From: Flaviaesturariibacter aridisoli
GTDB taxonomy: Bacteria; Bacteroidota; Bacteroidia; Chitinophagales; Chitinophagaceae
DNA: 64,000 bases
Assembly (NCBI RefSeq): GCF_004343705.1
Contig: NZ_SKFH01000001.1
Coordinates: 310,001-374,000 of the forward strand
Reading direction: 5' to 3'
Both the position numbers and the translations under genes were made by a program. Numbering within the stretch: position 1 is the stretch's first letter; every line of letters begins with the position of its first letter. The notes under the pieces were generated by a model that had not been told where the DNA came from, ran no database searches, and saw only the letters and a list, made by a program, of their open reading frames with translations. Shown here piece after piece: positions 1-64,000 of this stretch.

Positions 1-108
1 CGCTTCAACCTCACCCGGGAGCGCGTGCGGCAGATCAAGGACAAGGCCATCGCCAAGCTGCAAAGCACCAATAAAACCACCCTTTTGCGCGGGTATCTCG
101 GCGCCTGA
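1..108 (+). CDS. rpoD: RpoD-type sigma factor, C-terminal end (partial)
   Basis: The window opens inside this gene; 35 residues and a TGA stop are visible. The peptide contains the pattern LTRERVRQIKDKA followed by a short basic tail ending LRGYLGA, which is the second half of the sigma region 4.2 helix-turn-helix and the C-terminus of housekeeping sigma-70 proteins. That region reads the upstream promoter element. Bacteroidota RpoD recognises TTTG / TAnnTTTG promoters, which are abundant in this window. The upstream domains are outside the window, so a sigma-70 paralogue cannot be excluded. Confidence 0.8.
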   Translation, partial: RFNLTRERVRQIKDKAIAKLQSTNKTTLLRGYLGA

Positions 109-245
109 CGGCGCCGGAACCGCAGGACAGGGAGCTAAGAAGAATGAATGGAGAAGGGGGCGCGTCGTCCCATCTTCCTAACATTCCCACTTCCCGTCTG
201 AATGCTGAGTTCCTTGTTCCCTGTTCGTCTGTTCCCTCCGGGCCG

Positions 246-253
246 TATCTTTG
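246..253 (+). promoter_or_regulatory. Probable ffh promoter, -7 box
   Basis: TATCTTTG matches the Bacteroidota TAnnTTTG element. The start codon of ffh is 59 bases downstream, leaving a leader of about 50 bases. That leader (267-290) can form a hairpin with arms AAAGTGAA and TTCACTTT. No clear TTTG element was found at the expected distance upstream. Confidence 0.5.
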
Positions 254-312
254 CCCTCCAAAATTTAAAGTGAATCCTTAGGTTCACTTTTCTGTTTTAA
301 AACCGACTACAT

Positions 313-1641
313 ATGTTCGAATCATTACAGGACCGGCTGGAAGGTGCGTTTAAGAATCTGAAAGGTGAAGGCCGGATCACCGATTTGAATATCGCTTCTA
401 CCATAAAAGAGATCCGTCGCGCCCTCGTGGACGCCGACGTCAACTACAAGATCGCCAAGGAATTCACCGACACCGTGCGCGAACAGGCCCAGGGCGAAAA
501 GGTGATCAACGCCATCTCGCCCGGCCAGCTGATGGTCAAGATCGTGAAGGACGAGCTCGTGCGCCTCATGGGCGGCGATGTGGCCGAACTCAACGCCAAG
601 GGCGCGCCGGCCGTGATCCTCATCGCCGGCCTGCAGGGCTCTGGTAAGACCACCTTTTCGGGCAAGCTGGCCAATTACCTCAAAACGCAACGCAAGCTGA
701 GCCCCCTGCTGGTGGCTGCCGACGTGTACCGCCCCGCGGCTATGGAGCAGCTCCGGGTGCTGGGCGAGCAGATCGGCGTGGACGTGCACATCGAAGCCGA
801 GAACAAGAACCCGGTGGAGATCGCCCAGAACGCCATCCGCGAAGCCCGTAGCAAGAATAAAAACGTGGTGATCATCGACACTGCCGGCCGCCTGGCCATC
901 GACGAGGCGATGATGACCGAAGTGGCCAACATCAAAGGCGCCGTAAGCCCCAACGAGATCCTCTTCGTGGTGGACTCCATGACGGGCCAGGACGCCGTGA
1001 ACACGGCCAAGGCTTTCAACGACCGCCTCGACTTCTCCGGTGTGGTGCTCACCAAGCTCGACGGCGATACCCGCGGCGGTGCGGCCCTCTCCATCAAATA
1101 CACCGTCAACAAGCCGATCAAGTTCATTTCCTCGGGCGAAAAGCTCGACACCCTCGACGTCTTCTACCCCGAGCGGATGGCCCAGCGGATCCTCGGCATG
1201 GGCGACATCACCACCCTGGTGGAGAAGGCCCAAGCCCAATTTGACGAAGAAGAAGCGAAGCGTCTCGAAAAGAAGATCCGCAAAAACCAGTTCGACTTCG
1301 ACGATTTCAAAACACAGCTCGAGCAGATCAAGCGGATGGGTAACCTGAAAGACCTGCTGGGCATGATCCCCGGCGTGGGCAAGGCGATCAAAGACATCAA
1401 CATTTCCGACGACGCCTTCAAGGGTATCGAGGCCATCATCGGTTCCATGACGCCCGCCGAGCGCGGCAACCCCGATCTGATCGACGGCTCGCGCCGCAAG
1501 CGCATCGCCAAAGGCTCGGGCAAAGACATCTCCGACGTCAACAACTTCATGAAGCAGTTCGAGCAGATGCGCGAGCTGATGAAGATGATGAACAAGATGC
1601 CAATGGGGAAGATGATGCCCGGCGGGTTCGGAAAGCGATAA
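313..1641 (+). CDS. ffh: Signal recognition particle protein Ffh (SRP54)
   Basis: Ffh is the GTPase that, with SRP RNA, binds signal sequences emerging from the ribosome and delivers them to the receptor FtsY at the membrane. The 442 residues show the whole family layout: an N-terminal four-helix N domain (about 1-90), a GTPase G domain with P-loop GLQGSGKTT (106-114), DTAGR and TKLDG motifs, and a methionine-rich M domain ending in a run of MMNKMPMGKMMPGG. Length is normal for the family. The ATG at 313 gives the standard MFESLQDRL start. It follows rpoD by 204 bases and has its own promoter, so it is probably a separate transcription unit. Confidence 0.97.
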   Translation: MFESLQDRLEGAFKNLKGEGRITDLNIASTIKEIRRALVDADVNYKIAKEFTDTVREQAQGEKVINAISPGQLMVKIVKDELVRLMGGDVAELNAKGAPAVILIAGLQGSGKTTFSGKLANYLKTQRKLSPLLVAADVYRPAAMEQLRVLGEQIGVDVHIEAENKNPVEIAQNAIREARSKNKNVVIIDTAGRLAIDEAMMTEVANIKGAVSPNEILFVVDSMTGQDAVNTAKAFNDRLDFSGVVLTKLDGDTRGGAALSIKYTVNKPIKFISSGEKLDTLDVFYPERMAQRILGMGDITTLVEKAQAQFDEEEAKRLEKKIRKNQFDFDDFKTQLEQIKRMGNLKDLLGMIPGVGKAIKDINISDDAFKGIEAIIGSMTPAERGNPDLIDGSRRKRIAKGSGKDISDVNNFMKQFEQMRELMKMMNKMPMGKMMPGGFGKR

Positions 1642-1659
1642 AGCAAGTTTTTAAGTCGG

Positions 1660-1726
1660 AAGTCGGACACTTCGGCTACGCTCAGTGTGACACAATTGTC
1701 AGCCTGAGCCTGCCGAAGGCCGACTT
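1660..1726. repeat. REP-like inverted repeat after ffh
   Basis: AAGTCGG (1660-1666) and CCGACTT (1720-1726) flank a second, imperfect inverted pair: CACTTCGGCTACGCTCAG and CTGAGCCTGCCGAAG. It sits between the ffh stop and the prenyltransferase gene. The CTTCGnC...GCTCAG pattern resembles dispersed palindromes common in many bacterial genomes. It might also act as a weak terminator, but there is no T-run. Confidence 0.55.
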
Positions 1727-1765
1727 TCTTACTTTCAGGGGTGGCATATGTTTTTTGCGTAACTT

Positions 1766-2635
1766 ATGCTGATGCTTCGCCGTTCCACCATACAACTGCT
1801 GCGCTTTCCCTTTTCGCTGTTTTTGTTGCCGGTGTTCCTGTTTGCGCTGAGCGAGTCGGAACATCTCGACACCCACATCGCCTGGATCATCTTTGCCATC
1901 CTGCACCTGCTCGTGTACCCGGCATCGAACGGCTACAATTCGTATATGGACCGCGACGAAACGCCCATTGGCGGGCTCGAGCGGCCGCCGGCGCCCTCGC
2001 GGGAGCTATTCGTGGTCACGATCGTGATGGATGCGACGGCCCTGCTGCTTTCTTATTTCCTCGTCAGTCCCTTTTTTACGGCAGGTGTTGCGGTCTACAT
2101 CATCGCCTCCCGGGCCTACAGCTACCGGGGCATCCGGCTGAAACGCTTCCCGGTGGCGGGTTTTCTCACCGTATTCATTTTCCAGGGCGCCTGGATCTAC
2201 TGGATCGTTGCCCGAACAACCGACGGTCATTACGGGATGGACCCCCAGTTGCTACCGGCCCTGGCTTCCAGCTGCCTCATCGGTGCGCTCTACCCGCTCA
2301 CACAGGTATACCAGCACGAAGCCGACATTGCCGATGGCGTCGTTACCATCTCGTACCGCCTCGGCAAGCGCGGTTCCTTCCTGTTCAGCGGGCTGCTGTT
2401 TGGGGTAGCCACCGCCTTGCTGTATGCCACCTATGCCGCCGAAGGCTCCGGATCGTTTATTCTCGCCTTTCTCGTTTTTACCTTACCGGTAGTGATCTAT
2501 TTCCTGTATTGGATGTTGAAGGTGTGGAAGAACGAAGCGGCGGCGGACTTCAAGCACAGCCTGCGCATGAACATCATCGCTTCGGTTTGTATGACGCTCT
2601 ATTTTTTCATCCTTACCCTACCCAATTTTTCGTGA
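1766..2635 (+). CDS. UbiA-family prenyltransferase
   Basis: UbiA proteins are intramembrane enzymes that move a polyprenyl chain from its diphosphate to an aromatic or other acceptor. The 289 residues contain about eight or nine hydrophobic segments. The first Asp-rich site is NSYMDRD (N58, D62, D64), shorter than the usual NDxxDxxxD. The second site is seen around YQHEADIADG. The gene overlaps the next start codon by four bases (GTGA), so it is translationally coupled to the type III polyketide synthase; the acceptor may be that enzyme's product. Substrate and chain length are not readable. An ATG at 1772 is an alternative start. A long in-frame extension over the next gene in another frame is only a shadow. 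Confidence 0.85.
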   Translation: MLMLRRSTIQLLRFPFSLFLLPVFLFALSESEHLDTHIAWIIFAILHLLVYPASNGYNSYMDRDETPIGGLERPPAPSRELFVVTIVMDATALLLSYFLVSPFFTAGVAVYIIASRAYSYRGIRLKRFPVAGFLTVFIFQGAWIYWIVARTTDGHYGMDPQLLPALASSCLIGALYPLTQVYQHEADIADGVVTISYRLGKRGSFLFSGLLFGVATALLYATYAAEGSGSFILAFLVFTLPVVIYFLYWMLKVWKNEAAADFKHSLRMNIIASVCMTLYFFILTLPNFS

Positions 2636-3714
2636 GCAAGATCTTGTCCATCGGCACCGCGGTTCCACGCTACCGCCACGAGCAAAGCGATATCCTGCAG
2701 TTCATGCAGCAGGTGTACGCGCCCGACGAGCGGGAGCGGCGCAAGCTGCGCTTCCTGTACGCGCAAAGCGGCATTAGGCAGCGCTATTCCGTCCTGCCCG
2801 ATTACAGCCGTCCGGCGCCCGAATGGGAATTCTACCCGCCCACCGAGGAACTCGAGCCCTTTCCATCATTGGAGCAACGGATGGATGTATACAACCTCGA
2901 GGCGGCCCCCCTGTCGGCAGCGGCGATCCGCGACTGTCTCGGCGCACAATTCGACGCCACTTCAATCACGCACCTCATCACCGTGAGCTGCACCGGCATG
3001 AGTGCGCCCGGCCTCGACCTGCAGGTGCAGGAACTGCTCGGGCTGTCGTCAACGATCTTCCGCACGTCGGTCAATTTTATGGGTTGCTATGCCGCGCTCC
3101 ACGCCCTCCGCCTCGGCCACGCGCTCTGCGGCAGCGACCCGTCGGCGCGTGTGCTGTTCGTATGCACCGAGCTGTGTACGCTGCATTTTCAGAAAGGTGC
3201 CAGTATGGACAATATCGCGTCTTCGCTGCTCTTCGGCGATGGTGCTGCCGCCGTGCTGATGGCGCCCGATGCCGCGCCGGAAGCGGGGCTGACGATCGAC
3301 GGCTTTTACAGCGAGGTGCTGCCGCAGGGTAAGGCGGATATGTCGTGGCAACTGTCGTCCACCGGTTTCCTGATGACGCTCAGCGGCTATGTGCCGGACC
3401 TCATCGGTCGCGACTTCCGGCCCATCGTGGAGCGGGCGCTCGCGGCGCAGGGCTGCCCGACCTCCGACGTTAGCCACTGGTGCATCCACCCGGGTGGCAA
3501 GCGAATCCTCGAAGCGATCTGCAAGAGCCTCGGGTTCAGCAACGGCCAACTGGAGGCTTCCTGCGCTGTGCTCCGTGATTACGGCAACCTCTCGTCGGCC
3601 ACGGTGCTGTTTGTGCTCAAGCGGATGCTCGAAGGGCACGCGCCGATCCCGCGCCTCGTGGGTGCCGCCTTCGGCCCGGGCCTTACCGTTGAAACCTTTA
3701 CGGCCCACCGATGA
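2632..3714 (+). CDS. Type III polyketide synthase (chalcone/alkylresorcinol synthase family)
   Basis: Type III synthases are homodimeric enzymes that extend an acyl-CoA starter with malonyl-CoA and cyclise the product to pyrones, resorcinols or quinone precursors. The 360-residue protein has the Cys-His-Asn triad: C152 in NFMGCYAA, H286 in WCIHPGGKRIL and N319 in DYGNLSSATVLFVL. It also has the C-terminal GPGLTVET loop. GTG at 2632 is chosen because it overlaps the upstream TGA (GTGA), begins the conserved SKILSIGTAVP stretch and gives a normal family length. The gene ends in an ATGA overlap with the methyltransferase. Neighbours resemble the Streptomyces srsABC phenolic-lipid operon with a prenyltransferase added. 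The starter unit is unknown. Confidence 0.93.
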   Translation: MSKILSIGTAVPRYRHEQSDILQFMQQVYAPDERERRKLRFLYAQSGIRQRYSVLPDYSRPAPEWEFYPPTEELEPFPSLEQRMDVYNLEAAPLSAAAIRDCLGAQFDATSITHLITVSCTGMSAPGLDLQVQELLGLSSTIFRTSVNFMGCYAALHALRLGHALCGSDPSARVLFVCTELCTLHFQKGASMDNIASSLLFGDGAAAVLMAPDAAPEAGLTIDGFYSEVLPQGKADMSWQLSSTGFLMTLSGYVPDLIGRDFRPIVERALAAQGCPTSDVSHWCIHPGGKRILEAICKSLGFSNGQLEASCAVLRDYGNLSSATVLFVLKRMLEGHAPIPRLVGAAFGPGLTVETFTAHR

Positions 3715-4424
3715 AGCCCGACTTCCGCATACGCAGCTACGAGCCCGAGCTGCTCGACCGGCCGGGAATTCCGTTTGCCGATATCGCCGACAACATGCGC
3801 GAGCTTGATGTGATCAACACGCGCCTCGGCGGCCATCGGATTACACTCAAAGGCGTTCAGGCATTGCTTCGATACCAGGTGCCGGGCACCGTGCCGCACA
3901 TCGCCGAAATCGGATGCGGCGGCGGCGATAACCTGCGCGCCATACGCCGTTGGGCCGACGCGCGCGGACTGGAACTCCGGCTTACCGGCGTCGACTACAA
4001 CCCGGAATGCATCGCTTATGCTGAAGGCCGCGCGGGCAACAGCGGCATCGCTTTCGTTTGCTCCGACTACCGTAACCTGCGCTGGTCCGATAAGCCCGAC
4101 ATCCTCTTTTCCTCGCTTTTTTGTCACCACTTCACTGACGGGCAACTGCTGGAGCAATTGCGCTGGATGGGGGCGCAAAGCCGCAGCGGATTTTTCCTTA
4201 ACGACCTGCACCGGCACCCGCTGGCCTGGTATTCCATCCGCCTGCTCACCCGCCTGTTCTCCAAAAGCTATATGGTGAAAGCCGATGCGCCGCTGTCGGT
4301 GCTCCGTGCTTTCCGCCGGGCCGAATGGGCGGGTCTGCTGCGGGGCGCGGGCATCACGCGCTACCGATGCAGCTGGCAGTGGGCCTTTCGCTGGCTGGTC
4401 CTCGTACACAACCATGAGCAATGA
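3711..4424 (+). CDS. Class I SAM-dependent methyltransferase
   Basis: The 237 residues fold as a class I methyltransferase: the SAM-binding loop is EIGCGGGDN (66-74), followed by an acidic loop at GVDYNPE and a DILFSSLFCHHF stretch typical of motif IV. It starts with ATG overlapping the synthase stop (ATGA) and itself overlaps the next gene by 11 bases, so all four genes should be co-translated. By position it is the counterpart of SrsB, which O-methylates alkylresorcinol quinols; here it would methylate a hydroxyl of the polyketide ring. That role is inferred from context only. Confidence 0.85.
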   Translation: MKPDFRIRSYEPELLDRPGIPFADIADNMRELDVINTRLGGHRITLKGVQALLRYQVPGTVPHIAEIGCGGGDNLRAIRRWADARGLELRLTGVDYNPECIAYAEGRAGNSGIAFVCSDYRNLRWSDKPDILFSSLFCHHFTDGQLLEQLRWMGAQSRSGFFLNDLHRHPLAWYSIRLLTRLFSKSYMVKADAPLSVLRAFRRAEWAGLLRGAGITRYRCSWQWAFRWLVLVHNHEQ

Positions 4425-5565
4425 AACACGATACGACGCCGCCATCATCGGCGGTGGCCTTGCGGGCCTCTCGGCAGGCATCGGGCTGGCGCGGGCCGGC
4501 CATTCGGTGATCCTTTTTGAAAAAGGACACTACCCGGCCCACCGCGTTTGTGGCGAGTACGTGTCGTTTGAAAGCTGGAGCTACCTGCAGCACCTCGGCC
4601 TGCCGCTCGAAACCTGGGACCTGCCGGAGATCCACCGGCTGCGGCTTACGGCACCCGACGGGCGCGCCTTCGAGGCGCGACTGCCCCTGGGTGGCTTCGG
4701 CATCAGCCGCTACAAGCTCGACGCGGCGCTCGCCAGCTGCGCCCGCGCCGCCGCTGTGACGGTGGTGGAAGGCGCCCGCGTAACCGCTGTTGACGGAACC
4801 GAACCTTTCCGCATCACCGTAGAAATACGGGACGGCGCAACACGCGTTATAGAAGCCCGCGCCTGCTGCGGTGCCTGGGGAAAGCGCGCCAACCTGGACG
4901 TTGGGTGGGGCCGTGCCTTTCTGCAGCGCACGGACCGGCGGCTCGACAATTTCGTGGCCGTTAAGTACCACCTGCAGAGCAACTGGCCGGCGCACAGCAT
5001 CGGTCTGCACAACTTCCCCGGCGGCTACTGCGGCATTTCGGGGGTAGAGGAGGGGCGCACCTCGCTTTGTTACCTCGTGCGCGCGGAAGCGTTGCGGGCC
5101 TGCGGCGGCAAGCTGGCGCGCCTGGAAGCAGAAGTGCTCGGCACGAACCCGCACTTGCGCCGGATCTTTTCCGAAAGCTCCGTGCTGGAACCCTTCCCGC
5201 TTACGATCTCACAGATCTCCTTCCAAACGAAAGCGGCCGTGGAGCGGGGCGTGCTCCTGCTCGGCGATGCCGCGGGTATGATCAGCCCGCTCTGCGGCAA
5301 CGGGATGAGCATTGCCCTGCACACCGGCAAGCTGGCGGCCGGGCTCACCGCCGCCTTCCTCGAAGGCACCTGTAGCCGGCGCGAAATGGAAGACGCCTAT
5401 GCCAAGGGCTGGCGGACCCATTTTTCGGGGCGCCTCGGCCGTGGGCGGTTGCTGCAACGCTTCTTCGGCAGCCGCCGCGCCAGCATTGCGTTTGTGCGAC
5501 TCTTCTGTGCCTTTCCGGCGCTGGCAAAACCGGTCATACGGAGCACACACGGGGAGATTTTTTGA
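4414..5565 (+). CDS. FAD-dependent oxidoreductase (SrsC / geranylgeranyl-reductase-like hydroxylase)
   Basis: The 383-residue protein begins with a Rossmann FAD-binding fingerprint (AAIIGGGLAGLSAG, about 9-22), has an FEKGHYPAHRVCGEYVS segment typical of this flavoprotein group, and the second FAD motif LLLGDAAGMISPLCGNG near residue 285. Such enzymes either hydroxylate aromatic rings or reduce prenyl double bonds. In the srs phenolic-lipid operon the equivalent gene hydroxylates the resorcinol ring to a quinol; with a UbiA enzyme present, prenyl-chain reduction is equally possible. ATG at 4414 was chosen because it overlaps the methyltransferase end and directly precedes the FAD motif. Confidence 0.87.
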   Translation: MSNETRYDAAIIGGGLAGLSAGIGLARAGHSVILFEKGHYPAHRVCGEYVSFESWSYLQHLGLPLETWDLPEIHRLRLTAPDGRAFEARLPLGGFGISRYKLDAALASCARAAAVTVVEGARVTAVDGTEPFRITVEIRDGATRVIEARACCGAWGKRANLDVGWGRAFLQRTDRRLDNFVAVKYHLQSNWPAHSIGLHNFPGGYCGISGVEEGRTSLCYLVRAEALRACGGKLARLEAEVLGTNPHLRRIFSESSVLEPFPLTISQISFQTKAAVERGVLLLGDAAGMISPLCGNGMSIALHTGKLAAGLTAAFLEGTCSRREMEDAYAKGWRTHFSGRLGRGRLLQRFFGSRRASIAFVRLFCAFPALAKPVIRSTHGEIF

Positions 5566-5604
5566 TCTCAGATCTCCGATCCCGGATTTTCAGCGGATAA
5601 GAAG

Positions 5605-5639
5605 CCTCACGCCTCACGCTTCACGGTTCACGCTTCACG
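5605..5639. repeat. Heptanucleotide array (CCTCACG, five copies)
   Basis: Five consecutive 7-base units: CCTCACG, CCTCACG, CTTCACG, GTTCACG, CTTCACG. It starts 40 bases after the oxidoreductase stop and is the same family as the larger arrays at 21189-21473 and 46451-46499. Confidence 0.85.
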
Positions 5640-5668
5640 ACAGGCACACCCTTTGTACTTTCCTTGCC

Positions 5669-6034
5669 ATGAGTGTGAAGAAGACCCTTGTCCTCGGTGC
5701 GTCGGATAACCCGAGCCGCTATAGCTACCTGGCCATCCGCCGGCTATCGGCGCACCAGCATCCTGTTGTGGCGATCGGCCGCAAGCCCGGCGAGGTGTCG
5801 GGGGTGCCCATCAGCACCGGGCAGCAACCCGAAGAAGGCATCGACACCGTTACGCTCTACCTCAACCCGCAAAACCAGAAGCCCTATTACGACTATATCC
5901 TGGGCCTGAAGCCGAAGCGGATCATTTTCAATCCCGGCACGGAAAACGACGAGCTCATCGCCAAGGCAAAGCAAGCCGGCATTCAACCCGTATTGGGCTG
6001 CACACTGGTCATGCTCAGCACCGGGGAGTATTAG
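5669..6034 (+). CDS. CoA-binding (Rossmann) domain protein
   Basis: This 121-residue protein is a single CoA_binding_2 domain: the start KKTLVLGASDNPSRYSYLA is the nucleotide-binding loop and the middle LKPKRIIFNPGTEND strand-turn is typical. Such stand-alone domains are common in bacteria and of uncertain role; some bind CoA or related cofactors. ATG at 5669 was chosen because it begins the Rossmann strand directly. A weak TACTTTCC promoter-like box lies only five bases upstream of it. It stands alone between the polyketide operon and a secreted-protein pair. Confidence 0.85.
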   Translation: MSVKKTLVLGASDNPSRYSYLAIRRLSAHQHPVVAIGRKPGEVSGVPISTGQQPEEGIDTVTLYLNPQNQKPYYDYILGLKPKRIIFNPGTENDELIAKAKQAGIQPVLGCTLVMLSTGEY

Positions 6035-6253
6035 GAAAGTTTGGCGTTTGGTTGCTTGGAGTTGACCCGGAAGCCACAGGCTATTGATGAGCTGTGACAG
6101 GAGAATGGAAGCTCTTCCATTACATTTACTTAACATATAAATTCCCCCCTTCCGCCCCGGTTTGGGCCGGTTCACCGAAAGAGAGCGCTTTTCGGTTAGC
6201 CATCGTCGGAACTTTAAGCCATGGGCCCGCGCCCCGACCTTAAAACACCGACC

Positions 6254-6694
6254 ATGAAACCCATTGCCTGCCTGCTTATGGGGCTGCTGCTCACCGCCGC
6301 CGCCCAGGCCCAGAAGGCCCCGCTTCGGGAGCCCGATGCTAACAAACCCCGCCAATTCATGACCCTGCCGCTGATCGTACCCGTGGTGCTGCAGCAGCTC
6401 GACTCCCTGCTTCAGAAACCCGAGGGCAGCCCTGTGAGCCTGCAACTGCAGGACCTCCGCCTGACCGGCCGTGTGGTATCGCGCGGCGATGGCGTTGATC
6501 GCGGTTTGGAGACCGTGGTGATCCGCCTCGAAGGCGGCAACACCTTCGCCCTGGCGCGCCGCGCCGGCAGCAACGGCTTCGAATGGTCGGGCCGCATCCT
6601 TAGCTACGAGCGCGCCGACGCTCTCGAGCTCGTGTCCGACAAAAGCGGGCTGCGCTTCGAAAAGCGCGCCCTCTACGATCTGCTCAGCGAATAA
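6254..6694 (+). CDS. Secreted protein of unknown function
   Basis: I do not recognise a family. The 146-residue protein has a clear signal peptide (MKPIACLLMGLLLTAAAQAQ) and no further membrane segment. The mature part has a repeated VIRLEGGNTF / LSYERADALEL character suggesting a small beta-rich fold. ATG at 6254 is preferred over one at 6221 because it begins the signal peptide. It ends 11 bases before the metalloprotease gene and is probably co-transcribed with it. The 219 bases before it hold no other gene that I can support. Confidence 0.7.
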   Translation: MKPIACLLMGLLLTAAAQAQKAPLREPDANKPRQFMTLPLIVPVVLQQLDSLLQKPEGSPVSLQLQDLRLTGRVVSRGDGVDRGLETVVIRLEGGNTFALARRAGSNGFEWSGRILSYERADALELVSDKSGLRFEKRALYDLLSE

Positions 6695-6705
6695 ATTTTT
6701 TCCCG

Positions 6706-8295
6706 ATGCGCCCACTGGTTCTTTCCTGCTGCCTCCTGCTCTCGCTCTTCACCACGGCCCAAACGCCGCCGGCCTGGAGCAGCTATGACGCCGCCGCCCC
6801 CGTGATTTTCCTCGACTTCGACGGCCACACCATTAACGGTACGCAATGGAACCTGAACGGCCCCATCGTATGCGGCCCGGCCAACATCAGCCTGGAGCAG
6901 CAAACGGAGATATTCAACCGCATCGCCGAAGACTATCGCCCGTTCCAGATCAACGTCACCACCGACTCCACGCGCTACTGGAGCGCACCGCCGAAGCAAC
7001 GCATGCGCGTTGTATTCACTATTACCAACGGCTGGTACGGCAACAGCGTTGGCGGCGTTTCCTACATCGGTTCTTTTTCGTGGGGCGACAACACACCTGC
7101 CTTCGTGTTCACGGCCCTGCTCAACTACAACACCAAATGGCTTTCCGAGGCCGGTGCCCACGAGGCAGGCCACACCTTCGGCCTGCGCCACCAGGCGTCG
7201 TACAACACCTCTTGCGGTAAGATCACCGACTACAACCAGGGTACCGGCACGGGCGAGATCGGCTGGGCGCCCATCATGGGCGTGGGCTACTACCGCAACA
7301 TGACCACCTGGAACCTGGGGCCCACCAACCAGGGCTGCAGCACCCAGCAGAGCGACGTGGACGTCATCACCAAAGCGGTCAACGGCATCACGTTCCGCGC
7401 CGACGACGTGCCCGACAGCCGCGAGCTCATTCGTTCGGCGGTCAGCAATGCCGACACCTTTTACGTGCAGGGTGTGATCGAGCGCAGCTCCGACCGCGAC
7501 CTGTTTCGCTTCGCGCTGGCGCAAACGGGCCGCTTTCGCCTTGATGCTATTCCCTTCAACCTGGGCTCCGGCAATGTGGGCTCCAACCTCGACATCCTCG
7601 TGCAGCTGCTCGATACCGACGGCAACCCGCTCGGCTCTTATAATCCCGCGCCGCTGCTCAACTCGGTGATCGATACGCTGCTGCCTGCCGGCACTTACTA
7701 CCTGTCTATCGACGGCAAGGGCAACCAGTTTGCCCCCGAATACGGCTCGCTCGGATCTTACGCCCTGCGCGGCAGCACCATGCCGCTGACGGTGCTGCCC
7801 CTGCGCAGCCTGCGCCTGCAGGGCCGCGCCGGCGCCGGCCGCCACAGCCTTTCCTGGGGTATCGATGCCGATGAGGCCGTAATGCGCCAGGAGCTGGAAG
7901 TGTCGGGCGACGGCCGCAACTTCCGCCCCCTCGCCGAACCCGGCGCTGCCGAGCGTGCCTATAGCTATGGCGCCACCGGGCGCCTGCAATACCGCCTGCA
8001 CGTAACCTTCGACAACGGCCGTAGCTATTATTCCAACACGGTGCTCATCGCCCCCGCGGCCTCGGACGGCCACCCGCGCCTGCTGCAGAACCTGGTACGC
8101 GGCGGTGCGCTGACCGTGCAGGTGACAACCGAAACGAAGTACCAGGTGGGCAACAGCCTCGGCCAGCTGTTAGCCCACGGCACCCTTCCAACGGGCGGAT
8201 CGACGCTATCGCTGCCGTCGCTGCCCGCGGGCACTTACTGGATCCGCTTCTGGGCGGGCGGTGAGGTGTTCCTCGAAAAGTTCGTTCAGCCCTGA
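6706..8295 (+). CDS. Secreted zinc metalloprotease with T9SS type A sorting domain
   Basis: The 529-residue protein starts with a signal peptide (about 1-18, ending TTAQ). Its centre carries HEAGHTFGLRH (H152, E153, H156, H162), the HExxHxxGxxH zinc site of metzincins, followed by a probable Met-turn in APIMGVGYY. A beta-rich region resembling bacterial pre-peptidase C-terminal domains (about 245-355) follows. The last 80 residues, ending LPAGTYWIRFWAGGEVFLEKFVQ, have the pattern of type IX secretion C-terminal signals, so the enzyme should be exported through SprA (this window) to the surface or medium. Substrate is unknown. It is probably in an operon with the small secreted protein 11 bases upstream. 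Confidence 0.85.
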   Translation: MRPLVLSCCLLLSLFTTAQTPPAWSSYDAAAPVIFLDFDGHTINGTQWNLNGPIVCGPANISLEQQTEIFNRIAEDYRPFQINVTTDSTRYWSAPPKQRMRVVFTITNGWYGNSVGGVSYIGSFSWGDNTPAFVFTALLNYNTKWLSEAGAHEAGHTFGLRHQASYNTSCGKITDYNQGTGTGEIGWAPIMGVGYYRNMTTWNLGPTNQGCSTQQSDVDVITKAVNGITFRADDVPDSRELIRSAVSNADTFYVQGVIERSSDRDLFRFALAQTGRFRLDAIPFNLGSGNVGSNLDILVQLLDTDGNPLGSYNPAPLLNSVIDTLLPAGTYYLSIDGKGNQFAPEYGSLGSYALRGSTMPLTVLPLRSLRLQGRAGAGRHSLSWGIDADEAVMRQELEVSGDGRNFRPLAEPGAAERAYSYGATGRLQYRLHVTFDNGRSYYSNTVLIAPAASDGHPRLLQNLVRGGALTVQVTTETKYQVGNSLGQLLAHGTLPTGGSTLSLPSLPAGTYWIRFWAGGEVFLEKFVQP

Positions 8296-8384
8296 CGCCC
8301 GTTTTTGCACCCTATTTCCACACGGTGCGCCTGGGATTCGCCTGCGGTCCATTTTTTTTCGTATATTAGGGAAACCTTATATCT

Positions 8385-8858
8385 ATGCGTTGGAGAAGAT
8401 TCAACGGCGCAACGATCGACCTTCCGATCTACCAGGCGGTGGAAGACACCATCCGCCGGGAGACGGAGAAGGGGCAACGGCTCAAGGTCTGCATCGGCAC
8501 CGATTCCCAGGTCAAAGGCCGCGATACCGAGTTCGCCACGGTAATCGTATTCCTGCGGGAAGGCCACGGCGGGTTCATGTTCATCCACAATGATCGCACG
8601 ACCCAATCCTACTCCATAAAAGAGCGGATGCTGGTAGAAGTTGCGAAGAGTATAGAGGTTGCCTACGAGTTGTGCAACCTTTTTACTTTATACAATGTGG
8701 ACATGGAAGTACATGCGGACATCAACACCAATCCCGGCTTCAAAAGCAACGACGCCCTGCGTGAGGCGATGGGCTATATCCTGGGGATGGGGTTTGCGTT
8801 CAAGGCGAAGCCGGATGCCTTTGCCAGCAGCTGTTGCGCCGACAAGATGGTGAATTAG
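8385..8858 (+). CDS. YkuK-like (DUF458) ribonuclease H-like protein
   Basis: The 157-residue protein matches the DUF458/YkuK family, predicted to have an RNase H-like fold. Visible features are the first strand with KVCIGTDSQVKG, the FATVIVFL strand, and MEVHADINTNPGFKSN, which carry the conserved acidic residues. The biochemical role in cells is not established. Its TAG stop overlaps, tail to tail, the stop of a small minus-strand ORF. The gene is monocistronic by position. Confidence 0.8.
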   Translation: MRWRRFNGATIDLPIYQAVEDTIRRETEKGQRLKVCIGTDSQVKGRDTEFATVIVFLREGHGGFMFIHNDRTTQSYSIKERMLVEVAKSIEVAYELCNLFTLYNVDMEVHADINTNPGFKSNDALREAMGYILGMGFAFKAKPDAFASSCCADKMVN

Positions 8859-9043
8859 CGGCGAAAGGCTACGGAAGCGGCGGCTCCGGTAGCCGCCCGG
8901 ACCGCTGCGGGCGCCCCGGCGAAGCGCTGTCCCCGGTCGAGCAGCGAGCGCGCCTGCTCGGCGGCGAAAAAGGTGAGCAATACCACAACGAAAAGCGCTT
9001 GTACCACTCTTTTCTCGCGGGTTTTAAGTGCAGCTGGAATCAT
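8855..9043 (-). CDS. Possible small membrane protein (62 aa)
   Basis: This short ORF has no family that I recognise. It encodes one strongly hydrophobic stretch (VVQALFVVVLLTFFAAEQA) and a basic, alanine-rich tail. Support comes from context: a TACTTTTG promoter box lies seven bases before its ATG (9051-9058), the same geometry as for several certain genes here, and its stop nestles against the stop of the DUF458 gene. It could still be a chance ORF. Confidence 0.45.
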   Translation of the reverse strand: MIPAALKTREKRVVQALFVVVLLTFFAAEQARSLLDRGQRFAGAPAAVRAATGAAASVAFRR

Positions 9044-9050
9044 TCGGCAA

Positions 9051-9058
9051 CAAAAGTA
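9051..9058 (-). promoter_or_regulatory. Promoter -7 box of the small membrane ORF
   Basis: On the minus strand TACTTTTG fits TAnnTTTG and is followed by seven bases and an ATG. Confidence 0.45.
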
Positions 9059-9119
9059 AAGACATTCTGCTCCGCCCGGCTTCCGTATTTATACAAACGG
9101 TCGCCTTCTAATTGCATTC

Positions 9120-9728
9120 TCATCCGTTGGCGGTCAGCGAGCTGATAAATCCGAGGATCTGTTTAATGCCCGTCCGCTTTTCGGCGGAAGTAACGAAGTG
9201 CGGCGGCGGCTCTTCCCAGGATTCGGAAAGGGCGTCGAGAAAGCGGCGCACGTTGGCGGCTACCTCGCGCTGGGTGCTTTTATCCGACTTGGTGAACACG
9301 AGCGCGAAGGGCACGCGCCAGGCGCCCAACTGGTTGACGAACTCGAGGTCGAGCTCCTGGGGCTCGTGGCGGCTGTCGATCAGCACAAAGAGGTTCACCA
9401 GGTTTTCGCGCTTCCGGATATAATTCTCGATCATCTTCGACCACTCCTTGCGCAGGCTTTGCGAGCGCTTGGCGAAGCCGTAGCCCGGAAGGTCTACGAG
9501 GTACCAGCTATGGCCGCTTTTGGCGTTGATGGTAAAGTGGTTGATCAGCTGCGTCTTGCCGGGCGTGCGCGACACCTTCGCGAGTTCCTTTTTGTCGGTG
9601 AGGGCGTTGATCAGCGAGCTTTTGCCCACGTTGCTACGCCCGATGAATGCATACTCGGGCCGGTCGGCCTTGGGGCACATATCCACAGACGGTGAGCTGA
9701 TGAGGTATTCGGCTTTGATGATCTCCAT
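9120..9728 (-). CDS. engB: Ribosome biogenesis GTPase EngB (YsxC)
   Basis: EngB/YsxC/YihA is a small, usually essential GTPase needed for assembly of the large ribosomal subunit. The 202 residues contain all G motifs: GRSNVGKSS (P-loop), TPGKTQLINHF (switch I), DLPGYGFA (G3), FTKSDKS (G4) and a TSAEKRTG (G5) loop. Length and order are typical. The gene is transcribed divergently from ubiE with only 34 bases between the two start codons, and its promoter -7 box ends four bases from the ATG, predicting a leaderless message. Confidence 0.96.
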   Translation of the reverse strand: MEIIKAEYLISSPSVDMCPKADRPEYAFIGRSNVGKSSLINALTDKKELAKVSRTPGKTQLINHFTINAKSGHSWYLVDLPGYGFAKRSQSLRKEWSKMIENYIRKRENLVNLFVLIDSRHEPQELDLEFVNQLGAWRVPFALVFTKSDKSTQREVAANVRRFLDALSESWEEPPPHFVTSAEKRTGIKQILGFISSLTANG

Positions 9729-9732
9729 GCGG

Positions 9733-9755
9733 CAAAGATAGTAGCCTTACCTTTG
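9733..9755. promoter_or_regulatory. Overlapping divergent promoters of engB and ubiE
   Basis: Minus strand TATCTTTG (9740-9733) lies four bases before the engB ATG. Plus strand TACCTTTG (9748-9755) lies seven bases before the ubiE ATG. The two boxes form a near palindrome, CGGCAAAG ... CTTTGCCG, so the two polymerases must compete for one site. Any upstream promoter element of one gene must lie inside the other gene. Confidence 0.75.
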
Positions 9756-9762
9756 CCGCCCC

Positions 9763-10512
9763 ATGAAGCGCTTTGCCCACGACGAGATAAAGCCCTTTTC
9801 CGAAGAAGGGAACAAGAAGCAGCAGGTGGCCGAGATGTTTGACGACATCGCCGGGCGCTATGACTTTATGAACCGCGTGCTGAGCGCACGGATCGATGTG
9901 CTGTGGCGCAAAGCGGCCATGCGCGCCCTCGCGCCCTACAAGCCGCAACTGCTGCTCGATGTGGCTACCGGCACCGGCGACATGGCGCTGATGGCGGCGC
10001 GCAGCCTCCGCCCCGCGCGGATCGTAGGGATCGATATCTCCGAAGGGATGCTCCAGGTGGGCCGCGAAAAGGTGCGGAAAGCCAATCTTGGAACGCAAAT
10101 TGAGTTGGTCAGCGGCGACAGTGAGACAATAAACGCCGACGACAATACGTTTGATGCGGGAATGGTGGCCTTTGGTGTGCGCAACTTCGAGCACCTCGAA
10201 AAAGGCCTCGGTGAGATCCTGCGGGTACTGAAGCCGGGAGCACCGCTGGTAGTGCTGGAATTCAGCCGCCCGCGACTGCCGGTCGTGCGCCAGTTGTATG
10301 GATGGTATATGGGATGGCTGGCCCCGCAATTGGCAAAGTGGTTCCGTCAGAATAAACAGGCCTATCAATACCTCAACGCCTCCGCAAACGCCTTTCCCGA
10401 CCGGCAGGATTTTGTCGCAATTATGAACAACGTGGGTTATATCAATACCTCGTTCAAACCGCTAAGCTTAGGAATATGTTGTTTATACGCCGGAATCAAA
10501 AGGCAGGATTGA
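9763..10512 (+). CDS. ubiE: Demethylmenaquinone methyltransferase (UbiE/MenG)
   Basis: The enzyme carries out the last step of menaquinone synthesis, C-methylation of demethylmenaquinone with SAM. The 249 residues show the family hallmarks: FDDIAGRYDFMNRVLS near the start, the SAM loop LLDVATGTGDMAL (about 65-77), IVGIDISEGML, and the C-terminal signature around VLKPGAPLVVLEFSRP. Bacteroidota use menaquinone, so the MenG activity is the likely one. The gene overlaps porT by 37 bases; this ubiE-porT pairing is common in the phylum. Confidence 0.94.
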   Translation: MKRFAHDEIKPFSEEGNKKQQVAEMFDDIAGRYDFMNRVLSARIDVLWRKAAMRALAPYKPQLLLDVATGTGDMALMAARSLRPARIVGIDISEGMLQVGREKVRKANLGTQIELVSGDSETINADDNTFDAGMVAFGVRNFEHLEKGLGEILRVLKPGAPLVVLEFSRPRLPVVRQLYGWYMGWLAPQLAKWFRQNKQAYQYLNASANAFPDRQDFVAIMNNVGYINTSFKPLSLGICCLYAGIKRQD

Positions 10513-11216
10513 TTGGATGGGTACTGCTGTTCGTATGCTCGCTGGGAGCAAAGGCGCAGTTTATGAAGGAGATTAACCTCGAGGAGCATGAAGCCAAGCC
10601 GTACTACTTCGGCATCACCCTCGCCGGCAATATGGCCCGCTTTCACATCGAGCAGCATCCCTACTTCCTCGCACAGGATACCGTGCTGGTGATGGAGCCT
10701 ACCAACTCGGGCGGCTTCGGTCTCGGACTGCTGGCCACCCTGCGGCTCAACCACCGCTTCGAAGCGCGCTTCAACCCGACGCTCATCTTCATGGAGCGCA
10801 ACATCATTTACCAACTCAAATACAAGGATATCTTCGAGGACGGCGACGGCTTCAACGTCACCAAGAAGGTCGAGTCGGTCATCACCTCGTTCCCCTTGCA
10901 GCTGAAGTTCCGCTCCGACCGGATCGGCAACTTCCGGGTGTATATGCTCGGCGGCGTCAAGCTCGATTACGACCTGGCCTCCAATGCCAAGGCGCGACAG
11001 GCCGAGAACATGATCAAGATCGGCAAGCTCGATTACGGCATCGAAGGCGGCCTCGGCTTCAATTTCTATTTCAAAAGCTTCATCTTCTCGCCCGAAGTGA
11101 AATTCTCCAACGGCCTGCGCAACATGCACGACCGCGATGCCAACCTCAAATACTCCAACGTCATCGACCGCATCCAGAGCCGGATGATCGTGTTTTCCAT
11201 TCACCTCGAAGGATAG
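10476..11216 (+). CDS. porT: Type IX secretion / gliding protein PorT
   Basis: PorT is an outer-membrane beta-barrel protein required for T9SS export in Porphyromonas and Flavobacterium. The 246-residue protein has a signal peptide ending GAKAQ near residue 27 and a mature part of amphipathic strands typical of outer-membrane PorT-like barrels (for example LKFRSDRIGNFRVYMLGGVKLDYDL). Identification rests on that pattern, size and position directly after ubiE, where porT is usually found. ATG at 10476 lies inside the ubiE coding region. A strong terminator follows at 11331. Confidence 0.82.
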   Translation: MLFIRRNQKAGLIGWVLLFVCSLGAKAQFMKEINLEEHEAKPYYFGITLAGNMARFHIEQHPYFLAQDTVLVMEPTNSGGFGLGLLATLRLNHRFEARFNPTLIFMERNIIYQLKYKDIFEDGDGFNVTKKVESVITSFPLQLKFRSDRIGNFRVYMLGGVKLDYDLASNAKARQAENMIKIGKLDYGIEGGLGFNFYFKSFIFSPEVKFSNGLRNMHDRDANLKYSNVIDRIQSRMIVFSIHLEG

Positions 11217-11330
11217 CCCGGCCCCTTGTCCGCCCGGCCTCCGCGCCCTAGACTACGGCCGGCGGCGCGAAGGGGGGCACATAGGTGGAACCATCTTTTT
11301 GTTTTCAACAATCTTATTGGCTTGCTCTTG

Positions 11331-11361
11331 AAAACCCGGATCGCATCGCGATCCGGGTTTT
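11331..11361. terminator. Bidirectional terminator between porT and the GNAT gene
   Basis: A perfect 14-base stem (AAAACCCGGATCGC / GCGATCCGGGTTTT) with an ATC loop and A/T runs on both sides. It lies between convergent genes and can stop both. Confidence 0.88.
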
Positions 11362-11398
11362 ATTTCCCCTTCCCTCGGGGAAGGGGCCAGGGGATGGG

Positions 11399-11872
11399 TC
11401 AGGCGAGTTGTTTCCGAAAGCAAATACTGCTTTCCACGCCTGCATACGGCCCGTAATTGGGAATCACTTCGTAGCCGGCATGCCGGTACACGGCTACCGC
11501 TTCGGGGTTGTTGGTGCCCGTTTCCAGCACGGTGCTTTCGTAGCCCAGCTCGTGGGCCCAGCCTTCGAGCCCCGCCAGCACGCGGGCGGCGATGCCCTGC
11601 CGGCGCGCCCCCGGCTGCACGAACATGCGCTTTACTTCCATAGCGCCGGGCGCCCACTCTTTGATGGCGCCGCAGCCCACGGCCGCACCGTCGCGACGTG
11701 CCAGCAGCACATAGCGGATGGCGTCGAGCCCGTTGTATTGCCCGTAGAAATCCTGCGTGTCGCCATTGAGTTCGGCGAGGCCGGCATCGAGTTGCTGCAC
11801 AAGCGCGCGGAAGTCGGGATCAGCCGCATCAGTGCGTTGAAGAACGATCGCGTCGGGATGGGAATACAGCAT
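11399..11872 (-). CDS. GNAT-family N-acetyltransferase
   Basis: The 157 residues have the GNAT acetyl-CoA fold: a strand AVGCGAIKEW, the conserved VKRMFVQPGARRQGIAARVL segment (motif A, Q/RxxGxG/A variant QGIA), and the C-terminal ETGTNNPEAVAVYRHAGYEVIPNYGPY typical of small-molecule acetyltransferases. The acceptor (amino acid, antibiotic or polyamine) cannot be inferred. It is transcribed alone, converging on porT across the shared terminator. Confidence 0.88.
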   Translation of the reverse strand: MLYSHPDAIVLQRTDAADPDFRALVQQLDAGLAELNGDTQDFYGQYNGLDAIRYVLLARRDGAAVGCGAIKEWAPGAMEVKRMFVQPGARRQGIAARVLAGLEGWAHELGYESTVLETGTNNPEAVAVYRHAGYEVIPNYGPYAGVESSICFRKQLA

Positions 11873-11947
11873 GGTAAAAATTTACAGGCCTCAGCGCCCT
11901 ATTGAATGGTCCTTATCCAATGATTATCAGTCAATGGCCCCCCCGGC

Positions 11948-12184
11948 CTACAGGCTTTCAGCGTGCTCCTTCAGCAAGGCGCGCTCGCGGGCGCTGAGGC
12001 CCTGCATGCCCTTCCGGGCCACCTTTTCAAGAAGGCGGTCCACTTCCTCCTGCCGCAGCTTGCGGCCGGCGTTGTATTGGTCGTCGATGCTGTAATCGCC
12101 GAGTTCGTAGCGGGGGGGCTGTGAGCGCCGCGTAAAGAGGTAGACCAGTGCGCCTACCACAAGAAAGGTAATCAGAAGCAACAT
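11948..12184 (-). CDS. Small membrane protein with DUF6576-like tail
   Basis: The 78-residue protein has one N-terminal membrane helix (LLLITFLVVGALVYLF) and a cytoplasmic tail with YSIDDQYN and VDRLLEKVARKGMQGLSARERALLKEHAESL-like helices. That helical ending resembles the C-terminal segment found on Bacteroidota rhomboid proteases (DUF6576). Its function is unknown. It lies upstream of the GNAT gene on the same strand and could be co-transcribed. Confidence 0.65.
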   Translation of the reverse strand: MLLLITFLVVGALVYLFTRRSQPPRYELGDYSIDDQYNAGRKLRQEEVDRLLEKVARKGMQGLSARERALLKEHAESL

Positions 12185-12259
12185 GGTGAATTCATTCCTG
12201 GATGGTCGGATAAAGATAGGGCGGCAGTTGGTTTGCGGCTGTTAACTTCGGGCTAAGCC

Positions 12260-12946
12260 TTAGCGTACGGACAGCCGGTTGATGACAAGGAGGCAGCCGG
12301 CGCGGGCCGGAGCGTTGGAGCGTAGTAACACGCGGCCCCGGCGAAAGGGAAGCGGGCCGCTCTTCGTTTCGATGAGAATGCCGCCCTCGTCGGGAAAGCC
12401 GTTGTAATAGGTGCTCACGGTATACTGGCCGCCGTTACTGCGGATGCTGGAAAAATACCACACGTTGTTGCGTACTTCCGTGCTGCCACTGTAGGCACTG
12501 CGGGTGGAAAGTTTGTTGAGATCGCTGTACAGCGGCTGGCTGTTGGCGGGGTCGTACATCAGGCCGGAGCTGTCCGCCAGGGCGAGCGCGAAGTCGCTGC
12601 TGCTGCCGGCATCGTTGCACATCCAGGTAATGCGGATCTCGCGGTTGTCGAGCGCGTAGGTACCGGCGGTAAAGAGGATGCTGCCGAAGCCGGGGCTGCT
12701 GTTGTAGCCGTGCACGCCGTCGCTTTCAAATTCAAAGTGGCCGGGAGCCGGCGTTTCGAAGGCGCGCCGCCCCAGGTCGTAGTGCCGCCAGTGTGCGCTG
12801 TCGTTGGGCACCATTGTGCTGTCGGCCGTCGCCGGTGGCGGGGGGGGAATCGGGAGCCCGGGGTATTCGTCTGACACCACACGGCAGCCGGCCGTAAGCA
12901 GGCAACAGGTGAGGGCAAGGAAGCTGAATTGGGATAAACGACCCAT
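12260..12946 (-). CDS. Lipoprotein of unknown function, paralogue A
   Basis: This 228-residue lipoprotein has a signal peptide with lipobox LLTAGC and a proline-rich linker (IPPPPPATADS). The rest is a beta-rich domain without an assigned family. It is a clear paralogue of the gene directly upstream (13047-13736): both share DS/TAHW, FALALADSSG / MFSFADSTG, a DLNNLSTR-type motif and the ending LSVR/LSIR. The ATG at 12946 is chosen over one 54 bases upstream because it starts the signal peptide and lies 32 bases after a TAAATTTG promoter box. Confidence 0.75.
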   Translation of the reverse strand: MGRLSQFSFLALTCCLLTAGCRVVSDEYPGLPIPPPPPATADSTMVPNDSAHWRHYDLGRRAFETPAPGHFEFESDGVHGYNSSPGFGSILFTAGTYALDNREIRITWMCNDAGSSSDFALALADSSGLMYDPANSQPLYSDLNKLSTRSAYSGSTEVRNNVWYFSSIRSNGGQYTVSTYYNGFPDEGGILIETKSGPLPFRRGRVLLRSNAPARAGCLLVINRLSVR

Positions 12947-12978
12947 ATATGCAGGTATTTGGCAGCCTTTGGGCTTCC

Positions 12979-12986
12979 CAAATTTA
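12979..12986 (-). promoter_or_regulatory. Promoter -7 box of lipoprotein A
   Basis: TAAATTTG on the minus strand fits TAnnTTTG and lies just after the terminator of lipoprotein B, so the two paralogues are separately transcribed. Confidence 0.55.
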
Positions 12987-13005
12987 CTTTTTTCGGGCAA
13001 TAAAA

Positions 13006-13028
13006 AAAGCCGGCGCGGGGCCGGCTTT
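13006..13028 (-). terminator. Terminator of lipoprotein B
   Basis: Stem AAAGCCGG / CCGGCTTT with a seven-base loop, followed on the minus strand by a run of T. It separates the two paralogous lipoprotein genes. Confidence 0.85.
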
Positions 13029-13046
13029 CGAAAAATAAGGTATCGG

Positions 13047-13736
13047 TCAGCGAATAGAAAGCTCGTGAATAACGATGCTGGCGCCAGACCCGCCGAAGGG
13101 GTCGCCGGCGCGGAGGCTGATGCGACCGCGGTTGCGGGTGAACGAGCCGCTGCGGCTCTCGATCACGGTGCCGCCACTGCCGCTGTAGTTGCCGGTGGCG
13201 GTGCTGAGCGTGTAGCTGCCATTGCCGGTCACGATGGTCGTATAATACCAGAGATCAGCGGAAATGATCACCGAGTTGCCCACCGCGTTGCGGGTGCTGA
13301 GGTTGTTGAGGTCTTCGAAATTTCTCAGGTTGGTCACCGGCTCGTAAATGGTGCCGGTGCTGTCGGCAAAGGAGAACATATAGTTGCAGAAAGAACCGCC
13401 GTCGCGGGGCTTCCAGGCTACTTTGATGGTACGGTTGGTCAGCGTATAGGGCAACCTCGTGAGCAGGAAGGCCCCGAGCCGGTAGCTCTCGGCGGTTGCT
13501 TTCACACCTTCACTTGTATACTCGAACTTACCCGCCGTGGGAGCCACGTAGGCTACCGACTGCACCCCGAAATAGGTCCAGTGAGCCGTGTCCATTGCCA
13601 CGCTCGAAGAATCCACCGGGGTGGTTACCACAGGCTGGGGCGGGGTGTGGTCGTGCGGCTGGCAGGCGGCCAGTGACAGGAGGAGGGACGTGCCGCCGAA
13701 AAGGGCGGCAAAGTAGAAGCGGGCAGTTAGTTTCAT
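13047..13736 (-). CDS. Lipoprotein of unknown function, paralogue B
   Basis: This 229-residue protein has a signal peptide and lipobox LAAC, then a histidine/proline-rich linker (QPHDHTPPQPV) and a beta-rich domain. It is aligned over its full length with the downstream paralogue (12260-12946), sharing DTAHW, SFADSTGTIYEP, FEDLNNLSTRNA and IVIHELSIR. No known domain is recognised; the pair may bind polysaccharide or form a surface layer, but this is speculation. Each gene has its own terminator or promoter, so they arose by tandem duplication rather than forming one operon. Confidence 0.78.
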   Translation of the reverse strand: MKLTARFYFAALFGGTSLLLSLAACQPHDHTPPQPVVTTPVDSSSVAMDTAHWTYFGVQSVAYVAPTAGKFEYTSEGVKATAESYRLGAFLLTRLPYTLTNRTIKVAWKPRDGGSFCNYMFSFADSTGTIYEPVTNLRNFEDLNNLSTRNAVGNSVIISADLWYYTTIVTGNGSYTLSTATGNYSGSGGTVIESRSGSFTRNRGRISLRAGDPFGGSGASIVIHELSIR

Positions 13737-13792
13737 ACGTTTTTGTTTGATGCTGAGTCTCCCTAAAAATACACCTAACGCCCGCCGGACGC

Positions 13793-13818
13793 AAAAAAAA
13801 ACCGCCCATTTGGACGGT
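13793..13818 (-). terminator. Terminator of the glycine-zipper gene
   Basis: Stem ACCG(C)CC / GG(A)CGGT with an ATTT loop, followed on the minus strand by nine T residues. Confidence 0.8.
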
Positions 13819-13843
13819 CTGTTCGGGGGATTTTCGGGGGATG

Positions 13844-14113
13844 CTAGTTGTGTTTGACCTTCACCTTCCGGCCTTTCTTGCGGTCCTGGTGCTTACCCCA
13901 GGCATAACCGCCGGCCGCGCCCACAACACCGCCGATAACGGCGCCTTTACCTTTCTTGCGGCTCACGACGGCGCCGGTGGCGGCACCGGCTGCGGCACCT
14001 ATGACCGTGTTCTGCCGGGCGCGGCTGCGCGTGGTCGTGGTCTGGGCATCGGCCTCCTGGCTGAAGGCGCTCAGGGCAAGGGCCAGCAAACCGCTATAAA
14101 CAAGCTTTTTCAT
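13844..14113 (-). CDS. Glycine-zipper small exported protein
   Basis: The 89-residue protein has a signal peptide (KKLVYSGLLALALSAFSQEADAQ) and a mature part made of a glycine zipper (VIGAAAGAATGAVVS and AVIGGVVGAAGGYAWG) followed by a very basic tail. This YMGG/glycine-zipper pattern is widespread in small periplasmic or outer-membrane-associated proteins of unclear role. ATG at 14113 was chosen because it begins the signal peptide; upstream codons add only a non-hydrophobic extension. Confidence 0.75.
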   Translation of the reverse strand: MKKLVYSGLLALALSAFSQEADAQTTTTRSRARQNTVIGAAAGAATGAVVSRKKGKGAVIGGVVGAAGGYAWGKHQDRKKGRKVKVKHN

Positions 14114-14250
14114 AATCCATTGATTTGTTCCGCCTTTTCTCAAAAAAGAAACGTGCCAGAATCCATGCCCAGCTCTTCGCTACGCTTGTTAAAAGCCGGG
14201 TTGGAACTACGGAGACCGGCTGAAGGGCGGTGCCTTTTTCCAAAAAAACA

Positions 14251-14271
14251 AAAGGCCCCGAAGGGCCCTTT
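14251..14271 (-). terminator. Terminator of the DUF6159-like gene
   Basis: GC-rich stem (AAAGGCCC / GGGCCCTTT with one bulge, CGAA loop) followed on the minus strand by T-rich sequence (TTTTGTTTTTTT). Confidence 0.75.
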
Positions 14272-14294
14272 CCTGAGTAAGGTGCATGCCCGGA

Positions 14295-15116
14295 TCATTT
14301 ACCCTGGAACAAGCCGTCTACCAGTTGCTGGTCGAAATGCTCCGTCGGGCTACCCGTTACGTTATGGTATACCGCCGAGATGAATACGGTGTGGGCGGCG
14401 CTCATCACCGTCATCAGCAGGAACAGCCCGGCGAGGCCAAGCACGATACCGAGCACGAGATGCACGGTGAAGCCGAGGAGGAACAGCGGTAATACCACCA
14501 GCAGCAGGCCCAGCAGGTTCACGACCCCGAAGCTGAACCGCGATCCGAGGCTCTCGCCCCACTTCTCGCGCATCAGCTGCGAAGAGCGTTTGAAGGCATC
14601 GATGGGGCCGAGTTCTTCATACGCGATCACGGGCACCACGAAGAACGTAGCGATACTGAAAACGATCCCGATAATACCGGTGATGATCTTGCCGATCAGC
14701 CCGGAATTTTCCTGGATGACCCGCAGGATCGTTCCCACCGTGGCTGCAAAGAGCGCCCACGAAAAGATCACCGGGAGGCGGCTGACGCTGAACCGGATGC
14801 CTTCCCGCACACTCACTTCCTGGCCCAGGAAATACAGGCGGGTGCAATGCACGAGGGCCATGTTGAAAAAGGTAATGACAAAATAGTTGACGAGGTAAAA
14901 CACGAACATCGTTCCGTAGGTGAACACCTTATTGTCGGGGTTGAATTGATCGATGTCGGCAAAAGCAAAGAAAGCGCCGGCAAACGAGCCGATGATCAGG
15001 AGCAGTGACAGCCCGGAAAGCACCGGGAAAATCAGCAGCTGCTTGTTGGCACGCAGAATGGAAAAGCTGTTGAGCGCAATGCGCCAGCCGGTGGAGAGGC
15101 GATCAAAAAAAGACAT
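14295..15116 (-). CDS. Integral membrane protein, DUF6159-like
   Basis: The 273-residue protein starts MSFFDRLSTGWRIALNSFSIL and contains about six membrane segments, with a cytoplasmic loop DAFKRSSQLMREKWGESLGSR before the last two. The start and the SxxLMRExWGES loop match the DUF6159 membrane family, whose function is unknown. It is transcribed alone, with a terminator 24 bases after its stop. Confidence 0.72.
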   Translation of the reverse strand: MSFFDRLSTGWRIALNSFSILRANKQLLIFPVLSGLSLLLIIGSFAGAFFAFADIDQFNPDNKVFTYGTMFVFYLVNYFVITFFNMALVHCTRLYFLGQEVSVREGIRFSVSRLPVIFSWALFAATVGTILRVIQENSGLIGKIITGIIGIVFSIATFFVVPVIAYEELGPIDAFKRSSQLMREKWGESLGSRFSFGVVNLLGLLLVVLPLFLLGFTVHLVLGIVLGLAGLFLLMTVMSAAHTVFISAVYHNVTGSPTEHFDQQLVDGLFQGK

Positions 15117-15267
15117 AGAAGAAAGTTTAGGTTTTGACTAAGCTACAAAATCCCGCTCGTTGTTTTAAAGCGGCCGGAAAAAAATGCGGCCGCACAGCCA
15201 GGAACGGAAGAAATAACCTAAAAAGCAAAAGGACGCGCATACGATATGATGCCAAACCTGATGTTCC

Positions 15268-16347
<1,080 letters not shown>

Positions 16348-16348
16348 T

Positions 16349-16356
16349 CAAAACTA
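16349..16356 (-). promoter_or_regulatory. Promoter -7 box of the OYE gene
   Basis: TAGTTTTG on the minus strand fits TAnnTTTG exactly and lies 19 bases before the start codon. Confidence 0.55.
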
Positions 16357-16374
16357 ACGACGGGCCCTGTAGCC

Positions 16375-18267
16375 TCAGAGGCTTTTCTCGAGCGCGCGCC
16401 GCGCGCAGTTCTCGCAGTAGAGGCTTTTCCAGAAAGGCTCGAGCAGCAGTTGCATGCTGATGCCGCCGCGGTCGGTGGCGCGGAAGAAGCCGCACACACG
16501 GGCATTGTCGATGCTTTCGGCATTGAGCAGGATCCGCCGCATGCCTTCGTCTTCCTCGAAATCGTGGCCGGTGAAAAACGCCAGGTTGATGTAAAAGAAC
16601 AGCAGGTCGGCATCCACATCAACCCGCTCCATCCGGGGCGCAATGAGCTCGTCGGCCCATTGGTATTGCGCGTAATGGCAGAAATAGCGGCCGATCGACA
16701 GCAGGTCGTTGTCGGGCCAGTCGGGGCGGATGTACCGGTTCTTCACTTCTTCCAGCAGCTGGTCTTTTTCGGCGAATTTCTCCTGCCGCATCAGGATCTC
16801 GCACAGCACAATGCGGGAGTTGATCTCCATGCGGTCCACGAGCGCCGCTGGTGTACCCAGCCGGCGAAGCCGGGCGATGCGTGCCGCCACGTCGTTGCGG
16901 TCCGCCGCCTTTTCATTGTATTGCCAGAGGCGCAGCAGCAGCGCGGCGATGTTGTACTGCACGCGCAGATTCGAAGGGTCAAGCTGTTCGATCTTCCGCA
17001 GTTCCTGCAACGCTTCGTCCTCGCTGATCTCGCGCAGCAGCTGGCGGTACACCACCTGGTCGTTGAGCAGGCGGCTGTAGGGCTTTTCAGCCGGTATCTC
17101 GAGGCGCGCCAGGAAGTCGTCGGGAAGGTGGTTGTCGGCCACCCGGCCGAATACCTCGCGCTGGATCGCGCTGGCCTCGTCGAGCCGCGCGCGGCCGAGG
17201 GCCTGGCGGAAGCGGGGGAGGAGGCTGTCCGCGGGGAGGCGCAGGCCTTCGTTCTGATCGAGGTACAGGGTAACGACGGCCTTGCGCTGCGGCGCCAGCA
17301 GGTATTCGAGCGAGTCGAGCAGCGCCCGGTTTTGCAGGCGTTGTTTTACCGCCGCCTTGGGCAGGCCGGCGAGGTAGGCGAAGGGCGTTCCCGGCAGGGC
17401 CTGTACAAACTCCACCCAGTTTTCACCGCTGCTCAACTCGGTGCGGATCGGGTCTTTCTGGAACGATTGAATGGCGCCGGCGATGCTTTGCCCGCGCTGC
17501 CGCTGCAGGGTGAGGTTGGCTGCCAGCGCGCCTTCCACGGAGGAGAACGCGCGAATGCTCACCTTGCGCACCCGCTGCCCGCCGCGGCTCAGCGAATCGT
17601 AGAGCGGCGCGATGTCGGCGGGTGCAAAGCGGGCCGCTCCTTTTCGGAACGGAATGACCACTGTCGCCTTCCGGGAAAAGAAAAAGGCCTTCCCGTCTTT
17701 CGCGGCGGCGCCGTTGCGCAGCAGCGAGTCGGTATACAGGCCCATGTCGAGCAGCTCCCAGAGCGACTGGTCGAGGTGGGTGAAGTTGCGGTAAAAGCTG
17801 ACCTCGCGGTTGCGAAGGATCACCAGGTTGCCTTCCAGCTCCTGTCCGCGCAGCGACGGCGGCACCGGGCCGATCCGTACTTCTACGGTTCCGTCGGGAA
17901 AGCGCTTCAGGGTGCGGAGCATTTCTTCATAGAGCACGGGCTTCAGCACCACACCGCGGTACCAGTTGCCGGCAGCAAGCGGCGCCGCGCCGCATTCAAG
18001 GCGGGCCCGCGGTACGAGGTCGGCCGTCAGGGCATCGCCCGGGCCGCTGAAGATCTTGTGGAACCAGTTTTCACTCGTCAGCTGGAACACCACGTCGTCG
18101 CCCTTGAAGTGGATCCCGAAGAGCACTTCCTTGGGACGTGCTTCTATAGTGGCCTGTTGCTGCAGCGCCGCGGCGCCTGTGGCAAAGCCGGAGATACCGA
18201 AAACAGTTTGCGCTACCGATACCGAAGCGGTCAGCAGCAGGCAGAGGAAGGAGAGGGGACGAAGCAT
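16375..18267 (-). CDS. Large secreted protein with OmpA-like and helical repeat regions
   Basis: The 630-residue protein has a signal peptide (about 1-19, ending SVAQ). Around residues 225-265 the stretch VRKVSIRAFSSVEGALAANLTLQRQRG resembles the peptidoglycan-contacting OmpA domain (GxSSxEG...N..L...R). The C-terminal half (from about 400) is helical with tetratricopeptide-like spacing (LQELRKIEQLDPSNLRVQYNIAALLLRL). No full family could be named. A cell-envelope role is likely. The gene is followed 45 bases later by the OYE gene on the same strand. Confidence 0.62.
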   Translation of the reverse strand: MLRPLSFLCLLLTASVSVAQTVFGISGFATGAAALQQQATIEARPKEVLFGIHFKGDDVVFQLTSENWFHKIFSGPGDALTADLVPRARLECGAAPLAAGNWYRGVVLKPVLYEEMLRTLKRFPDGTVEVRIGPVPPSLRGQELEGNLVILRNREVSFYRNFTHLDQSLWELLDMGLYTDSLLRNGAAAKDGKAFFFSRKATVVIPFRKGAARFAPADIAPLYDSLSRGGQRVRKVSIRAFSSVEGALAANLTLQRQRGQSIAGAIQSFQKDPIRTELSSGENWVEFVQALPGTPFAYLAGLPKAAVKQRLQNRALLDSLEYLLAPQRKAVVTLYLDQNEGLRLPADSLLPRFRQALGRARLDEASAIQREVFGRVADNHLPDDFLARLEIPAEKPYSRLLNDQVVYRQLLREISEDEALQELRKIEQLDPSNLRVQYNIAALLLRLWQYNEKAADRNDVAARIARLRRLGTPAALVDRMEINSRIVLCEILMRQEKFAEKDQLLEEVKNRYIRPDWPDNDLLSIGRYFCHYAQYQWADELIAPRMERVDVDADLLFFYINLAFFTGHDFEEDEGMRRILLNAESIDNARVCGFFRATDRGGISMQLLLEPFWKSLYCENCARRALEKSL

Positions 18268-18343
18268 GCGGGCAATTGGTTGGCACCAAGGTACAGCATC
18301 CGGCGGGTTCGGAAGAATCGTCTTTATGGCCTGTACGGCGCCG

Positions 18344-19504
18344 TTAGGTTTGGATCTTCAGTGCTTCCACGGGCAGCAGCACCTGGAAGGTCGCGCCCTC
18401 ATCGGGTCGGGAGAGCGCCCGCACCGCCCCCCCGTGCCGGAAGGCCACCTTCTGCACGATGGCCAGGCCGATGCCGGAGCCTTCGTATTCGGCGCGGCCG
18501 TGCAGGCGTTGAAATACCTGGAAGATCTTGCTGGCGTATTGCATGTCGAAGCCGATGCCGTTGTCGCGCACTTCCACCAGGTACCAGCCGTCGCCGGAGA
18601 GGCCCGCTGCCGCCGGTGCTTCATCGCCGGGTGGCAGGAGGCGGCCGCTGACCGCGATGACCAGCTTGCGCTCCGTACTGTGGTACTTGATGGCGTTGCC
18701 CAGCAGGTTTTGAAAGAGCTGCTGCAGCTGGCGCGCATCGCCCTCCAGCTTCGGCAGCGGCCCGATCTGCACGTCGGCGCCGGCTTCCTGGATGGCGCCG
18801 TCGAGGTCCTGCAGCACTTCGCCCAGCACCGCGTTGAGATCGACCGGGCTGAATGCCTCCTGGCGGGTGCTCACGCGCGAGTAGGCCAGCAGGTCTTCGA
18901 TGAGACCCTTCATACGGCCCGCCGCCGATTGCAGGCGCTGCAGCAATCCTTCCTGGCCCGCCGACAGCGTGCCCGCCAGCTCGTGGGCGAGGCGGTCGGA
19001 AAACGTGGTGATCTTGCGGAGCGGCTCCTGCAGGTCGTGCGAGGCGGCGTAGGCAAACTCCTCGAGGTCGGCATTGGACTGCTCCAGTTGCCGCGTGCGC
19101 TCGCTGATCTCCTGGATGGCGCGGCGCTCGTCCGACTTATCCTGCATCATCGTGAGCACGCCGCCGCGAAAGCGGACGCGGAACACGCGCGCATAGCGGT
19201 TGATGATCGGGTTATACATATCGGCTGTAACCGTTTCGCCGTCCGTGAAGGCGCGCAGGTGCTCGGCCAATACTTTGGGACGCATTTCGTCGGTGAGCGA
19301 AGGTGTGTCGGAAAGGCGCAGGTGGCCCAGCTGCGCGCGCGACAGTTTCAGGTATTGCAGGCCGGTATCGTTGCTGAAAACGTATTCGAAATCGGCCACG
19401 CCTTCCCCCGATTCGTTCCAGATGGGGCGCAGCCACACGTAGGCCTGCGGTTGCCAGTCGAATAGTTCGCTAAAAAGGGCCTGGTCAAGGGTGGGTTCAC
19501 TCAT
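18344..19504 (-). CDS. PAS-sensor histidine kinase (orphan)
   Basis: The 386-residue soluble kinase has an N-terminal PAS-like sensor (about 15-125), a short coiled linker (ERTRQLEQSNADLEEFAY), a HisKA domain with the phospho-acceptor H156 in ASHDLQEPLRK, and a HATPase domain with N box NLLGNAIKYH, G1 DNGIGFD and G2 GSGIGLAI. The H-box style is that of phytochrome-like and chemotaxis-linked kinases. No membrane segment and no response regulator is present nearby, so its partner is unknown. ATG at 19504 is preferred; an upstream ATG adds seven residues. Confidence 0.88.
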   Translation of the reverse strand: MSEPTLDQALFSELFDWQPQAYVWLRPIWNESGEGVADFEYVFSNDTGLQYLKLSRAQLGHLRLSDTPSLTDEMRPKVLAEHLRAFTDGETVTADMYNPIINRYARVFRVRFRGGVLTMMQDKSDERRAIQEISERTRQLEQSNADLEEFAYAASHDLQEPLRKITTFSDRLAHELAGTLSAGQEGLLQRLQSAAGRMKGLIEDLLAYSRVSTRQEAFSPVDLNAVLGEVLQDLDGAIQEAGADVQIGPLPKLEGDARQLQQLFQNLLGNAIKYHSTERKLVIAVSGRLLPPGDEAPAAAGLSGDGWYLVEVRDNGIGFDMQYASKIFQVFQRLHGRAEYEGSGIGLAIVQKVAFRHGGAVRALSRPDEGATFQVLLPVEALKIQT

Positions 19505-19721
19505 GGTAGAAAGGGCGAGCGGCAAATTACGGATGGGCCGCCGAAGAGCAAAGGCGCCGGAACAGCTTCCTTACCCGCAGCAGCGGTTTGAGATTAAGGA
19601 GTGCCGGCAGCATTGCTTACCGGCGCTAGCGGGTTTCCCCTAAAATACAGAAATCGGCGCTGCCGCCTGCCGCGCTTACGGATGGGGTTGAGTAGATTCG
19701 GTAGGTAAATCCGAGTGCCCT

Positions 19722-20300
19722 ATGCAACTCCATACCCTCCGCCTCCCGCTGCCCCGCCTCGGCGACTTCCTGGCCCCCGTGAGCCGCAGCGCCTATTATG
19801 AAAGCCTTATCGGCGACAGCCTACCCGGACTTTACCGCGAGCTGGGCGGATCCTTCCCGTTCCGCCACGCCTGCACCGCGTCGCTTGAAGCGCCTGGTCT
19901 CCGTTTCGGCAGCAGCCCCCTCCAGGTGGCGCTGCAGCTTGGCCTGCCCCGCCACGTGCAGAAACGGGAGGGCGTGCGGATCGCGCTTTACGGCAGCCGC
20001 TGCGGGCGCCGTGGCGCCTACGTGATCTGTCATTTCGTGAAAGGACGGCTGGCGCTGGTGCAGCAGGTGTTTCCCGCCTTTTCCGATGCCGGCACCGAGG
20101 TGGCGGCGCTGCTGGCGCAGCAATACGGGCTGCGGCTGCCCGCGCAGGAGGAAGACTTCCTGCTGTTCAACGCCGCGGGGCAGCGCCTCGTGGTGCGCCG
20201 CGACCGCTCGGTGCAATTGTTCTACCTCGGCGGCGAAGGACTGCCGGATTTGAGCGACGGCTTGCCGCATCGAACGGCCTGGTATGCAACCCATCATTGA
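19722..20300 (+). CDS. Protein of unknown function (192 aa)
   Basis: I do not recognise this 192-residue protein. It has no signal peptide or membrane helix; it is rich in alternating hydrophobic residues and arginine, with segments such as GVRIALYGSRCGRRGAYVI and YGLRLPAQEEDFLLFN. The reading frame is supported by normal codon use, an upstream promoter-like TAGATTCG, and a strong terminator eight bases after the stop. The 217 bases before it, shared with the divergent kinase gene, hold nothing else that I can support. Confidence 0.6.
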   Translation: MQLHTLRLPLPRLGDFLAPVSRSAYYESLIGDSLPGLYRELGGSFPFRHACTASLEAPGLRFGSSPLQVALQLGLPRHVQKREGVRIALYGSRCGRRGAYVICHFVKGRLALVQQVFPAFSDAGTEVAALLAQQYGLRLPAQEEDFLLFNAAGQRLVVRRDRSVQLFYLGGEGLPDLSDGLPHRTAWYATHH

Positions 20301-20307
20301 TATAGCA

Positions 20308-20336
20308 GAGCGCCTTTCGGGGCGCTCGTTTTTTTA
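20308..20336 (+). terminator. Terminator of the 192-aa protein gene
   Basis: Stem GAGCGCC / GGCGCTC with a TTTCGG loop followed by a run of eight T. Confidence 0.9.
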
Positions 20337-20429
20337 GGAAGGCGGCCCCTTCGTTCGTAACTTTAAAGTACCCACCCACGCACCCTTTGAAATAGTTGTA
20401 CGATTTCCTAACCTCTAAACGATACAGCT

Positions 20430-21161
20430 ATGAACGAAGCTTCCCAACTGCAAGACGTCCGGCCGGAAGTGCTGCACGATCTGCAGGATTATTTCAAGAC
20501 CCACGACCCACGTTACCTCACCGAAGACGTCGTGTACCGCAACCTCTCCACGGGCGAAGTGCACCGCGGCCGCGCCGAAGTAGGCGCCCTGCTCCAGCAG
20601 GTGTACCGGGTGGCTTTTGATGCCCGCCTCGAGGTAGACCTCCTGTTCGTGCACGAGCACGAAGCGATGATGGAAGGCACCATCCGCGGGCGGCACGTGG
20701 GTGAATTCAACGGCATCGCTGCCACCGGCCAGGAAGTGGCCATTCCCCTCCAGGCAGCCTATACCCTCCGCGACGGACTTATCGCCGAAAACCGGTTCTT
20801 TATTTCGCTTGCCGTATTTTACCAGCAACTGGGCATGCAGCCCGCGCAGCCCCACACGCGCAGCGCATACGTGGTGCGCGATGCTTTTCAATTGCACTTC
20901 GGCGCCTTCCGCGAAGCCCGCAAGCTGCTGGTGGAAGCCCTCGACAAGGACCTCGTGCCCCGCGACCCGGGCACCCGCGTGTTTACCGACTTCACCGGCG
21001 ACTCCTACCGCCTCATACTCGAAAAGGGCTTCGACAGCCTCAGCGCCTACGAGCAGGGCCTTAGCGGCAATATGAGCCAGGAGGCCTGGCAACAGTGGTA
21101 CGCCAGCTTCAAGCCACTGGTGGAGCGCAGCCACCGCGAGATCCTGCGGCAGGTGTATTAG
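20430..21161 (+). CDS. SnoaL-like ester-cyclase-fold protein with second domain
   Basis: The first 125 residues of this 243-residue protein fit a SnoaL/NTF2-like domain (SnoaL-type ester cyclase): LTEDVVYRNLSTGEVHRGRAEVGALL, then MMEGTIRGRHVGEFNGIAATGQEVAIPL and YTLRDGLIAENRFF. The second half (HFGAFREARKLLVEALDKDLVPRDPG...) looks like an antibiotic-monooxygenase/NIPSNAP-type dimeric barrel. The function of this fusion is not known. It is a single-gene unit; the repeat array at 21176-21473 starts just after its stop. Confidence 0.72.
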   Translation: MNEASQLQDVRPEVLHDLQDYFKTHDPRYLTEDVVYRNLSTGEVHRGRAEVGALLQQVYRVAFDARLEVDLLFVHEHEAMMEGTIRGRHVGEFNGIAATGQEVAIPLQAAYTLRDGLIAENRFFISLAVFYQQLGMQPAQPHTRSAYVVRDAFQLHFGAFREARKLLVEALDKDLVPRDPGTRVFTDFTGDSYRLILEKGFDSLSAYEQGLSGNMSQEAWQQWYASFKPLVERSHREILRQVY

Positions 21162-21175
21162 AAGCGGTCTTCAAG

Positions 21176-21473
21176 GGACTGCCCGAGTCGTCAGGCGTGA
21201 GGCGTCAGGCGTGAACTGGGACGGCCCGAAAGTGTCGTGAGGCGTGAGGCGTCAGGTGTGGGCAGGGACTGCCCGAAAGAGTCGTCAGGCGTGAGGCGTC
21301 AGGTGTGGGCAGGGACTGCCCGACAGTAGTGAATGTTCTTCTGACGCCTCACGCCTCACGCCTGACGCCTCACGCCTCACGCCTGACGCCTGACGCCTCA
21401 CGCCTCACGCCTCCCGCCTGACGCCTGAAGCCTGACGCCTCACGCCTGACGCCTCACGCCTCCCGCCTCACGA
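21176..21473. repeat. Large inverted heptanucleotide array (CGTCAGG/CGTGAGG, then CTGACGC/CTCACGC)
   Basis: The left part repeats a unit of three or four heptamers (CGTCAGG, CGTGAGG, CGTCAGG, CGTGxxx) joined by a spacer like GGGACTGCCCGAAAGAGT; four spacers start near 21174, 21217, 21265 and 21311 (spacing about 47). After a 12-base AT-rich turn the right part, 21341-21473, is exactly 19 heptamers in the opposite sense (CTGACGC or CTCACGC with few variants). The whole could fold into a very long hairpin. It fills the 329-base gap between the SnoaL-like gene and the VOC gene; no gene is seen in it. Confidence 0.92.
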
Positions 21474-21490
21474 TGACTCTGCGAGCTTCA

Positions 21491-21910
21491 TTAAGCTGCC
21501 GACTTCGGGTCCCAGCCGATGCTCCAGCGCACGCCGAAGCGGTCGGTGACCACGCCGAAGAGGGCGCCCCAGAATTGCATCTTGAGGGCGTCGTATACGT
21601 GACCGCCGTCGGACAGCTTTTCAAAGTAGCGGCGGCATTCTTCTTCGGTGGCGCAGGCGACCATCACGGCGAAGTTGTTGCCGGCGGTGAAGGGCGGCGG
21701 CGTCAGGTCGGAGGCCATGAGCACGAAGGCGCCGTTGTTCAACTGGCCGTGCATGATGCGGCTATGCGCCTCGGGCGGAAAGTGCGCCGCCATCGGCGAA
21801 GATCCGACCTCCAGCAGCTGCAGCTCGCCGCCGAAGCAGTCTTTGTAAAACGTGAGGGCTTCGCGGGCCTGCCCGTCGAAGTTGACGTAGGGAATAGCGT
21901 GGGTATGCAT
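21491..21910 (-). CDS. VOC-superfamily protein (PhnB-like)
   Basis: The 139-residue protein fits the glyoxalase/bleomycin-resistance (VOC) fold in its PhnB-like branch: HAIPYVNFDGQAREALTFYKDCFGGEL at the start, then IMHGQLNNGAFVLMASD and the ending FGVVTDRFGVRWSIGW. Members bind a metal and a small molecule; the substrate here is unknown. ATG at 21910 was chosen because it directly begins the domain; the longer ORF upstream runs through repeat sequence. Confidence 0.85.
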   Translation of the reverse strand: MHTHAIPYVNFDGQAREALTFYKDCFGGELQLLEVGSSPMAAHFPPEAHSRIMHGQLNNGAFVLMASDLTPPPFTAGNNFAVMVACATEEECRRYFEKLSDGGHVYDALKMQFWGALFGVVTDRFGVRWSIGWDPKSAA

Positions 21911-21939
21911 AAGCGGTTGTTTGTGCAAACGTAAGAGAA

Positions 21940-21984
21940 GGTTTTGGTGGTTTTGAAGGTTTTGGAGGTTTTGATGGTTTGGTG
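21940..21984. repeat. Nonanucleotide repeat (GGTTTTGxx, five copies)
   Basis: Five units of about nine bases (GGTTTTGGT, GGTTTTGAA, GGTTTTGGA, GGTTTTGAT, GGTTTGGTG) between the VOC start and the terminator of the DUF4242 gene. A related run in the opposite sense lies at 44356-44386. Confidence 0.8.
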
Positions 21985-21995
21985 ATCCGGGCACA

Positions 21996-22025
21996 AAAAA
22001 GCCCCCGCCGCGGCGGGGGCTCCGT
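21996..22025 (-). terminator. Terminator of the DUF4242 gene
   Basis: Perfect 10-base GC stem (GCCCCCGCCG / CGGCGGGGGC) with a run of T on the minus-strand side; a shorter T-run on the other side allows weak plus-strand function. Confidence 0.88.
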
Positions 22026-22037
22026 TTTTCGGGGGAA

Positions 22038-22328
22038 TCAGTGGGCGAGTTCGGGCACTTCGGCCGTGGTGGGATCGATGATCTCCTCCACGCGGCTGAT
22101 CCGGTTCGCTGGAAAGCCGCCCCGGTTGGCATGCTCGCGCACTGTCGCTTCGTCGGAGGCAATGTAGACGCAATAAATTTTGTCGTCGGTTACATAGCTG
22201 TGTTGCCACTGGATGCGCGGCCCCATGTCGCGGAGCACTTTGTTGGAGTTCTGGGCCATCTCCTGCAGCTGCTGGCTGGTCATCTGGCCGGCACCGGGTA
22301 CGTCGCGCTCAATCACAAACTTGGGCAT
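22038..22328 (-). CDS. DUF4242 family protein
   Basis: The 96-residue protein starts MPKFVIERDVPGAGQMTSQQLQEM and contains WQHSYVTDDKIYCVYIASDEATVREHANRGGFPANRI, which is the DUF4242 (SCO4226 nickel-binding-like) pattern with conserved E, H and Y residues. The family forms a small ferredoxin-like dimer; physiological role is unclear. It is transcribed alone with its own terminator. Confidence 0.85.
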   Translation of the reverse strand: MPKFVIERDVPGAGQMTSQQLQEMAQNSNKVLRDMGPRIQWQHSYVTDDKIYCVYIASDEATVREHANRGGFPANRISRVEEIIDPTTAEVPELAH

Positions 22329-22424
22329 ATGGTTGGGTTTTGATGACGAAGGAAAGGCGGGTAACGTAGCTACTTCTAATTTACGAACATGTCGCGAAGG
22401 AAGGATGGATGAGGTGAGGGAAAG

Positions 22425-22590
22425 TTTTTAGTTTGTAGTTTATAGTTTGTAGTTGCTGGCGCCCGCGAAGGCAAAGCTGTCATTGCGAGCGGAGCAGGCT
22501 GCTTTGCTCGCAATGACACCAAAAGGCGCCGCGGGAGCGACGCCTTTTGACAAACTATAAACTATAAACTCTAAACTGTAAACTATAAAC
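22425..22590. repeat. Inverted TTTGTAG heptamer element with nested hairpin
   Basis: Left arm 22425-22452 is four heptamers (TTTTTAG, TTTGTAG, TTTATAG, TTTGTAG). Right arm 22555-22589 is five (CTATAAA, CTATAAA, CTCTAAA, CTGTAAA, CTATAAA). Between them is a perfect 12-base inverted repeat GTCATTGCGAGC (22479-22490) / GCTCGCAATGAC (22506-22517), flanked by GGCGCC-containing sequence. The element fills the gap between the DUF4242 start and the stop of the next gene. Confidence 0.88.
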
Positions 22591-22607
22591 CGGAAACCGG
22601 CAACTCC

Positions 22608-23285
22608 CTACACCGCTTCTTCCTTCTTCCGCTCTGCCGCATACAGGAGGTCGAAGGAAAAGAAGGAACCGGCCGTTGCGGCGTCGGCGGGGTAGCGGGC
22701 GCCCACTTCGTGCAGCGCCTTGCAGAGGGCTGTTTCCAGCACGCGGCGGGCGGCGCGCACGGAGGCCGCCTTATCGTCGGCAGAGCCCGCTTGCACCTGC
22801 TGGGCACCGCGTACACGGAGCCAGCCTTCGGGGAAGGCCGCGAGCTCGGCGGCGAGCTCGGTGGTCAACAGGTCAGGGTGCTTGCTGGCGGCGGCGGCCG
22901 CCAGCTGCATCAGCGCATGTGCGCTGCCGCGGTTGATGTCGTTATAGCCGTCGAGGCCCTGCGGAAAAAACTCGAGGTAGGTCGGATGTCCTTTGCGGAT
23001 GTTGTGTACGCCGAGGGAATCTTCCGTTCGCCGGATCGTGCTCAGGAAGGCATCGGAATAGTCGTCTACCGACACGGTGCGGCCCTTCAGCACCGCCCGG
23101 GCGGTAATGACGCCGCCCAGCAGGTCGCGGTAGGTGGCCAGCGGAAGCTCGATGCCCGCGGCCATGTCGGCCAGGAATTCCTTCAGCGACGAATAGGCGT
23201 CTTCACCGAAAAGAAGCATGCGGTAGTTGGAGATCTTGGGATCGTTGAAGAAGTTCCCGAAAAGCTTTACAGGATTGATGCGCAT
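22608..23285 (-). CDS. Protein of unknown function (225 aa)
   Basis: No family is recognised. The 225-residue protein has no signal peptide or membrane helix; it is helical, with a glycine-poor, alanine-rich C-terminal half. Motifs that could be conserved are NFFNDPKISNYRMLLFGEDAYSSLKEF at the start and HPTYLEFFPQGLDGYNDINRG in the middle. Its start codon is 33 bases from a six-copy 42-base tandem repeat (23318-23569) that occupies its upstream region. The frame is supported by codon use and by a clean stop beside the repeat element at 22590. Confidence 0.6.
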   Translation of the reverse strand: MRINPVKLFGNFFNDPKISNYRMLLFGEDAYSSLKEFLADMAAGIELPLATYRDLLGGVITARAVLKGRTVSVDDYSDAFLSTIRRTEDSLGVHNIRKGHPTYLEFFPQGLDGYNDINRGSAHALMQLAAAAASKHPDLLTTELAAELAAFPEGWLRVRGAQQVQAGSADDKAASVRAARRVLETALCKALHEVGARYPADAATAGSFFSFDLLYAAERKKEEAV

Positions 23286-23317
23286 AAAGAGTTGATTATT
23301 AATTGTTTTGGTAAATT

Positions 23318-23569
23318 GGGATTGTCAAAATCGGAAAGGCGGCGGATCGTCGGCGGAATGCACCTGTCAAAACCGACAGGGGCATCGATCCACCGCGCGA
23401 TGGCATTGTCAAAATCGACAGTGCCATGGATCGTTTGCGCGATGGCATTGTCAAAACCGGAAGTGGCCTGGATCGGCTGCCGGATGCCACTTGCAAAATC
23501 GGAAGTGGCCCGGATGGACGCCGCAGTGCCCTTGTCAAAAATGGAAGTGCCATCCGGCGGCCGCGGCAG
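23318..23569. repeat. Six-copy 42-bp tandem repeat
   Basis: Six exact-length units (starts 23318, 23360, 23402, 23444, 23486, 23528). Each has a TTGTCAAAAyCGgaAgTGsC core followed by a GGAT-type segment. Because 42 is a multiple of three, several frames on both strands stay open and show 14-residue periodicity; I cannot say that any is translated. The array lies directly upstream of the 225-residue protein gene. From its end to about 23825 I see no gene or further structure. Confidence 0.92.
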
Positions 23570-23825
23570 GTGGTTGACGGTTTTGTCAGCGAAGCAGACC
23601 CACCCGCGGGCGGGGCAGGTGGAAACTGGGGAGGAGGAAGTAGGTTGCAGCGCCATAGCTACTGGTTTGGTGGGGGCGGTGCTTTTCGGGGGTGGCTAGC
23701 AGTTGGTTGGGGAAGGAGGCTGGATCGGATTTAAAAGTAGCCTGCTGTTTTGGAGAAAACAATAGAGGAAATACGGTATTTCGGAGGGTAGAAATACGGA
23801 GGGCTACGGAAAGATTTGGCGGCTG

Positions 23826-23930
23826 CCCGCTCCGCAGGGGCGGTCTGTCGGTAGTCCCGGGTGCAACCCGGGGTATGCAGGAAACAACGGATCATTTTGC
23901 GCCCCTGCGGAGCGGAATTTATGGTTCGCA
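23826..23930. repeat. REP-like palindromic element
   Basis: A perfect 15-base inverted repeat, CGCTCCGCAGGGGCG (23828-23842) and CGCCCCTGCGGAGCG (23900-23914), encloses a second palindrome CCCGGGTGCAACCCGGG. This arrangement resembles the REP-like elements scattered in Bacteroidota genomes. No transposase is present. Together with the 42-bp array it fills the 757-base gap 23286-24042, in which I see no gene. Confidence 0.65.
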
Positions 23931-23962
23931 CGCTGTTTCAACAGGTAATTCCCTGCAACAAA

Positions 23963-23984
23963 AAGGCACCCTTCCGGGTGCCTT
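23963..23984 (-). terminator. Terminator of fabH
   Basis: Stem AAGGCACCC / GGGTGCCTT with a TTCC loop; on the minus strand it is followed by TTTTTGTTG. It lies 59 bases past the fabH stop, with a heptamer repeat in between. Confidence 0.85.
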
Positions 23985-24010
23985 CAAAGCATTCGCCGCG
24001 CCTCGCGCAA

Positions 24011-24038
24011 CTACAAACTACAAACTCCACACTACAAA
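24011..24038. repeat. Single-arm CTACAAA heptamer repeat after fabH
   Basis: Four heptamers (CTACAAA, CTACAAA, CTCCACA, CTACAAA) end five bases from the fabH stop codon. Same family as 22425-22590, but only one arm is present. Confidence 0.8.
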
Positions 24039-24042
24039 CTTC

Positions 24043-25035
24043 TCAATAAGCCCACTTCACCAGCGTCGCCCCCCAGGTAAACCCGCCGCCGAAGGCCGCG
24101 AGCACGATGTGGTCGCCTTTATTGAGCTGGTTCTTCCATTCCCACAGGCAAAGCGGGATGGTGGCCGCCGTCGTATTTCCGTATTTCTGGATGTTGAGCA
24201 TCACCTTGTCGTGCGACAGGCCGATGCGGTCGGCGGTGGCGTCGATGATGCGCTTGTTGGCCTGGTGGGGCACGAGCCAGGCGATGTCGTCGCCGGTCAT
24301 TCCGTTGCGGTCGAGGAGCTCGGCGCTCACGTCGGCCATGCCTTTGACGGCGAATTTGAATACGGTCTGGCCTTCCTGGTAGGCGTAGTGTTCTTTATTG
24401 GCCACGGTTTCGGCAGTCGGCGGCTTCAGCGAGCCACCGGCCTTCATGTGGAGAAACTGGCGGCCGGAGCCGTCGGATTTGAGCAGCGAGTCGAGGACGC
24501 CGTAGCCGTCGTGGTTGGGTTCCAGCAGCACGCCGCCGGCGCCGTCGCCGAAGATGATGCAGGTCTGGCGGTCGCTGTAGTCCACGATGGCGCTCATTTT
24601 GTCGGCGCCGATGATGACGACCTTCTTGTAGCGGCGGCTCTCGATGAGGGCGGCGCCGGTAGTGAGGGCGAAGAGGAAGCCCGAGCAGGCGGCCTCCAGG
24701 TCGAAGCCCCAGGCGTTTTTGGCGCCGGCCTTGTCGGCAGCGATATTGGCGGTGGCGGGAAACACCATGTCGGGCGTAACCGTGGCCACGATGATGCAGT
24801 CGATCTCTTCGGGCGAGATGCCGCGCTTTTCGCAGATCTGCTTGATCACGGGCACGCACATGTCGGAGGTGGCGAGGCCTTCGCCCTTCAGGATGCGGCG
24901 TTCTTCGATGCCCGTGCGGGTGCGGATCCACTCGTCGTTGGTGTCTACCATCTTCTCCAGGTCGGCATTGGTGAGCTTGGTCTCGGGAACAAAGCCGCCG
25001 ACGGCGGTGATGGCTGCGTTGATTTTCTGGATCAT
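24043..25035 (-). CDS. fabH: Beta-ketoacyl-ACP synthase III (FabH)
   Basis: FabH starts fatty acid synthesis by condensing acetyl-CoA (or branched acyl-CoA) with malonyl-ACP. The 330 residues contain the catalytic triad C117 (LEAACSGF), H257 (LVPHQAN) and N287 (YGNTTAAT) and the C-terminal [12 protein letters not shown] loop. Length is normal. ATG at 25035 is chosen: it begins [14 protein letters not shown] and a TACCTTTG promoter box ends six bases before it, suggesting a leaderless message. The longer start suggested upstream uses TTG and lies inside the promoter. A large palindrome sits 20 bases upstream of the start. It stands alone, not in a fatty-acid operon. Confidence 0.96.
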
Positions 25036-25041
25036 AGGCGC

Positions 25042-25049
25042 CAAAGGTA
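25042..25049 (-). promoter_or_regulatory. Promoter -7 box of fabH
   Basis: TACCTTTG on the minus strand, six bases before the ATG. Confidence 0.7.
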
Positions 25050-25054
25050 GGATA

Positions 25055-25084
25055 GAGATCCCGTACGCAAGCGTACGGGATGAC
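25055..25084. repeat. REP-like palindrome upstream of fabH
   Basis: Perfect 11-base stem ATCCCGTACGC / GCGTACGGGAT with a two-base loop, framed by GAG and GAC. Read on the minus strand it starts GTCATCCCG and ends CGGGATCTC, the same frame as the element at 25183. It lies just upstream of the fabH promoter and could also serve as an operator. Confidence 0.8.
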
Positions 25085-25182
25085 GACGGGCAGGCCAGGG
25101 AGACAATACAGGCGCGGCCGGGACTGCAGTCGTCATAAGGGGCCCGCTCCCGGCCGCGCCCATGGTTCCCTCAAGGGCGACC

Positions 25183-25372
25183 GTCATCCCGGCGCCCGCG
25201 CCGGGATCTCACCGGCGGATGCCCACAGCGCTTCGCGTTGGTCGACGCGCCCGCGCCGGGATCTCACCGAACCGTGTCCGCTCATCTGGTTCTATTCCAC
25301 GCGCCCGCGCCGGGATCTCACCGAACCGTGTCCGCCCCGCCTTGCGCTATGGCACACGCCCGCGCCGGTAAC
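25183..25372. repeat. REP-like palindrome with four spaced partial copies
   Basis: The first copy is a full palindrome, GTCATCCCGGCG ... CGCCGGGATCTC (25183-25210). Its right half, GCGCCCGCGCCGGGATCTCACCG, recurs at 25192, 25247 and 25301, with a shortened copy at 25356, at steps of 54-55 bases. The middle two copies share AACCGTGTCCGC as well. These fill the 468-base gap between fabH and ruvA; no gene is visible there. Confidence 0.85.
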
Positions 25373-25490
25373 GCTCGTCCCGGACCGCCCGTTCCGCCAA
25401 CCGCTTCGCGGAACACCTTATTCGCTTCTTTTCTTTGCGGTTCCGGACCTTCTTTCCCTTCCGGGCCCTTCAGATAGGTGTCAATACCCT

Positions 25491-25498
25491 TATTTTCG
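25491..25498 (+). promoter_or_regulatory. Promoter -7 box of ruvA
   Basis: TATTTTCG (one mismatch to TAnnTTTG) ends five bases before the ruvA ATG. Confidence 0.5.
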
Positions 25499-25503
25499 TA
25501 GAT

Positions 25504-26100
25504 ATGATCGCTTTTCTGAAAGGGGACTTCGTGCACAAAACCCCCGCATCCGTATACGTGGATGTGGCCGGGGTGGGCTACGAAGTACACATCAGCCTGC
25601 ATACGTATTCCGCCATCCAGGACCTGGAGAAGGGCACCCTTTATACCCACCTGCTGGTGCGGGAAGACGCCCACATCCTTTACGGCTTTGCCGGTGAGGG
25701 CGAGCGGGAGCTTTTTCGCATGCTCCTCGGCGTGTCGGGGGTGGGGGCCGCCACGGCCCGCGTGATGCTGTCGTACCTGAAGCCCGACGAGCTGGGCCGC
25801 GCCATCGCCAACGGCGATGCCCGCCAGCTGGAGCGCGTCAAGGGCATCGGCCGCAAGACCGCCGAGCGCATCGTGCTCGAACTCCGCGAGAAGCTGGTGA
25901 AAAACCCGGTGGAAGGCGGCGGCAGCGCCCAAAATATATCGTCGTGGAAAGGCAATAGTCTGGAGACGGATGCGTTAAATGCGCTGGTGGCCCTCGGTAT
26001 TGCCCGGGCGGCCGCTGATGCCGCCGTGCGCAAGGTCGTGGCCCAAAGCCCCGACCTGGGCGTGGAAGAAGTCATCAAAAAAGCCCTCCAATCCCTGTAA
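25504..26100 (+). CDS. ruvA: Holliday junction DNA helicase subunit RuvA
   Basis: RuvA tetramers bind four-way junctions and load the RuvB motor for branch migration in recombinational repair. The 198 residues show the OB-fold N domain (MIAFLKGDFVHK...YVDVAGVGYEVHI), paired helix-hairpin-helix motifs (LLGVSGVGAATARVML and VKGIGRKTAERIVLEL), and the flexible C-terminal RuvB-contact domain (DALNALVALGI...). Start at 25504 gives the canonical MIA beginning; the longer ORF upstream is not needed. ruvA is followed by sprA after 58 bases, and the two may be co-transcribed. Confidence 0.96.
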   Translation: MIAFLKGDFVHKTPASVYVDVAGVGYEVHISLHTYSAIQDLEKGTLYTHLLVREDAHILYGFAGEGERELFRMLLGVSGVGAATARVMLSYLKPDELGRAIANGDARQLERVKGIGRKTAERIVLELREKLVKNPVEGGGSAQNISSWKGNSLETDALNALVALGIARAAADAAVRKVVAQSPDLGVEEVIKKALQSL

Positions 26101-26158
26101 GAACCGACTGTAACCGCCCGAGAACCCATTGATCACGCTAATTGACTGAGAAAACCGC

Positions 26159-29100
26159 TTGAATCCCCGACAGAACCTAACCACGCGCTGGCTGCCTGTA
26201 GCCCTCCTGTTGCTCGTATGCATGAGTGGCGCCTTCGCACGTACCCCGGGAGCTCCCGGGTTTTTCGCTCCTGGCCAACCCCGCACCGATACCGTTCCCG
26301 TTCCCGGACCCGACTCCCTCCGCTACCCGATCCAGGACCGCCGCGGCGACCCCTACAACTACAACAACCGCAACCCCTTCGACCTGAAGGATACCGGCTA
26401 CGTAAAGCGGACGGTGGAGTACGACCCGCAAACGAAGCAATACTATATCGTGGAAAAGATCGGCAACCGCTACTACCGCACGCCGATGACCTTTTCGATG
26501 GAAGAATTCCAGCGCCTGCAGGCCCGCCGCGACGAGCAGGAATACTTCCGCCGCCGTGCCAACACGCTCTTTTCCCTCAACAACCGCAAGGCCCGCCCCA
26601 ACTTCGGCTTCTCCAAAGACTGGATGAACCGCATCACCGGCAACGGCAAGGTGGCCATCAACCCCTCGGGTTACGTCGACATCGCCGCCGGCTACCAGGG
26701 CCAGAAGATCAACAACCCCACGCTCCCCGAACGCGCCCGCCGCAACGGGGGCTTCGACTTCCAGATGAACGCGCAGCTGCAGGTGGACGCCTCCATCGGC
26801 GACAAGATCAAGCTGCCCATCAACTACAACACGCAGGCGAACTTCGATTTCGAAAACCAGCTGAAACTCGATTACCAGGGCAAGAGCGACGAAATGCTCA
26901 AGGTGCTCCAGGCCGGTAACGTCAACTTCACCTCCAAGGGCACGCTCATCCCGGGCGCCCAGAACATCTTCGGTCTGAAGACGCAGCTCCAGATGGGCAA
27001 GCTCTACGCCACCGCCGTGCTGGCCAACCAGCGCTCGCAGCGCCAGAGCGCCAACCTCCAGGGCTCCGCGGCCACCGCTCCTTTTAATATCCGCGCCGAC
27101 GAATACGAGGAAAACCGCCACTTCCTGCTGGCGCAATACTTCCGCCTTAATTACAACAAGGCCCTGTCCAACCTGCCCGTGGTGCAAAGCAACGTGCAGA
27201 TCACCCGCGTGGAAGCCTGGGTAACCAACCGCACCGGCGCCACCACCAACGTGCGCGACGTCCTGGCCCTCATGGACCTCGGCGAGGTGACCCCCTTCGG
27301 CAACCCGGGCCCCGCGGGCCTGCCCACCAACATGGCCGGCTCGCTCTACGCCGTGCTCAACGGCTCGGCCGGCGCCCGCAACTCGTCCACCGCCACGTCC
27401 ACCCTCACCGGCCTCGGCCTCCAGTCGGTGCAGGACTTTGAAAAGACCTTTGCCCGCCGCCTCACGCAGAGTGTCGACTTCCAGGTGAACGAGCGCCTCG
27501 GCTACATCTCGCTCAACCAGCCCCTGCTCCCCGACGAGGTGCTGGGCGTCGCCTTCGAATACACCTATAATGGTAAGCGCTACCAGGTGGGTGAATTTTC
27601 GCAGGACGTGCCGCCGGATTCCTCGGGCAACTCGCAGAAGGTGCTGTTCCTCAAAATGCTGAAGGCCACCTCGCAGCGGCCCAACCTGCCCATCTGGCGC
27701 CTGATGATGAAGAACGTGTATACGGTGGGCTACGGCTCGCTGCAGCGCGAAGACTTCAAGCTCGATGTGGTGTACGAGCAGCCCTCGCTCGGCGAGAAGC
27801 GCTACCTGCCCCTGAGCGACACCGTGGCCACCATCACGCCCACGGTGAAGCCGCAGTATCTCGGCGTGCCGCTGCTCAACCTGCTCAACCTCGACCGGCT
27901 CAACAACCAGAACGACCCGCAGCCCAACGGCGTGTTCGACTACATCGAAGGCATTACCGTGGTGTCGGCGCAGAGCCGCATCATCTTCCCGGTGCTGGAA
28001 CCCTTCGGCCGCGACCTGGAATATGCCTTCAAGGACGGTCCGCCGACGGCGCCCGATACGATCCGCCGCTATTACCTCTATTACCCGCTGTACGATACCA
28101 TCAAAGCCATCGCCCAGACCTACGCCAACCTGAACCGCTTCAAGCTGGTAGGCAAGTCGAAGCAGGCCAACAACGTGGACTACCAGCTCGGTTTCAACAT
28201 CCCCCGCGGATCGGTAACGGCCGTGGCCGGCGGCCGCGTGCTGCAGGAAGGCATCGACTACGAGATCAACTACGACCTCGGCACGCTCCACGTGATCAAC
28301 CCCGCCATCATCCAGAGCGGCATTCCCGTACAGATACAGTTCGAGAACAACGCCACCTTCGGGCTGCAGCAGCGCAACTACATGGCGCTGCGCCTCGACT
28401 ACCTGGCCAACAAGCACCTAACCCTCGGCGGTACGATGGTGCGCCTCTCGGAGCGGCCCTTCTTCACGAAGCAGCAATACGGCGAAGACCCGATCCGCAA
28501 CACGATGTACGGCGTCGACTTCGACTACCGCAAAGACATCCCGCGCCTGTCGCGCCTCCTTGACAAGCTGCCCTTTTACAGCACCAAGGCCATGTCGGCC
28601 ATCACGGCCTACGGCGAAGCCGCCTACCTGCAACCGGGCCACGCCCCGCAGATCGGCAAGGGCAACGAGGGTCTTATTTATATCGACGACTTCGAAGGCA
28701 CCCGCTCCTCCATCGACCTGCGGTTCCCGCTGTCGGCCTGGACGCTGGCCTCCGCCCCCCAGGGCGCCGTAGACCCCTCGGGCACGCCGCTGGTACCCGA
28801 AGGCAGCCTGACCAACGACCTGCGCTACAACGACAACCGCGCCAAGCTGGCCTGGTACAACATCGAGCCGGTGCTGCAGGAAAAGAGCAACGCCAACAAC
28901 CCCCTGCAGCGCAACCTCGTGGAGCTGTCGAAGCCCGAAGTGCGCCAGGTGTTCCAGAACGAGATCTTCCCCAAGCGCACCCTCGACGTGGGCCAGGGCA
29001 TCCTCACCACCTTCGACCTCGCTTATTACCCGAAGGAGAAAGGTCCGTATAACTACAACACGAGCCCCGGCGCCGTGAATGCCGCCAACGGCCTCAGCAA

Positions 29101-32100
29101 CCCGAAGAAGGCCTGGGCCGGCATCATGCGCTCCATCGACCAGACCGACTTTGAATCCGGCAACATCGAGTTCATCGAGTTCTGGATGCAGAACCCCTTT
29201 ACCAACCGCGCCAGCAGCAATGGTGGCGACCTTTATTTCCACCTCGGCAACCTGTCGGAAGACGTGCTGAAAGACGGCCGGCGCCAGTTCGAGAACGGCC
29301 TGCCCACGCCGTCGAGCCCGGCCACGCCCACCGATGAAACGGTGTGGGGCCGCGTGCCGCGCAACCCGCAGCAGGTGACCAACGCCTTCTCCAACGACCC
29401 CGCCGACCGTCCCTTCCAGGACGTGGGCTTCGACGGCCTCCCCGACAGCGCCGAGCAGCGCAAGTTTGCCCCCTACGTGCAGCAGCTGCAGTCGATCGTC
29501 ACCGACCAGGCCGCCCGCCAGGCGCTGCAGGCCGACCCCTCCAACGACAACTTCCGCCACTACCGCGACGCCGCCTTCGGCGACAATACCGGCATCCTCG
29601 AGCGGTACAAGAACATCAACAACCCGCAGGGCAACTCGCCGGTGGCCAACAGCGCCGACCAGTTCTCCTCCGCGTTTACGCTCTACCCCGACCAGGAGGA
29701 GCTGAACCGCGACAACACGCTCAACGAAACGGAAGCCTACTTCCAGTACCGCGTGCACCTCGAGCCCAACATGCTGGCGGGCACCAACTACATCACCGAC
29801 ATCCGCGACGTGCCCGTGCGCCTCGCCGACGGCAGCACCCGCAACGAGAAGTGGTACCTGTTCCGCATCCCGATCCAGGCCTATTATTATAAGACGCCGA
29901 ACATCCCCGACTTCAAGTCGATCCGCTTCATGCGGATGTTCCTCACCGGCTTCGACGATACGCTCGTGGCCCGCTTCGGTAAGCTGGAACTCGTGCGCAA
30001 CCAATGGCGCAAATTCACCAACGAGATCGACACGCTCGGCAACGTGCGCCCGCCCGTAACCGGCTCGACCACCACCGAGGTGCTCGCTGTGAACCTCGAA
30101 GAGAACGACCAGCGCGAGCCCATCCCGTACCGAACGCCCCCGGGCATCGACCGCCAGCAGCAGCTGTCCAACAACAACGTGCAACTGCTCCAGAACGAAC
30201 AGGCGCTCAGCGTGCGCGTGTGCGGCCTGCAGCCCAACGAATCGCGCGGGGTGTTCAAGACGCTCAACATGGACCTGCGCCAGTACGGCAGCCTGTCGAT
30301 GTTCATCCACGCCGAAAGCTCCGCCAGCCCCGGCAACGACATCAAGGACGGCGAGATGCAGGCCGTGATCCGCATCGGCTCGGACTTTGTGAGCAACTAT
30401 TACGAAATCAAGATTCCGCTCCGCATCACGCCCTGGGGCACGAAAGACTCCGGCGGCATCTGGCCTTCGGGCAACAGCCTCGAGCTAGACCTCGAAGAGC
30501 TGGCGCGTGTGAAGATGGCCCGCAACCGCTCGGGTACCTCGCCCTCGAAATACTGGAGCACCACCATCGGCGACCGCGTGTTCTCCATCTTCGGCAACCC
30601 CAACCTCGGCGAGGTGCGCGGCATCCTGCTTGGTGTGCAGAACAAAAAGACCGAACCGATCTGCGCTGAAACCTGGTTCAACGAGCTGCGCCTTTCGCGC
30701 CTCAACGAGGAAGGCTCCTGGGCCGCCCTCGGCCGCGTGGACCTGCGCCTCGCCGACCTCGGCTCAGTCTCCTTTGCCGGTACCATAAAGAAAGCCGGCT
30801 TCGGTACCCTCGAGCAGCGCGTGAACGAGCGCGCCCGCGAAGATTTTTCGCAGTACGACATCGCCGCCAACCTCGACCTCGGCAAGCTCATTCCGAAAAA
30901 GGCCGCCATCGAGATCCCGGTATACGTAGGGGTGACGAAAGCCGTCTATACGCCGAAGTACGATCCCTACGACCTCGACATCCGGCTGAAGGACAAGCTC
31001 GCCGAAGCGCCCGCCGACGAGCGCGACTCGATCCGCACCAATGCCGTGGACCAGACCACCATCAAGACCGTCAACTTCACCAACGTGCGCAAGCGCAAGA
31101 CCAATGGGAAGCCGACGCAGCCCTGGGATATTTCGAACATCAACCTCAATTACTCGTATACCCACCAGGCGCATACGAACCCGATCATCGAGGAAGACGA
31201 CATCAAGCGGACCCGCGCGGCCGTAGGCTACAACTATGCCCCGCAGCCGAAGTACGTGGAGCCGCTGAAGAAGCTCATTCGCTCGCGCTCGCCCTGGCTG
31301 GCCTTTATCCGCGACTTCAACTTCAATTACAAGCCGCAGGTGGGCTTCAAGGCCGACGTGTTCCGCCAGTTTGGCGCGCTGCGCCCCCGCAACGTTGGTG
31401 GCGATGCGTTCATCATTCCGGAGTCTTACGACAAGCGCTTTACGTTCGATCGCTACTATACCCTGCGCTGGGACCTGACGCGGTCGCTGCTGTTCGACTT
31501 CAGCGCCGTGACCAATGCCATCGTGGACGAACCCTACGGGCGCCTCACGAAAGAGCAGCGCGACACGGTGGCGAACAACTTCTGGAAAGGCGGCCGCACC
31601 ACGCACTATTCGCAGACCGGTACGCTCACCTATAACCTGCCCACGGCGAAGTTTCCGCTTCTCGACTGGACGCAGGCCACCGTGTCGTACACCGCGAAAT
31701 ACGAGTGGATCGCCTCCTCGTTGCTGGCCCGCACCGACACCATCAACCTCGGTAACAAGCTGCTCAACGGCCAGACGAAGAACGTCAACACGACCCTCAA
31801 CTTCGACCAGCTGTATAATAAGTGGAAGTTCCTGCGCACGATGTACGCCACCCAGGGACAGGCACGCCCGCGTCCGCCGGCGGCCGGCGGCAAGGGAGGC
31901 GGCCGCGATTCGGCGCAGCAGGCCCCGCAGCCCCGCGTGGCCCCCCCGGGCAACATCGGCACGCTGCCGCGCTTCCTGCTCAACATTGCTACGGCGCTGA
32001 AGCGCGTGGGCGTGCAGTACACCGCCGACGCCGGCACGCTGCTCCCGGGCTTCCTCGACAGCGCCCGCACGCTCGGCATGAACATGCGCAGCAATGCTCC

Positions 32101-33394
32101 CGGCTGGAAATACATCTTAGGCTACCAGCCCGATACCAACGATATCAACATCCTCGGCAACCGCGGCCTGCTCACGCGCGACAAGCTGTTCAACGAGCTC
32201 ATTCAGCAGCGCTACAGCCAGAAGCTGGCCATCACCGCGCAGTTCCAGCCTTTCCGCGACTTCATCGTGGACGTGAACTGGGACAAGAGCTTCGAGAAGA
32301 ATTATTCGGAGCTGTATAAGGACACTACCGGCTCCGGCTTCGGGCCGCTGACGCGTGTGAATCCCTATGCCGCGGGTTCGTTCAGCGTGTCGTTCATTTC
32401 CTATAAGACCCTGTTCACGAAGTTCGATCCCAACCAGGTATCGGAGACCTTCCGCACCTTCGAGGCCAACCGTATCGTGCTGTCGCAACGCCTGGCGGCC
32501 GCCAACCCCTACTTCCAGCAGTTGGGCCTGGGCACCACGGCCGACGGCTTCAAGGAAGGCTACGGGCGCTATGCGCAGGACGTGATCATTCCCGCCTTCA
32601 TCGCTGCGTATACCGGTAAGGACCCGATGACCGTGGCGACGATCAAGAACAGCAACCGGGACCTGCGCTCGAACCCCTTCTCGAATTTCATTCCGAAGCC
32701 GAACTGGAGCGTGAGCTACAGCGGCCTGTCGCGGCTGCCGGTGCTGGATAAGATCTTCACCAACGTGACGATCCGCCACGGCTACCACAGCACGCTCGGC
32801 ATGAACCAGTTCAACACCTCGCTGCTGTTCCAGGACCTGAGCCGCGTGGGCTTCCCCTCGTTTATCGACACCACGGCCGGCCGCAACACGTTCGTGCCCT
32901 ACTTCCTGGTGCCCAACGTCACCATCGACGAACGCTTCGACCCGCTGCTGGAGGTGGACATGACCTTCTCCAACCAGCTGTCGACGCGCGTGGAATACAA
33001 GAAGAGCCGCACGCTTTCGCTGAGCCTTACCGACTACCAGCTGGCCGAGAACCGATCTACCGAGTATACCATCGGCGTCAACTGGCGCCGCCGCGGGATC
33101 CCGCTGCTGAAAAGCTTCCGCGGCAAAAAGCTCGACAACGATGTGACCTTCCGTTTCGACTTCAGCCTCCGCGACGACGCTACGGCCAACACCAAGCTCG
33201 ACCAGAGCACGGCTTATCCCGCCGCCGGTCAGAAGGTGGTGCGCTTCTCGCCCACGATTGACTACGTGCTGAACAACCGCATCAACATCAAGCTCTATTT
33301 CGAGAACAACAAGATCATCCCCAAGCTGGCCACGACGGCCCCGATGAGCACCACGCGCGGCGGCGTACAGATCCGCATCTCGCTGGCGCCGTAA
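26159..33394 (+). CDS. sprA: T9SS outer-membrane translocon protein SprA (Sov)
   Basis: SprA is the giant 36-strand outer-membrane barrel through which type IX cargo leaves the cell; it is also needed for gliding where present. At 2411 residues the protein matches the family size. It has a signal peptide (about 1-28), then the diagnostic stretches IYIDDFEGTRSSIDL, the repeated long barrel with aromatic-ended strands, and a C-terminal segment rich in YxLxxRxNIKLYFENN-type strands. The start is TTG at 26159; no ATG precedes the signal peptide core, so TTG is preferred, though a start a few codons later is possible. A strong terminator follows at 33492. Shadow ORFs of 630-746 residues on the other strand are by-products of high GC. 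Confidence 0.96.
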   Translation: MNPRQNLTTRWLPVALLLLVCMSGAFARTPGAPGFFAPGQPRTDTVPVPGPDSLRYPIQDRRGDPYNYNNRNPFDLKDTGYVKRTVEYDPQTKQYYIVEKIGNRYYRTPMTFSMEEFQRLQARRDEQEYFRRRANTLFSLNNRKARPNFGFSKDWMNRITGNGKVAINPSGYVDIAAGYQGQKINNPTLPERARRNGGFDFQMNAQLQVDASIGDKIKLPINYNTQANFDFENQLKLDYQGKSDEMLKVLQAGNVNFTSKGTLIPGAQNIFGLKTQLQMGKLYATAVLANQRSQRQSANLQGSAATAPFNIRADEYEENRHFLLAQYFRLNYNKALSNLPVVQSNVQITRVEAWVTNRTGATTNVRDVLALMDLGEVTPFGNPGPAGLPTNMAGSLYAVLNGSAGARNSSTATSTLTGLGLQSVQDFEKTFARRLTQSVDFQVNERLGYISLNQPLLPDEVLGVAFEYTYNGKRYQVGEFSQDVPPDSSGNSQKVLFLKMLKATSQRPNLPIWRLMMKNVYTVGYGSLQREDFKLDVVYEQPSLGEKRYLPLSDTVATITPTVKPQYLGVPLLNLLNLDRLNNQNDPQPNGVFDYIEGITVVSAQSRIIFPVLEPFGRDLEYAFKDGPPTAPDTIRRYYLYYPLYDTIKAIAQTYANLNRFKLVGKSKQANNVDYQLGFNIPRGSVTAVAGGRVLQEGIDYEINYDLGTLHVINPAIIQSGIPVQIQFENNATFGLQQRNYMALRLDYLANKHLTLGGTMVRLSERPFFTKQQYGEDPIRNTMYGVDFDYRKDIPRLSRLLDKLPFYSTKAMSAITAYGEAAYLQPGHAPQIGKGNEGLIYIDDFEGTRSSIDLRFPLSAWTLASAPQGAVDPSGTPLVPEGSLTNDLRYNDNRAKLAWYNIEPVLQEKSNANNPLQRNLVELSKPEVRQVFQNEIFPKRTLDVGQGILTTFDLAYYPKEKGPYNYNTSPGAVNAANGLSNPKKAWAGIMRSIDQTDFESGNIEFIEFWMQNPFTNRASSNGGDLYFHLGNLSEDVLKDGRRQFENGLPTPSSPATPTDETVWGRVPRNPQQVTNAFSNDPADRPFQDVGFDGLPDSAEQRKFAPYVQQLQSIVTDQAARQALQADPSNDNFRHYRDAAFGDNTGILERYKNINNPQGNSPVANSADQFSSAFTLYPDQEELNRDNTLNETEAYFQYRVHLEPNMLAGTNYITDIRDVPVRLADGSTRNEKWYLFRIPIQAYYYKTPNIPDFKSIRFMRMFLTGFDDTLVARFGKLELVRNQWRKFTNEIDTLGNVRPPVTGSTTTEVLAVNLEENDQREPIPYRTPPGIDRQQQLSNNNVQLLQNEQALSVRVCGLQPNESRGVFKTLNMDLRQYGSLSMFIHAESSASPGNDIKDGEMQAVIRIGSDFVSNYYEIKIPLRITPWGTKDSGGIWPSGNSLELDLEELARVKMARNRSGTSPSKYWSTTIGDRVFSIFGNPNLGEVRGILLGVQNKKTEPICAETWFNELRLSRLNEEGSWAALGRVDLRLADLGSVSFAGTIKKAGFGTLEQRVNERAREDFSQYDIAANLDLGKLIPKKAAIEIPVYVGVTKAVYTPKYDPYDLDIRLKDKLAEAPADERDSIRTNAVDQTTIKTVNFTNVRKRKTNGKPTQPWDISNINLNYSYTHQAHTNPIIEEDDIKRTRAAVGYNYAPQPKYVEPLKKLIRSRSPWLAFIRDFNFNYKPQVGFKADVFRQFGALRPRNVGGDAFIIPESYDKRFTFDRYYTLRWDLTRSLLFDFSAVTNAIVDEPYGRLTKEQRDTVANNFWKGGRTTHYSQTGTLTYNLPTAKFPLLDWTQATVSYTAKYEWIASSLLARTDTINLGNKLLNGQTKNVNTTLNFDQLYNKWKFLRTMYATQGQARPRPPAAGGKGGGRDSAQQAPQPRVAPPGNIGTLPRFLLNIATALKRVGVQYTADAGTLLPGFLDSARTLGMNMRSNAPGWKYILGYQPDTNDINILGNRGLLTRDKLFNELIQQRYSQKLAITAQFQPFRDFIVDVNWDKSFEKNYSELYKDTTGSGFGPLTRVNPYAAGSFSVSFISYKTLFTKFDPNQVSETFRTFEANRIVLSQRLAAANPYFQQLGLGTTADGFKEGYGRYAQDVIIPAFIAAYTGKDPMTVATIKNSNRDLRSNPFSNFIPKPNWSVSYSGLSRLPVLDKIFTNVTIRHGYHSTLGMNQFNTSLLFQDLSRVGFPSFIDTTAGRNTFVPYFLVPNVTIDERFDPLLEVDMTFSNQLSTRVEYKKSRTLSLSLTDYQLAENRSTEYTIGVNWRRRGIPLLKSFRGKKLDNDVTFRFDFSLRDDATANTKLDQSTAYPAAGQKVVRFSPTIDYVLNNRINIKLYFENNKIIPKLATTAPMSTTRGGVQIRISLAP

Positions 33395-33400
33395 GGCAAG

Positions 33401-33565
33401 TTTGTAGTTTGTGGTTTGTCGTTAGGGCTTTAGTGCCGGGGAATGAACCTGAAGGTTTTTTTTGAAGTCTGCTCGTACCACCTGGTACAACAAAGGCACT
33501 GCTCAGCAGTGCCTTTGTCTTTTTGTTGCTTACGCAACTACAAACTTCAAACTACAAACCCCAAA
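33401..33565. repeat. Inverted TTTGTAG heptamer element after sprA
   Basis: Left arm 33401-33421 (TTTGTAG, TTTGTGG, TTTGTCG) begins six bases after the sprA stop. Right arm 33538-33565 (CTACAAA, CTTCAAA, CTACAAA, CCCCAAA) ends four bases before the stop of the opposing gene. The sprA terminator lies between the arms. Confidence 0.87.
33492..33521. terminator. Terminator between sprA and the convergent gene
   Basis: Perfect 11-base stem AAAGGCACTGC / GCAGTGCCTTT with a TCA loop, followed by TGTCTTTTT on the plus strand. Confidence 0.9.
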
Positions 33566-33569
33566 CGGT

Positions 33570-34202
33570 TTAATTCCCTCCCGTAAGGTATTGGTCGTAG
33601 TTGTTTTTCTTCTTTTTGGTCGAATCGGTCTTGCTGCCGGGGTCGGCCGGAATGGGGCTGCTGTCGCGCACCGGGATGGATGCGGTGGGAGCGGCGCCGC
33701 CGTAGCGCTGGGCCTGCTCTTCGAGCTCCAATTGGCTGTGGGTGCGGCGGAACAGCATGACGTAGCCGGTGAGGTCTTTTTTCTTCTGTTTGTTGACCTG
33801 CAGCACGCGGAGCAGGTGGTATTCCGTTTGCCGGGCGGCATAGGGGTAGGCGATGATGTTGCCGTCGATGTCGCCCCACATGTGCTTTTTGTAATACACC
33901 TGCTTCTCGGCCCAGTCGAACATCCGCACCTCATAAAGGCGCGAGCTCATCTCGCCGATAAAGACGAACTGGTACTGGACGCCGGCCTGTAGTTGCATGA
34001 GCACGGGAAACTCGAACTGGCTTTCCATGTTGACGGCGTTTTCCTTCATGAGGATATAACCGTTGGCCATGTAGAGCTTGCGCAGGCTGTCGGCCTGCCG
34101 GTTGATGGTTGGATCCAGGTCGCCGGCGGGGCGGGCTGCGCCCTGCGCGCCGGCCGTAGCCGTCAGCAGCACAGTGATCAGGATCAGGGCGAGGTTCTTC
34201 AT
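33570..34202 (-). CDS. Secreted protein of unknown function (210 aa)
   Basis: The 210-residue protein has a signal peptide (MKNLALILITVLLTATAGAQ) and a beta-rich middle (FPVLMQLQAGVQYQFVFIGEMSSRLYEVRMFDW) followed by a lysine-rich, low-complexity tail (KTDSTKKKKNNYDQY). The pattern of periplasmic or outer-membrane-associated protein is clear, but no family is recognised. It converges on sprA across a shared terminator and repeat element. Confidence 0.68.
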   Translation of the reverse strand: MKNLALILITVLLTATAGAQGAARPAGDLDPTINRQADSLRKLYMANGYILMKENAVNMESQFEFPVLMQLQAGVQYQFVFIGEMSSRLYEVRMFDWAEKQVYYKKHMWGDIDGNIIAYPYAARQTEYHLLRVLQVNKQKKKDLTGYVMLFRRTHSQLELEEQAQRYGGAAPTASIPVRDSSPIPADPGSKTDSTKKKKNNYDQYLTGGN

Positions 34203-34351
34203 TTTTGTTGGACGGGGTTGGTTACGTAGGGATTAAAATTACCCAGCCCGGCGGGACCGCGATCCTGTTTTTCGATGAAACGCCCCTGGAGCTGGATGTT
34301 TTAACAAAAACGGCGTAGGAGCCGCTCTGCCGTAACAGACGAACGGAACCG

Positions 34352-35119
34352 TTAGACCGCTGCCTGCTTGTGAAAATAAATGGCATCGGCCTGCGCGGTG
34401 CAGGTAAGCACGAGGTCGTTGATGCACACATGCGGCGGCAGGGTGGTGGTATAATAGATCACCGAGGCCACGTCTTCGGGGCGGAGTGGCTGGAAGCCCT
34501 GGTATACCGAACCCGCCGTGGCCGCATCGCCCTTGAAGCGCACCAGCGAGAACTCGGTTTCGGCGGCGCCGGGGTGGATGCCCGTTACCCGGATGCCCTC
34601 GCTCAGCAGGTCGATGCGCATGGAGCGGTTGAGGGCGTCAACCGCGAACTTGGAGGCGCAATAAACGTTGCCCCGCTCGTATACTTCCTTGCCGGCCACC
34701 GAGCCCAGGTTGATGATATGACCGCGCTTGCGGGCCAGCATGAACGGCAGCACCGCCCGGGATACGTACAAGAGACCTTTCACATTGGTGTCGAGCATCG
34801 TTTCCCAGTCGTCAAGGGAGGCGTCCTGGAACTTGTCGCGGCCGAGGGCGAGGCCGGCGTTGTTGATAAGCACGTCGATACTTTGCCATTCGGCAGGGAG
34901 GGTGGCCACGGCAGCCGTCACGGCGGCGCGGTCGCGCACGTCGAAAGGAAGGAGGTAGCTGTCGGCGCCATAGCGTGCCTTCAGGTTGGCAGCGGCTGCC
35001 TCGAGGCGCTCGGTGCGGCGGCCGTTCAGCAGAAGCCGGTAACCGTTTTGGGCGAAAATCTCGGCGCAGGCCGCCCCGAATCCGGCCGTGGCGCCGGTGA
35101 TGAAGACCGTCTTGTTCAT
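34352..35119 (-). CDS. Short-chain dehydrogenase/reductase (YdfG-like)
   Basis: The 255 residues carry the classical SDR pattern: cofactor loop GATAGFG (9-15), NNAG (87-90), and catalytic S140, Y153 and K157 (YCASK). The arginine pair after the second strand (NGRRTERL) points to NADP(H). Overall it is most like YdfG/serine 3-dehydrogenase-type enzymes acting on 3-hydroxy acids, but the substrate is not certain. A TAGTTTCG box ends four bases before the ATG, another leaderless-type arrangement. Confidence 0.92.
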   Translation of the reverse strand: MNKTVFITGATAGFGAACAEIFAQNGYRLLLNGRRTERLEAAAANLKARYGADSYLLPFDVRDRAAVTAAVATLPAEWQSIDVLINNAGLALGRDKFQDASLDDWETMLDTNVKGLLYVSRAVLPFMLARKRGHIINLGSVAGKEVYERGNVYCASKFAVDALNRSMRIDLLSEGIRVTGIHPGAAETEFSLVRFKGDAATAGSVYQGFQPLRPEDVASVIYYTTTLPPHVCINDLVLTCTAQADAIYFHKQAAV

Positions 35120-35123
35120 AGGG

Positions 35124-35131
35124 CGAAACTA
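35124..35131 (-). promoter_or_regulatory. Promoter -7 box of the SDR gene
   Basis: TAGTTTCG on the minus strand (one mismatch), four bases before the ATG. Confidence 0.45.
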
Positions 35132-35202
35132 GGGAACAGACGAACACGGATTAAAGAACAAGGAATGTAGCAGCCAGGGAGCATGCTGAATGAAAAAGTA
35201 TT

Positions 35203-37851
35203 CTACCGGATCAGCGTCACGGTGCCTTTGGCGAAATAGGGCTTACCGGTAAAGTCGATCGCTTTTACGATCCACACGAATACGTTGGTGCCCTGTTCCT
35301 TGCCATTGATACGCCCGTCCCAGCCCGCGCCGTTGACCCTCGTTTCGAATACCAACTCGCCCCAGCGGTTGTAAACGCGGAAATATTCGATCTCCCGCAT
35401 ACCCACGGCGATGGGCTTCACCACGTCGTTGCGACCGTCGCCATTCGGAGTAAAGGCCGTGGGCACGAAGATGGACGGCTCGGTGCGGAAAACGCGCACC
35501 GTGAGGCGGGCCGAGTCCACGCAGTTGAGCGAGTCGTACACACGAACCAGGTAGCGGATGAATTCGGGATTGGTGTCGTAGAAGCCGATCGGGTCGGAGG
35601 TGTCGGGGCGGTCGAGGCCGGTAGTGGGCACCCATTCGTAGCGCACGCCGCCTGAGGCATGCAGCTGCACGGGCTGTCCGGCTACCACCATCGTGTCGTT
35701 GCCGGCATCCGGGAAGATGCGCGGCATTACGTTGACCGCCACCGTGTCGGAGCTCGGCTTGGGACAGCCGCTCAGCGCGTTGCGCACGGTGAGCACGTAC
35801 ACCATCGTGTCGGGCGGCCGCGCGGTGGGCGTGAGTGTGTTGGCGTTGGTCAGCCAGGTGGTCGGCGACCAGCTGAAGCTCGTACCGTTGTGCGTGCCCT
35901 GCAGCGTAACCGAGGCCCGGAAGCAGATCGTGGTGTCGCCGCTGACGCTAACCTGCGGGTAGGGCACGGTGCGCACCTGCATTTGCCTCGTGGTGCTGCA
36001 ATGACCGATAAAGGACGTCAGGCTGTACAGGTTCAGCGCCTGCGTAGGCAGTGCCATGGGCTCCAGCACGGTAGGATCGTTGAGCTCGCCACCGGGCGTC
36101 CACAGAAAACGGAGACCATCGGTCGTTCCGCCCAGGCGCACCGAGTCGGTAAGGCAGATGGTCGTATCGGGACGCAGCTGCAACGTTACGAAGTTGACCA
36201 CCCGCACGCGCACCGTGTCGCGGTTGAGGCATCCGTTGTCGTCGAGCTGCGCGGTGTAGGAGGTCGTCACGGCCGGCCACACGAGCGGGGTGGCGGTGTT
36301 GGCGTCCTGCATCTGCCCGTTGGGCGTCCAGCTGAAGTTGCCCGACCCTACGGCCGACAGGCGCAGCGAGTCGCCGCGGCAGATCAGTGTATCGCGGAAG
36401 GGCAGCGTCAGCGGCGGCTTATCCATGATGGTCACCTGCCGTACGACGGTGTCGCGGCAGCCTTTGCTCGTCCCCACCACGAAGCGGACACTGTAGGTGG
36501 ACGGTGTTGGATACGTATAAACCGGGTTGCGCAGCAGCGAGGTGTCGTTGGTAACGGCGGGGTCGCCGAAGTCCCAGCGCCAGAAACTTACGTTGCCGTA
36601 GCGGGTGCTGGTGGTGTCGATGAATTGCGTGGGTTTACTGGCGCAGATGCCCTGCCAGCGGAAGCCGGGGAAGAAGCCCGGGTACACCCGCACCGTGGAA
36701 GTGGCACTATCGGCGCAGCGCTCGCCGCGGTTCACCACCAGCTTTACGATGTAGACGCCGGTGTCGGGATAGCTGTACGGGGCGGTGGGCAGATTGGAGG
36801 TATCGTTGGTCAGGCCCGGAACGCCAAAATCCCAGAAGCTCGAATTAACACCCGTGGGTGTATTGTTGAAAAAGATAACGTTGAAGTCTTTGCAGTTGAC
36901 GTACGAAGGGTCGAGGGTGGCACGAACCGCGGAGCAATCGGCCACCTTGATGTGCAGTTCCTTGCGGTTGCGGGCAATTAGGGTGCTGCCGCGCCATTCT
37001 TCCACGCAAACGGTTACGACGTATTCGCCCACATCCGGGGCGATGCCGCTCATTATACCGGTGTTGGGATCAATGCTCACACGGTCGCCGAGGGGCGTGC
37101 TGCCGCTGAAGCCCGTTTCGTAGGGGATCGTCACATAAGGAGGCGGGGCCGCCGGGTTGGGGGTCACGCAGGAGTAGCAGGTGCCGTTGTTGGCGCTTCC
37201 CTGCCCGCCGCCTTCCCAGGCATCGCAAAAAGAATAAACCAGCCGGTCGCCATCAGGGTCGGTACCCTCAAATGAATACTGGAAATAGTTGTTGCGGCAG
37301 ATCACCACCGTGTCGTTCACCTGGAAGGAGCAGCTGCTGTTCTTCGGACCATCCGGGTGCACATCCGTGCCGGGAATACCGATGGAGTAGGTATTGCCGA
37401 GGGCATTGGAGGCGCCGAAAATGTTGGAGATGCCGGCGATGCGGCAGCAGCGTTGATAAGAGAGCGTATACCCTTTCGGGCTGCCTGCCAGCTCCAGCCC
37501 GCTCAACTGGTATTCCTGAATGAGGTAATAGCATTTCTCCGGCTGGTTGGTGATGCATTCTTCATCCTTGCTTTTCCGGAGAAAATAAGAATTGGACAAC
37601 TGCGCATTCACCGTCCTGACCTCCTGCCCCGTCAAGGCGTCAAAAATGGTGATGGGAACGGATTGGGAAAGCTGCCCGCCATTGGCCGTGCAGATCATAT
37701 AAACTGTCAGGGTAACATCGTAGCGAAGCTTGGAGGGATCGGCGATGCCTTGCCCGACATACGTATACGTGAAAAAACCGCCTTTCAGGTGTTCGGCATG
37801 TGCCGATACGAAGGCCATTGCCAGCAGCAAAAAAAGATACAGTCTTTTCAT
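35203..37851 (-). CDS. Large PKD-repeat surface protein with T9SS type B (CHU_C) domain
   Basis: The 882-residue protein has a signal peptide (about 1-19) and an N-terminal beta region rich in cysteine pairs, then PKD-like domains (SFWDFGVPGLTND..., FWRWDFGDPAVTND...) and several Ig-like repeats of the form SWTPNGQMQDANTATP / LWTPGGELNDPTVLEP / SWSPTTWLTNANTLTP / EWVPTTGLDRPDTSDP. It ends with the gliding-motility CHU_C domain: FVPTAFTPNGDGRND, YNRWGELVFET, GWDGRINGKEQGTNVFVWIV. That C-terminus is the type B signal for T9SS export, so it is probably a surface adhesin or gliding-linked protein. It is coupled to the upstream hydrolase gene by an ATGA overlap. Confidence 0.9.
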   Translation of the reverse strand: MKRLYLFLLLAMAFVSAHAEHLKGGFFTYTYVGQGIADPSKLRYDVTLTVYMICTANGGQLSQSVPITIFDALTGQEVRTVNAQLSNSYFLRKSKDEECITNQPEKCYYLIQEYQLSGLELAGSPKGYTLSYQRCCRIAGISNIFGASNALGNTYSIGIPGTDVHPDGPKNSSCSFQVNDTVVICRNNYFQYSFEGTDPDGDRLVYSFCDAWEGGGQGSANNGTCYSCVTPNPAAPPPYVTIPYETGFSGSTPLGDRVSIDPNTGIMSGIAPDVGEYVVTVCVEEWRGSTLIARNRKELHIKVADCSAVRATLDPSYVNCKDFNVIFFNNTPTGVNSSFWDFGVPGLTNDTSNLPTAPYSYPDTGVYIVKLVVNRGERCADSATSTVRVYPGFFPGFRWQGICASKPTQFIDTTSTRYGNVSFWRWDFGDPAVTNDTSLLRNPVYTYPTPSTYSVRFVVGTSKGCRDTVVRQVTIMDKPPLTLPFRDTLICRGDSLRLSAVGSGNFSWTPNGQMQDANTATPLVWPAVTTSYTAQLDDNGCLNRDTVRVRVVNFVTLQLRPDTTICLTDSVRLGGTTDGLRFLWTPGGELNDPTVLEPMALPTQALNLYSLTSFIGHCSTTRQMQVRTVPYPQVSVSGDTTICFRASVTLQGTHNGTSFSWSPTTWLTNANTLTPTARPPDTMVYVLTVRNALSGCPKPSSDTVAVNVMPRIFPDAGNDTMVVAGQPVQLHASGGVRYEWVPTTGLDRPDTSDPIGFYDTNPEFIRYLVRVYDSLNCVDSARLTVRVFRTEPSIFVPTAFTPNGDGRNDVVKPIAVGMREIEYFRVYNRWGELVFETRVNGAGWDGRINGKEQGTNVFVWIVKAIDFTGKPYFAKGTVTLIR

Positions 37852-38618
37852 CGGTCAGTTCGACGTTGGTGTATGAAGCGCAAGTAGGTCAGTAGGTGTT
37901 GGTTCGCTAGTTCGGGGCACTCCCGCATCCCCATGTGCCCGGCCTCTTCCAGCAGGTGTACCTGGCTGACGCGCGGCAGGTGACATTGGGCGAGCCCGTC
38001 CGCTAAAGGTACGGCATTGTCATGCCTGCCAAGGGTAAAGAGAACGGGTATTTCTGCTTCTTTTAACACATCCGTGCGGTCGGGGCGCGCGATCATCGCC
38101 TCGTAGTATCCTATTAACGCATCGGGGTTCATGCCCGTTGCCTCGGCGAGGCTTTTTTCGATGAGCTCCGGGTGCCGCTCGCGGGTGGCCGGGCTATAAA
38201 GGTTAGGCGTAGTCGTTTTCATAAACGCGTCCGCGCCCTGCCGGCGGATGAAGTCGATGCCCTTGCGGCGCGTGTCTACCTTGGCTGTTGTGTCGGCAAA
38301 CGCCGTGGAGTGAAAAAGGCCGAGGCCCAGGAGCCGCTCCGGCCAGCGTTCGGCGAAGGCCAGCGCCACGTAGCCGCCCATGCTGTGCCCCACGAGCACG
38401 CAGCGCCCGATCCCTTCGGCGTCGAGGCGGTCGCGCACGGCTTCGGCGAGGCTTTCCATCGACCAGGTTTCCGGTGCCTCCGTGCCGCCGGAGCCGGGCA
38501 GGTCGGGTGTGAGCAGGCGGCAGTGTTCGGCCAGCGGTGCCTGCCGGTCCCACACGCGGCTGTCTTCGCCGAAGCCGTGCAGGAGTACGAGCGGGGTAGT
38601 TGCGGAGTTGTCGGGCAT
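37848..38618 (-). CDS. Alpha/beta hydrolase
   Basis: The 256-residue protein has the alpha/beta hydrolase fold: oxyanion loop LLHGFGEDSRVW, nucleophile elbow GHSMGG with S79, acid in LFTLGRHDNAVP and histidine in EEAGHMGM. Family members include esterases and C-C bond hydrolases; the substrate is unknown. ATG at 38618 begins close to the first strand; an upstream ATG (38669) would add 17 residues without known similarity. Its stop overlaps the start of the PKD-repeat protein. Confidence 0.87.
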   Translation of the reverse strand: MPDNSATTPLVLLHGFGEDSRVWDRQAPLAEHCRLLTPDLPGSGGTEAPETWSMESLAEAVRDRLDAEGIGRCVLVGHSMGGYVALAFAERWPERLLGLGLFHSTAFADTTAKVDTRRKGIDFIRRQGADAFMKTTTPNLYSPATRERHPELIEKSLAEATGMNPDALIGYYEAMIARPDRTDVLKEAEIPVLFTLGRHDNAVPLADGLAQCHLPRVSQVHLLEEAGHMGMRECPELANQHLLTYLRFIHQRRTDR

Positions 38619-38693
38619 GCGGGTTTGATTCGGATGAAGCGATGGTTCAGGGTCTTCTAAATATACCACGCCGGCGGCGAACCGTAAAATAGT

Positions 38694-39884
38694 TTAGTGC
38701 CCTGCGGGCGCATTTGCTTCCGGGTTGTGGTGCGGCTTCAGCACGATGAGCCAGGCGCGCAGCAGCAACAGCAGCACGATGGGCAGGAAGCCGATGTTGA
38801 GTTCCTGCGGCAGGAAGATCCACCCGAGCAGCAGGGCGGAGTTGATCACCATCGTCGCCAGCAGGTACCAGTGGATCCAGCGCCGCTCGCGGCGGAGAAA
38901 GGGCGCCGCCAGCAGGTGCGTGGGCAGCGCCCACAGCAGGTTCCAGTTGTTGCGGCATACGCTGTGGTCGGTGCCGAACCACATAAAAAGCAACACCACG
39001 CCCACGATGCCGGCGAGCGCGAACAGGAGGAAATCAAAAACGGTCAGCGCCCGCCGCACGCCGCGCGCCGGTACGAACGACAGCACACCTACCAACGCCA
39101 GCAGCAGGCCGAATACCAGCAGCGGCGACGGTGAATAGCCCGGATCGAGGGGAGGCAATTGCAGCACGTTCTGCGGTGCCGATACCAGTGGCCGCCCGCC
39201 GGCGGTGGCGCCGCCGATGCCCTGCAGAAGCTTTTCGGGCAGGAATTGCGCTTCGCGGTTGTGCACGCGCCGGTCGAGGCGGGCGCCGAGCAGCAGGTCG
39301 ATGCCCAGCTTGCTCCAGGGCTGGCGGCCGCGGTCGAGGTATTCGTGAATGAGGTTGCGGAAGGTAGGCGCTTTCGTGCGGTCGGCGGGAATGACGCCCG
39401 CCGTAGACACTTGCGCGCCGGCTTGCCGGTAGATCATCTCCGCGGCGCGGGTGGTGCAGTTGTCGAAGAGGAAGTCGTAGCGGTATTGCCGGTTGGCGGG
39501 CAGCAGGTTGGTCTGCAGGGCCTGCAGCAGTGCCGTTTTCTGCGCGCAGTCGAGCAGCACTTCCTGTTCCACTACGCTGCGCCCTTCGAGGCGATAGCCA
39601 TACAGGAAGTAGGGCATGGGTTCTACGTCGAGGTAGTAGGGCAGGCGGCCGCGGATGAATTTGATGTAGAAGTCGTCGCCGAACTCGAAGGTGCCGTAGT
39701 TGTACACGTCGTCGGTGCCCGACACGGTGTTCTGCACCCGCAGGGCGGTGTGTCCGAAGATCGAATACAGCTCCGTGCCGGGGCTGCAGGTGAGCAGCGT
39801 GATGCGCAACGAACAGGTCTCCTGCGCGCGCAGGCCGGTCAGGAGGAAACAAAAACAAGAGAGCAAAAAAAAGATTCGCCGCAC
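38694..39884 (-). CDS. DUF4105 protein, Lnb-like lipoprotein N-acyltransferase candidate
   Basis: The 396-residue protein has a signal peptide (about 1-20), a periplasmic DUF4105 domain (about 24-250) and five or so C-terminal membrane helices. In the domain H45 (SIFGHTALRV) and C143 (LFDNCTTR) stand in conserved motifs. The Pfam domain is named after Lnb, the Bacteroides enzyme that N-acylates lipoproteins in place of Lnt. The layout here, periplasmic domain plus membrane helices, fits that enzyme, and the window encodes many lipoproteins, but activity is inferred. It stands alone between the hydrolase and TfoX-like genes. Confidence 0.82.
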   Translation of the reverse strand: MRRIFFLLSCFCFLLTGLRAQETCSLRITLLTCSPGTELYSIFGHTALRVQNTVSGTDDVYNYGTFEFGDDFYIKFIRGRLPYYLDVEPMPYFLYGYRLEGRSVVEQEVLLDCAQKTALLQALQTNLLPANRQYRYDFLFDNCTTRAAEMIYRQAGAQVSTAGVIPADRTKAPTFRNLIHEYLDRGRQPWSKLGIDLLLGARLDRRVHNREAQFLPEKLLQGIGGATAGGRPLVSAPQNVLQLPPLDPGYSPSPLLVFGLLLALVGVLSFVPARGVRRALTVFDFLLFALAGIVGVVLLFMWFGTDHSVCRNNWNLLWALPTHLLAAPFLRRERRWIHWYLLATMVINSALLLGWIFLPQELNIGFLPIVLLLLLRAWLIVLKPHHNPEANAPAGH

Positions 39885-39929
39885 ACCGATCGCTTTGGCG
39901 GCAAGATAGCGAAAAGCGCTTCGGAGCGT

Positions 39930-40280
39930 TCAGGGCTTCTTTTTCTTCGAAGCCTTTGCATGCCGGTTGAAGTCCAGGCATAACTCCATCCACCAGCGGA
40001 AGTCGCCCGGCCTGCGAAAGCCCGCCGGCTCCACGAAGCAGTAACCTTTCATCTCCTTGCCCTTCATCAGCATCGGGAGGTACCCATGGCGTTCGGCCAC
40101 TTCTTCGAACCGCGCCGGGTCGAAGCGGCACATCAGGTTGTCGCGGCTGATGTTGACGCACATTTTTCCATTGACGAGGAAAGCCAGTCCGGAGAACATC
40201 GCCTTTTCGGTAATGCGGATGCCCGCAACATCCGATAGGTATTCGCGCACGCGGTCGGCAAGCTGTGAGTCGTAAGCCAT
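39930..40280 (-). CDS. TfoX N-terminal domain protein
   Basis: The 116 residues are a TfoX/Sxy N-terminal domain: VREYLSDVAGIRITEKAMFSGLAFLVNGKMCVNISRDNLMCRFDPARFEEVAERHG. In Proteobacteria TfoX regulates competence, but the stand-alone domain is widespread in Bacteroidota and its role there is unknown. ATG at 40280 is chosen because it directly precedes the domain. The tail ends in KASKKKKP. Confidence 0.85.
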   Translation of the reverse strand: MAYDSQLADRVREYLSDVAGIRITEKAMFSGLAFLVNGKMCVNISRDNLMCRFDPARFEEVAERHGYLPMLMKGKEMKGYCFVEPAGFRRPGDFRWWMELCLDFNRHAKASKKKKP

Positions 40281-40324
40281 GATCCGGGGTTGTTTGCCGG
40301 CTAAAATAGCGATGGAACCGATGG

Positions 40325-41146
40325 CTATTCCGGCTGCCTCCGATGGTCGGCCGGCAAGATGATGCGTTCGTCGGGCCGCGCTTCCAGGCCGGGTATCCGG
40401 CGGATGGTAGCCGGCTCCTTCACTTTCTTCAGTTTCGGCTCCGGCACCGCATCGCTGAACGTGAATTGTACGCTGTCGCATTGTGAGCGGATGTATTGGA
40501 GCAGGTAGCGGCAGAACAGGATCAGCCCACCCATCTCGAGTCCTTCTTCCACCATCGTCAGCACTTTGTAGGTGAAGTTGTTTCCATGTGCTTCGAAGTA
40601 GGAGCCATCAATGGCTTCCACACCGAGGGCGCCCGATAAGTAGATGAATGCCGACAGTACGAAGCCGATGCGTGTTGGGCGGGGAAGCGCCTTCAGGAAG
40701 CGCAGGTAGGCCAGCCCGATCAGCCCGGCCACGGCGATGCCGGGAAGGATCCAGGCATTATACAGCAGGCCCAGGTGCCCCGCGCCCAGCCGTTGACGCA
40801 TAGGGCCGATGAGGTCTTCGTGAATGGTCCACGCTTCATCCATGGCCATGCATACGAAGCCGATCGACAAGGTCAGCCAGCCGAGACTTTCTACAAGCCG
40901 GCCGCGGATCGCACGGGCCGCGATCACAAACAGGAGCACGGCGTCGGCCAGCAGCAGGAACACATTGTAGGCAGTGGGCAGGTTGCGCTCGCCGTCCAGC
41001 GACAGCAGGCGCGCGAGGCCGTGTATTTCCGCGGTGCGATGGAGGTAGGGCAGGCTGATCAGGAAATTGGCGAATACAAGCAGGGCGAGGACAGCGAACA
41101 GGCCGTTGGTCAGACGGTTGGTCCGAATCAGGATGTGCTGGTGCAT
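40325..41146 (-). CDS. Multi-pass membrane protein of unknown function
   Basis: About six or seven membrane helices are seen in this 273-residue protein, with the conserved-looking acidic and histidine cluster AMDEAWTIHEDLIGPMR in one loop and a charged cytoplasmic tail. I do not recognise a family. ATG at 41146 is chosen because it directly precedes the first membrane helix; the longer ORF reads through non-coding-looking sequence. It is upstream of the TfoX-like gene on the same strand, 44 bases away, so the two may be co-transcribed. Confidence 0.65.
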   Translation of the reverse strand: MHQHILIRTNRLTNGLFAVLALLVFANFLISLPYLHRTAEIHGLARLLSLDGERNLPTAYNVFLLLADAVLLFVIAARAIRGRLVESLGWLTLSIGFVCMAMDEAWTIHEDLIGPMRQRLGAGHLGLLYNAWILPGIAVAGLIGLAYLRFLKALPRPTRIGFVLSAFIYLSGALGVEAIDGSYFEAHGNNFTYKVLTMVEEGLEMGGLILFCRYLLQYIRSQCDSVQFTFSDAVPEPKLKKVKEPATIRRIPGLEARPDERIILPADHRRQPE

Positions 41147-41309
41147 AACACTGGTTTTTAGGTTAGCAGCGACCACTTGGGGGAACGGCAGACGCAGTGA
41201 TATGGATGTAATATATCCGCCACAAATACCATGCGTGAAACGACAGCCGTACCGTAGAAATGCGGTATGGATGGGGAAGCAGTTCTTCCGTAGAAATACA
41301 AACAAAACA

Positions 41310-41339
41310 AAGGCCCAGATCGCTTGCGATTCGGGCCTT
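41310..41339 (-). terminator. Terminator of guaB
   Basis: Long stem AAGGCCC(G)AATCGC / GCGATCTGGGCCTT on the minus strand followed by TTGTTTTG, 39 bases after the guaB stop. Confidence 0.8.
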
Positions 41340-41377
41340 CCGTTCCCCTACCCCCGGAAGGGGGGCAAGGGTTGGGC

Positions 41378-42850
41378 TTATTTCCTCGAATAGTTCGGCG
41401 CCTCCCTGGTGATCTCCACGTCGTGCGCATGGCTTTCGCGCATGCCGGCGTTGGTGATCTTTACGAAGGTGGCCGATTGCAAGGCTTCGATGTCTTTTGC
41501 GCCACAATAGCCCATGCCTGCGCGCAGGCCGCCTACATACTGGTATACGATCTCTTTCAGGGAGCCTTTATAAGCCACGCGTCCTTCGATGCCTTCGGGA
41601 ACGAACTTCTTCACGTCGGCTTCGGGATCCTGGAAGTAGCGGTCGGAGGAGCCCACCGACATGGCTCCGAGCGAGCCCATGCCGCGGTACTCCTTGAACT
41701 TGCGGCCTTCGTAGATGATGGTGTCGCCGGGACTTTCCTCGGTGCCCGCGAAGATGGATCCCATCATCACGCAATCGGCGCCGGCGGCGAGGGCCTTCAC
41801 CATATCGCCGGTGTAGCGGATGCCGCCATCGGCAATGAGCGGAATATCGCGGTCCTTCAGTGCCGCGTGTGCCTGCATGATGGCCGTCAGCTGCGGCACG
41901 CCGGCACCGGCTACAATGCGCGTGGTGCAGATAGAGCCTGGGCCGATGCCCACTTTCACGGCGTCGGCGCCGGCGTCGGCGAGCGCTTTGGCACCTTCGG
42001 TGGTGGCGATGTTGCCCGCGATCACGGGCAGCTTCGGAAAGGCGCCTTTTACTTTTTTAAGCGAATCGATGATGCCCTTCGAATGGCCGTGCGCCGAGTC
42101 GAGCACCACCACGTCCACGCCTACATGCTGCAGGGCGGCCACGCGGTCGAGGATGTCTTCGGTGACCCCGATCGCCGCGCCCACCAGCAGGCGGCCGAGG
42201 CTGTCTTTGGCGGAGTTGGGATAGGAAGTAACCTGGAGAATGTCGCGGTAGGTGATGAGGCCAACAAGCAGGCCGTTTTTATTGACGACGGGCAGCTTTT
42301 CCACCTTCGTCTGGCGCAGGATGGCTTCGGCTTTTTTGAGGTCGGTGCCTTCGGGTGCCGTCACCAGGTTTTCGCGCGTCATCACTTCCGTCACCGGCTT
42401 TTTGTCGTCTTCCTGGAAGCGCAGGTCGCGGTTGGTGAGGATGCCGGCCAGCTTGCCGCCGTCGGCCACCACGGGAATGCCGCCGAAGCCGTACTCACGC
42501 ATGATGCGCTTGGCGTCGCCGATGGTGGCGGTGGTGGGCAGCGTGACGGGGTCGACGATCATGGCGCTTTCGCTGCGCTTTACGCGCCGCACCTGGTCGG
42601 ACTGCTGCTCGATCGACATGTTCTTGTGCAGGATGCCGATGCCGCCTTCGCGGGCCAGCGCAATGGCGAGCCGCGATTCGGTCACGGTATCCATCGCCGC
42701 CGACAACATGGGTACGTTGAGCGTGATGTCGCGCGTGAGGCGCGTGCGGATGCTTACGGAGCGGGGCAGAATTTCGGAATAGGCAGGGACCAGCAGTACG
42801 TCGTCAAAGGTGAGTCCCTCGATAAAGGTGCGGGGAGCGTTTGTTGCCAT
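41378..42850 (-). CDS. guaB: IMP dehydrogenase (GuaB)
   Basis: GuaB oxidises IMP to XMP with NAD, the committed step of GMP synthesis. The 490-residue protein is a full-length enzyme: barrel core, tandem CBS domains (about 92-205, from [14 protein letters not shown] to LITYRDILQ), and the active-site loop [10 protein letters not shown] with C308, plus the flap with [12 protein letters not shown] at 42850 is used because TACTTTTG ends three bases before it; the longer reading frame would overlap the promoter. A terminator follows the stop. Confidence 0.97.
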
Positions 42851-42853
42851 GTG

Positions 42854-42861
42854 CAAAAGTA
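42854..42861 (-). promoter_or_regulatory. Promoter -7 box of guaB
   Basis: TACTTTTG on the minus strand, three bases before the ATG: the tightest case in the window. Confidence 0.7.
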
Positions 42862-42917
42862 GGGGCGGGGCCACGAAAGCTTTCTCAACGAATTCTTAAC
42901 GTATGTGGAAAACGCGG

Positions 42918-44021
42918 TCAGCACAGCTGGTACATCTTCCCCGGCAAGGGTGCGATCACGCCTTTGAGCTCCAGGTGCAGCAGGAGGGCCGCTACCTGCC
43001 CGGAGGAGCACCCGCTGCGCAGGTTGAGTTCGTCGATGTGCACGGCCGCCTTTTCTTCCAGCAGGCGGACAAGGAGCTGTTCTTCGGCGCTCAGCTCAAT
43101 GAACAATTGCTTTTGCGCCGGGCTGTTCGGTTGGCGCTCGGCCCAGCCCATCGCCTCTACCAGTTCGGCGGCCTCGCTGAGCAGCTGCGCCTTCTGGCTG
43201 CGGATGAGGAGGTGGCCGCCGCCGCTGCCCTTGTCGCCCACCCGGCCAGGCACCGCAAAAACATCCCGGTTGTACGAATCGGCGAGGCGCGCCGTGATCA
43301 TCGAGCCGCCCTTGGGCGCCGTTTCCACCACCACCGTGGCATCGCACAGGCCCGCCACGATGCGGTTGCGCAGTGGAAAGTGGTGCTTGTCGGGCTTCAT
43401 ATCGCTGAAGAACTCGGTGAGGAGGCCTCCGCCGGCGCGCACCATGTCGCGGGCCAGCGCCGTGTGCTCGGGCGGGTAGATCTTGCCCAGGCCGTGGGCT
43501 ACCACGCCGATGGTGGGCAGCCCGTATTTCAGCGCCGCCTTGTGCGCGCAGGCGTCGATGCCGTAGGCGAGCCCGCTCACGATGGTCACGTCCTGCCCGG
43601 ACAGCTCCTTCACGAAGCGCTCCGTCCATTGGCGTCCGTAGTCGGACGCGTTGCGTGTGCCCACGATCGCCACGAAGCGGCCCCGGTTGGGGTCGAAGTC
43701 GCCCTTGCCGAAGAGGAGGGCCGGCGGGTCGTAGCAGTGGAGCAGGCGCTGCGGGTAGGCGGCTTCGGTGAGGAAAAGGGTGCGCAACCCGTAGCGCTCG
43801 ATAAAGCGCAGCTCGGGCTGCAGGGCGTCGAAGCCGCGAAACTGGCGAATGGCCTGCGCCCGCACGGTGCCGATGCCCTCGAGCCGCTCGAGCGCGGCTG
43901 TTTTCGCCGCAAACACCGCCGGCGCCGACCCGAAGTGCTGCAGCAGGATCCGGGCGTGCACGTCGCCGATGTGCGGCACCTGCGTCAGGGCCAGCTGGTA
44001 CAGTAGTTCAGAATACTCCAC
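42918..44021 (-). CDS. dprA: DNA-processing protein DprA
   Basis: DprA binds incoming single-stranded DNA and loads RecA during natural transformation. The 367 residues have an N-terminal helical domain with a helix-hairpin-helix (LTQVPHIGDVHARILLQHFG, about 9-28), the Rossmann-like core with FVAIVGTRNASDYG, VSGLAYGIDACAHKAALKYG, VAHGLGKIYPPEH, KGSMITA-like ETAPKGGSMITA, and a C-terminal winged helix (VHIDELNLRSGCSSGQVAALLLHLELKG). The start GTG at 44021 is inferred: it gives a family-length protein and lies four bases after a weak promoter box; the longer ORF reads through palindromic repeats. Together with the TfoX-like gene it hints at DNA uptake capacity. Confidence 0.92.
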   Translation of the reverse strand: MEYSELLYQLALTQVPHIGDVHARILLQHFGSAPAVFAAKTAALERLEGIGTVRAQAIRQFRGFDALQPELRFIERYGLRTLFLTEAAYPQRLLHCYDPPALLFGKGDFDPNRGRFVAIVGTRNASDYGRQWTERFVKELSGQDVTIVSGLAYGIDACAHKAALKYGLPTIGVVAHGLGKIYPPEHTALARDMVRAGGGLLTEFFSDMKPDKHHFPLRNRIVAGLCDATVVVETAPKGGSMITARLADSYNRDVFAVPGRVGDKGSGGGHLLIRSQKAQLLSEAAELVEAMGWAERQPNSPAQKQLFIELSAEEQLLVRLLEEKAAVHIDELNLRSGCSSGQVAALLLHLELKGVIAPLPGKMYQLC

Positions 44022-44127
44022 GGGTCGAAATTCCGGAAGCCCGGCGCGCCGGCAAGGGGAAAAAGAACAGGTTTTTGCGGGAAAATCCCCGGCGGGTGGC
44101 TTTTGTACGCTGAAGCCGGTGAGAGCG

Positions 44128-44316
44128 ATCCCAAAAAAGTGCTTTTGGGGGCAGGAAGTTGCGTCGGATAGCGCCAAAAAGTACTTTTTAGCTGAAAAAG
44201 GCCGGCCGGGTAGCCCAAAACCGCGGTTTTGGGCAGGAAGACAGCCCGGATTGCGCTAAAACCGAGGTTTTAGCGGAAGTGGATCTGAAGGCTGGCTCGA
44301 AAAACGGGTTTGCGTT
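44128..44316. repeat. Ladder of palindromes at 41-bp spacing
   Basis: Four palindromes centred near 44140, 44182, 44223 and 44264 (steps about 41-42), with a weak fifth near 44306. The third is perfect (CCCAAAACCGCGGTTTTGGG, 44214-44233) and the fourth nearly so (CGCTAAAACC / GGTTTTAGCG, 44254-44275). The spacers share GGCAGGAAG...CCGGAT. The array lies in the 372-base gap upstream of dprA, where no gene is seen. Confidence 0.87.
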
Positions 44317-44355
44317 GGGAAAAGTTAGCGGATGGGGTTCGCGGACGCCTGCAAC

Positions 44356-44386
44356 CCTCAAAACCTTGAAAACCTCAAAACCTTCC
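44356..44386. repeat. Nonanucleotide-type repeat (TCAAAACCT)
   Basis: Three copies of TCAAAACCT or TGAAAACC, the reverse complement of the GGTTTTGA run at 21940-21984, ending eight bases before the stop of the PorE-like gene. Confidence 0.65.
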
Positions 44387-44393
44387 AGATCCA

Positions 44394-46307
44394 TTACTTC
44401 CCAATGATCTTGAGTTCCGTCCGCCGGTTCTGGGCGCGGCCCTCTTCCGTCTTGTTGTCGTCCACGGGCTGCGTGGCGCCGAATCCTTTGGCTTCGAGGC
44501 GCGCCGGCTTGATTCCTTTCTCCACCAGGTAGCGCACGACGGCGCGGGCCCGGTTATCGGAGAGCTTCTGGTTATCGGCGGCCGTGCCCACGTTGTCGGT
44601 ATGGCCCTGCAGCTGGATGCGCACGGTGGGATTGTCCTGCAGGAACTGCACCACGCGGTCGAGTTCCACCTGCGATTCGGGCTTCAGCTCGAACTTGTTC
44701 GTTTCGAAAAAGATGTTCCGTAGAACTACGGATGCGTTCACTTCGATCGGTTGCAGCGGGATGTCTTTGCGATACGTGGAGTCGGGCGTTTTCCCGCTCA
44801 GGAAATAATGATCGGAATAAAACAGGTAGCCGCGGCGCGCCACGTTGAACGCATAGTCTTTACCTACGGGCAGCGTCACCAGGTAGTTGCCGGTCTCGTC
44901 GGTCTGCACGCGCGACACTTCGCGGCGCGAGGCCAGGTCGACGAGCGAGAGCGCGGAAGGCAGGCCGGCTTTGGTTTTTGCATCGAACACGTTGCCCCGC
45001 ACCCAGAGCGTGCGCACGGGCTGCATTGAAGGGCGCATGTCGAAGCTGTAGATGTCCATGCTGCCGAGGCCGCCCGCACGGTCGGAGGCGTAGTAGGCGG
45101 TGACGCCGTCGGAGGCGATGCACAGCGCGCTTTCCTCGTCGATCGTGTTGATCGGGTAGCCCAGGTTTTCGGGCTTGCCCCACTTGCCGTCGGCGCCCTT
45201 GCGCACGAGGAAGAGGTCCTGGTTGCCGTAGCCGGTGAGGCCGTTGGAGGCGAAGTACAGCGTCTGGTTGTCGGCGTGGAGGAACGGCGTCAGCTCGTCG
45301 CCGGGCGTGTTGATCTCGGGGCCCAGGTTCTCGGGTTCACCCCAGCGTCCGTTGGGCAGCTGGTGGGCCACGTAGAGGTCGCTGCCGCCGTAGCCGCCGA
45401 AGCGTTTGCTGACGAAATACAGGTCTTTTTTATCGGGCGACAGGCAGGGCTGCGTTTCCCACTGATCGGAGTTGATGGAGCTGCCCAGGTTGACCGGTTC
45501 GCTCCAGCCTTCGCGCTGTCGGTACGAGATATAGAGGTCGCAGGAGCCGCGGCCATCGGGGCGGTAGCAACCGGTAAACACGAGCCAGTTGCCGTCCTGC
45601 GATACGTTCTGCGCGCCCTCATTCATCGGGGTGTTGATGCTTCCGTTGAGGTGATAGGCGGTGTCCCATTTCCCACCCTCGCGGTGGCTCAGGAAGAAGT
45701 CCTCGTTGCGTCCGTCGAGGCGGCGTGTGAAGATCATGTCGTTGCCGTCGATGGTGAGCGAAGGGAAGTATTCGGGTTCTTCGGTGTTGATACCGGGGCC
45801 GAGGTTGCGGGGATTGAACACGTAGTTGTCGGGGTGGCTGCGGGCCCAGTCGACGGCGAACTGGAAGCTTTTGCGGCGGTATTCGGCGGCCTTGCGCGTG
45901 TTGGCGCCGAGCTTAGGTTTGGCCAGCAGCGCGTCTACGGCTGCGAGCGCTTTTTCAAACTGGCCTTCGCCCGCCAGGGCAATGGCATAAGGCAGGCGGA
46001 TGTCGGTGAGGTAGGCGGTGTCGATGGCGAACGCCTTTTCGTAGTTGGCGATGCTCTGCTTGCGGTCTTTCAACTGGCTGTATACGCCGGCGAGCGACAC
46101 GTAGGCTTCGAGGTAACCGGGGTCGCGGCGGATGGCTTCCTGCAGGATGTCGCGGGCCTTGTTCATGTCCTCGCGGTCGATGGCGGCCAGTGCGGCGTCG
46201 TAGGCCTCTTGTGCTTTCTTATTGATTCGGGACGGGTCGTATTGCGCCTGCGCCACACCCAGGCACAGGAGCAGGCCGGCAAGCAGGAAGGGCCGCATCA
46301 GTTTCAT
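44394..46307 (-). CDS. PorE-like OmpA-family protein (TPR + propeller + CRD + OmpA)
   Basis: The 637-residue protein shows a signal peptide (1-21, ending AQAQ), tetratricopeptide repeats (about 25-150), a PD40/beta-propeller region with repeats such as SPDKKDLYFVSKRFGGYGGSDLY (about 165-430), a carboxypeptidase-regulatory-like domain (VRGNVFDAKTKAGLPSALSL) and a C-terminal OmpA peptidoglycan-binding domain (IQLQGHTDNVGTAADNQKLSDNRARAV). This exact order is that of PorE, a T9SS accessory protein of Porphyromonas. OmpA proteins of this architecture are numerous in Bacteroidota, so a paralogue is possible. No lipobox cysteine is seen. Confidence 0.8.
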   Translation of the reverse strand: MKLMRPFLLAGLLLCLGVAQAQYDPSRINKKAQEAYDAALAAIDREDMNKARDILQEAIRRDPGYLEAYVSLAGVYSQLKDRKQSIANYEKAFAIDTAYLTDIRLPYAIALAGEGQFEKALAAVDALLAKPKLGANTRKAAEYRRKSFQFAVDWARSHPDNYVFNPRNLGPGINTEEPEYFPSLTIDGNDMIFTRRLDGRNEDFFLSHREGGKWDTAYHLNGSINTPMNEGAQNVSQDGNWLVFTGCYRPDGRGSCDLYISYRQREGWSEPVNLGSSINSDQWETQPCLSPDKKDLYFVSKRFGGYGGSDLYVAHQLPNGRWGEPENLGPEINTPGDELTPFLHADNQTLYFASNGLTGYGNQDLFLVRKGADGKWGKPENLGYPINTIDEESALCIASDGVTAYYASDRAGGLGSMDIYSFDMRPSMQPVRTLWVRGNVFDAKTKAGLPSALSLVDLASRREVSRVQTDETGNYLVTLPVGKDYAFNVARRGYLFYSDHYFLSGKTPDSTYRKDIPLQPIEVNASVVLRNIFFETNKFELKPESQVELDRVVQFLQDNPTVRIQLQGHTDNVGTAADNQKLSDNRARAVVRYLVEKGIKPARLEAKGFGATQPVDDNKTEEGRAQNRRTELKIIGK

Positions 46308-46450
46308 CGGATGAAAGTAACGAGAGAAAGAACGCAGATCTGTTAAGATCCTCAGGATTTATCAAGATTCACTTTGCCGCTGAGGAACACCTGCGCCAAT
46401 CGCAACAATCAAAAAAAACAGCGTTCTTTCCCTTTTTGCCCCGCTTCCCG

Positions 46451-46499
46451 GCTCACGCCTCACGCCTCACGCTTCACGCTTCACGCTTCAGGCCTCACG
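46451..46499. repeat. Heptanucleotide array over the queE stop codon
   Basis: Seven heptamers (GCTCACG, CCTCACG, CCTCACG, CTTCACG, CTTCACG, CTTCAGG, CCTCACG). The last unit contains the queE TGA stop, so the array begins inside the gene end. Same family as 5605-5639 and 21176-21473. Confidence 0.88.
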
Positions 46500-47133
46500 G
46501 CACATTGATGTACTTGTGGATCTGCAGCGACAGCTGCCATTGGGGGTGTTCCTTTACATAGTCGATGATCAGCGGCGTCATCAGCCCGGCCTTGTCCCAT
46601 TCGGGCTGCAGGTACAGGCGGCAGGCCGGCTTCACCAGCGCTGCCCATTGCTCGGCCCAGGCAAAGTCCGATTTGTTGAACACCACCACCTTCAGCTCGT
46701 CGGCCTCCGCCACCACTTCGGGCAGTGGTGCTTTGAACTTTTTCGGCGACAGCGTGATCCAGTCCCACTGCCCGCTGAGCGGCGAGGAGCCGGAGGTTTC
46801 GATATGGGTGCGGATGCCCGCCGCGCGGAGGGCGGCCGTCAACCCGTCGAGGTTGTGCAGCAGGGGCTCGCCGCCCGTGATCACCACGATGGGGGCCGGG
46901 GTGGCCGTTACCAGTTCCGTCAGTTCGGGAATGCTCCGCTGCGGGTGCATCGAAGCGTCCCAACTATCTTTTACATCGCACCACACACAGCCCACGTCGC
47001 AGCCGCCGAGCCGGATAAAATAAGCCGCTTTGCCCTGGTACAGCCCTTCGCCCTGTAGCGTATAAAAATGCTCCATTACGGGCAGCGTGGCGGCCTGCGG
47101 CTGAACGGGTTCATCGGTGATCGGTATGGACAT
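46495..47133 (-). CDS. queE: 7-carboxy-7-deazaguanine synthase QueE
   Basis: QueE is a radical SAM enzyme that makes the 7-deazaguanine ring on the path to queuosine in tRNA. The 212-residue protein has the cluster-binding cysteines C45, C49 and C52 in GGCDVGCVWCDVK, preceded by YTLQGEGLYQGKAAYFIRLGG, and the SAM-contact VVITGGEPLLHNL and HIETSGSS motifs. ATG at 47133 is chosen for normal length. No other queuosine genes are adjacent. Confidence 0.92.
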   Translation of the reverse strand: MSIPITDEPVQPQAATLPVMEHFYTLQGEGLYQGKAAYFIRLGGCDVGCVWCDVKDSWDASMHPQRSIPELTELVTATPAPIVVITGGEPLLHNLDGLTAALRAAGIRTHIETSGSSPLSGQWDWITLSPKKFKAPLPEVVAEADELKVVVFNKSDFAWAEQWAALVKPACRLYLQPEWDKAGLMTPLIIDYVKEHPQWQLSLQIHKYINVP

Positions 47134-47143
47134 GAGAGAGACG

Positions 47144-47233
47144 TTTGTAGTTTGTTGTTTGTGGATTGTCGTTACGTCAGAAAAGTGGAAGCCGGCGTCA
47201 GCCAACTACAAACTTCAAACTACAAACCACAAG
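47144..47233. repeat. Inverted TTTGTAG heptamer element between queE and folD
   Basis: Left arm 47144-47171 (TTTGTAG, TTTGTTG, TTTGTGG, ATTGTCG) starts 10 bases upstream of the queE start. Right arm 47206-47233 (CTACAAA, CTTCAAA, CTACAAA, CCACAAG) ends six bases from the folD stop. It takes up nearly the whole gap between these genes. Confidence 0.87.
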
Positions 47234-47239
47234 CTGTTT

Positions 47240-48121
47240 TCAGTCGTAGTGCTTCAGCGCGCAGGCGTGAAACGTGTTCTTTAAGAGGGCGGCGATCGTC
47301 ATGGGGCCCACACCGCCCGGCACGGGGGTGATGAAGCCGGCCTTGGCCGACACTTCGTCGAAGGCCACGTCGCCGGCGATGCGGTAGCCGCGTTTGCGGG
47401 TCGGGTCGTCCACGCGGGTGATGCCCACGTCGATCACCACAGCGCCTTCTTTCACCATATCGGCCGTAACGAAGCCGGGGCGGCCCAGCGCGGCGATGAT
47501 GATGTCGGCGGAGCGGCACACTTCGGCGAGGTTCTTCGTGTGCGAATGGCAGATGGTGACGGTGGCGTTGCCCTGCGGGCCCGCGGCGCTGAGCAGGATG
47601 CTCATCGGGCGGCCCACGATGTTGCTGCGCCCGATCACCACGGCGTGCTTGCCGGCGGTCTCGATCTTGTAGTGCGCCAGCAGGAGCTGGATGCCATAGG
47701 GCGTTGCCGGGATGAAGGTCGGCTGGCCCAATACGAGGCGCCCCACGGTGCTCGGGTGAAACCCGTCCACGTCTTTCGACGGATCGATGGCATTGATAAT
47801 CTCTTCGGAAGAAATATGCGCCGGCAGCGGCAGCTGCACCAGGATGCCGTCTACGTCCGGGTCGCCGTTGAGCTCGCGGATCGTTTCCAGCAGGCGGAAG
47901 GCCGTGATGCTTTCCTCGAAGCGGATGAGGGTGGATTTAAAACCGACCTCCTCGCAGGCTTTCACTTTTGCGGCCACATAGGTTTCGCTGGCGCCGTTGG
48001 TTCCTACCAGGATGGCTACGAGGTGCGGCACTTCGCGGCCGTTCGAGGCGAGTTGCGCAACATCCAATTTGAGAGCATCCTTGATCGATTGTGCTGCGGC
48101 TTTCCCGTCCAAAATCTGCAT
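47240..48121 (-). CDS. folD: Methylenetetrahydrofolate dehydrogenase/cyclohydrolase FolD
   Basis: FolD is bifunctional: it interconverts 5,10-methylene-, methenyl- and 10-formyl-tetrahydrofolate using NADP. The 293 residues carry the folate site with Y48, K52 and K54 (TYVAAKVKACEEVG), the signatures DGILVQLPLP and KDVDGFHP, and the NADP-binding VIGRSNIVGRPM. ATG at 48121 gives the usual MQILDGK start and lies four bases after TACCTTTG. The longer ORF would read through the promoter. It is divergent from an outer-membrane protein gene. Confidence 0.96.
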   Translation of the reverse strand: MQILDGKAAAQSIKDALKLDVAQLASNGREVPHLVAILVGTNGASETYVAAKVKACEEVGFKSTLIRFEESITAFRLLETIRELNGDPDVDGILVQLPLPAHISSEEIINAIDPSKDVDGFHPSTVGRLVLGQPTFIPATPYGIQLLLAHYKIETAGKHAVVIGRSNIVGRPMSILLSAAGPQGNATVTICHSHTKNLAEVCRSADIIIAALGRPGFVTADMVKEGAVVIDVGITRVDDPTRKRGYRIAGDVAFDEVSAKAGFITPVPGGVGPMTIAALLKNTFHACALKHYD

Positions 48122-48125
48122 GCGG

Positions 48126-48133
48126 CAAAGGTA
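48126..48133 (-). promoter_or_regulatory. Promoter -7 box of folD
   Basis: TACCTTTG on the minus strand, four bases before the ATG. Confidence 0.7.
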
Positions 48134-48209
48134 AAATCCCGCCATTTGATGGGAAAAACATTTTGTTTTTCTGGTATCGGCCGGCGGAGCTTTGACAAAA
48201 CACCCTGCC

Positions 48210-49019
48210 ATGAGAAACATCCTCTTGCTCTTGCTGCTTGCAGCGCCCTGCTCCGTGCCGGCGCAAAGTGCGCTGGAACCCTATGCCACGCGCTACCGCG
48301 GCCTCGGCGCGCTGGCGCCCGGTTTCACCACGGCCGACGCACAGGAACACAACCCCGCCGCGATCGCTGCGCTCGAAAAGCCGTCGGCTACACTTTCTTC
48401 CGAGCAACGCTTCCTTCTGCCGGCACTTTCCAATTACCGCTTTCATGGCACCCTGCCCCTCCGCGGCGGCGGCGCGGGCCTCGGGATGGCCTTCGGCGGC
48501 AACCCCGACTGGCGGGAACTGTCGCTGCGGGGCAGCTATGCCCGCCGCCTCGGCACCCGCGCATCGGTGGGCATCAGTATCGAATGGATGCGCGCCGGCA
48601 GCAATGCCTACGGGCACGCCGGCGCGCTGCTCGCCTCCGCGGGGCTGCGCTGGGAGCTGGCGCCGGGCGTATATGGAGGCGTTCACCTCCAAAACCCGGC
48701 GCGCGTGCGCCTGGGCAAAGAAGGGGAGGAGCGGCTGCCCGCCCGCGCGGGGATCGGCCTTGCCTGGCAGGGCGGAACCAGCTGGTTGCTCGCTGCCGAC
48801 TTCACGCATCGCAGCGGCCAGCCACCGGCCCTTCTCGCCGGCGCCGAATACGTGCTGCTCCGGAAGCTGCGCGCCCGCTGCGGCATCGACAGTGCCGGCC
48901 CGGCTGCCTGGCTCGGCGCCGGCACACAGGCCGCCGGTCTTCGCCTGGACGTTACGGTTACCCTGCACCGCCAGCTGGGTGCCACACCCGCGCTGACCCT
49001 TATTTATCCTGCTCAATGA
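48210..49019 (+). CDS. Outer-membrane beta-barrel protein (unknown)
   Basis: The 269-residue protein has a signal peptide (about 1-18, ending PAQ) and a mature domain made of short amphipathic strands ending in aromatic or aliphatic residues (SNYRFHGTLPL, AGLGMAFGG, LSLRGSYARRLG, ASVGISIEW), typical of a PorV/FadL-like or generic beta barrel. The family cannot be named with confidence. It is followed by another envelope gene after only six bases and probably forms an operon with it. Confidence 0.68.
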   Translation: MRNILLLLLLAAPCSVPAQSALEPYATRYRGLGALAPGFTTADAQEHNPAAIAALEKPSATLSSEQRFLLPALSNYRFHGTLPLRGGGAGLGMAFGGNPDWRELSLRGSYARRLGTRASVGISIEWMRAGSNAYGHAGALLASAGLRWELAPGVYGGVHLQNPARVRLGKEGEERLPARAGIGLAWQGGTSWLLAADFTHRSGQPPALLAGAEYVLLRKLRARCGIDSAGPAAWLGAGTQAAGLRLDVTVTLHRQLGATPALTLIYPAQ

Positions 49020-49025
49020 TCCGTC

Positions 49026-50969
49026 ATGCGTTACCTCATGCTACTTGTAGAAATACTGGTCGCCTTCTGCGCTGCGGCGCAGGAACCCGACCAGCTGGAA
49101 CGGCGCCAGGAAGCCTCCGAGCGGACGGTGGAAGAAGAACCCCTCGTGCAGGAGTCCGAGTGGCGCCGGCGGCATCCCTTATGCGTCAATACCGCCACCG
49201 CCGACGAACTGCGCGGCCTTCCCGGACTAACGGAGCTGCAGGTGCAACGCCTGCTGGCCTGGCGGCGGCAGTTGGGCGCGCTGCTGGTGCCGGAGGAGCT
49301 CGCGGCGGTTCCGGGTTGGGATCCCGAAACAGTGCGCCGCCTGCGTCCCTACCTGACCACCGAGGCCGCCGCGCCGGCGCAACTCCGGCAGGCGCTTCGC
49401 GCCGGGGCGCACACAGTGCTGTTGCGGGCAGCCCGCCCCCTGCAGCTGCCCGAACCCTACGCCGCCGGCGACTATGCCGGCGGCCCGGAGCGCCTCCTGC
49501 TGCGTTACCGCTTTCGCAGCGAGCACCTGCGCGGCGGTGTCAGCCTCGAAAAGGATCCGGGCGAGCCATTGACCCCGGACTTTGCGTCGGCGCACCTCTA
49601 TTGGCAGGGCAGCGGGTTGCTGCGCACGCTGGCCCTCGGCGATTTTACCGTCAACATGGGGCAGGGGCTCATTCAATGGGACGCGCCAGCCTTCGGCGGT
49701 GCAGCCGACCTGGCTTCCCTCAAACGGCAGGGGCCCTTCCTGCAGCCGTTCCTGTCGGCCGATGAATACCATTTTTCCCGCGGCGCCGGCGTCACCCTGG
49801 AAAAGGGGGCCTGGCAACTGTCGCTCTACGCCTCGCTGCGCCGCCTGAGTGGCCGGATCGATTCGTCGGCGACAGCGCCTGTTATTACGTCCATCAATCG
49901 CTCCGGGTACCACCGCACCGCCTCCGAGCGGGCAGGAAGTGCCACGCTCGGCAGCCATGCCCTGGGCGGGCAGCTGCAGTGGGAGCGGGGAACGTTGCGC
50001 CTGGCCTTGAATGCCCGCTGGCTGCGTTTTTCGGCGCCCCTGGCTTCCGGCGGCAAGCCCTACGAGCGATTTGAGGCGCAAGGGCAGCAGCTGCGGCATA
50101 CCAGTATCGAATGGGGCCTTACCCGCGGCCCGGCCCATTTTTTCGGCGAAGCGGCGCTGGACGCGAAGGGCACAGTGGCTTTCGTGCAGGGACTTTTATT
50201 CAGCGGCGGCGCGCTCTGGGACGCCGCGCTCCAGTATCGCCATTTCCCGGCGCGCTACGCGGCTTTCGACGGCAACGCCGTAGGCCGGCGCACAGAGCCG
50301 CAAAACGAGGAGGGGCTTTATGTCGGTATCCAGCTTCACCCGGCGCAGGGGCCGCACCTCGAGGCCTGGGCCGAAGGCTACCGCTTTCCCTGGCTACGCT
50401 ACGGCGTGGATGCGCCCACGGGCGGCTTCAACGGCGGCGTGCAGGTAGGGTGGCGCCCCAACCGCAAGACCGAAGCCGGCATCCGGTACCGCTGCAGCAC
50501 GGAGGAGGAAACGGTAGCCGCCGGTTTGCCGATGGCGTTGCCGGCGGCCGTACGGCGGCGGGCCCTGCGCCTCCAGCTGGCGCAGGACTGGGGTAGCTGG
50601 AGGGGCTCTTTTCGTGCGGAGGGGCTCTGGATGGACGATGCATCCGGGCCACAGCGTGGCTTTGCCGAGTCGGTGTTGCTGAAGCTACCAACCTGGAACG
50701 GGGTGCGGGTAAGTCTGCAGGCGCATTATTACGACACCGACAGCTACGCCGCCCGCCTGTATCAATACACCGAGGGGGCGGGTGGGGGCAGCATCGGAAT
50801 TTTCTATGGAAGCGGGCAGCGCTATTCGCTCATCATGCAATATGATTTAACAAAGCACGTTCATGTCTCCGTGCAAGGAATCCGTACCCTCCCTATCTCC
50901 CGGCCGGGTGGTTCTCCGGCGGTCGATGCAGCCGTCACTGAGATCCGGACGCAGCTTTTCTGGCACTAG
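49026..50969 (+). CDS. Helix-hairpin-helix plus outer-membrane barrel protein
   Basis: The 647-residue protein begins with a signal peptide, then a ComEA-like pair of helix-hairpin-helix motifs: VNTATADELRGLPGLTELQVQRLLAWR and LVPEELAAVPGWDPETVRRLRPYL (about 53-108). The remaining 530 residues are beta strands of an outer-membrane barrel with the conserved piece LALGDFTVNMGQGLIQWD. This combination occurs widely in Bacteroidota; whether the helix-hairpin-helix part binds DNA at the cell surface or only resembles ComEA is unsettled. With DprA and the TfoX-like protein it is at least suggestive of DNA uptake. Confidence 0.78.
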   Translation: MRYLMLLVEILVAFCAAAQEPDQLERRQEASERTVEEEPLVQESEWRRRHPLCVNTATADELRGLPGLTELQVQRLLAWRRQLGALLVPEELAAVPGWDPETVRRLRPYLTTEAAAPAQLRQALRAGAHTVLLRAARPLQLPEPYAAGDYAGGPERLLLRYRFRSEHLRGGVSLEKDPGEPLTPDFASAHLYWQGSGLLRTLALGDFTVNMGQGLIQWDAPAFGGAADLASLKRQGPFLQPFLSADEYHFSRGAGVTLEKGAWQLSLYASLRRLSGRIDSSATAPVITSINRSGYHRTASERAGSATLGSHALGGQLQWERGTLRLALNARWLRFSAPLASGGKPYERFEAQGQQLRHTSIEWGLTRGPAHFFGEAALDAKGTVAFVQGLLFSGGALWDAALQYRHFPARYAAFDGNAVGRRTEPQNEEGLYVGIQLHPAQGPHLEAWAEGYRFPWLRYGVDAPTGGFNGGVQVGWRPNRKTEAGIRYRCSTEEETVAAGLPMALPAAVRRRALRLQLAQDWGSWRGSFRAEGLWMDDASGPQRGFAESVLLKLPTWNGVRVSLQAHYYDTDSYAARLYQYTEGAGGGSIGIFYGSGQRYSLIMQYDLTKHVHVSVQGIRTLPISRPGGSPAVDAAVTEIRTQLFWH

Positions 50970-51151
50970 GCCTGACCTCTATTCATTTCACCCTCAACAT
51001 TTTTTAAGGAGAAAAAAATTTTTTGTTAGAAAAAGTATAATTTGGCGCAGCATTTCCGCTTGAACTATTGTCTCTGCTTCAATAGTTCTCTTCTGCGGAG
51101 AACGCGATAGAATGTATTTAAGGCTTTTTAACACTTAAAAAACACGTCTCA

Positions 51152-54100
51152 ATGAGAAAATTTGCATCGCTCCTATCGATGTCAATGCTCGTTTGCACAT
51201 TGGCATTCGGACAGGCCCGTACGGTTACGGGTCAGGTTCGGGACGCGCAAGGGCAGCCGGTTCCTTTTGCTTCGGTGACTGAGGCAGGAACGAAGAACAC
51301 GGTTTCTGCTGATGCGAATGGTAACTTCACCATCCGCGTCGGTAACAATGCCAGCCGTCTGAACGTATCCGCTACCGGATTCAGCAATCAGACCATCAAT
51401 TTTACGGGTAACGCTGCCACCGTGCAGCTCGAACGCCGCAACGACCAGCTCGAAACCGTGGTGATCACGGGCGGTCTGGGTATTCGTCGCCAGGCCCGTG
51501 AAGTAGGCTACGCCGCTACCTCCGTTACTGGCCGCACGCTGACCGCCGGTAAGGCCGTTAACGTACAGCAGGCCCTGACCGGTAAGGTGTCGGGTCTCAA
51601 CGTAACCACCACGAACAGCAGCGTTTTCGAGAGCTCGAAGCTGCTGATCCGCGGTATCCGCTCGCTCACCGGTAACAACCAGCCGATGCTGGTAGTAGAC
51701 GGTGTGCCGACGCCCCTCGGTTTCCTCTCCACTATTCCTCCGGGCGACATCCAGGACGTAACCGTTCTGAAGTCGGCCGCTTCCGCCGCTATCTATGGTC
51801 CCGACGCCGTTAACGGTGTGATCGTAGTTTCGACGAAGCGTGGTACCGGCAGCCGCCTCAACATCACCTTCAGCTCCACGGTGCAGGCTGCCCGCGTAGC
51901 GTACTTCCCCAAGATCCAGCGCCGCTTCGGTGCCGGTGCCGGTGAAACGCTCGACCAGTATGGCAACTACGGCTACGTAGAGTATGAAAACCAGATGTAC
52001 GGACCTGAGTTCGACGGTTCTATCCGCCCGATCGGTCCCGTTCTGGAAGACGGCTCGCAGCAGTTCGGCCCCTACTCGGACCTGCACTTCAAAGACAAAA
52101 CGAACTTCTTCAACACCGGCCTGACCTGGCAGAACTCCGTGTCGGTTGCCGGCCAGGACTTCTTCTTCAGCGTCGACGACGCCAACGTGAAGGGCCTGAT
52201 GCCGAAAGACAAGAACCGTCGTACTTCCTTCCGCTTCAACGGTGGTAAGAAATCCGGCAAGTTCAACGTTGACTACGGTATCAACTATATCCTCGGCAAC
52301 TACGACATCGTGAACGAAAGCGGCATCGCCAGCCTGTACCCGCGTACTTACGGTGGTTCCATCTTCTTCCAGGTGCTGCAGACCCCGAGCAACGTTCCCC
52401 TGAACGATTACAAAGACTGGCAGAACAACAAGTTCGCCCAGTATTCCAACTACTACAACGGTTACGCCATCAACCCGTACTGGGGTATCGACAACGTCCG
52501 CACCAAGGGCCGTTCCGACGATATCATGGGCAACATCAACCTGGGCTACCAGATCGTTCCCTGGCTGAAGGCTAACGTACGTGTTGGTACCAACCTTGAT
52601 TTCTACAGCAACAAGAGCACGACCGCTCCGATCTTCGTGACCGACTTCGCTAAGTCGCACCGCGATGGTACCCAGTACGGCGCTGACCGCCCCGGCTCGG
52701 TAAATGATCAGTCCGGTTACTCTTCCCGCATCAACCTCGAGTACTTCCTGAACGGTGAGAAGAACTTCAGCGACTTCAACGTTCGTTACATCGCAGGTGG
52801 CATGATGCGTCAGAACCGCCAGAAGGACGTTGGCATCACGGGTAACAACCTCGTGGTTCCCTACCTGTTCAACGTAGGTTCGCGCTCCGGTGAAGCCACC
52901 GTGGCCGAGCAGACCGTACAGAACCGCCTCCTGTCCGCTTTCGGTAGCGTAGGTGTTGGCTACAAAGGCTGGGCATTTGTGGAATTCACCGGTCGTAACG
53001 ACTGGGATAGCCGCCTGCTCGCCGACAGCCGCTCGTTCTTCTACCCTGGTGTGAACGGTTCGCTGATCCTGTCCGACGCTATCGGCCTGATCAAGAACAG
53101 CCGCACGGTATCGTACGCCAAACTGCGTGCTGCCTGGTCCAAGTCGGGTAACGTAAACCTCGGTACGTACGCTACTCTGGCTACGTTCAGCCAGCCTGCT
53201 GGTTTCCCCTTCGGTAACAACGCTGGCTACACGGCAGGTAACACTACGCCGGACGCCAACCTGAAGCCTGAGTTCGTGGAAACGAAAGAAGTAGGTGTTG
53301 AAGTGAGCTTCCTCAAGAACCGCATCAACCTCGAGGCTACGTACTACCACCAGAACAACACCAACCAGATCCTGACGATCCAGCAGTCCTGGGCTTCCGG
53401 TTATCCGACCGCGATCGCCAACGCCGCTGACTTCAAGAACTACGGTTTCGAAGGTGACCTGAACCTGACTCCGCTTGTGAAAGTGGGTAAGGCAGCCATC
53501 AACTTCAAGTTCAACGCGCACTACAACAACAACGAAGTAATCCGCACGCTGAACGACGCCAACGTAGTAGTAGGTGCCAGCTCGACCTTTACCCAGAACT
53601 CCGGTTCGTCGCCCAGCGCCAGCAACATCGCTGTGGTTGGTATGCCGGCCTTCGCCTTCCAGCTGACCGACTACAACCGCGATCCTCAGGGCCGCGTGAT
53701 CGTAGACGAGCTGACGGGTATGCCGAGCCTCGCTTCTGCTCCCGTTATCAAAGGTCGTTCGCTGCCCCTGTGGACCCTCGGCTTCACGCCTTCGGTTGCC
53801 ATCGGTCAGTTCAACTTCTCGATGACCTGGGATTACAAGACGGGCCACAACTTCTACTCGCAGCTTGGCTCCGACATGGACTTCTCCGGTATCTCCGAGC
53901 GCAGTGCTGAGTACGGCCGTCGTCGCTTCGTGTTCCCCAACTCTGTAATCGGTATCACAGACGCCCAGGGCAAAGTGATCGGCTACCGTCCGAACACCGA
54001 CGTACAGGTTCAGGATGGCAACTACAGCTTCTGGGCCAACGCCGCTACCAACGAGTCGATCGCTACGAACTACTTCGCTTCTGCCGCCGCCTGGCGTCTG

Positions 54101-54340
54101 CGCGAGGTGAACATCTCGTACAACCTCCCGATGAAGTGGTTCGGTGGTGCCAGCAAGTTCCTGCGTGGTGTCAGCGTGAGCGCTGTAGGCCGCAACCTGC
54201 TGCTGTTCGTTCCGAAGTCCAACATGTGGGGTGATCCTGAGTTCAACCAAGCTTCGGGCAACAACTCCTTCGGTCTGGCTTCTTCGTTCCAGTCGCCTGC
54301 TGCCCGCTACTTCGGTGGTACGCTCACTGTTCAATTCTAA
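51152..54340 (+). CDS. SusC/RagA-type TonB-linked outer-membrane transporter
   Basis: The 1062-residue protein has a signal peptide (1-21), a CarboxypepD_reg-like domain (VTGQVRDAQGQPVPFASVTEAGTKNT, about 25-95), a TonB plug domain (GIRSLTGNNQPMLVVDGVP... VLKSAASAAIYGPDAVNGVIVVSTKRG) and a 22-strand barrel ending in YFGGTLTVQF. It imports glycans or peptides with the SusD-like lipoprotein encoded 20 bases downstream. Codon use is richer in T-ending codons (CGT, GGT, GTA) than neighbouring genes, suggesting high expression. The 182-base upstream gap is AT-rich and holds a promoter-like TATAATTTG (51036-51044). No regulator or glycoside hydrolase is adjacent, so the substrate is unknown. Confidence 0.96.
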   Translation: MRKFASLLSMSMLVCTLAFGQARTVTGQVRDAQGQPVPFASVTEAGTKNTVSADANGNFTIRVGNNASRLNVSATGFSNQTINFTGNAATVQLERRNDQLETVVITGGLGIRRQAREVGYAATSVTGRTLTAGKAVNVQQALTGKVSGLNVTTTNSSVFESSKLLIRGIRSLTGNNQPMLVVDGVPTPLGFLSTIPPGDIQDVTVLKSAASAAIYGPDAVNGVIVVSTKRGTGSRLNITFSSTVQAARVAYFPKIQRRFGAGAGETLDQYGNYGYVEYENQMYGPEFDGSIRPIGPVLEDGSQQFGPYSDLHFKDKTNFFNTGLTWQNSVSVAGQDFFFSVDDANVKGLMPKDKNRRTSFRFNGGKKSGKFNVDYGINYILGNYDIVNESGIASLYPRTYGGSIFFQVLQTPSNVPLNDYKDWQNNKFAQYSNYYNGYAINPYWGIDNVRTKGRSDDIMGNINLGYQIVPWLKANVRVGTNLDFYSNKSTTAPIFVTDFAKSHRDGTQYGADRPGSVNDQSGYSSRINLEYFLNGEKNFSDFNVRYIAGGMMRQNRQKDVGITGNNLVVPYLFNVGSRSGEATVAEQTVQNRLLSAFGSVGVGYKGWAFVEFTGRNDWDSRLLADSRSFFYPGVNGSLILSDAIGLIKNSRTVSYAKLRAAWSKSGNVNLGTYATLATFSQPAGFPFGNNAGYTAGNTTPDANLKPEFVETKEVGVEVSFLKNRINLEATYYHQNNTNQILTIQQSWASGYPTAIANAADFKNYGFEGDLNLTPLVKVGKAAINFKFNAHYNNNEVIRTLNDANVVVGASSTFTQNSGSSPSASNIAVVGMPAFAFQLTDYNRDPQGRVIVDELTGMPSLASAPVIKGRSLPLWTLGFTPSVAIGQFNFSMTWDYKTGHNFYSQLGSDMDFSGISERSAEYGRRRFVFPNSVIGITDAQGKVIGYRPNTDVQVQDGNYSFWANAATNESIATNYFASAAAWRLREVNISYNLPMKWFGGASKFLRGVSVSAVGRNLLLFVPKSNMWGDPEFNQASGNNSFGLASSFQSPAARYFGGTLTVQF

Positions 54341-54360
54341 CCTACTAAAGAATCAAAACG

Positions 54361-55681
54361 ATGAATTTTAAAAATAAATCATTCTGGCTCCTCGCGGTTT
54401 CCGGCTCGCTCCTGTTCGGAAGCTGCAAAAAGGGGTTCCTTGATGTAAACGAGAACCCCAACAGTCCCACAGACCTGAACATCACGCCTGAGCTGCTCTT
54501 CACGCAGGCCGCCAACGCGGTTGGCCAGCGCCAGGGCAGTGCCAACCTGACCTTCATCATGAACTGGCTGGGCTACACCGGTGCTTCCGGCTCGTACGCC
54601 CTCGATGGTACGGAGACTTCCTACAACATCGACCAGAACTTCGGCGAAGGCATCTGGGCCAACAACTACAACGTGCTGTACGACCTGTACCTGGCCAAGA
54701 CCAAGGCCCTGGCCAAAGGCGACACCGTGCTGGCTGGCGCTTCCATGATCCTTTCCACCAAACTGTGGCAGGACCTGGTTGACCTCTTCGGCAACATTCC
54801 CTACAAGCAAGCTTTCGGCGGCGGTGGCAACCCCCGTCCGGGCTACGACGCCGCCCAGTCGATCTACAACGACCTGCAGCTGACCCTCGATACCGCTAAG
54901 TCGTACATGGGCCGTACCGCCCGCACGACCTTTGCCGGCCTCGACATCGTAAACGGCGGCAACCAGACCAACTGGATCCGCTTCGCCAACACGATGAAGC
55001 TGCGTCTGTTGATCCACCAGTCGAACGTGATCGGTGCTACGCCTCCCACGGCCGAGATCACCAAGATCATGGACGGTGGCAGCTCGCTGAACATCATCCG
55101 CACGGCAGCCCAGTCGGCCGACGTGAACCCCGGCTATGTGAACGAAGCCAACAAGCAGCAGCCTTTCTTCGCTGCCTACGGCTTCACCCCCGCAAACGCC
55201 TCGGCTAACGAGATCACGCGTGCCAACAACTACGTCCTCAACGAGCTGTCGAACAACAGTGACCCCCGTATTGCCCGCCTGTTCACCACGATCAGCGGTA
55301 ACTTCATCGGTGTGGATTACGGTCTGAGCGCCGGCAACCCGACTTCGGGCGCCGCCTCCCGCTTCGGTCCTGGCCTGATCAACAACCCGACGTCTGCTAC
55401 CAACGCCCAGTGGATCATGCGGCACCACCGACCAGGTGAAGCGCATCCTGTACCAGAAGTACATCGCGCTGACGCCGATCGATCCGATCGAAGTGTATAC
55501 GGACTTCCGCCGCGTTCCGGGTTACCTCCCCGCTGGTTTCCTCTCGGTAAACCCGAGCCGCAACAACCAGGGTATCCCGAACCGCCTGCTCCTCCCGCAG
55601 AGCGAGTTCACTACGAACACGGCCAACGCTGTGGCTCAGAACGTGACCAGCCCCTACCAGAAGCTTTTCTGGCAACCCTAA
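54361..55681 (+). pseudogene. SusD/RagB-family lipoprotein, internally deleted and frameshifted
   Basis: The first 353 residues are a good SusD-like_2 protein: signal peptide with lipobox GSC, KKGFLDVNENPNSPTDLN, and the helical ligand-binding half through ATNAQWIM. At 55417-55421 the frame breaks; the matching C-terminus (TTDQVKRILYQKYIALTPIDPIEVYTDFRRVPG ... YQKLFWQP, 86 residues) continues in the +1 frame and stops at 55681. The two parts add to about 440 residues, where relatives are usually near 500, and the central AEA-containing helices normally found after WIM are missing. So a segment of a length not divisible by three appears lost. Translation in the first frame would add unrelated residues to 55719, running into the next gene. 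It may be a real deletion or an assembly error. Confidence 0.82.
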
Positions 55682-55715
55682 TCCAATCACATTCGTCAGC
55701 TAAAAAAAACAAAGC

Positions 55716-56762
55716 ATGAAACGTTATTTCGTAAATACAGCCCTTGCCCTCACCGGCTTCCTGGCGCTTGGCCTCACGAGCTGCCTGAAGGACAAGGAGT
55801 TTGAAGATGGTTCCATCCAGTCCGTGCACAACGGCGGTGATGAAATCAAGGTGATCGAACTCGGCGTTGCCGGTACTTCTTCCACGGCGACGTCCGAAGG
55901 TGGCAGCAGCATTGTGTACGGTCTCAACGCTGCCAACAGCGACACCACGTTTGCTCTCGTTCCCGTGATCCTGGCTACCTCCAGCCCCGCTGAGGAAGAC
56001 ATTCACGTGACGCTGGCAGCGGCCCCGGAGCTGGTTGACAGCTTCAACAACTTCAACGGTACGGCTGCGCAGGTTCCGACCTCCACCATGTACACCATCC
56101 TCAACGCCGGCAACGTCGTTACGATCCCCCGCGGCTCGAACGTTGGTTACCTGCAGGTGAAGCTCAATCCCAACAACTTCCTCGGTCAGGACTGGGCACT
56201 CGCCTACAAGATCGTATCGGTTGATCGTCCGGGCTATGTTATCAGCTCGAACAACCGTACCGCTCTTACGCTGATCACTATCAAGAACCGTTACGACGGT
56301 GCTTACCGCCTCACCCTCCGCGCCAGCGGCTGGGAGCCCTTCGGCATCTCTTCGATGCAAGGTACCTACCCCGGTCTCTACGCCATGGAAACTTCGGGTG
56401 TCGCTTCTGTTGACGGTAACGCCCTGGCTCGTGGCGACTATCTTCTGCCTGCCTTTGGCGGCGATGCTACGTCGATCACCAGCAACACGGCTTTCGGTGC
56501 TGTAACTCCGCGCTTCACGTTCGACCTGGCCACTAACAGGCTGACTTCGGTTTCGAACTCGACGCCTCCGGATTCCCGCAACCGTATCCTGACGCTCCTG
56601 ACTACGGCCCCGGCTTCTTCGGTGAACATCTTCCCTGCCGGTGTTACCCTGAACTCGTGGGATCCCAACACGGGCAACATCTACGCTTACTTCAAGCTCG
56701 GTCAGACCGGTCGTCCCGACCTCCTGTACCAGGCTATCTACACCTATGTTCGCCCTCGCTAA
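55716..56762 (+). CDS. DUF1735-type lipoprotein of the SusC/SusD cluster
   Basis: The 348-residue lipoprotein (lipobox LTSC, residue 23) has an N-terminal DUF1735-like Ig domain, recognisable by FALVPVILATSSPAEEDIHVTLAAAPELVDSFNN and the VTIPRGSNVGYLQVKLNPNNFLGQDWALAYKI stretch, and a beta-rich C-terminal part. Such proteins sit next to SusC/SusD pairs and act like SusE/SusF surface glycan-binding proteins. Codon use matches the SusC gene. It ends 22 bases before a strong terminator, closing the operon. Confidence 0.87.
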   Translation: MKRYFVNTALALTGFLALGLTSCLKDKEFEDGSIQSVHNGGDEIKVIELGVAGTSSTATSEGGSSIVYGLNAANSDTTFALVPVILATSSPAEEDIHVTLAAAPELVDSFNNFNGTAAQVPTSTMYTILNAGNVVTIPRGSNVGYLQVKLNPNNFLGQDWALAYKIVSVDRPGYVISSNNRTALTLITIKNRYDGAYRLTLRASGWEPFGISSMQGTYPGLYAMETSGVASVDGNALARGDYLLPAFGGDATSITSNTAFGAVTPRFTFDLATNRLTSVSNSTPPDSRNRILTLLTTAPASSVNIFPAGVTLNSWDPNTGNIYAYFKLGQTGRPDLLYQAIYTYVRPR

Positions 56763-56782
56763 CATCCCGGTGTACTAATAGA

Positions 56783-56812
56783 AAAGGCCGTCCGCAAGGA
56801 CGGCCTTTTTTT
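56783..56812 (+). terminator. Terminator of the SusC/SusD operon
   Basis: Stem AAAGGCCGTCC / GGACGGCCTTT with a GCAA loop followed by seven T. Confidence 0.92.
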
Positions 56813-56871
56813 GCGCGGGAACCAACGCTTGCTGGCAAAATGCCGTACCTTTCTGGTAAATATTCGCTCAC

Positions 56872-57186
56872 TTGGATCAACAACCACCACCGGCTTCGCA
56901 CCTGAACATCGAGATTTCCGAAGAGATCGCCGAAGGAACCTATGCTAACCTCGCCATCATTACGCACTCGCATGCTGAATTCGTGATTGATTTCGTAAAC
57001 GTGATGCCTTCTACACCGAAAAGCAAGGTGAAGTCGCGCATTATCTTTACCCCGCAGCACGCCAAACGCTTTATGAAAGCCCTGTCGGAAAACATTCAGC
57101 GCTACGAAGCTGCCAGTGGGGAGATCAAAGACCTGGAAGAAGTGCAGATACCGATGATGTTTGGCGGTCCTGCCGGACAGGCCTGA
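56872..57186 (+). CDS. DUF3467 family protein
   Basis: The 104-residue protein has the DUF3467 core LNIEISEEIAEGTYANLAIITHSHAEFVIDFVNVMP... SRIIFTPQHAKRFMKALSENIQRYE. The family is small, cytosolic and of unknown function, and is well conserved in Bacteroidota. The start is TTG at 56872; no ATG precedes the conserved part. A TACCTTTC promoter-like box lies about 24 bases upstream. The next gene starts 26 bases after its stop. Confidence 0.85.
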   Translation: MDQQPPPASHLNIEISEEIAEGTYANLAIITHSHAEFVIDFVNVMPSTPKSKVKSRIIFTPQHAKRFMKALSENIQRYEAASGEIKDLEEVQIPMMFGGPAGQA

Positions 57187-57212
57187 GTGTTCCAACCAAT
57201 AAACCAATTGCT

Positions 57213-57905
57213 ATGAAGAGGATCCTGACATCCTTACTCCTGTTGTGGGGCGCCGCAGCCGCTGCCCAGCAACCGACCTACGTGATCGAGGCGGGACAAT
57301 CGCTGAACGACGCGCTTGGGGTGACCGACTTTTACCGTTATGCCAGCTTCCGGGATGCCCGGGTACAGTTCCGCGACGGTTATGTTAAGCCGGCCCGGAT
57401 GAATCTCAATTACGTGCTCGGCCGGCTGGAGTTCATTACTCCGAAGGGCGATACGCTGATGCTGGAAGGGGAGGGCGACCTGGCCCACGTGGCCATAGGA
57501 ACCGATACCTTCTTTTTCTACGGCGGCGCGCAGCTGCAGGTCGGCTCCTGGAAAGGGGTAGGACGGCTGTTGCAGCATCAATACCTGCAAGAGGAAGGAA
57601 CCACCCGCGTTGGTGCTTATGAAAGCAACGATCCCAGCGCTTCCGCGGAAGCGGTGACCCGTTATAATGCGTTTAACCAGGTGCGTTCGGTAGCCGTGCG
57701 GCAACGGACGACCTTTGTGCGCGAGTCAAAGCTGTACTTCTGGAAAGACAATACGGCGGAACCGGTGGCACTCGACCGCCGCTCGCTGGAAAAAGCCTTC
57801 CCGGACCGTAAGCCGGAGATCGCCGAATACCTGCGCCAACACAAAGTAAATTTCCGCCTGCCCGCAGACGTGAACGGGCTGATCCGGCAACTCCTGAATC
57901 TATAA
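57213..57905 (+). CDS. Secreted protein of unknown function, paralogue 1
   Basis: The 230-residue protein has a signal peptide (about 1-19, ending AAAQQ) and no further membrane segment. It shares its whole layout with the next gene: PTYVIEAGQSL near the start, YRYASFRDARVQFRDG, LNYVLGRLEFITPKGDTL, and the C-terminal RRSLEKAFPDRKPEIAEYLRQHKVNF. No family name is known to me. The pattern FITPKGDTL(M/T)L suggests a strand-rich periplasmic protein with a helical end. It is followed by its paralogue after 18 bases. Confidence 0.72.
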   Translation: MKRILTSLLLLWGAAAAAQQPTYVIEAGQSLNDALGVTDFYRYASFRDARVQFRDGYVKPARMNLNYVLGRLEFITPKGDTLMLEGEGDLAHVAIGTDTFFFYGGAQLQVGSWKGVGRLLQHQYLQEEGTTRVGAYESNDPSASAEAVTRYNAFNQVRSVAVRQRTTFVRESKLYFWKDNTAEPVALDRRSLEKAFPDRKPEIAEYLRQHKVNFRLPADVNGLIRQLLNL

Positions 57906-57923
57906 AACACTAAACTTCGCAAC

Positions 57924-58634
57924 ATGCAAAAACTCCTGCTTTCCTGCCTGCTGACCGCCGCGGCCTTCGCCGCCTCCGCCCAGGAACCCCGACCGACTTA
58001 TGTGATCAACCCCGGTGAAACCCTCCGGGGCAAGCTGACCAATGCCGACGTATACAAGTACGCCAATTTTGGCCCCGGCACCGTTTATTTCAAAAACGGC
58101 GCTGCCACGAATGCCCCGCTGAACTACAACTTCGTCCTCGCTGCCATCCAGTTTATCGACCCGAAGGGCGATACCCTGACCCTCGGCAACGAAGACCAGA
58201 TCGACCTGATCACCGTCGGCAACGATTCTTTTTACCACAATAAAGTATACCTGCAACTCGCCGGGCGTATGGGCGATGGCACGAGCATTTACCGCAAGGA
58301 ATTTATGCGCCTCGCCAGCGTACGCAAGATCGGTCTCTTCGACCAACCCGTGGAAGGCGGCTCGGCAGAAAGCTTCTCGAGCTTCTGGTCAAACAGCACG
58401 GTAGAAGACAAGAGCCTGGCCCTTCGCCAGCGTCTTACCCTCGTGCGCGAGACGTTCCTCTACATCACCGACAAATACGAGCACCTCGTGCTGGTGGCCA
58501 GCCGCCGGAATTTCGAGAAGATCTACCCGAAGAAGAAATCGGCCATCGGAGAGTACCTGGCCGCCAATAAGGTCGACTTCCAGAGTCTTAACGACGTGCA
58601 GGCCCTCATGGTTTACCTGCAGGACCATTCCTAA
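57924..58634 (+). CDS. Secreted protein of unknown function, paralogue 2
   Basis: This 236-residue protein is a tandem paralogue of the preceding gene: signal peptide (ending SASAQ), PTYVINPGETL, YKYANFGPGTVYFKNG, LNYNFVLAAIQFIDPKGDTL, and SRRNFEKIYPKKKSAIGEYLAANKVDFQSLNDVQALMVYLQ. Identity between the two looks moderate, so the duplication is old. The operon ends with a strong terminator. Function is unknown. Confidence 0.74.
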   Translation: MQKLLLSCLLTAAAFAASAQEPRPTYVINPGETLRGKLTNADVYKYANFGPGTVYFKNGAATNAPLNYNFVLAAIQFIDPKGDTLTLGNEDQIDLITVGNDSFYHNKVYLQLAGRMGDGTSIYRKEFMRLASVRKIGLFDQPVEGGSAESFSSFWSNSTVEDKSLALRQRLTLVRETFLYITDKYEHLVLVASRRNFEKIYPKKKSAIGEYLAANKVDFQSLNDVQALMVYLQDHS

Positions 58635-58654
58635 CCCGTTCTCTCAATGAAGCG

Positions 58655-58686
58655 AAAGACACAAAGGCCTCCTTTGTGTCTTTTTT
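58655..58686 (+). terminator. Terminator after the paired secreted proteins
   Basis: Perfect 13-base stem AAAGACACAAAGG / CCTTTGTGTCTTT with CCT loop and following T-run. Confidence 0.9.
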
Positions 58687-58688
58687 GT

Positions 58689-59381
58689 TTAAAGCAGGCC
58701 TTCGTCGGCAAAGCTGAAATAGCCGTCGGTGCTCACAATGAGGTGGTCGAGGAGACGGATGTCGAAAAAGCGGGCGGCCTCGCGGATCTTGACGGTGAGC
58801 TCTTCGTCGGCGCGACTGGGGCGCAGGTTGCCGGAGGGATGGTTGTGGCAAAGGATCAGGCCAACGGCGTCTTCCTCGAGGGCACGGCGGAGGATGATCC
58901 GCGGGTCGGCTACCGTGCCGGTGATGCCACCCTCGCTGACGATCTCGAAGCGGTTGACCCGGTTGGCGCGGTTGAGATATAATACGGCGAACACTTCGTG
59001 GCGGTAGTCCTGCAGCAGCGCTTTCAGCTGCAGGGCCACGTCCTGGCTGCTGGTAACGGTCGGTTTTTCAAAGAGGGAGCCTGCCTGGCAACGCCGGCCC
59101 AGCTCCAGGGCGGCCGCCAGTGTAACGGCGCGGGCGCTGCCGATACCCGGCACGCGCATCAGTTCGGTGGCTGATTGCCGCGCAAGGCCCGAAAGGCTGT
59201 TCTGTGCGCCTTGCAGCAGCAGCCGGGCGAGGTCGAGCGCGGAGTGCTGCGGGGTGCCGCTCCCGATCAAAATGGCAAGTAACTCGCTGTCGCTGAGGGT
59301 TTCCGCACCCTTGTGCAGTAGTTTTTCGCGGGGGCGATCGTCTTTTGCCCATGATTTAATCGAGTATTTCTGCGCTTGCAT
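58689..59381 (-). CDS. radC: RadC-like JAB/MPN domain protein
   Basis: The 230-residue protein has an N-terminal helix-hairpin-helix region (LMRVPGIGSARAVTLAAALELGRR) and a C-terminal JAB1/MPN-type metalloprotease-like domain with the JAMM motif HNHPSGNLRPSRAD. Despite the gene name the function in DNA repair is unproven; relatives are linked to mobile or competence genes. Here it stands alone between unrelated housekeeping genes, which is the usual chromosomal context. Confidence 0.93.
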   Translation of the reverse strand: MQAQKYSIKSWAKDDRPREKLLHKGAETLSDSELLAILIGSGTPQHSALDLARLLLQGAQNSLSGLARQSATELMRVPGIGSARAVTLAAALELGRRCQAGSLFEKPTVTSSQDVALQLKALLQDYRHEVFAVLYLNRANRVNRFEIVSEGGITGTVADPRIILRRALEEDAVGLILCHNHPSGNLRPSRADEELTVKIREAARFFDIRLLDHLIVSTDGYFSFADEGLL

Positions 59382-59443
59382 AAGTCCAATTTAACAAATA
59401 ATTTTACCTCGTTACCATATCCCTTGAACCCAAACCTATCCCT

Positions 59444-59635
59444 ATGACAAAAAGAACCAGCGCCAGCGTAGGCGCACTCCACCCGCTCCTTTTCTTCGTA
59501 CTGGTGTACGGCATCTCGCTCATTATGGCCCTGTTTGTCTGCCGCTCCGTTTATTACGGAATCAATGGCGATGAAGGCGGCGCCGAGGGCTCCGTCAGCG
59601 CGGCGCCTGCTCCTACGGCGGTTGCCTACCAGTGA
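59444..59635 (+). CDS. Small membrane protein (63 aa)
   Basis: A 63-residue protein with one strong membrane helix (HPLLFFVLVYGISLIMALFVC) and a short acidic, alanine-rich C-terminal tail. No family is recognised. The frame is plausible given the ATG-centred context and the divergent radC gene, but it is short and could be spurious. Confidence 0.5.
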   Translation: MTKRTSASVGALHPLLFFVLVYGISLIMALFVCRSVYYGINGDEGGAEGSVSAAPAPTAVAYQ

Positions 59636-59666
59636 ATTTAACCCGGAAGAATGTGCGGCATCTTGC

Positions 59667-59674
59667 TATCTTCG
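59667..59674 (+). promoter_or_regulatory. Promoter -7 box of prs
   Basis: TATCTTCG (one mismatch) lies 18 bases before the start of prs, leaving a leader of about 12 bases. Confidence 0.5.
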
Positions 59675-59692
59675 CCGCACATTTTTCCTTTC

Positions 59693-60649
59693 ATGCAACT
59701 GCAACCCTCTGCCAAAATCTTCTCCGGCACCGGCTCGCAAAAGCTCACCGAGCAAATCTGTGAGCGCTACGGGATGAAGCCCGGCGAAATCAAGATCCAG
59801 CGCTTCAGCGACGGCGAGATCCAGCCCGTGTTCAACGAAAGCGTCCGCGGGGATGTGGTTTTCCTGATCCAGAGCACCTACGCGCCGTCCGACAACCTGA
59901 TGGAGCTGCTCCTGATGATCGACGCCGCCCGCCGAGCCTCCGCCAAGATGATCGTGGCCGTGCTGCCGTATTACGGCTATGCCCGCCAGGACCGGAAAGA
60001 CAAGCCCCGCGTGGCCATCGGGTCGAAGCTCGTCGCCAACATGCTGGTAGCCGCCGGCGCCGACCGCGTCATTACGATGGATCTGCACGCCCCGCAGATC
60101 CAGGGATTCTTCGACATCCCGATGGATCACCTCGATTCATCTGCGGTTTTTATACCATATATCTCCGGATTACGCCTCGAAAACCTTACCTTTGCGGCCC
60201 CCGACGTGGGTGCCACCAACCGGATCCGCGAAGTAGCCTCTTACTTCGACGCCCATATGGTGATTTGCGACAAGCACCGGAAGCGCGCCAATGAGATCGC
60301 TTCGATGGTGGTGATCGGGGATGTAACGGACCGCGATGTGGTTATTATCGACGACATCTGCGACACGGCCGGCACGCTGGCCAAGTCCGCCGCTCTTTTA
60401 AAGGAAAAAGGCGCCCGCAGCGTCCGTGCCCTGGTCACCCACCCCGTGCTGAGCGGGAAGGCTTACGAGAACATCGATAACTCGGTGCTCGAGGAGCTGG
60501 TGGTGTGCGACACGATCCCCCTGCGCGGCGAGTCTTCCAAGATCAAGGTGCTATCGGTGGCCGAGCTTTTTGCCGTCGCCATCCGCAACGCCTATGAGAA
60601 CAAGAGCATCAACAACCTGTTCATCCACTCGCAACGGAGGGACAAGTAG
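59693..60649 (+). CDS. prs: Ribose-phosphate pyrophosphokinase (Prs)
   Basis: Prs makes PRPP from ribose 5-phosphate and ATP for nucleotide, His and Trp synthesis. The 318 residues show IFSGTGSQKLTEQIC at the start, the pyrophosphate/ATP region AVLPYYGYARQDRKDKPRVAIGSKL, MDLHAPQIQGFFDIPMD, and the PRPP-binding signature VVIIDDICDTAGTLAKSA. Length is typical of class I enzymes. ATG at 59693 is preferred because the conserved region starts directly after it. The heptamer repeat element follows the stop by four bases. Confidence 0.95.
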   Translation: MQLQPSAKIFSGTGSQKLTEQICERYGMKPGEIKIQRFSDGEIQPVFNESVRGDVVFLIQSTYAPSDNLMELLLMIDAARRASAKMIVAVLPYYGYARQDRKDKPRVAIGSKLVANMLVAAGADRVITMDLHAPQIQGFFDIPMDHLDSSAVFIPYISGLRLENLTFAAPDVGATNRIREVASYFDAHMVICDKHRKRANEIASMVVIGDVTDRDVVIIDDICDTAGTLAKSAALLKEKGARSVRALVTHPVLSGKAYENIDNSVLEELVVCDTIPLRGESSKIKVLSVAELFAVAIRNAYENKSINNLFIHSQRRDK

Positions 60650-60653
60650 GGAG

Positions 60654-60726
60654 TTTGTAGTTTGTAGTTTCCGGTTTGTAGTTGAGGGAACGCAAAAACT
60701 ACGAACCACAAACTGGAAACTACAAC
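60654..60726. repeat. Inverted TTTGTAG heptamer element between prs and rplY
   Basis: Left arm 60654-60681 (TTTGTAG, TTTGTAG, TTTCCGG, TTTGTAG) starts four bases after the prs stop. Right arm 60699-60726 (CTACGAA, CCACAAA, CTGGAAA, CTACAAC) mirrors it closely, including the variant third unit (TTTCCGG vs CTGGAAA), so the pair can fold into one stem. Confidence 0.9.
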
Positions 60727-60757
60727 CTGTTTTACGTCATTTTTTAAAACCTCAATA

Positions 60758-61351
60758 ATGAAAGCAATTACAATCGAAGGACAACTGAGGACCGAATTTG
60801 GCAAGTCAGCCACCCGCCAACTTCGCTCTCAGGAGCTCGTGCCTGGTGTAATTTACGGGGGTGCACAGGAGATCAACTTCGCGGCTCCGGCCAAGGCCCT
60901 GCGCCAGCTCGTTTACACTCCGGACTTCCGCCTCGTAAACCTGGAAATCGACGGCAAAACCACCCGTTGCATCCTGAAAGACCTGCAGTTCGACAAAGTA
61001 AGCGACGAACTGATCCACGTTGACCTCCTGGAACTCGTTGAAGACCGCAAAGTGGTCGCTACGATCCCGCTGCGTTTCACAGGTACCGCAGCCGGTGTGC
61101 GCGCCGGTGGTCGCCTGGAAACCAAGATGAAGGCCCTCAAGGTGAAGACCCTCCCCAAGTACCTGAAAGAGCAGATCGACGTGCCGGTAGATACCCTCGA
61201 GATCGGCGCCAACCTCCGCGTGCAGGATGTGGTTACGGAGAACTACGAGATCATGAACTCGCCCCGTATTCCCATCGTATCGGTAGTGACGACCCGCGCC
61301 CTGCGCCAGGCCGAAGCCGCCGCCGCTCCCGCCGCCAAAGGCAAGAAGTAA
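60758..61351 (+). CDS. rplY: Ribosomal protein bL25 (CTC form)
   Basis: The 197-residue protein is the long CTC form of bL25: an N-terminal 5S rRNA-binding domain (about 1-90; LRTEFGKSATRQLRSQELVPGVIYG...) and a C-terminal TL5-like beta domain (IPLRFTGTAAGVRAGGRLETKMKALKVKTLPKYLKEQIDVPV). It binds 5S rRNA in the large subunit. The prs-rplY-pth order is common in bacteria. The alanine/lysine tail ends in KGKK. A terminator follows. Confidence 0.94.
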   Translation: MKAITIEGQLRTEFGKSATRQLRSQELVPGVIYGGAQEINFAAPAKALRQLVYTPDFRLVNLEIDGKTTRCILKDLQFDKVSDELIHVDLLELVEDRKVVATIPLRFTGTAAGVRAGGRLETKMKALKVKTLPKYLKEQIDVPVDTLEIGANLRVQDVVTENYEIMNSPRIPIVSVVTTRALRQAEAAAAPAAKGKK

Positions 61352-61399
61352 GCTTTCCCAAGTCCCTCCGAAGAGGGGCGATAAGGATACGCCATTTAG

Positions 61400-61425
61400 A
61401 AAAGCCCCTCGTTCGAGGGGCTTTT
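61400..61425 (+). terminator. Terminator of rplY
   Basis: Stem AAAAGCCCCTC / GAGGGGCTTTT with a GTTC loop. Confidence 0.9.
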
Positions 61426-61483
61426 CATTTACAGTAACCGGAGGCCGGCAGGTATTCGCGAGGCACGATTGGCGATTCCCGTC

Positions 61484-61491
61484 GATATTTG
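61484..61491 (+). promoter_or_regulatory. Promoter -7 box of pth
   Basis: GATATTTG (one mismatch) ends six bases before the pth ATG. Confidence 0.5.
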
Positions 61492-61497
61492 CTCCCC

Positions 61498-62082
61498 ATG
61501 AACAAGTTTCTCATCGTCGGGCTCGGCAACATCGGCACCGAGTATGCCCATACCCGCCACAACATCGGCTTCGACGTGGTGGGCGCCTTTGTGCAAAAAC
61601 ACGGCGGCCAGTTCAGCTCAGACCGCCTTGCCTTTCGCGCCGAGCTGCGCTGGAAAGGCCGGATCTTCGTCTGCATCCTGCCCACCACTTATATGAACCG
61701 AAGCGGCGTCTCGGTGAAGTATTGGATGGATAAGGAGAAGATCAGCATCGAAAACGTGCTGGTGATCCTCGACGACCTGGCGCTGCCGCTCAACCGGCTC
61801 CGCCTGCGGCCCTCGGGCTCCGATGCGGGCCACAATGGTCTGCGCGACATTCAGGCCGTGCTGCAAAACAGCAACTACCCGCGCCTGCGCTTCGGCATCG
61901 GCAACGACTTTCCGAAAGGAAGGCAGGCCGACTTTGTGCTGGGCAAATGGCGCCCGGATGAAGAGCCCATGGTCAAGCGCAAGATCGACAAGAGCGTGGA
62001 GATCATCGAGAGCTTCGCCACGGTTGGTTTGCCGGGCACGATGAATGCGGTAAATAATCTCGATTTTGGATCGGCGGAATGA
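61498..62082 (+). CDS. pth: Peptidyl-tRNA hydrolase (Pth)
   Basis: Pth frees tRNA from prematurely released peptidyl-tRNA. The 194 residues have the active-site layout of bacterial Pth1: N11 and H21 in GLGNIGTEYAHTRHNIGFD, N67 in PTTYMNRSG, D93 in ILDDLALPL, and GSDAGHNGLRDI. Length is normal. ATG at 61498 is chosen because it starts the first strand; an alternative at 61489 lies in the promoter. It follows rplY after a terminator, so it is transcribed separately. Confidence 0.95.
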   Translation: MNKFLIVGLGNIGTEYAHTRHNIGFDVVGAFVQKHGGQFSSDRLAFRAELRWKGRIFVCILPTTYMNRSGVSVKYWMDKEKISIENVLVILDDLALPLNRLRLRPSGSDAGHNGLRDIQAVLQNSNYPRLRFGIGNDFPKGRQADFVLGKWRPDEEPMVKRKIDKSVEIIESFATVGLPGTMNAVNNLDFGSAE

Positions 62083-62130
62083 CGCCTTATCCCTATTTTA
62101 GCAAAGCACTGGTCGCGCAGGACCAATTTT

Positions 62131-62160
62131 ATACAGGACCAACGTCACAGTCTCCTGTAT
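62131..62160. promoter_or_regulatory. Inverted repeat upstream of the FAH-family gene
   Basis: ATACAGGA (62131-62138) and TCCTGTAT (62153-62160) form an 8-base inverted repeat with a 14-base spacer, 20 bases before the next start codon. It could be an operator or an mRNA hairpin; no regulator is known. Confidence 0.4.
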
Positions 62161-62180
62161 AGGATAAAAACCATCCCCAC

Positions 62181-62792
62181 ATGAAGATATTCTGTATCGG
62201 ACGCAACTACGCCGAGCACGCCAAGGAGCTGGGCAATGCCGTCCCGGACGAGCCGGTCGTCTTTATGAAGCCGAAGAATGCTTTGCTCCAGCCGCATATG
62301 CCGTTTTATTACCCTGAGTTTACCAACGAGCTGCACTATGAGTGTGAACTGGTGCTCCGCGTGTGCAAGAATGGTAAGTATATACAGGAGCAGACGGCCA
62401 GCCGTTATTATGATGCGATCACCACGGGGATCGACTTCACGGCCCGCGACCTGCAGCAGGTGCTGAAGACCAAAGGACTTCCCTGGGAGAAGGCCAAGAG
62501 CTGGGATAATTCTGCTGTGGTGGGTGCCTGGGTGCCGCTGGCGGATATCGCTGACCGGTTGGACATTGCTTTTTCTTTCAAGAAGAACGGAGAATTGGTA
62601 CAGGAGGGGCATTCCAACCAGATGATCCATTCCTTCGATGCGATCGTGGCGCACATCTCGCAGTACTTCTCGGTGAACATTGGCGACCTGATCTTTACCG
62701 GTACGCCAGCAGGCGTAGGGGAGGTGGTGGTGGGCGACCAGTTGGAGGCGTTCCTGGGAGAGAAGAGCCTGCTCAAGCTGGAGATCAAGTAA
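62181..62792 (+). CDS. Fumarylacetoacetate hydrolase (FAH) family protein
   Basis: The 203-residue protein belongs to the FAH fold family: KIFCIGRNYAEHAKELGN at the start, YECELVLRVCKNGKYI with the conserved metal-binding glutamates (HYECE), AITTGIDFTARDLQ and LIFTGTPAGVGEV. Such enzymes cleave or isomerise 2-oxo acids (for example acylpyruvases). The substrate cannot be decided here. A terminator follows 22 bases after the stop. It is the last protein gene before the rRNA operon. Confidence 0.9.
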   Translation: MKIFCIGRNYAEHAKELGNAVPDEPVVFMKPKNALLQPHMPFYYPEFTNELHYECELVLRVCKNGKYIQEQTASRYYDAITTGIDFTARDLQQVLKTKGLPWEKAKSWDNSAVVGAWVPLADIADRLDIAFSFKKNGELVQEGHSNQMIHSFDAIVAHISQYFSVNIGDLIFTGTPAGVGEVVVGDQLEAFLGEKSLLKLEIK

Positions 62793-62814
62793 GCATACAG
62801 AACAGGTGTTACGT

Positions 62815-62841
62815 AAACCCGCCCTTCCAGGCGGGTTTTTA
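62815..62841 (+). terminator. Terminator of the FAH-family gene
   Basis: Stem AAACCCGCC / GGCGGGTTT with a CTTCCA loop and a T-run. Confidence 0.88.
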
Positions 62842-62914
62842 TATAGGGACGAATTATATACGATAAGCCCCTGCTTGTTGTCCCGTTGTTTTTGCCACTT
62901 TTCTTTTCTGATTG

Positions 62915-62946
62915 TTTGGCTGTTACGGCTGAGCGTGCTATCTTTG
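62915..62946 (+). promoter_or_regulatory. rRNA promoter P1
   Basis: TTTG (62915-62918) and TATCTTTG (62939-62946) with 20 bases between them; the discriminator is CGTCCGC. First of four tandem rRNA promoters. Confidence 0.8.
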
Positions 62947-63063
62947 CGTCCGCTTTTTGAAGGTAGGGATTGCAAGGGAATGGAACGGGTGGCAGCACGT
63001 TGTTTTCGTTGTTTGGGTGGTGTTTTTCTTTCACAAATTATTTGGGGATTTCTTCAAAAAAGA

Positions 63064-63096
63064 TTTGGCGAGGGAGGTTGGAAGCCCTTATCTTTG
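63064..63096 (+). promoter_or_regulatory. rRNA promoter P2
   Basis: TTTG (63064-63067) and TATCTTTG (63089-63096), spacer 21, followed by CACTCCGCTT. A boxA-like GTGCTCTTTAAAG follows at about 63118. Confidence 0.87.
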
Positions 63097-63185
63097 CACT
63101 CCGCTTTACGACAGGGTGGTGCTCTTTAAAGGATTGGGTTTCAATGAGTTACGAAGGTTTTTCTGAAAATAAATTTCGAAAAAAG

Positions 63186-63217
63186 TTTGGCTGGTAACGT
63201 TGGACCTTCTATCTTTG
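63186..63217 (+). promoter_or_regulatory. rRNA promoter P3
   Basis: TTTG (63186-63189) and TATCTTTG (63210-63217), spacer 20, followed by CACTCCGCTT. A related AGTTCTTAAG lies at about 63243. Confidence 0.87.
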
Positions 63218-63321
63218 CACTCCGCTTCTGAAACGAGGCAAACAGTTCTTAAGATACGGTTGACCAGGTGATTAGATGGAGTGGTGGTTTGGAAGAAACG
63301 CCGGGAAGTTTAAAAAATAAA

Positions 63322-63353
63322 TTTGGTCAGAATAAAAGAAGCTCTTACCTTTG
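63322..63353 (+). promoter_or_regulatory. rRNA promoter P4
   Basis: TTTG (63322-63325) and TACCTTTG (63346-63353), spacer 20, followed by CACTCCGCTT. GAGTTCTTTAG at 63391 is its boxA-like site. The 855-base gap 62793-63647 holds these promoters and the rRNA leader; no protein gene is supported in it. Confidence 0.87.
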
Positions 63354-63525
63354 CACTCCGCTTCGAAAAACGGAGGGGCGCAATTGGAAGGAGTTCTTTA
63401 GAAAAACGATGGGTGAGACGCTTTAAAAGTGAGGCGGTCTGCGGTTCGAAACCGGGTCATCTGCGAAACAATTTGGAAGTAGGAATACGGACGGATTGAA
63501 GTTCTTTGAAAGAAAGGGAAGCAAC

Positions 63526-63551
63526 GTAGCAACTAACTTCGGTTAGGCTAC
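63526..63551 (+). promoter_or_regulatory. UUCG-capped hairpin in the rRNA leader
   Basis: GTAGC, AA bulge, CTAAC, TTCG loop, GTTAG, GCTAC: a stable tetraloop hairpin about 97 bases before the 16S rRNA start, just after GTTCTTTGA. It may take part in antitermination or in leader processing. Confidence 0.6.
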
Positions 63552-63647
63552 ATTAAGGTAAGGTTGATCATTAGCGAATAAAATTCGACACAAATGACTC
63601 GACAATTTTCGAACGAGAATTTTCTAGTCAGGAAGTCAAACACTTTT

Positions 63648-64000
<353 letters not shown>

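Follow-up and report, generated by a model that had tools for sequence, protein, structure and literature searches.

What kind of element is an inverted array of heptanucleotides that fills the spacer between two convergent genes, and how would it have come about? The question is raised by positions 21187 to 21473 of the window (the whole 64,000-nt stretch of DNA analysed here, to which all coordinates refer), where such an array, described in an earlier note, was confirmed with small corrections. It occupies the spacer between a SnoaL-like and a glyoxalase-like gene, which converge on it. The features are as follows.

20430 to 21161, plus strand: left flanking gene, SnoaL-like, with the stop codon TAG at 21159 to 21161, 25 nt before the left arm
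21187 to 21327, minus strand: left arm, three tandem 47-bp blocks, each of four GCGTSAG-type heptamers plus a spacer
21260 to 21274, no strand: palindromic spacer GGGCAGGGACTGCCC in the second block
21307 to 21321: copy of GGGCAGGGACTGCCC in the third block
21328 to 21340, no strand: short centre between the arms
21341 to 21473, plus strand: right arm, 19 consecutive heptamers in register, 15 of them exactly CTSACGC
21491 to 21910, minus strand: right flanking gene, glyoxalase / 3-demethylubiquinone-methyltransferase-like, with a TAA stop codon 17 nt from the right arm
5607 to 5639, plus strand: short TCACGCT/TCACGGT heptamer array
46442 to 46499, plus strand: second CTCACGC-type array of the window

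Architecture of the target array

Analysis of the left arm by TRF gave a period of 47 with 3.0 copies and 89% matches, in agreement with the earlier description of reverse-complement units interrupted by a spacer after every four. Some of its heptamers are degenerate (e.g., GGTGTGG and GCGTGAA), the palindrome GGGCAGGGACTGCCC is present in the spacers of blocks 2 and 3 (the positions of both copies and of the centre were read from the sequence), and the TGA of the GCGTGAG units runs in the sense of the left gene. For the right arm, 19 units drawn from CTGACGC and CTCACGC had been claimed; all 19 are in register, but only 15 are exact, the other four being CTCCCGC (twice), CTGAAGC, and the terminal CTCACGA. 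The order of the two unit types had moreover been likened to an irregular two-letter code. Since a period of 21 outscores a period of 7 in this arm (TRF scores of 208 versus 188), the apparent irregularity is in part an order of three-unit blocks, and a code is unsupported.

When perfect tandem runs were counted (periods 3 to 15, at least 11 matched positions), 15 of the 18 runs in the window had a period of 7 or 14, whereas these two periods together averaged 0.1 runs in 30 order-2 Markov sequences. The 47-bp blocks are alike, spacers included (89% matches), and do not have the unique spacers of a CRISPR array; no Rfam family was found at the array. Folded as RNA, the target spacer reaches -203.4 kcal/mol, while its shuffled versions average -139.7 kcal/mol (z = -12.1; none of 100 shuffles as good), so that the giant hairpin suggested earlier can form in silico, and the computed fold contains a stable RNA stem-loop as in REP/BIME-like elements. 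An intrinsic terminator (GC-rich stem plus T run) is not found in the target spacer, the two sites of a consensus scan falling outside it.

Further heptamer arrays of the window start at 5607, 22423, 22552, 24009, 46442, and 60652. Those at 22423 to 22454 and 22552 to 22605 form a second inverted pair, AT-rich in composition (AGTTTAT / AAACTAT), which occupies the spacer after next; its right array (22552 to 22605) contains two matches to sigma-70-like promoters, and the centre of that spacer holds an inverted pair of a dispersed string, GTCATTGCGAG, at 22479 and 22507, which also occurs in five other stretches of the source genome (L129, L138, L141, L152, and L156). Two reading frames of the window may be recorded in addition: a minus-strand open reading frame (23267 to 23656) whose 42-bp tandem repeats at 23365 to 23549 would encode 14-residue repeats, and a very long one of approximately 2390 codons at 26222 to 33394.

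Related arrays in the source genome and beyond

The source genome (G000; 4.37 Mb in 84 contigs) contains 100 exact matches to (CTSACGC)x3 at approximately 35 places (rows grouped by eye) and none to the reversed control, so the search for heptamer runs proposed in the earlier note revealed a dispersed family. Arrays of G000 were studied in 32 extracted stretches, and none of 53 arrays lay inside a called open reading frame. A recurrent layout consists of a gene end, (GCGTGAG)n, a terminator-like hairpin, (CTCACGC)n, and the next gene; among the extracted loci, a script detected 13 inverted pairs in G000 and 16 in G328, a genome of another genus. Eight of the 13 pair cores of G000 possess a strong central stem-loop, seven of these with a T-rich run (by eye). 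In G328, the arms change from GCGTGAG/ACGTGAG outside to TAGTGAA/TGGTGAA inside, with mirrored order in the opposite arm.

Exact matches were restricted to G000 and G016 among 38 near genomes (G000 included) and to G000 and G328 among 392 Bacteroidota, with the control heptamer in one; note that exact matching undercounts the arrays, because G016 also carries CTSACGG-type units. Over a common region of 3.9 kb with 94% identity, G000 and G016 have one array at the same place, with units shifted and altered. At the end of nadA, G016 is devoid of the left arm, the terminator being kept in place; its outer AAGAACG/CGTTCTT is retained and its inner stem differs on both sides. In L146 and L161, the terminators of the two close genomes agree in the outer stem but have entirely different inner stems, which looks like an exchange between loci. 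Elsewhere, a gene flanked by arrays on both sides is present in G000, in place of which G016 has a 54-bp heptamer spacer. Arms, copy number, and unit order thus vary between the two relatives at the two sites compared. The role as a recombination site proposed earlier stays putative, although at one of these sites a gene lies between two arrays in G000 and is absent from G016. Taken together, tandem 7-nt units occur well above chance at many, mostly intergenic loci and vary between relatives (two sites in G016): the period is fixed, the sequence is variable, and turnover between close relatives is rapid.

Outside the Bacteroidota, the named collection holds at least 117 stretches with (CTSACGC)x4, and the titles among the listed stretches include Proteobacteria, Actinomycetota, Chloroflexota, Verrucomicrobiota, Planctomycetota, and Bacteroidota. 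In even samples that include the centre genome, the heptamer was found in 12 of 369 Gammaproteobacteria (control, 2) and in 17 of 394 Actinomycetes (control, 5). Across three even samples with the centre genomes excluded, (CTSACGC)x3 occurred in 28 of 1152 genomes versus 8 of 1152 for the reversed control; CTSACGC is therefore only moderately favoured, and the idea of a universal heptamer was rejected. Rich genomes are scattered, with 95 matches in G435 and 59 in G434. The reversed control heptamer forms arrays of its own (15 matches in G592 and 2 in G483), so genomes rich in other heptamers also occur sporadically. With regard to possible carriage by phages, the viral collection yielded 15 matching stretches. 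A separate case is G432 (Anaerolineales, L230 to L246), in which 27 of 29 CTCACGC arrays lie inside called open reading frames in the stop-free direction, several of them adjoining membrane-protein-like reading frames.

Orientation relative to genes and the supply of stop codons

Initially, arrays were scored by a rule under which the strand with GTGAG was expected to run inward to the spacer from whichever gene edge is closer. This rule applied to 39 of 46 scored arrays in G000 (7 more at contig edges) and to 41 of 47 in G328, but to 37 of the 66 scored in the 117 loci of other genomes (beside which 33 were at an edge and 32 inside open reading frames). After a split by unit type, a framing in terms of stop codons took its place: at a 3' end, an array is "out" if its TGA-bearing strand lies in the sense of the adjacent gene and "in" if the opposite strand does. 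At 3' gene ends, CTCACGC-type and CTGACGC-type arrays are physically opposite, and both mostly have the TGA strand in gene sense. Within 0 to 60 nt past an intact stop, the eight array-rich genomes (G000, G328, G428, G434, G441, G435, G780, and G438) gave 57 arrays out, 4 in, and 4 ties. Specifically, G438, whose CTGACGC units are physically reversed, is still 8:0 out, and G435 (8:1) and G780 (2:0) were both obtained after the stop idea had been formed. G429 and G683, kept outside the eight-genome total, gave one out and none, respectively, in the same interval, and G432 was excluded from the orientation totals.

Nearest-edge counts were made for G000, G328, G428, G438, G441, and G434 plus the 117 named loci, nine of which come from genomes with a set of their own. 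At 3' ends, these counts were 35 out and 1 in at 0 to 10 nt, 33 and 6 at 11 to 60 nt, and 11 and 9 beyond 60 nt. A recount of gene ends with repeated genomes removed was weaker (60 out, 14 in); it gave 32 out and 8 in for TAA/TAG stops only and 17 out and 10 in for the loci of other genomes alone. Arrays that overlap gene ends were 53 out and 2 in, a ratio that proves nothing, since overlapping arrays are "out" by the definition of an open reading frame. The stop rule failed when it was tested later on Actinomycetes, with 4 arrays out and 6 in, two of the latter possibly from a single genome, and other heptamers outside G328 did not follow it either (2 out, 3 in, 4 without stops); at 3' ends, eight of nine of these other heptamers outside G328 point their G-rich strand into the spacer. 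The 5' ends are polar as well (41 out and 15 in by nearest edge; 16 out and 2 in for the eight array-rich genomes), which stop codons do not explain. These counts rest on genes called by a home-made script trained on a few kilobases per genome, the arrays are not independent events, and the stop framing arose from the data themselves, part of which was tested only afterwards. With these qualifications, we accept the stop rule for array-rich genomes that carry the CTSACGC heptamer, but not as a universal one. In the eight genomes the arrays lie between genes with a bias towards 3' ends, and stop-sense orientation is a property of the array-rich genomes.

In the eight genomes, array spacers were convergent in 43 cases, divergent in 11, and co-directional in 51; G000 alone had 7 convergent and 7 divergent ones. 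On a circular chromosome, convergent gene pairs equal divergent pairs in number. Promoters sit in divergent spacers, and a lower tolerance for arrays there may be partly behind the convergent excess.

Some genes end within an array. Where a stop-sense array overlaps a gene end (53 cases), the gene stops at the TGA of the first unit in 31 cases, of the second in 13, and of the third in 6 (the remaining 3 are ambiguous). Of the array-adjacent gene ends, 12 of 25 overlap the array in G000 (11 with TGA) and 12 of 25 in G328. Pooled, TGA is not enriched among intact stops beside arrays (30/61 versus 101/222, p = 0.66); in G328 alone the excess is strong (11/13 versus 9/39). If arrays supply stops, C-termini and 3' ends annotated in such genomes need care.

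Origin of the arrays and comparison with known repeats

Our preferred reading, to which we assign a probability of roughly 0.57, is that the arrays are lineage-specific dispersed heptanucleotide repeats that expanded in spacers, having grown by slippage, spread by recombination, and been filtered by translation, with the hairpin as a by-product. Units would grow and shrink by strand slippage together with block duplication. Growth by slippage, a possibility listed in the earlier note, would account for the block periods of 21 and 47 bp and for the shift of units seen at the orthologous site; the weak repair of longer loops is described in PMC4060949, and 7-nt loops would be poorly repaired. 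Repeats may move between loci by recombination or gene conversion, and translation could act as a filter on arrays at gene ends: because each 7-nt unit shifts the frame relative to the one before, a run of three units with stops blocks every frame. Stop-sense orientation should therefore be the one that gene ends tolerate best, and where two genes converge it places the arms in inverted order. On this view, the giant hairpin would be a consequence and not a purpose.

It is possible, if rather unlikely, that the arrays are instead a selected 3'-end element, in which the inverted arms fold into a long RNA hairpin and so protect or terminate the two converging transcripts in the manner of REP/BIME or a bidirectional terminator, with all-frame stops built in. 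The fold of the target spacer (-203.4 kcal/mol, z = -12.1, 0/100 shuffles as good), the 13 and 16 inverted pairs among the extracted loci of G000 and G328, the convergent excess over eight genomes, and the central stem-loops of G000 (8/13 cores, 7 with a T-rich run, by eye) speak for it; many arrays, however, consist of one arm only, an arm is missing from G016 at nadA, and a terminator-like stem is separate from the arrays where present and absent from the target spacer. Moreover, two arms from one locus do not resemble each other more closely than arms taken from different loci (p = 0.12 in G000 and 0.81 in G328). By the same values, copying between the arms of one locus is unsupported.

A related proposal, which we consider doubtful, is that of a device for gene ends that has evolved more than once: a cassette with stops in three frames and with its orientation set by the stop codon, so that the cassette is reversed once a single base change puts the TGA on the opposite strand. 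Its inverted pairs would also form a long 3' hairpin, and genes of several lineages would have come to end on its stops. Less credible still is a MITE-like mobile unit in which arm, core, and inverted arm travel as one element; the recurrent arm-core-arm layout and the minisatellite-bearing MITE of another Bacteroidota species (PMC4596501) would suit it, but the cores of the 13 and 16 pairs vary by locus without a common core or ends (by eye), single arms are common, and at the nadA site a single arm was lost or gained and the terminator kept.

Templated addition, by which a telomerase-like or other end-acting polymerase would add G-rich heptamers to broken ends that are then joined head-to-head, is highly improbable. 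The fixed period with variable sequence, the G-rich strand pointing into the spacer in the eight of nine other heptamers, and the position of Xanthomonas GGGAATC arrays nearer the 5' open reading frame (28 versus 160 nt in PMC4692102) agree with it, but the arrays of G438 point their C-rich strand into the spacer, and RVT_1, the one family searched, was undetected in five of the ten array-rich genomes (G000, G328, G438, G434, and G429; some assemblies are incomplete) and present in the other five. An RVT_1 reverse transcriptase is accordingly disfavoured as the source of the arrays. An assembly or shuffling artefact, to which five further G000 contigs ending inside heptamer arrays (C13, C24, C34, C37, and C48) might point, is close to negligible and not obvious for the target, given its place in the interior of a 374-kb contig, like arrays inside long contigs of G000 and of unrelated assemblies such as G328 (3 contigs, 99% complete), and the Markov average of 0.1 runs; heptamer arrays do break short-read assemblies.

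Heptamer arrays are common among bacterial repeats but have received little study, and the present ones contribute a Bacteroidota genome rich in them. They also contribute a heptamer with scattered occurrences across several phyla, together with a testable orientation rule. Cyanobacterial STRR are tandem 7-nt units at many loci, with sequences other than CTSACGC, and the likeness drawn in the earlier note is apt in that the present units share both properties. Enterobacterial REP/BIME are dispersed palindromic elements near 3' ends, like the arrays described here, and differ, by their general description rather than by sequence, in being without heptamer arrays.

Searches of the open-licence literature brought up no paper on the CTSACGC heptamer and none stating the orientation rule. 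The view that no named element has this structure holds for Bacteroidota in these searches, but inverted pairs of heptamer arrays have been described in Xanthomonas (PMC4692102). In that report, GGGAATC arrays are dispersed and mostly intergenic and mix variants of the unit. Two species have 70 and 75 inverted pairs, the arrays sit largely at the same positions in both while differing in length, and they are polar relative to the nearer open reading frame; in these respects they are like the arrays described here. GGGAATC is, however, G4-forming and stop-free on both strands (by inspection), whereas CTSACGC/GCGTSAG is stop-bearing and often surrounds terminator-like stems. BrickBuilt of Porphyromonas gingivalis, as described in PMC4596501, is likewise an intergenic, multicopy tandem repeat of Bacteroidota with small inverted ends, but as a MITE/minisatellite it has a 23-nt unit, leader and tail subunits, and promoter activity. 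TAACTGA direct repeats occur in Beggiatoaceae, Cyanobacteria, and some Bacteroidetes, and in PMC4679880 their author regards stop codons as probably a major factor controlling repeat distribution, citing an earlier survey in which heptanucleotides outnumber the other classes in most of the genomes that have many such repeats. They share with the present arrays the dispersed intergenic heptamers, the sporadic occurrence over phyla, and stops in one strand; in their main genome, however, they lie mostly just upstream of starts with only one indirect repeat, whereas here both 3' ends and inverted pairs are common. Dispersed heptamer repeats are thus already known in other bacteria, and the stop-sense orientation in several rich genomes is the less expected part: the CTSACGC arrays join the GGGAATC and TAACTGA kind, with a sharper statement of polarity.
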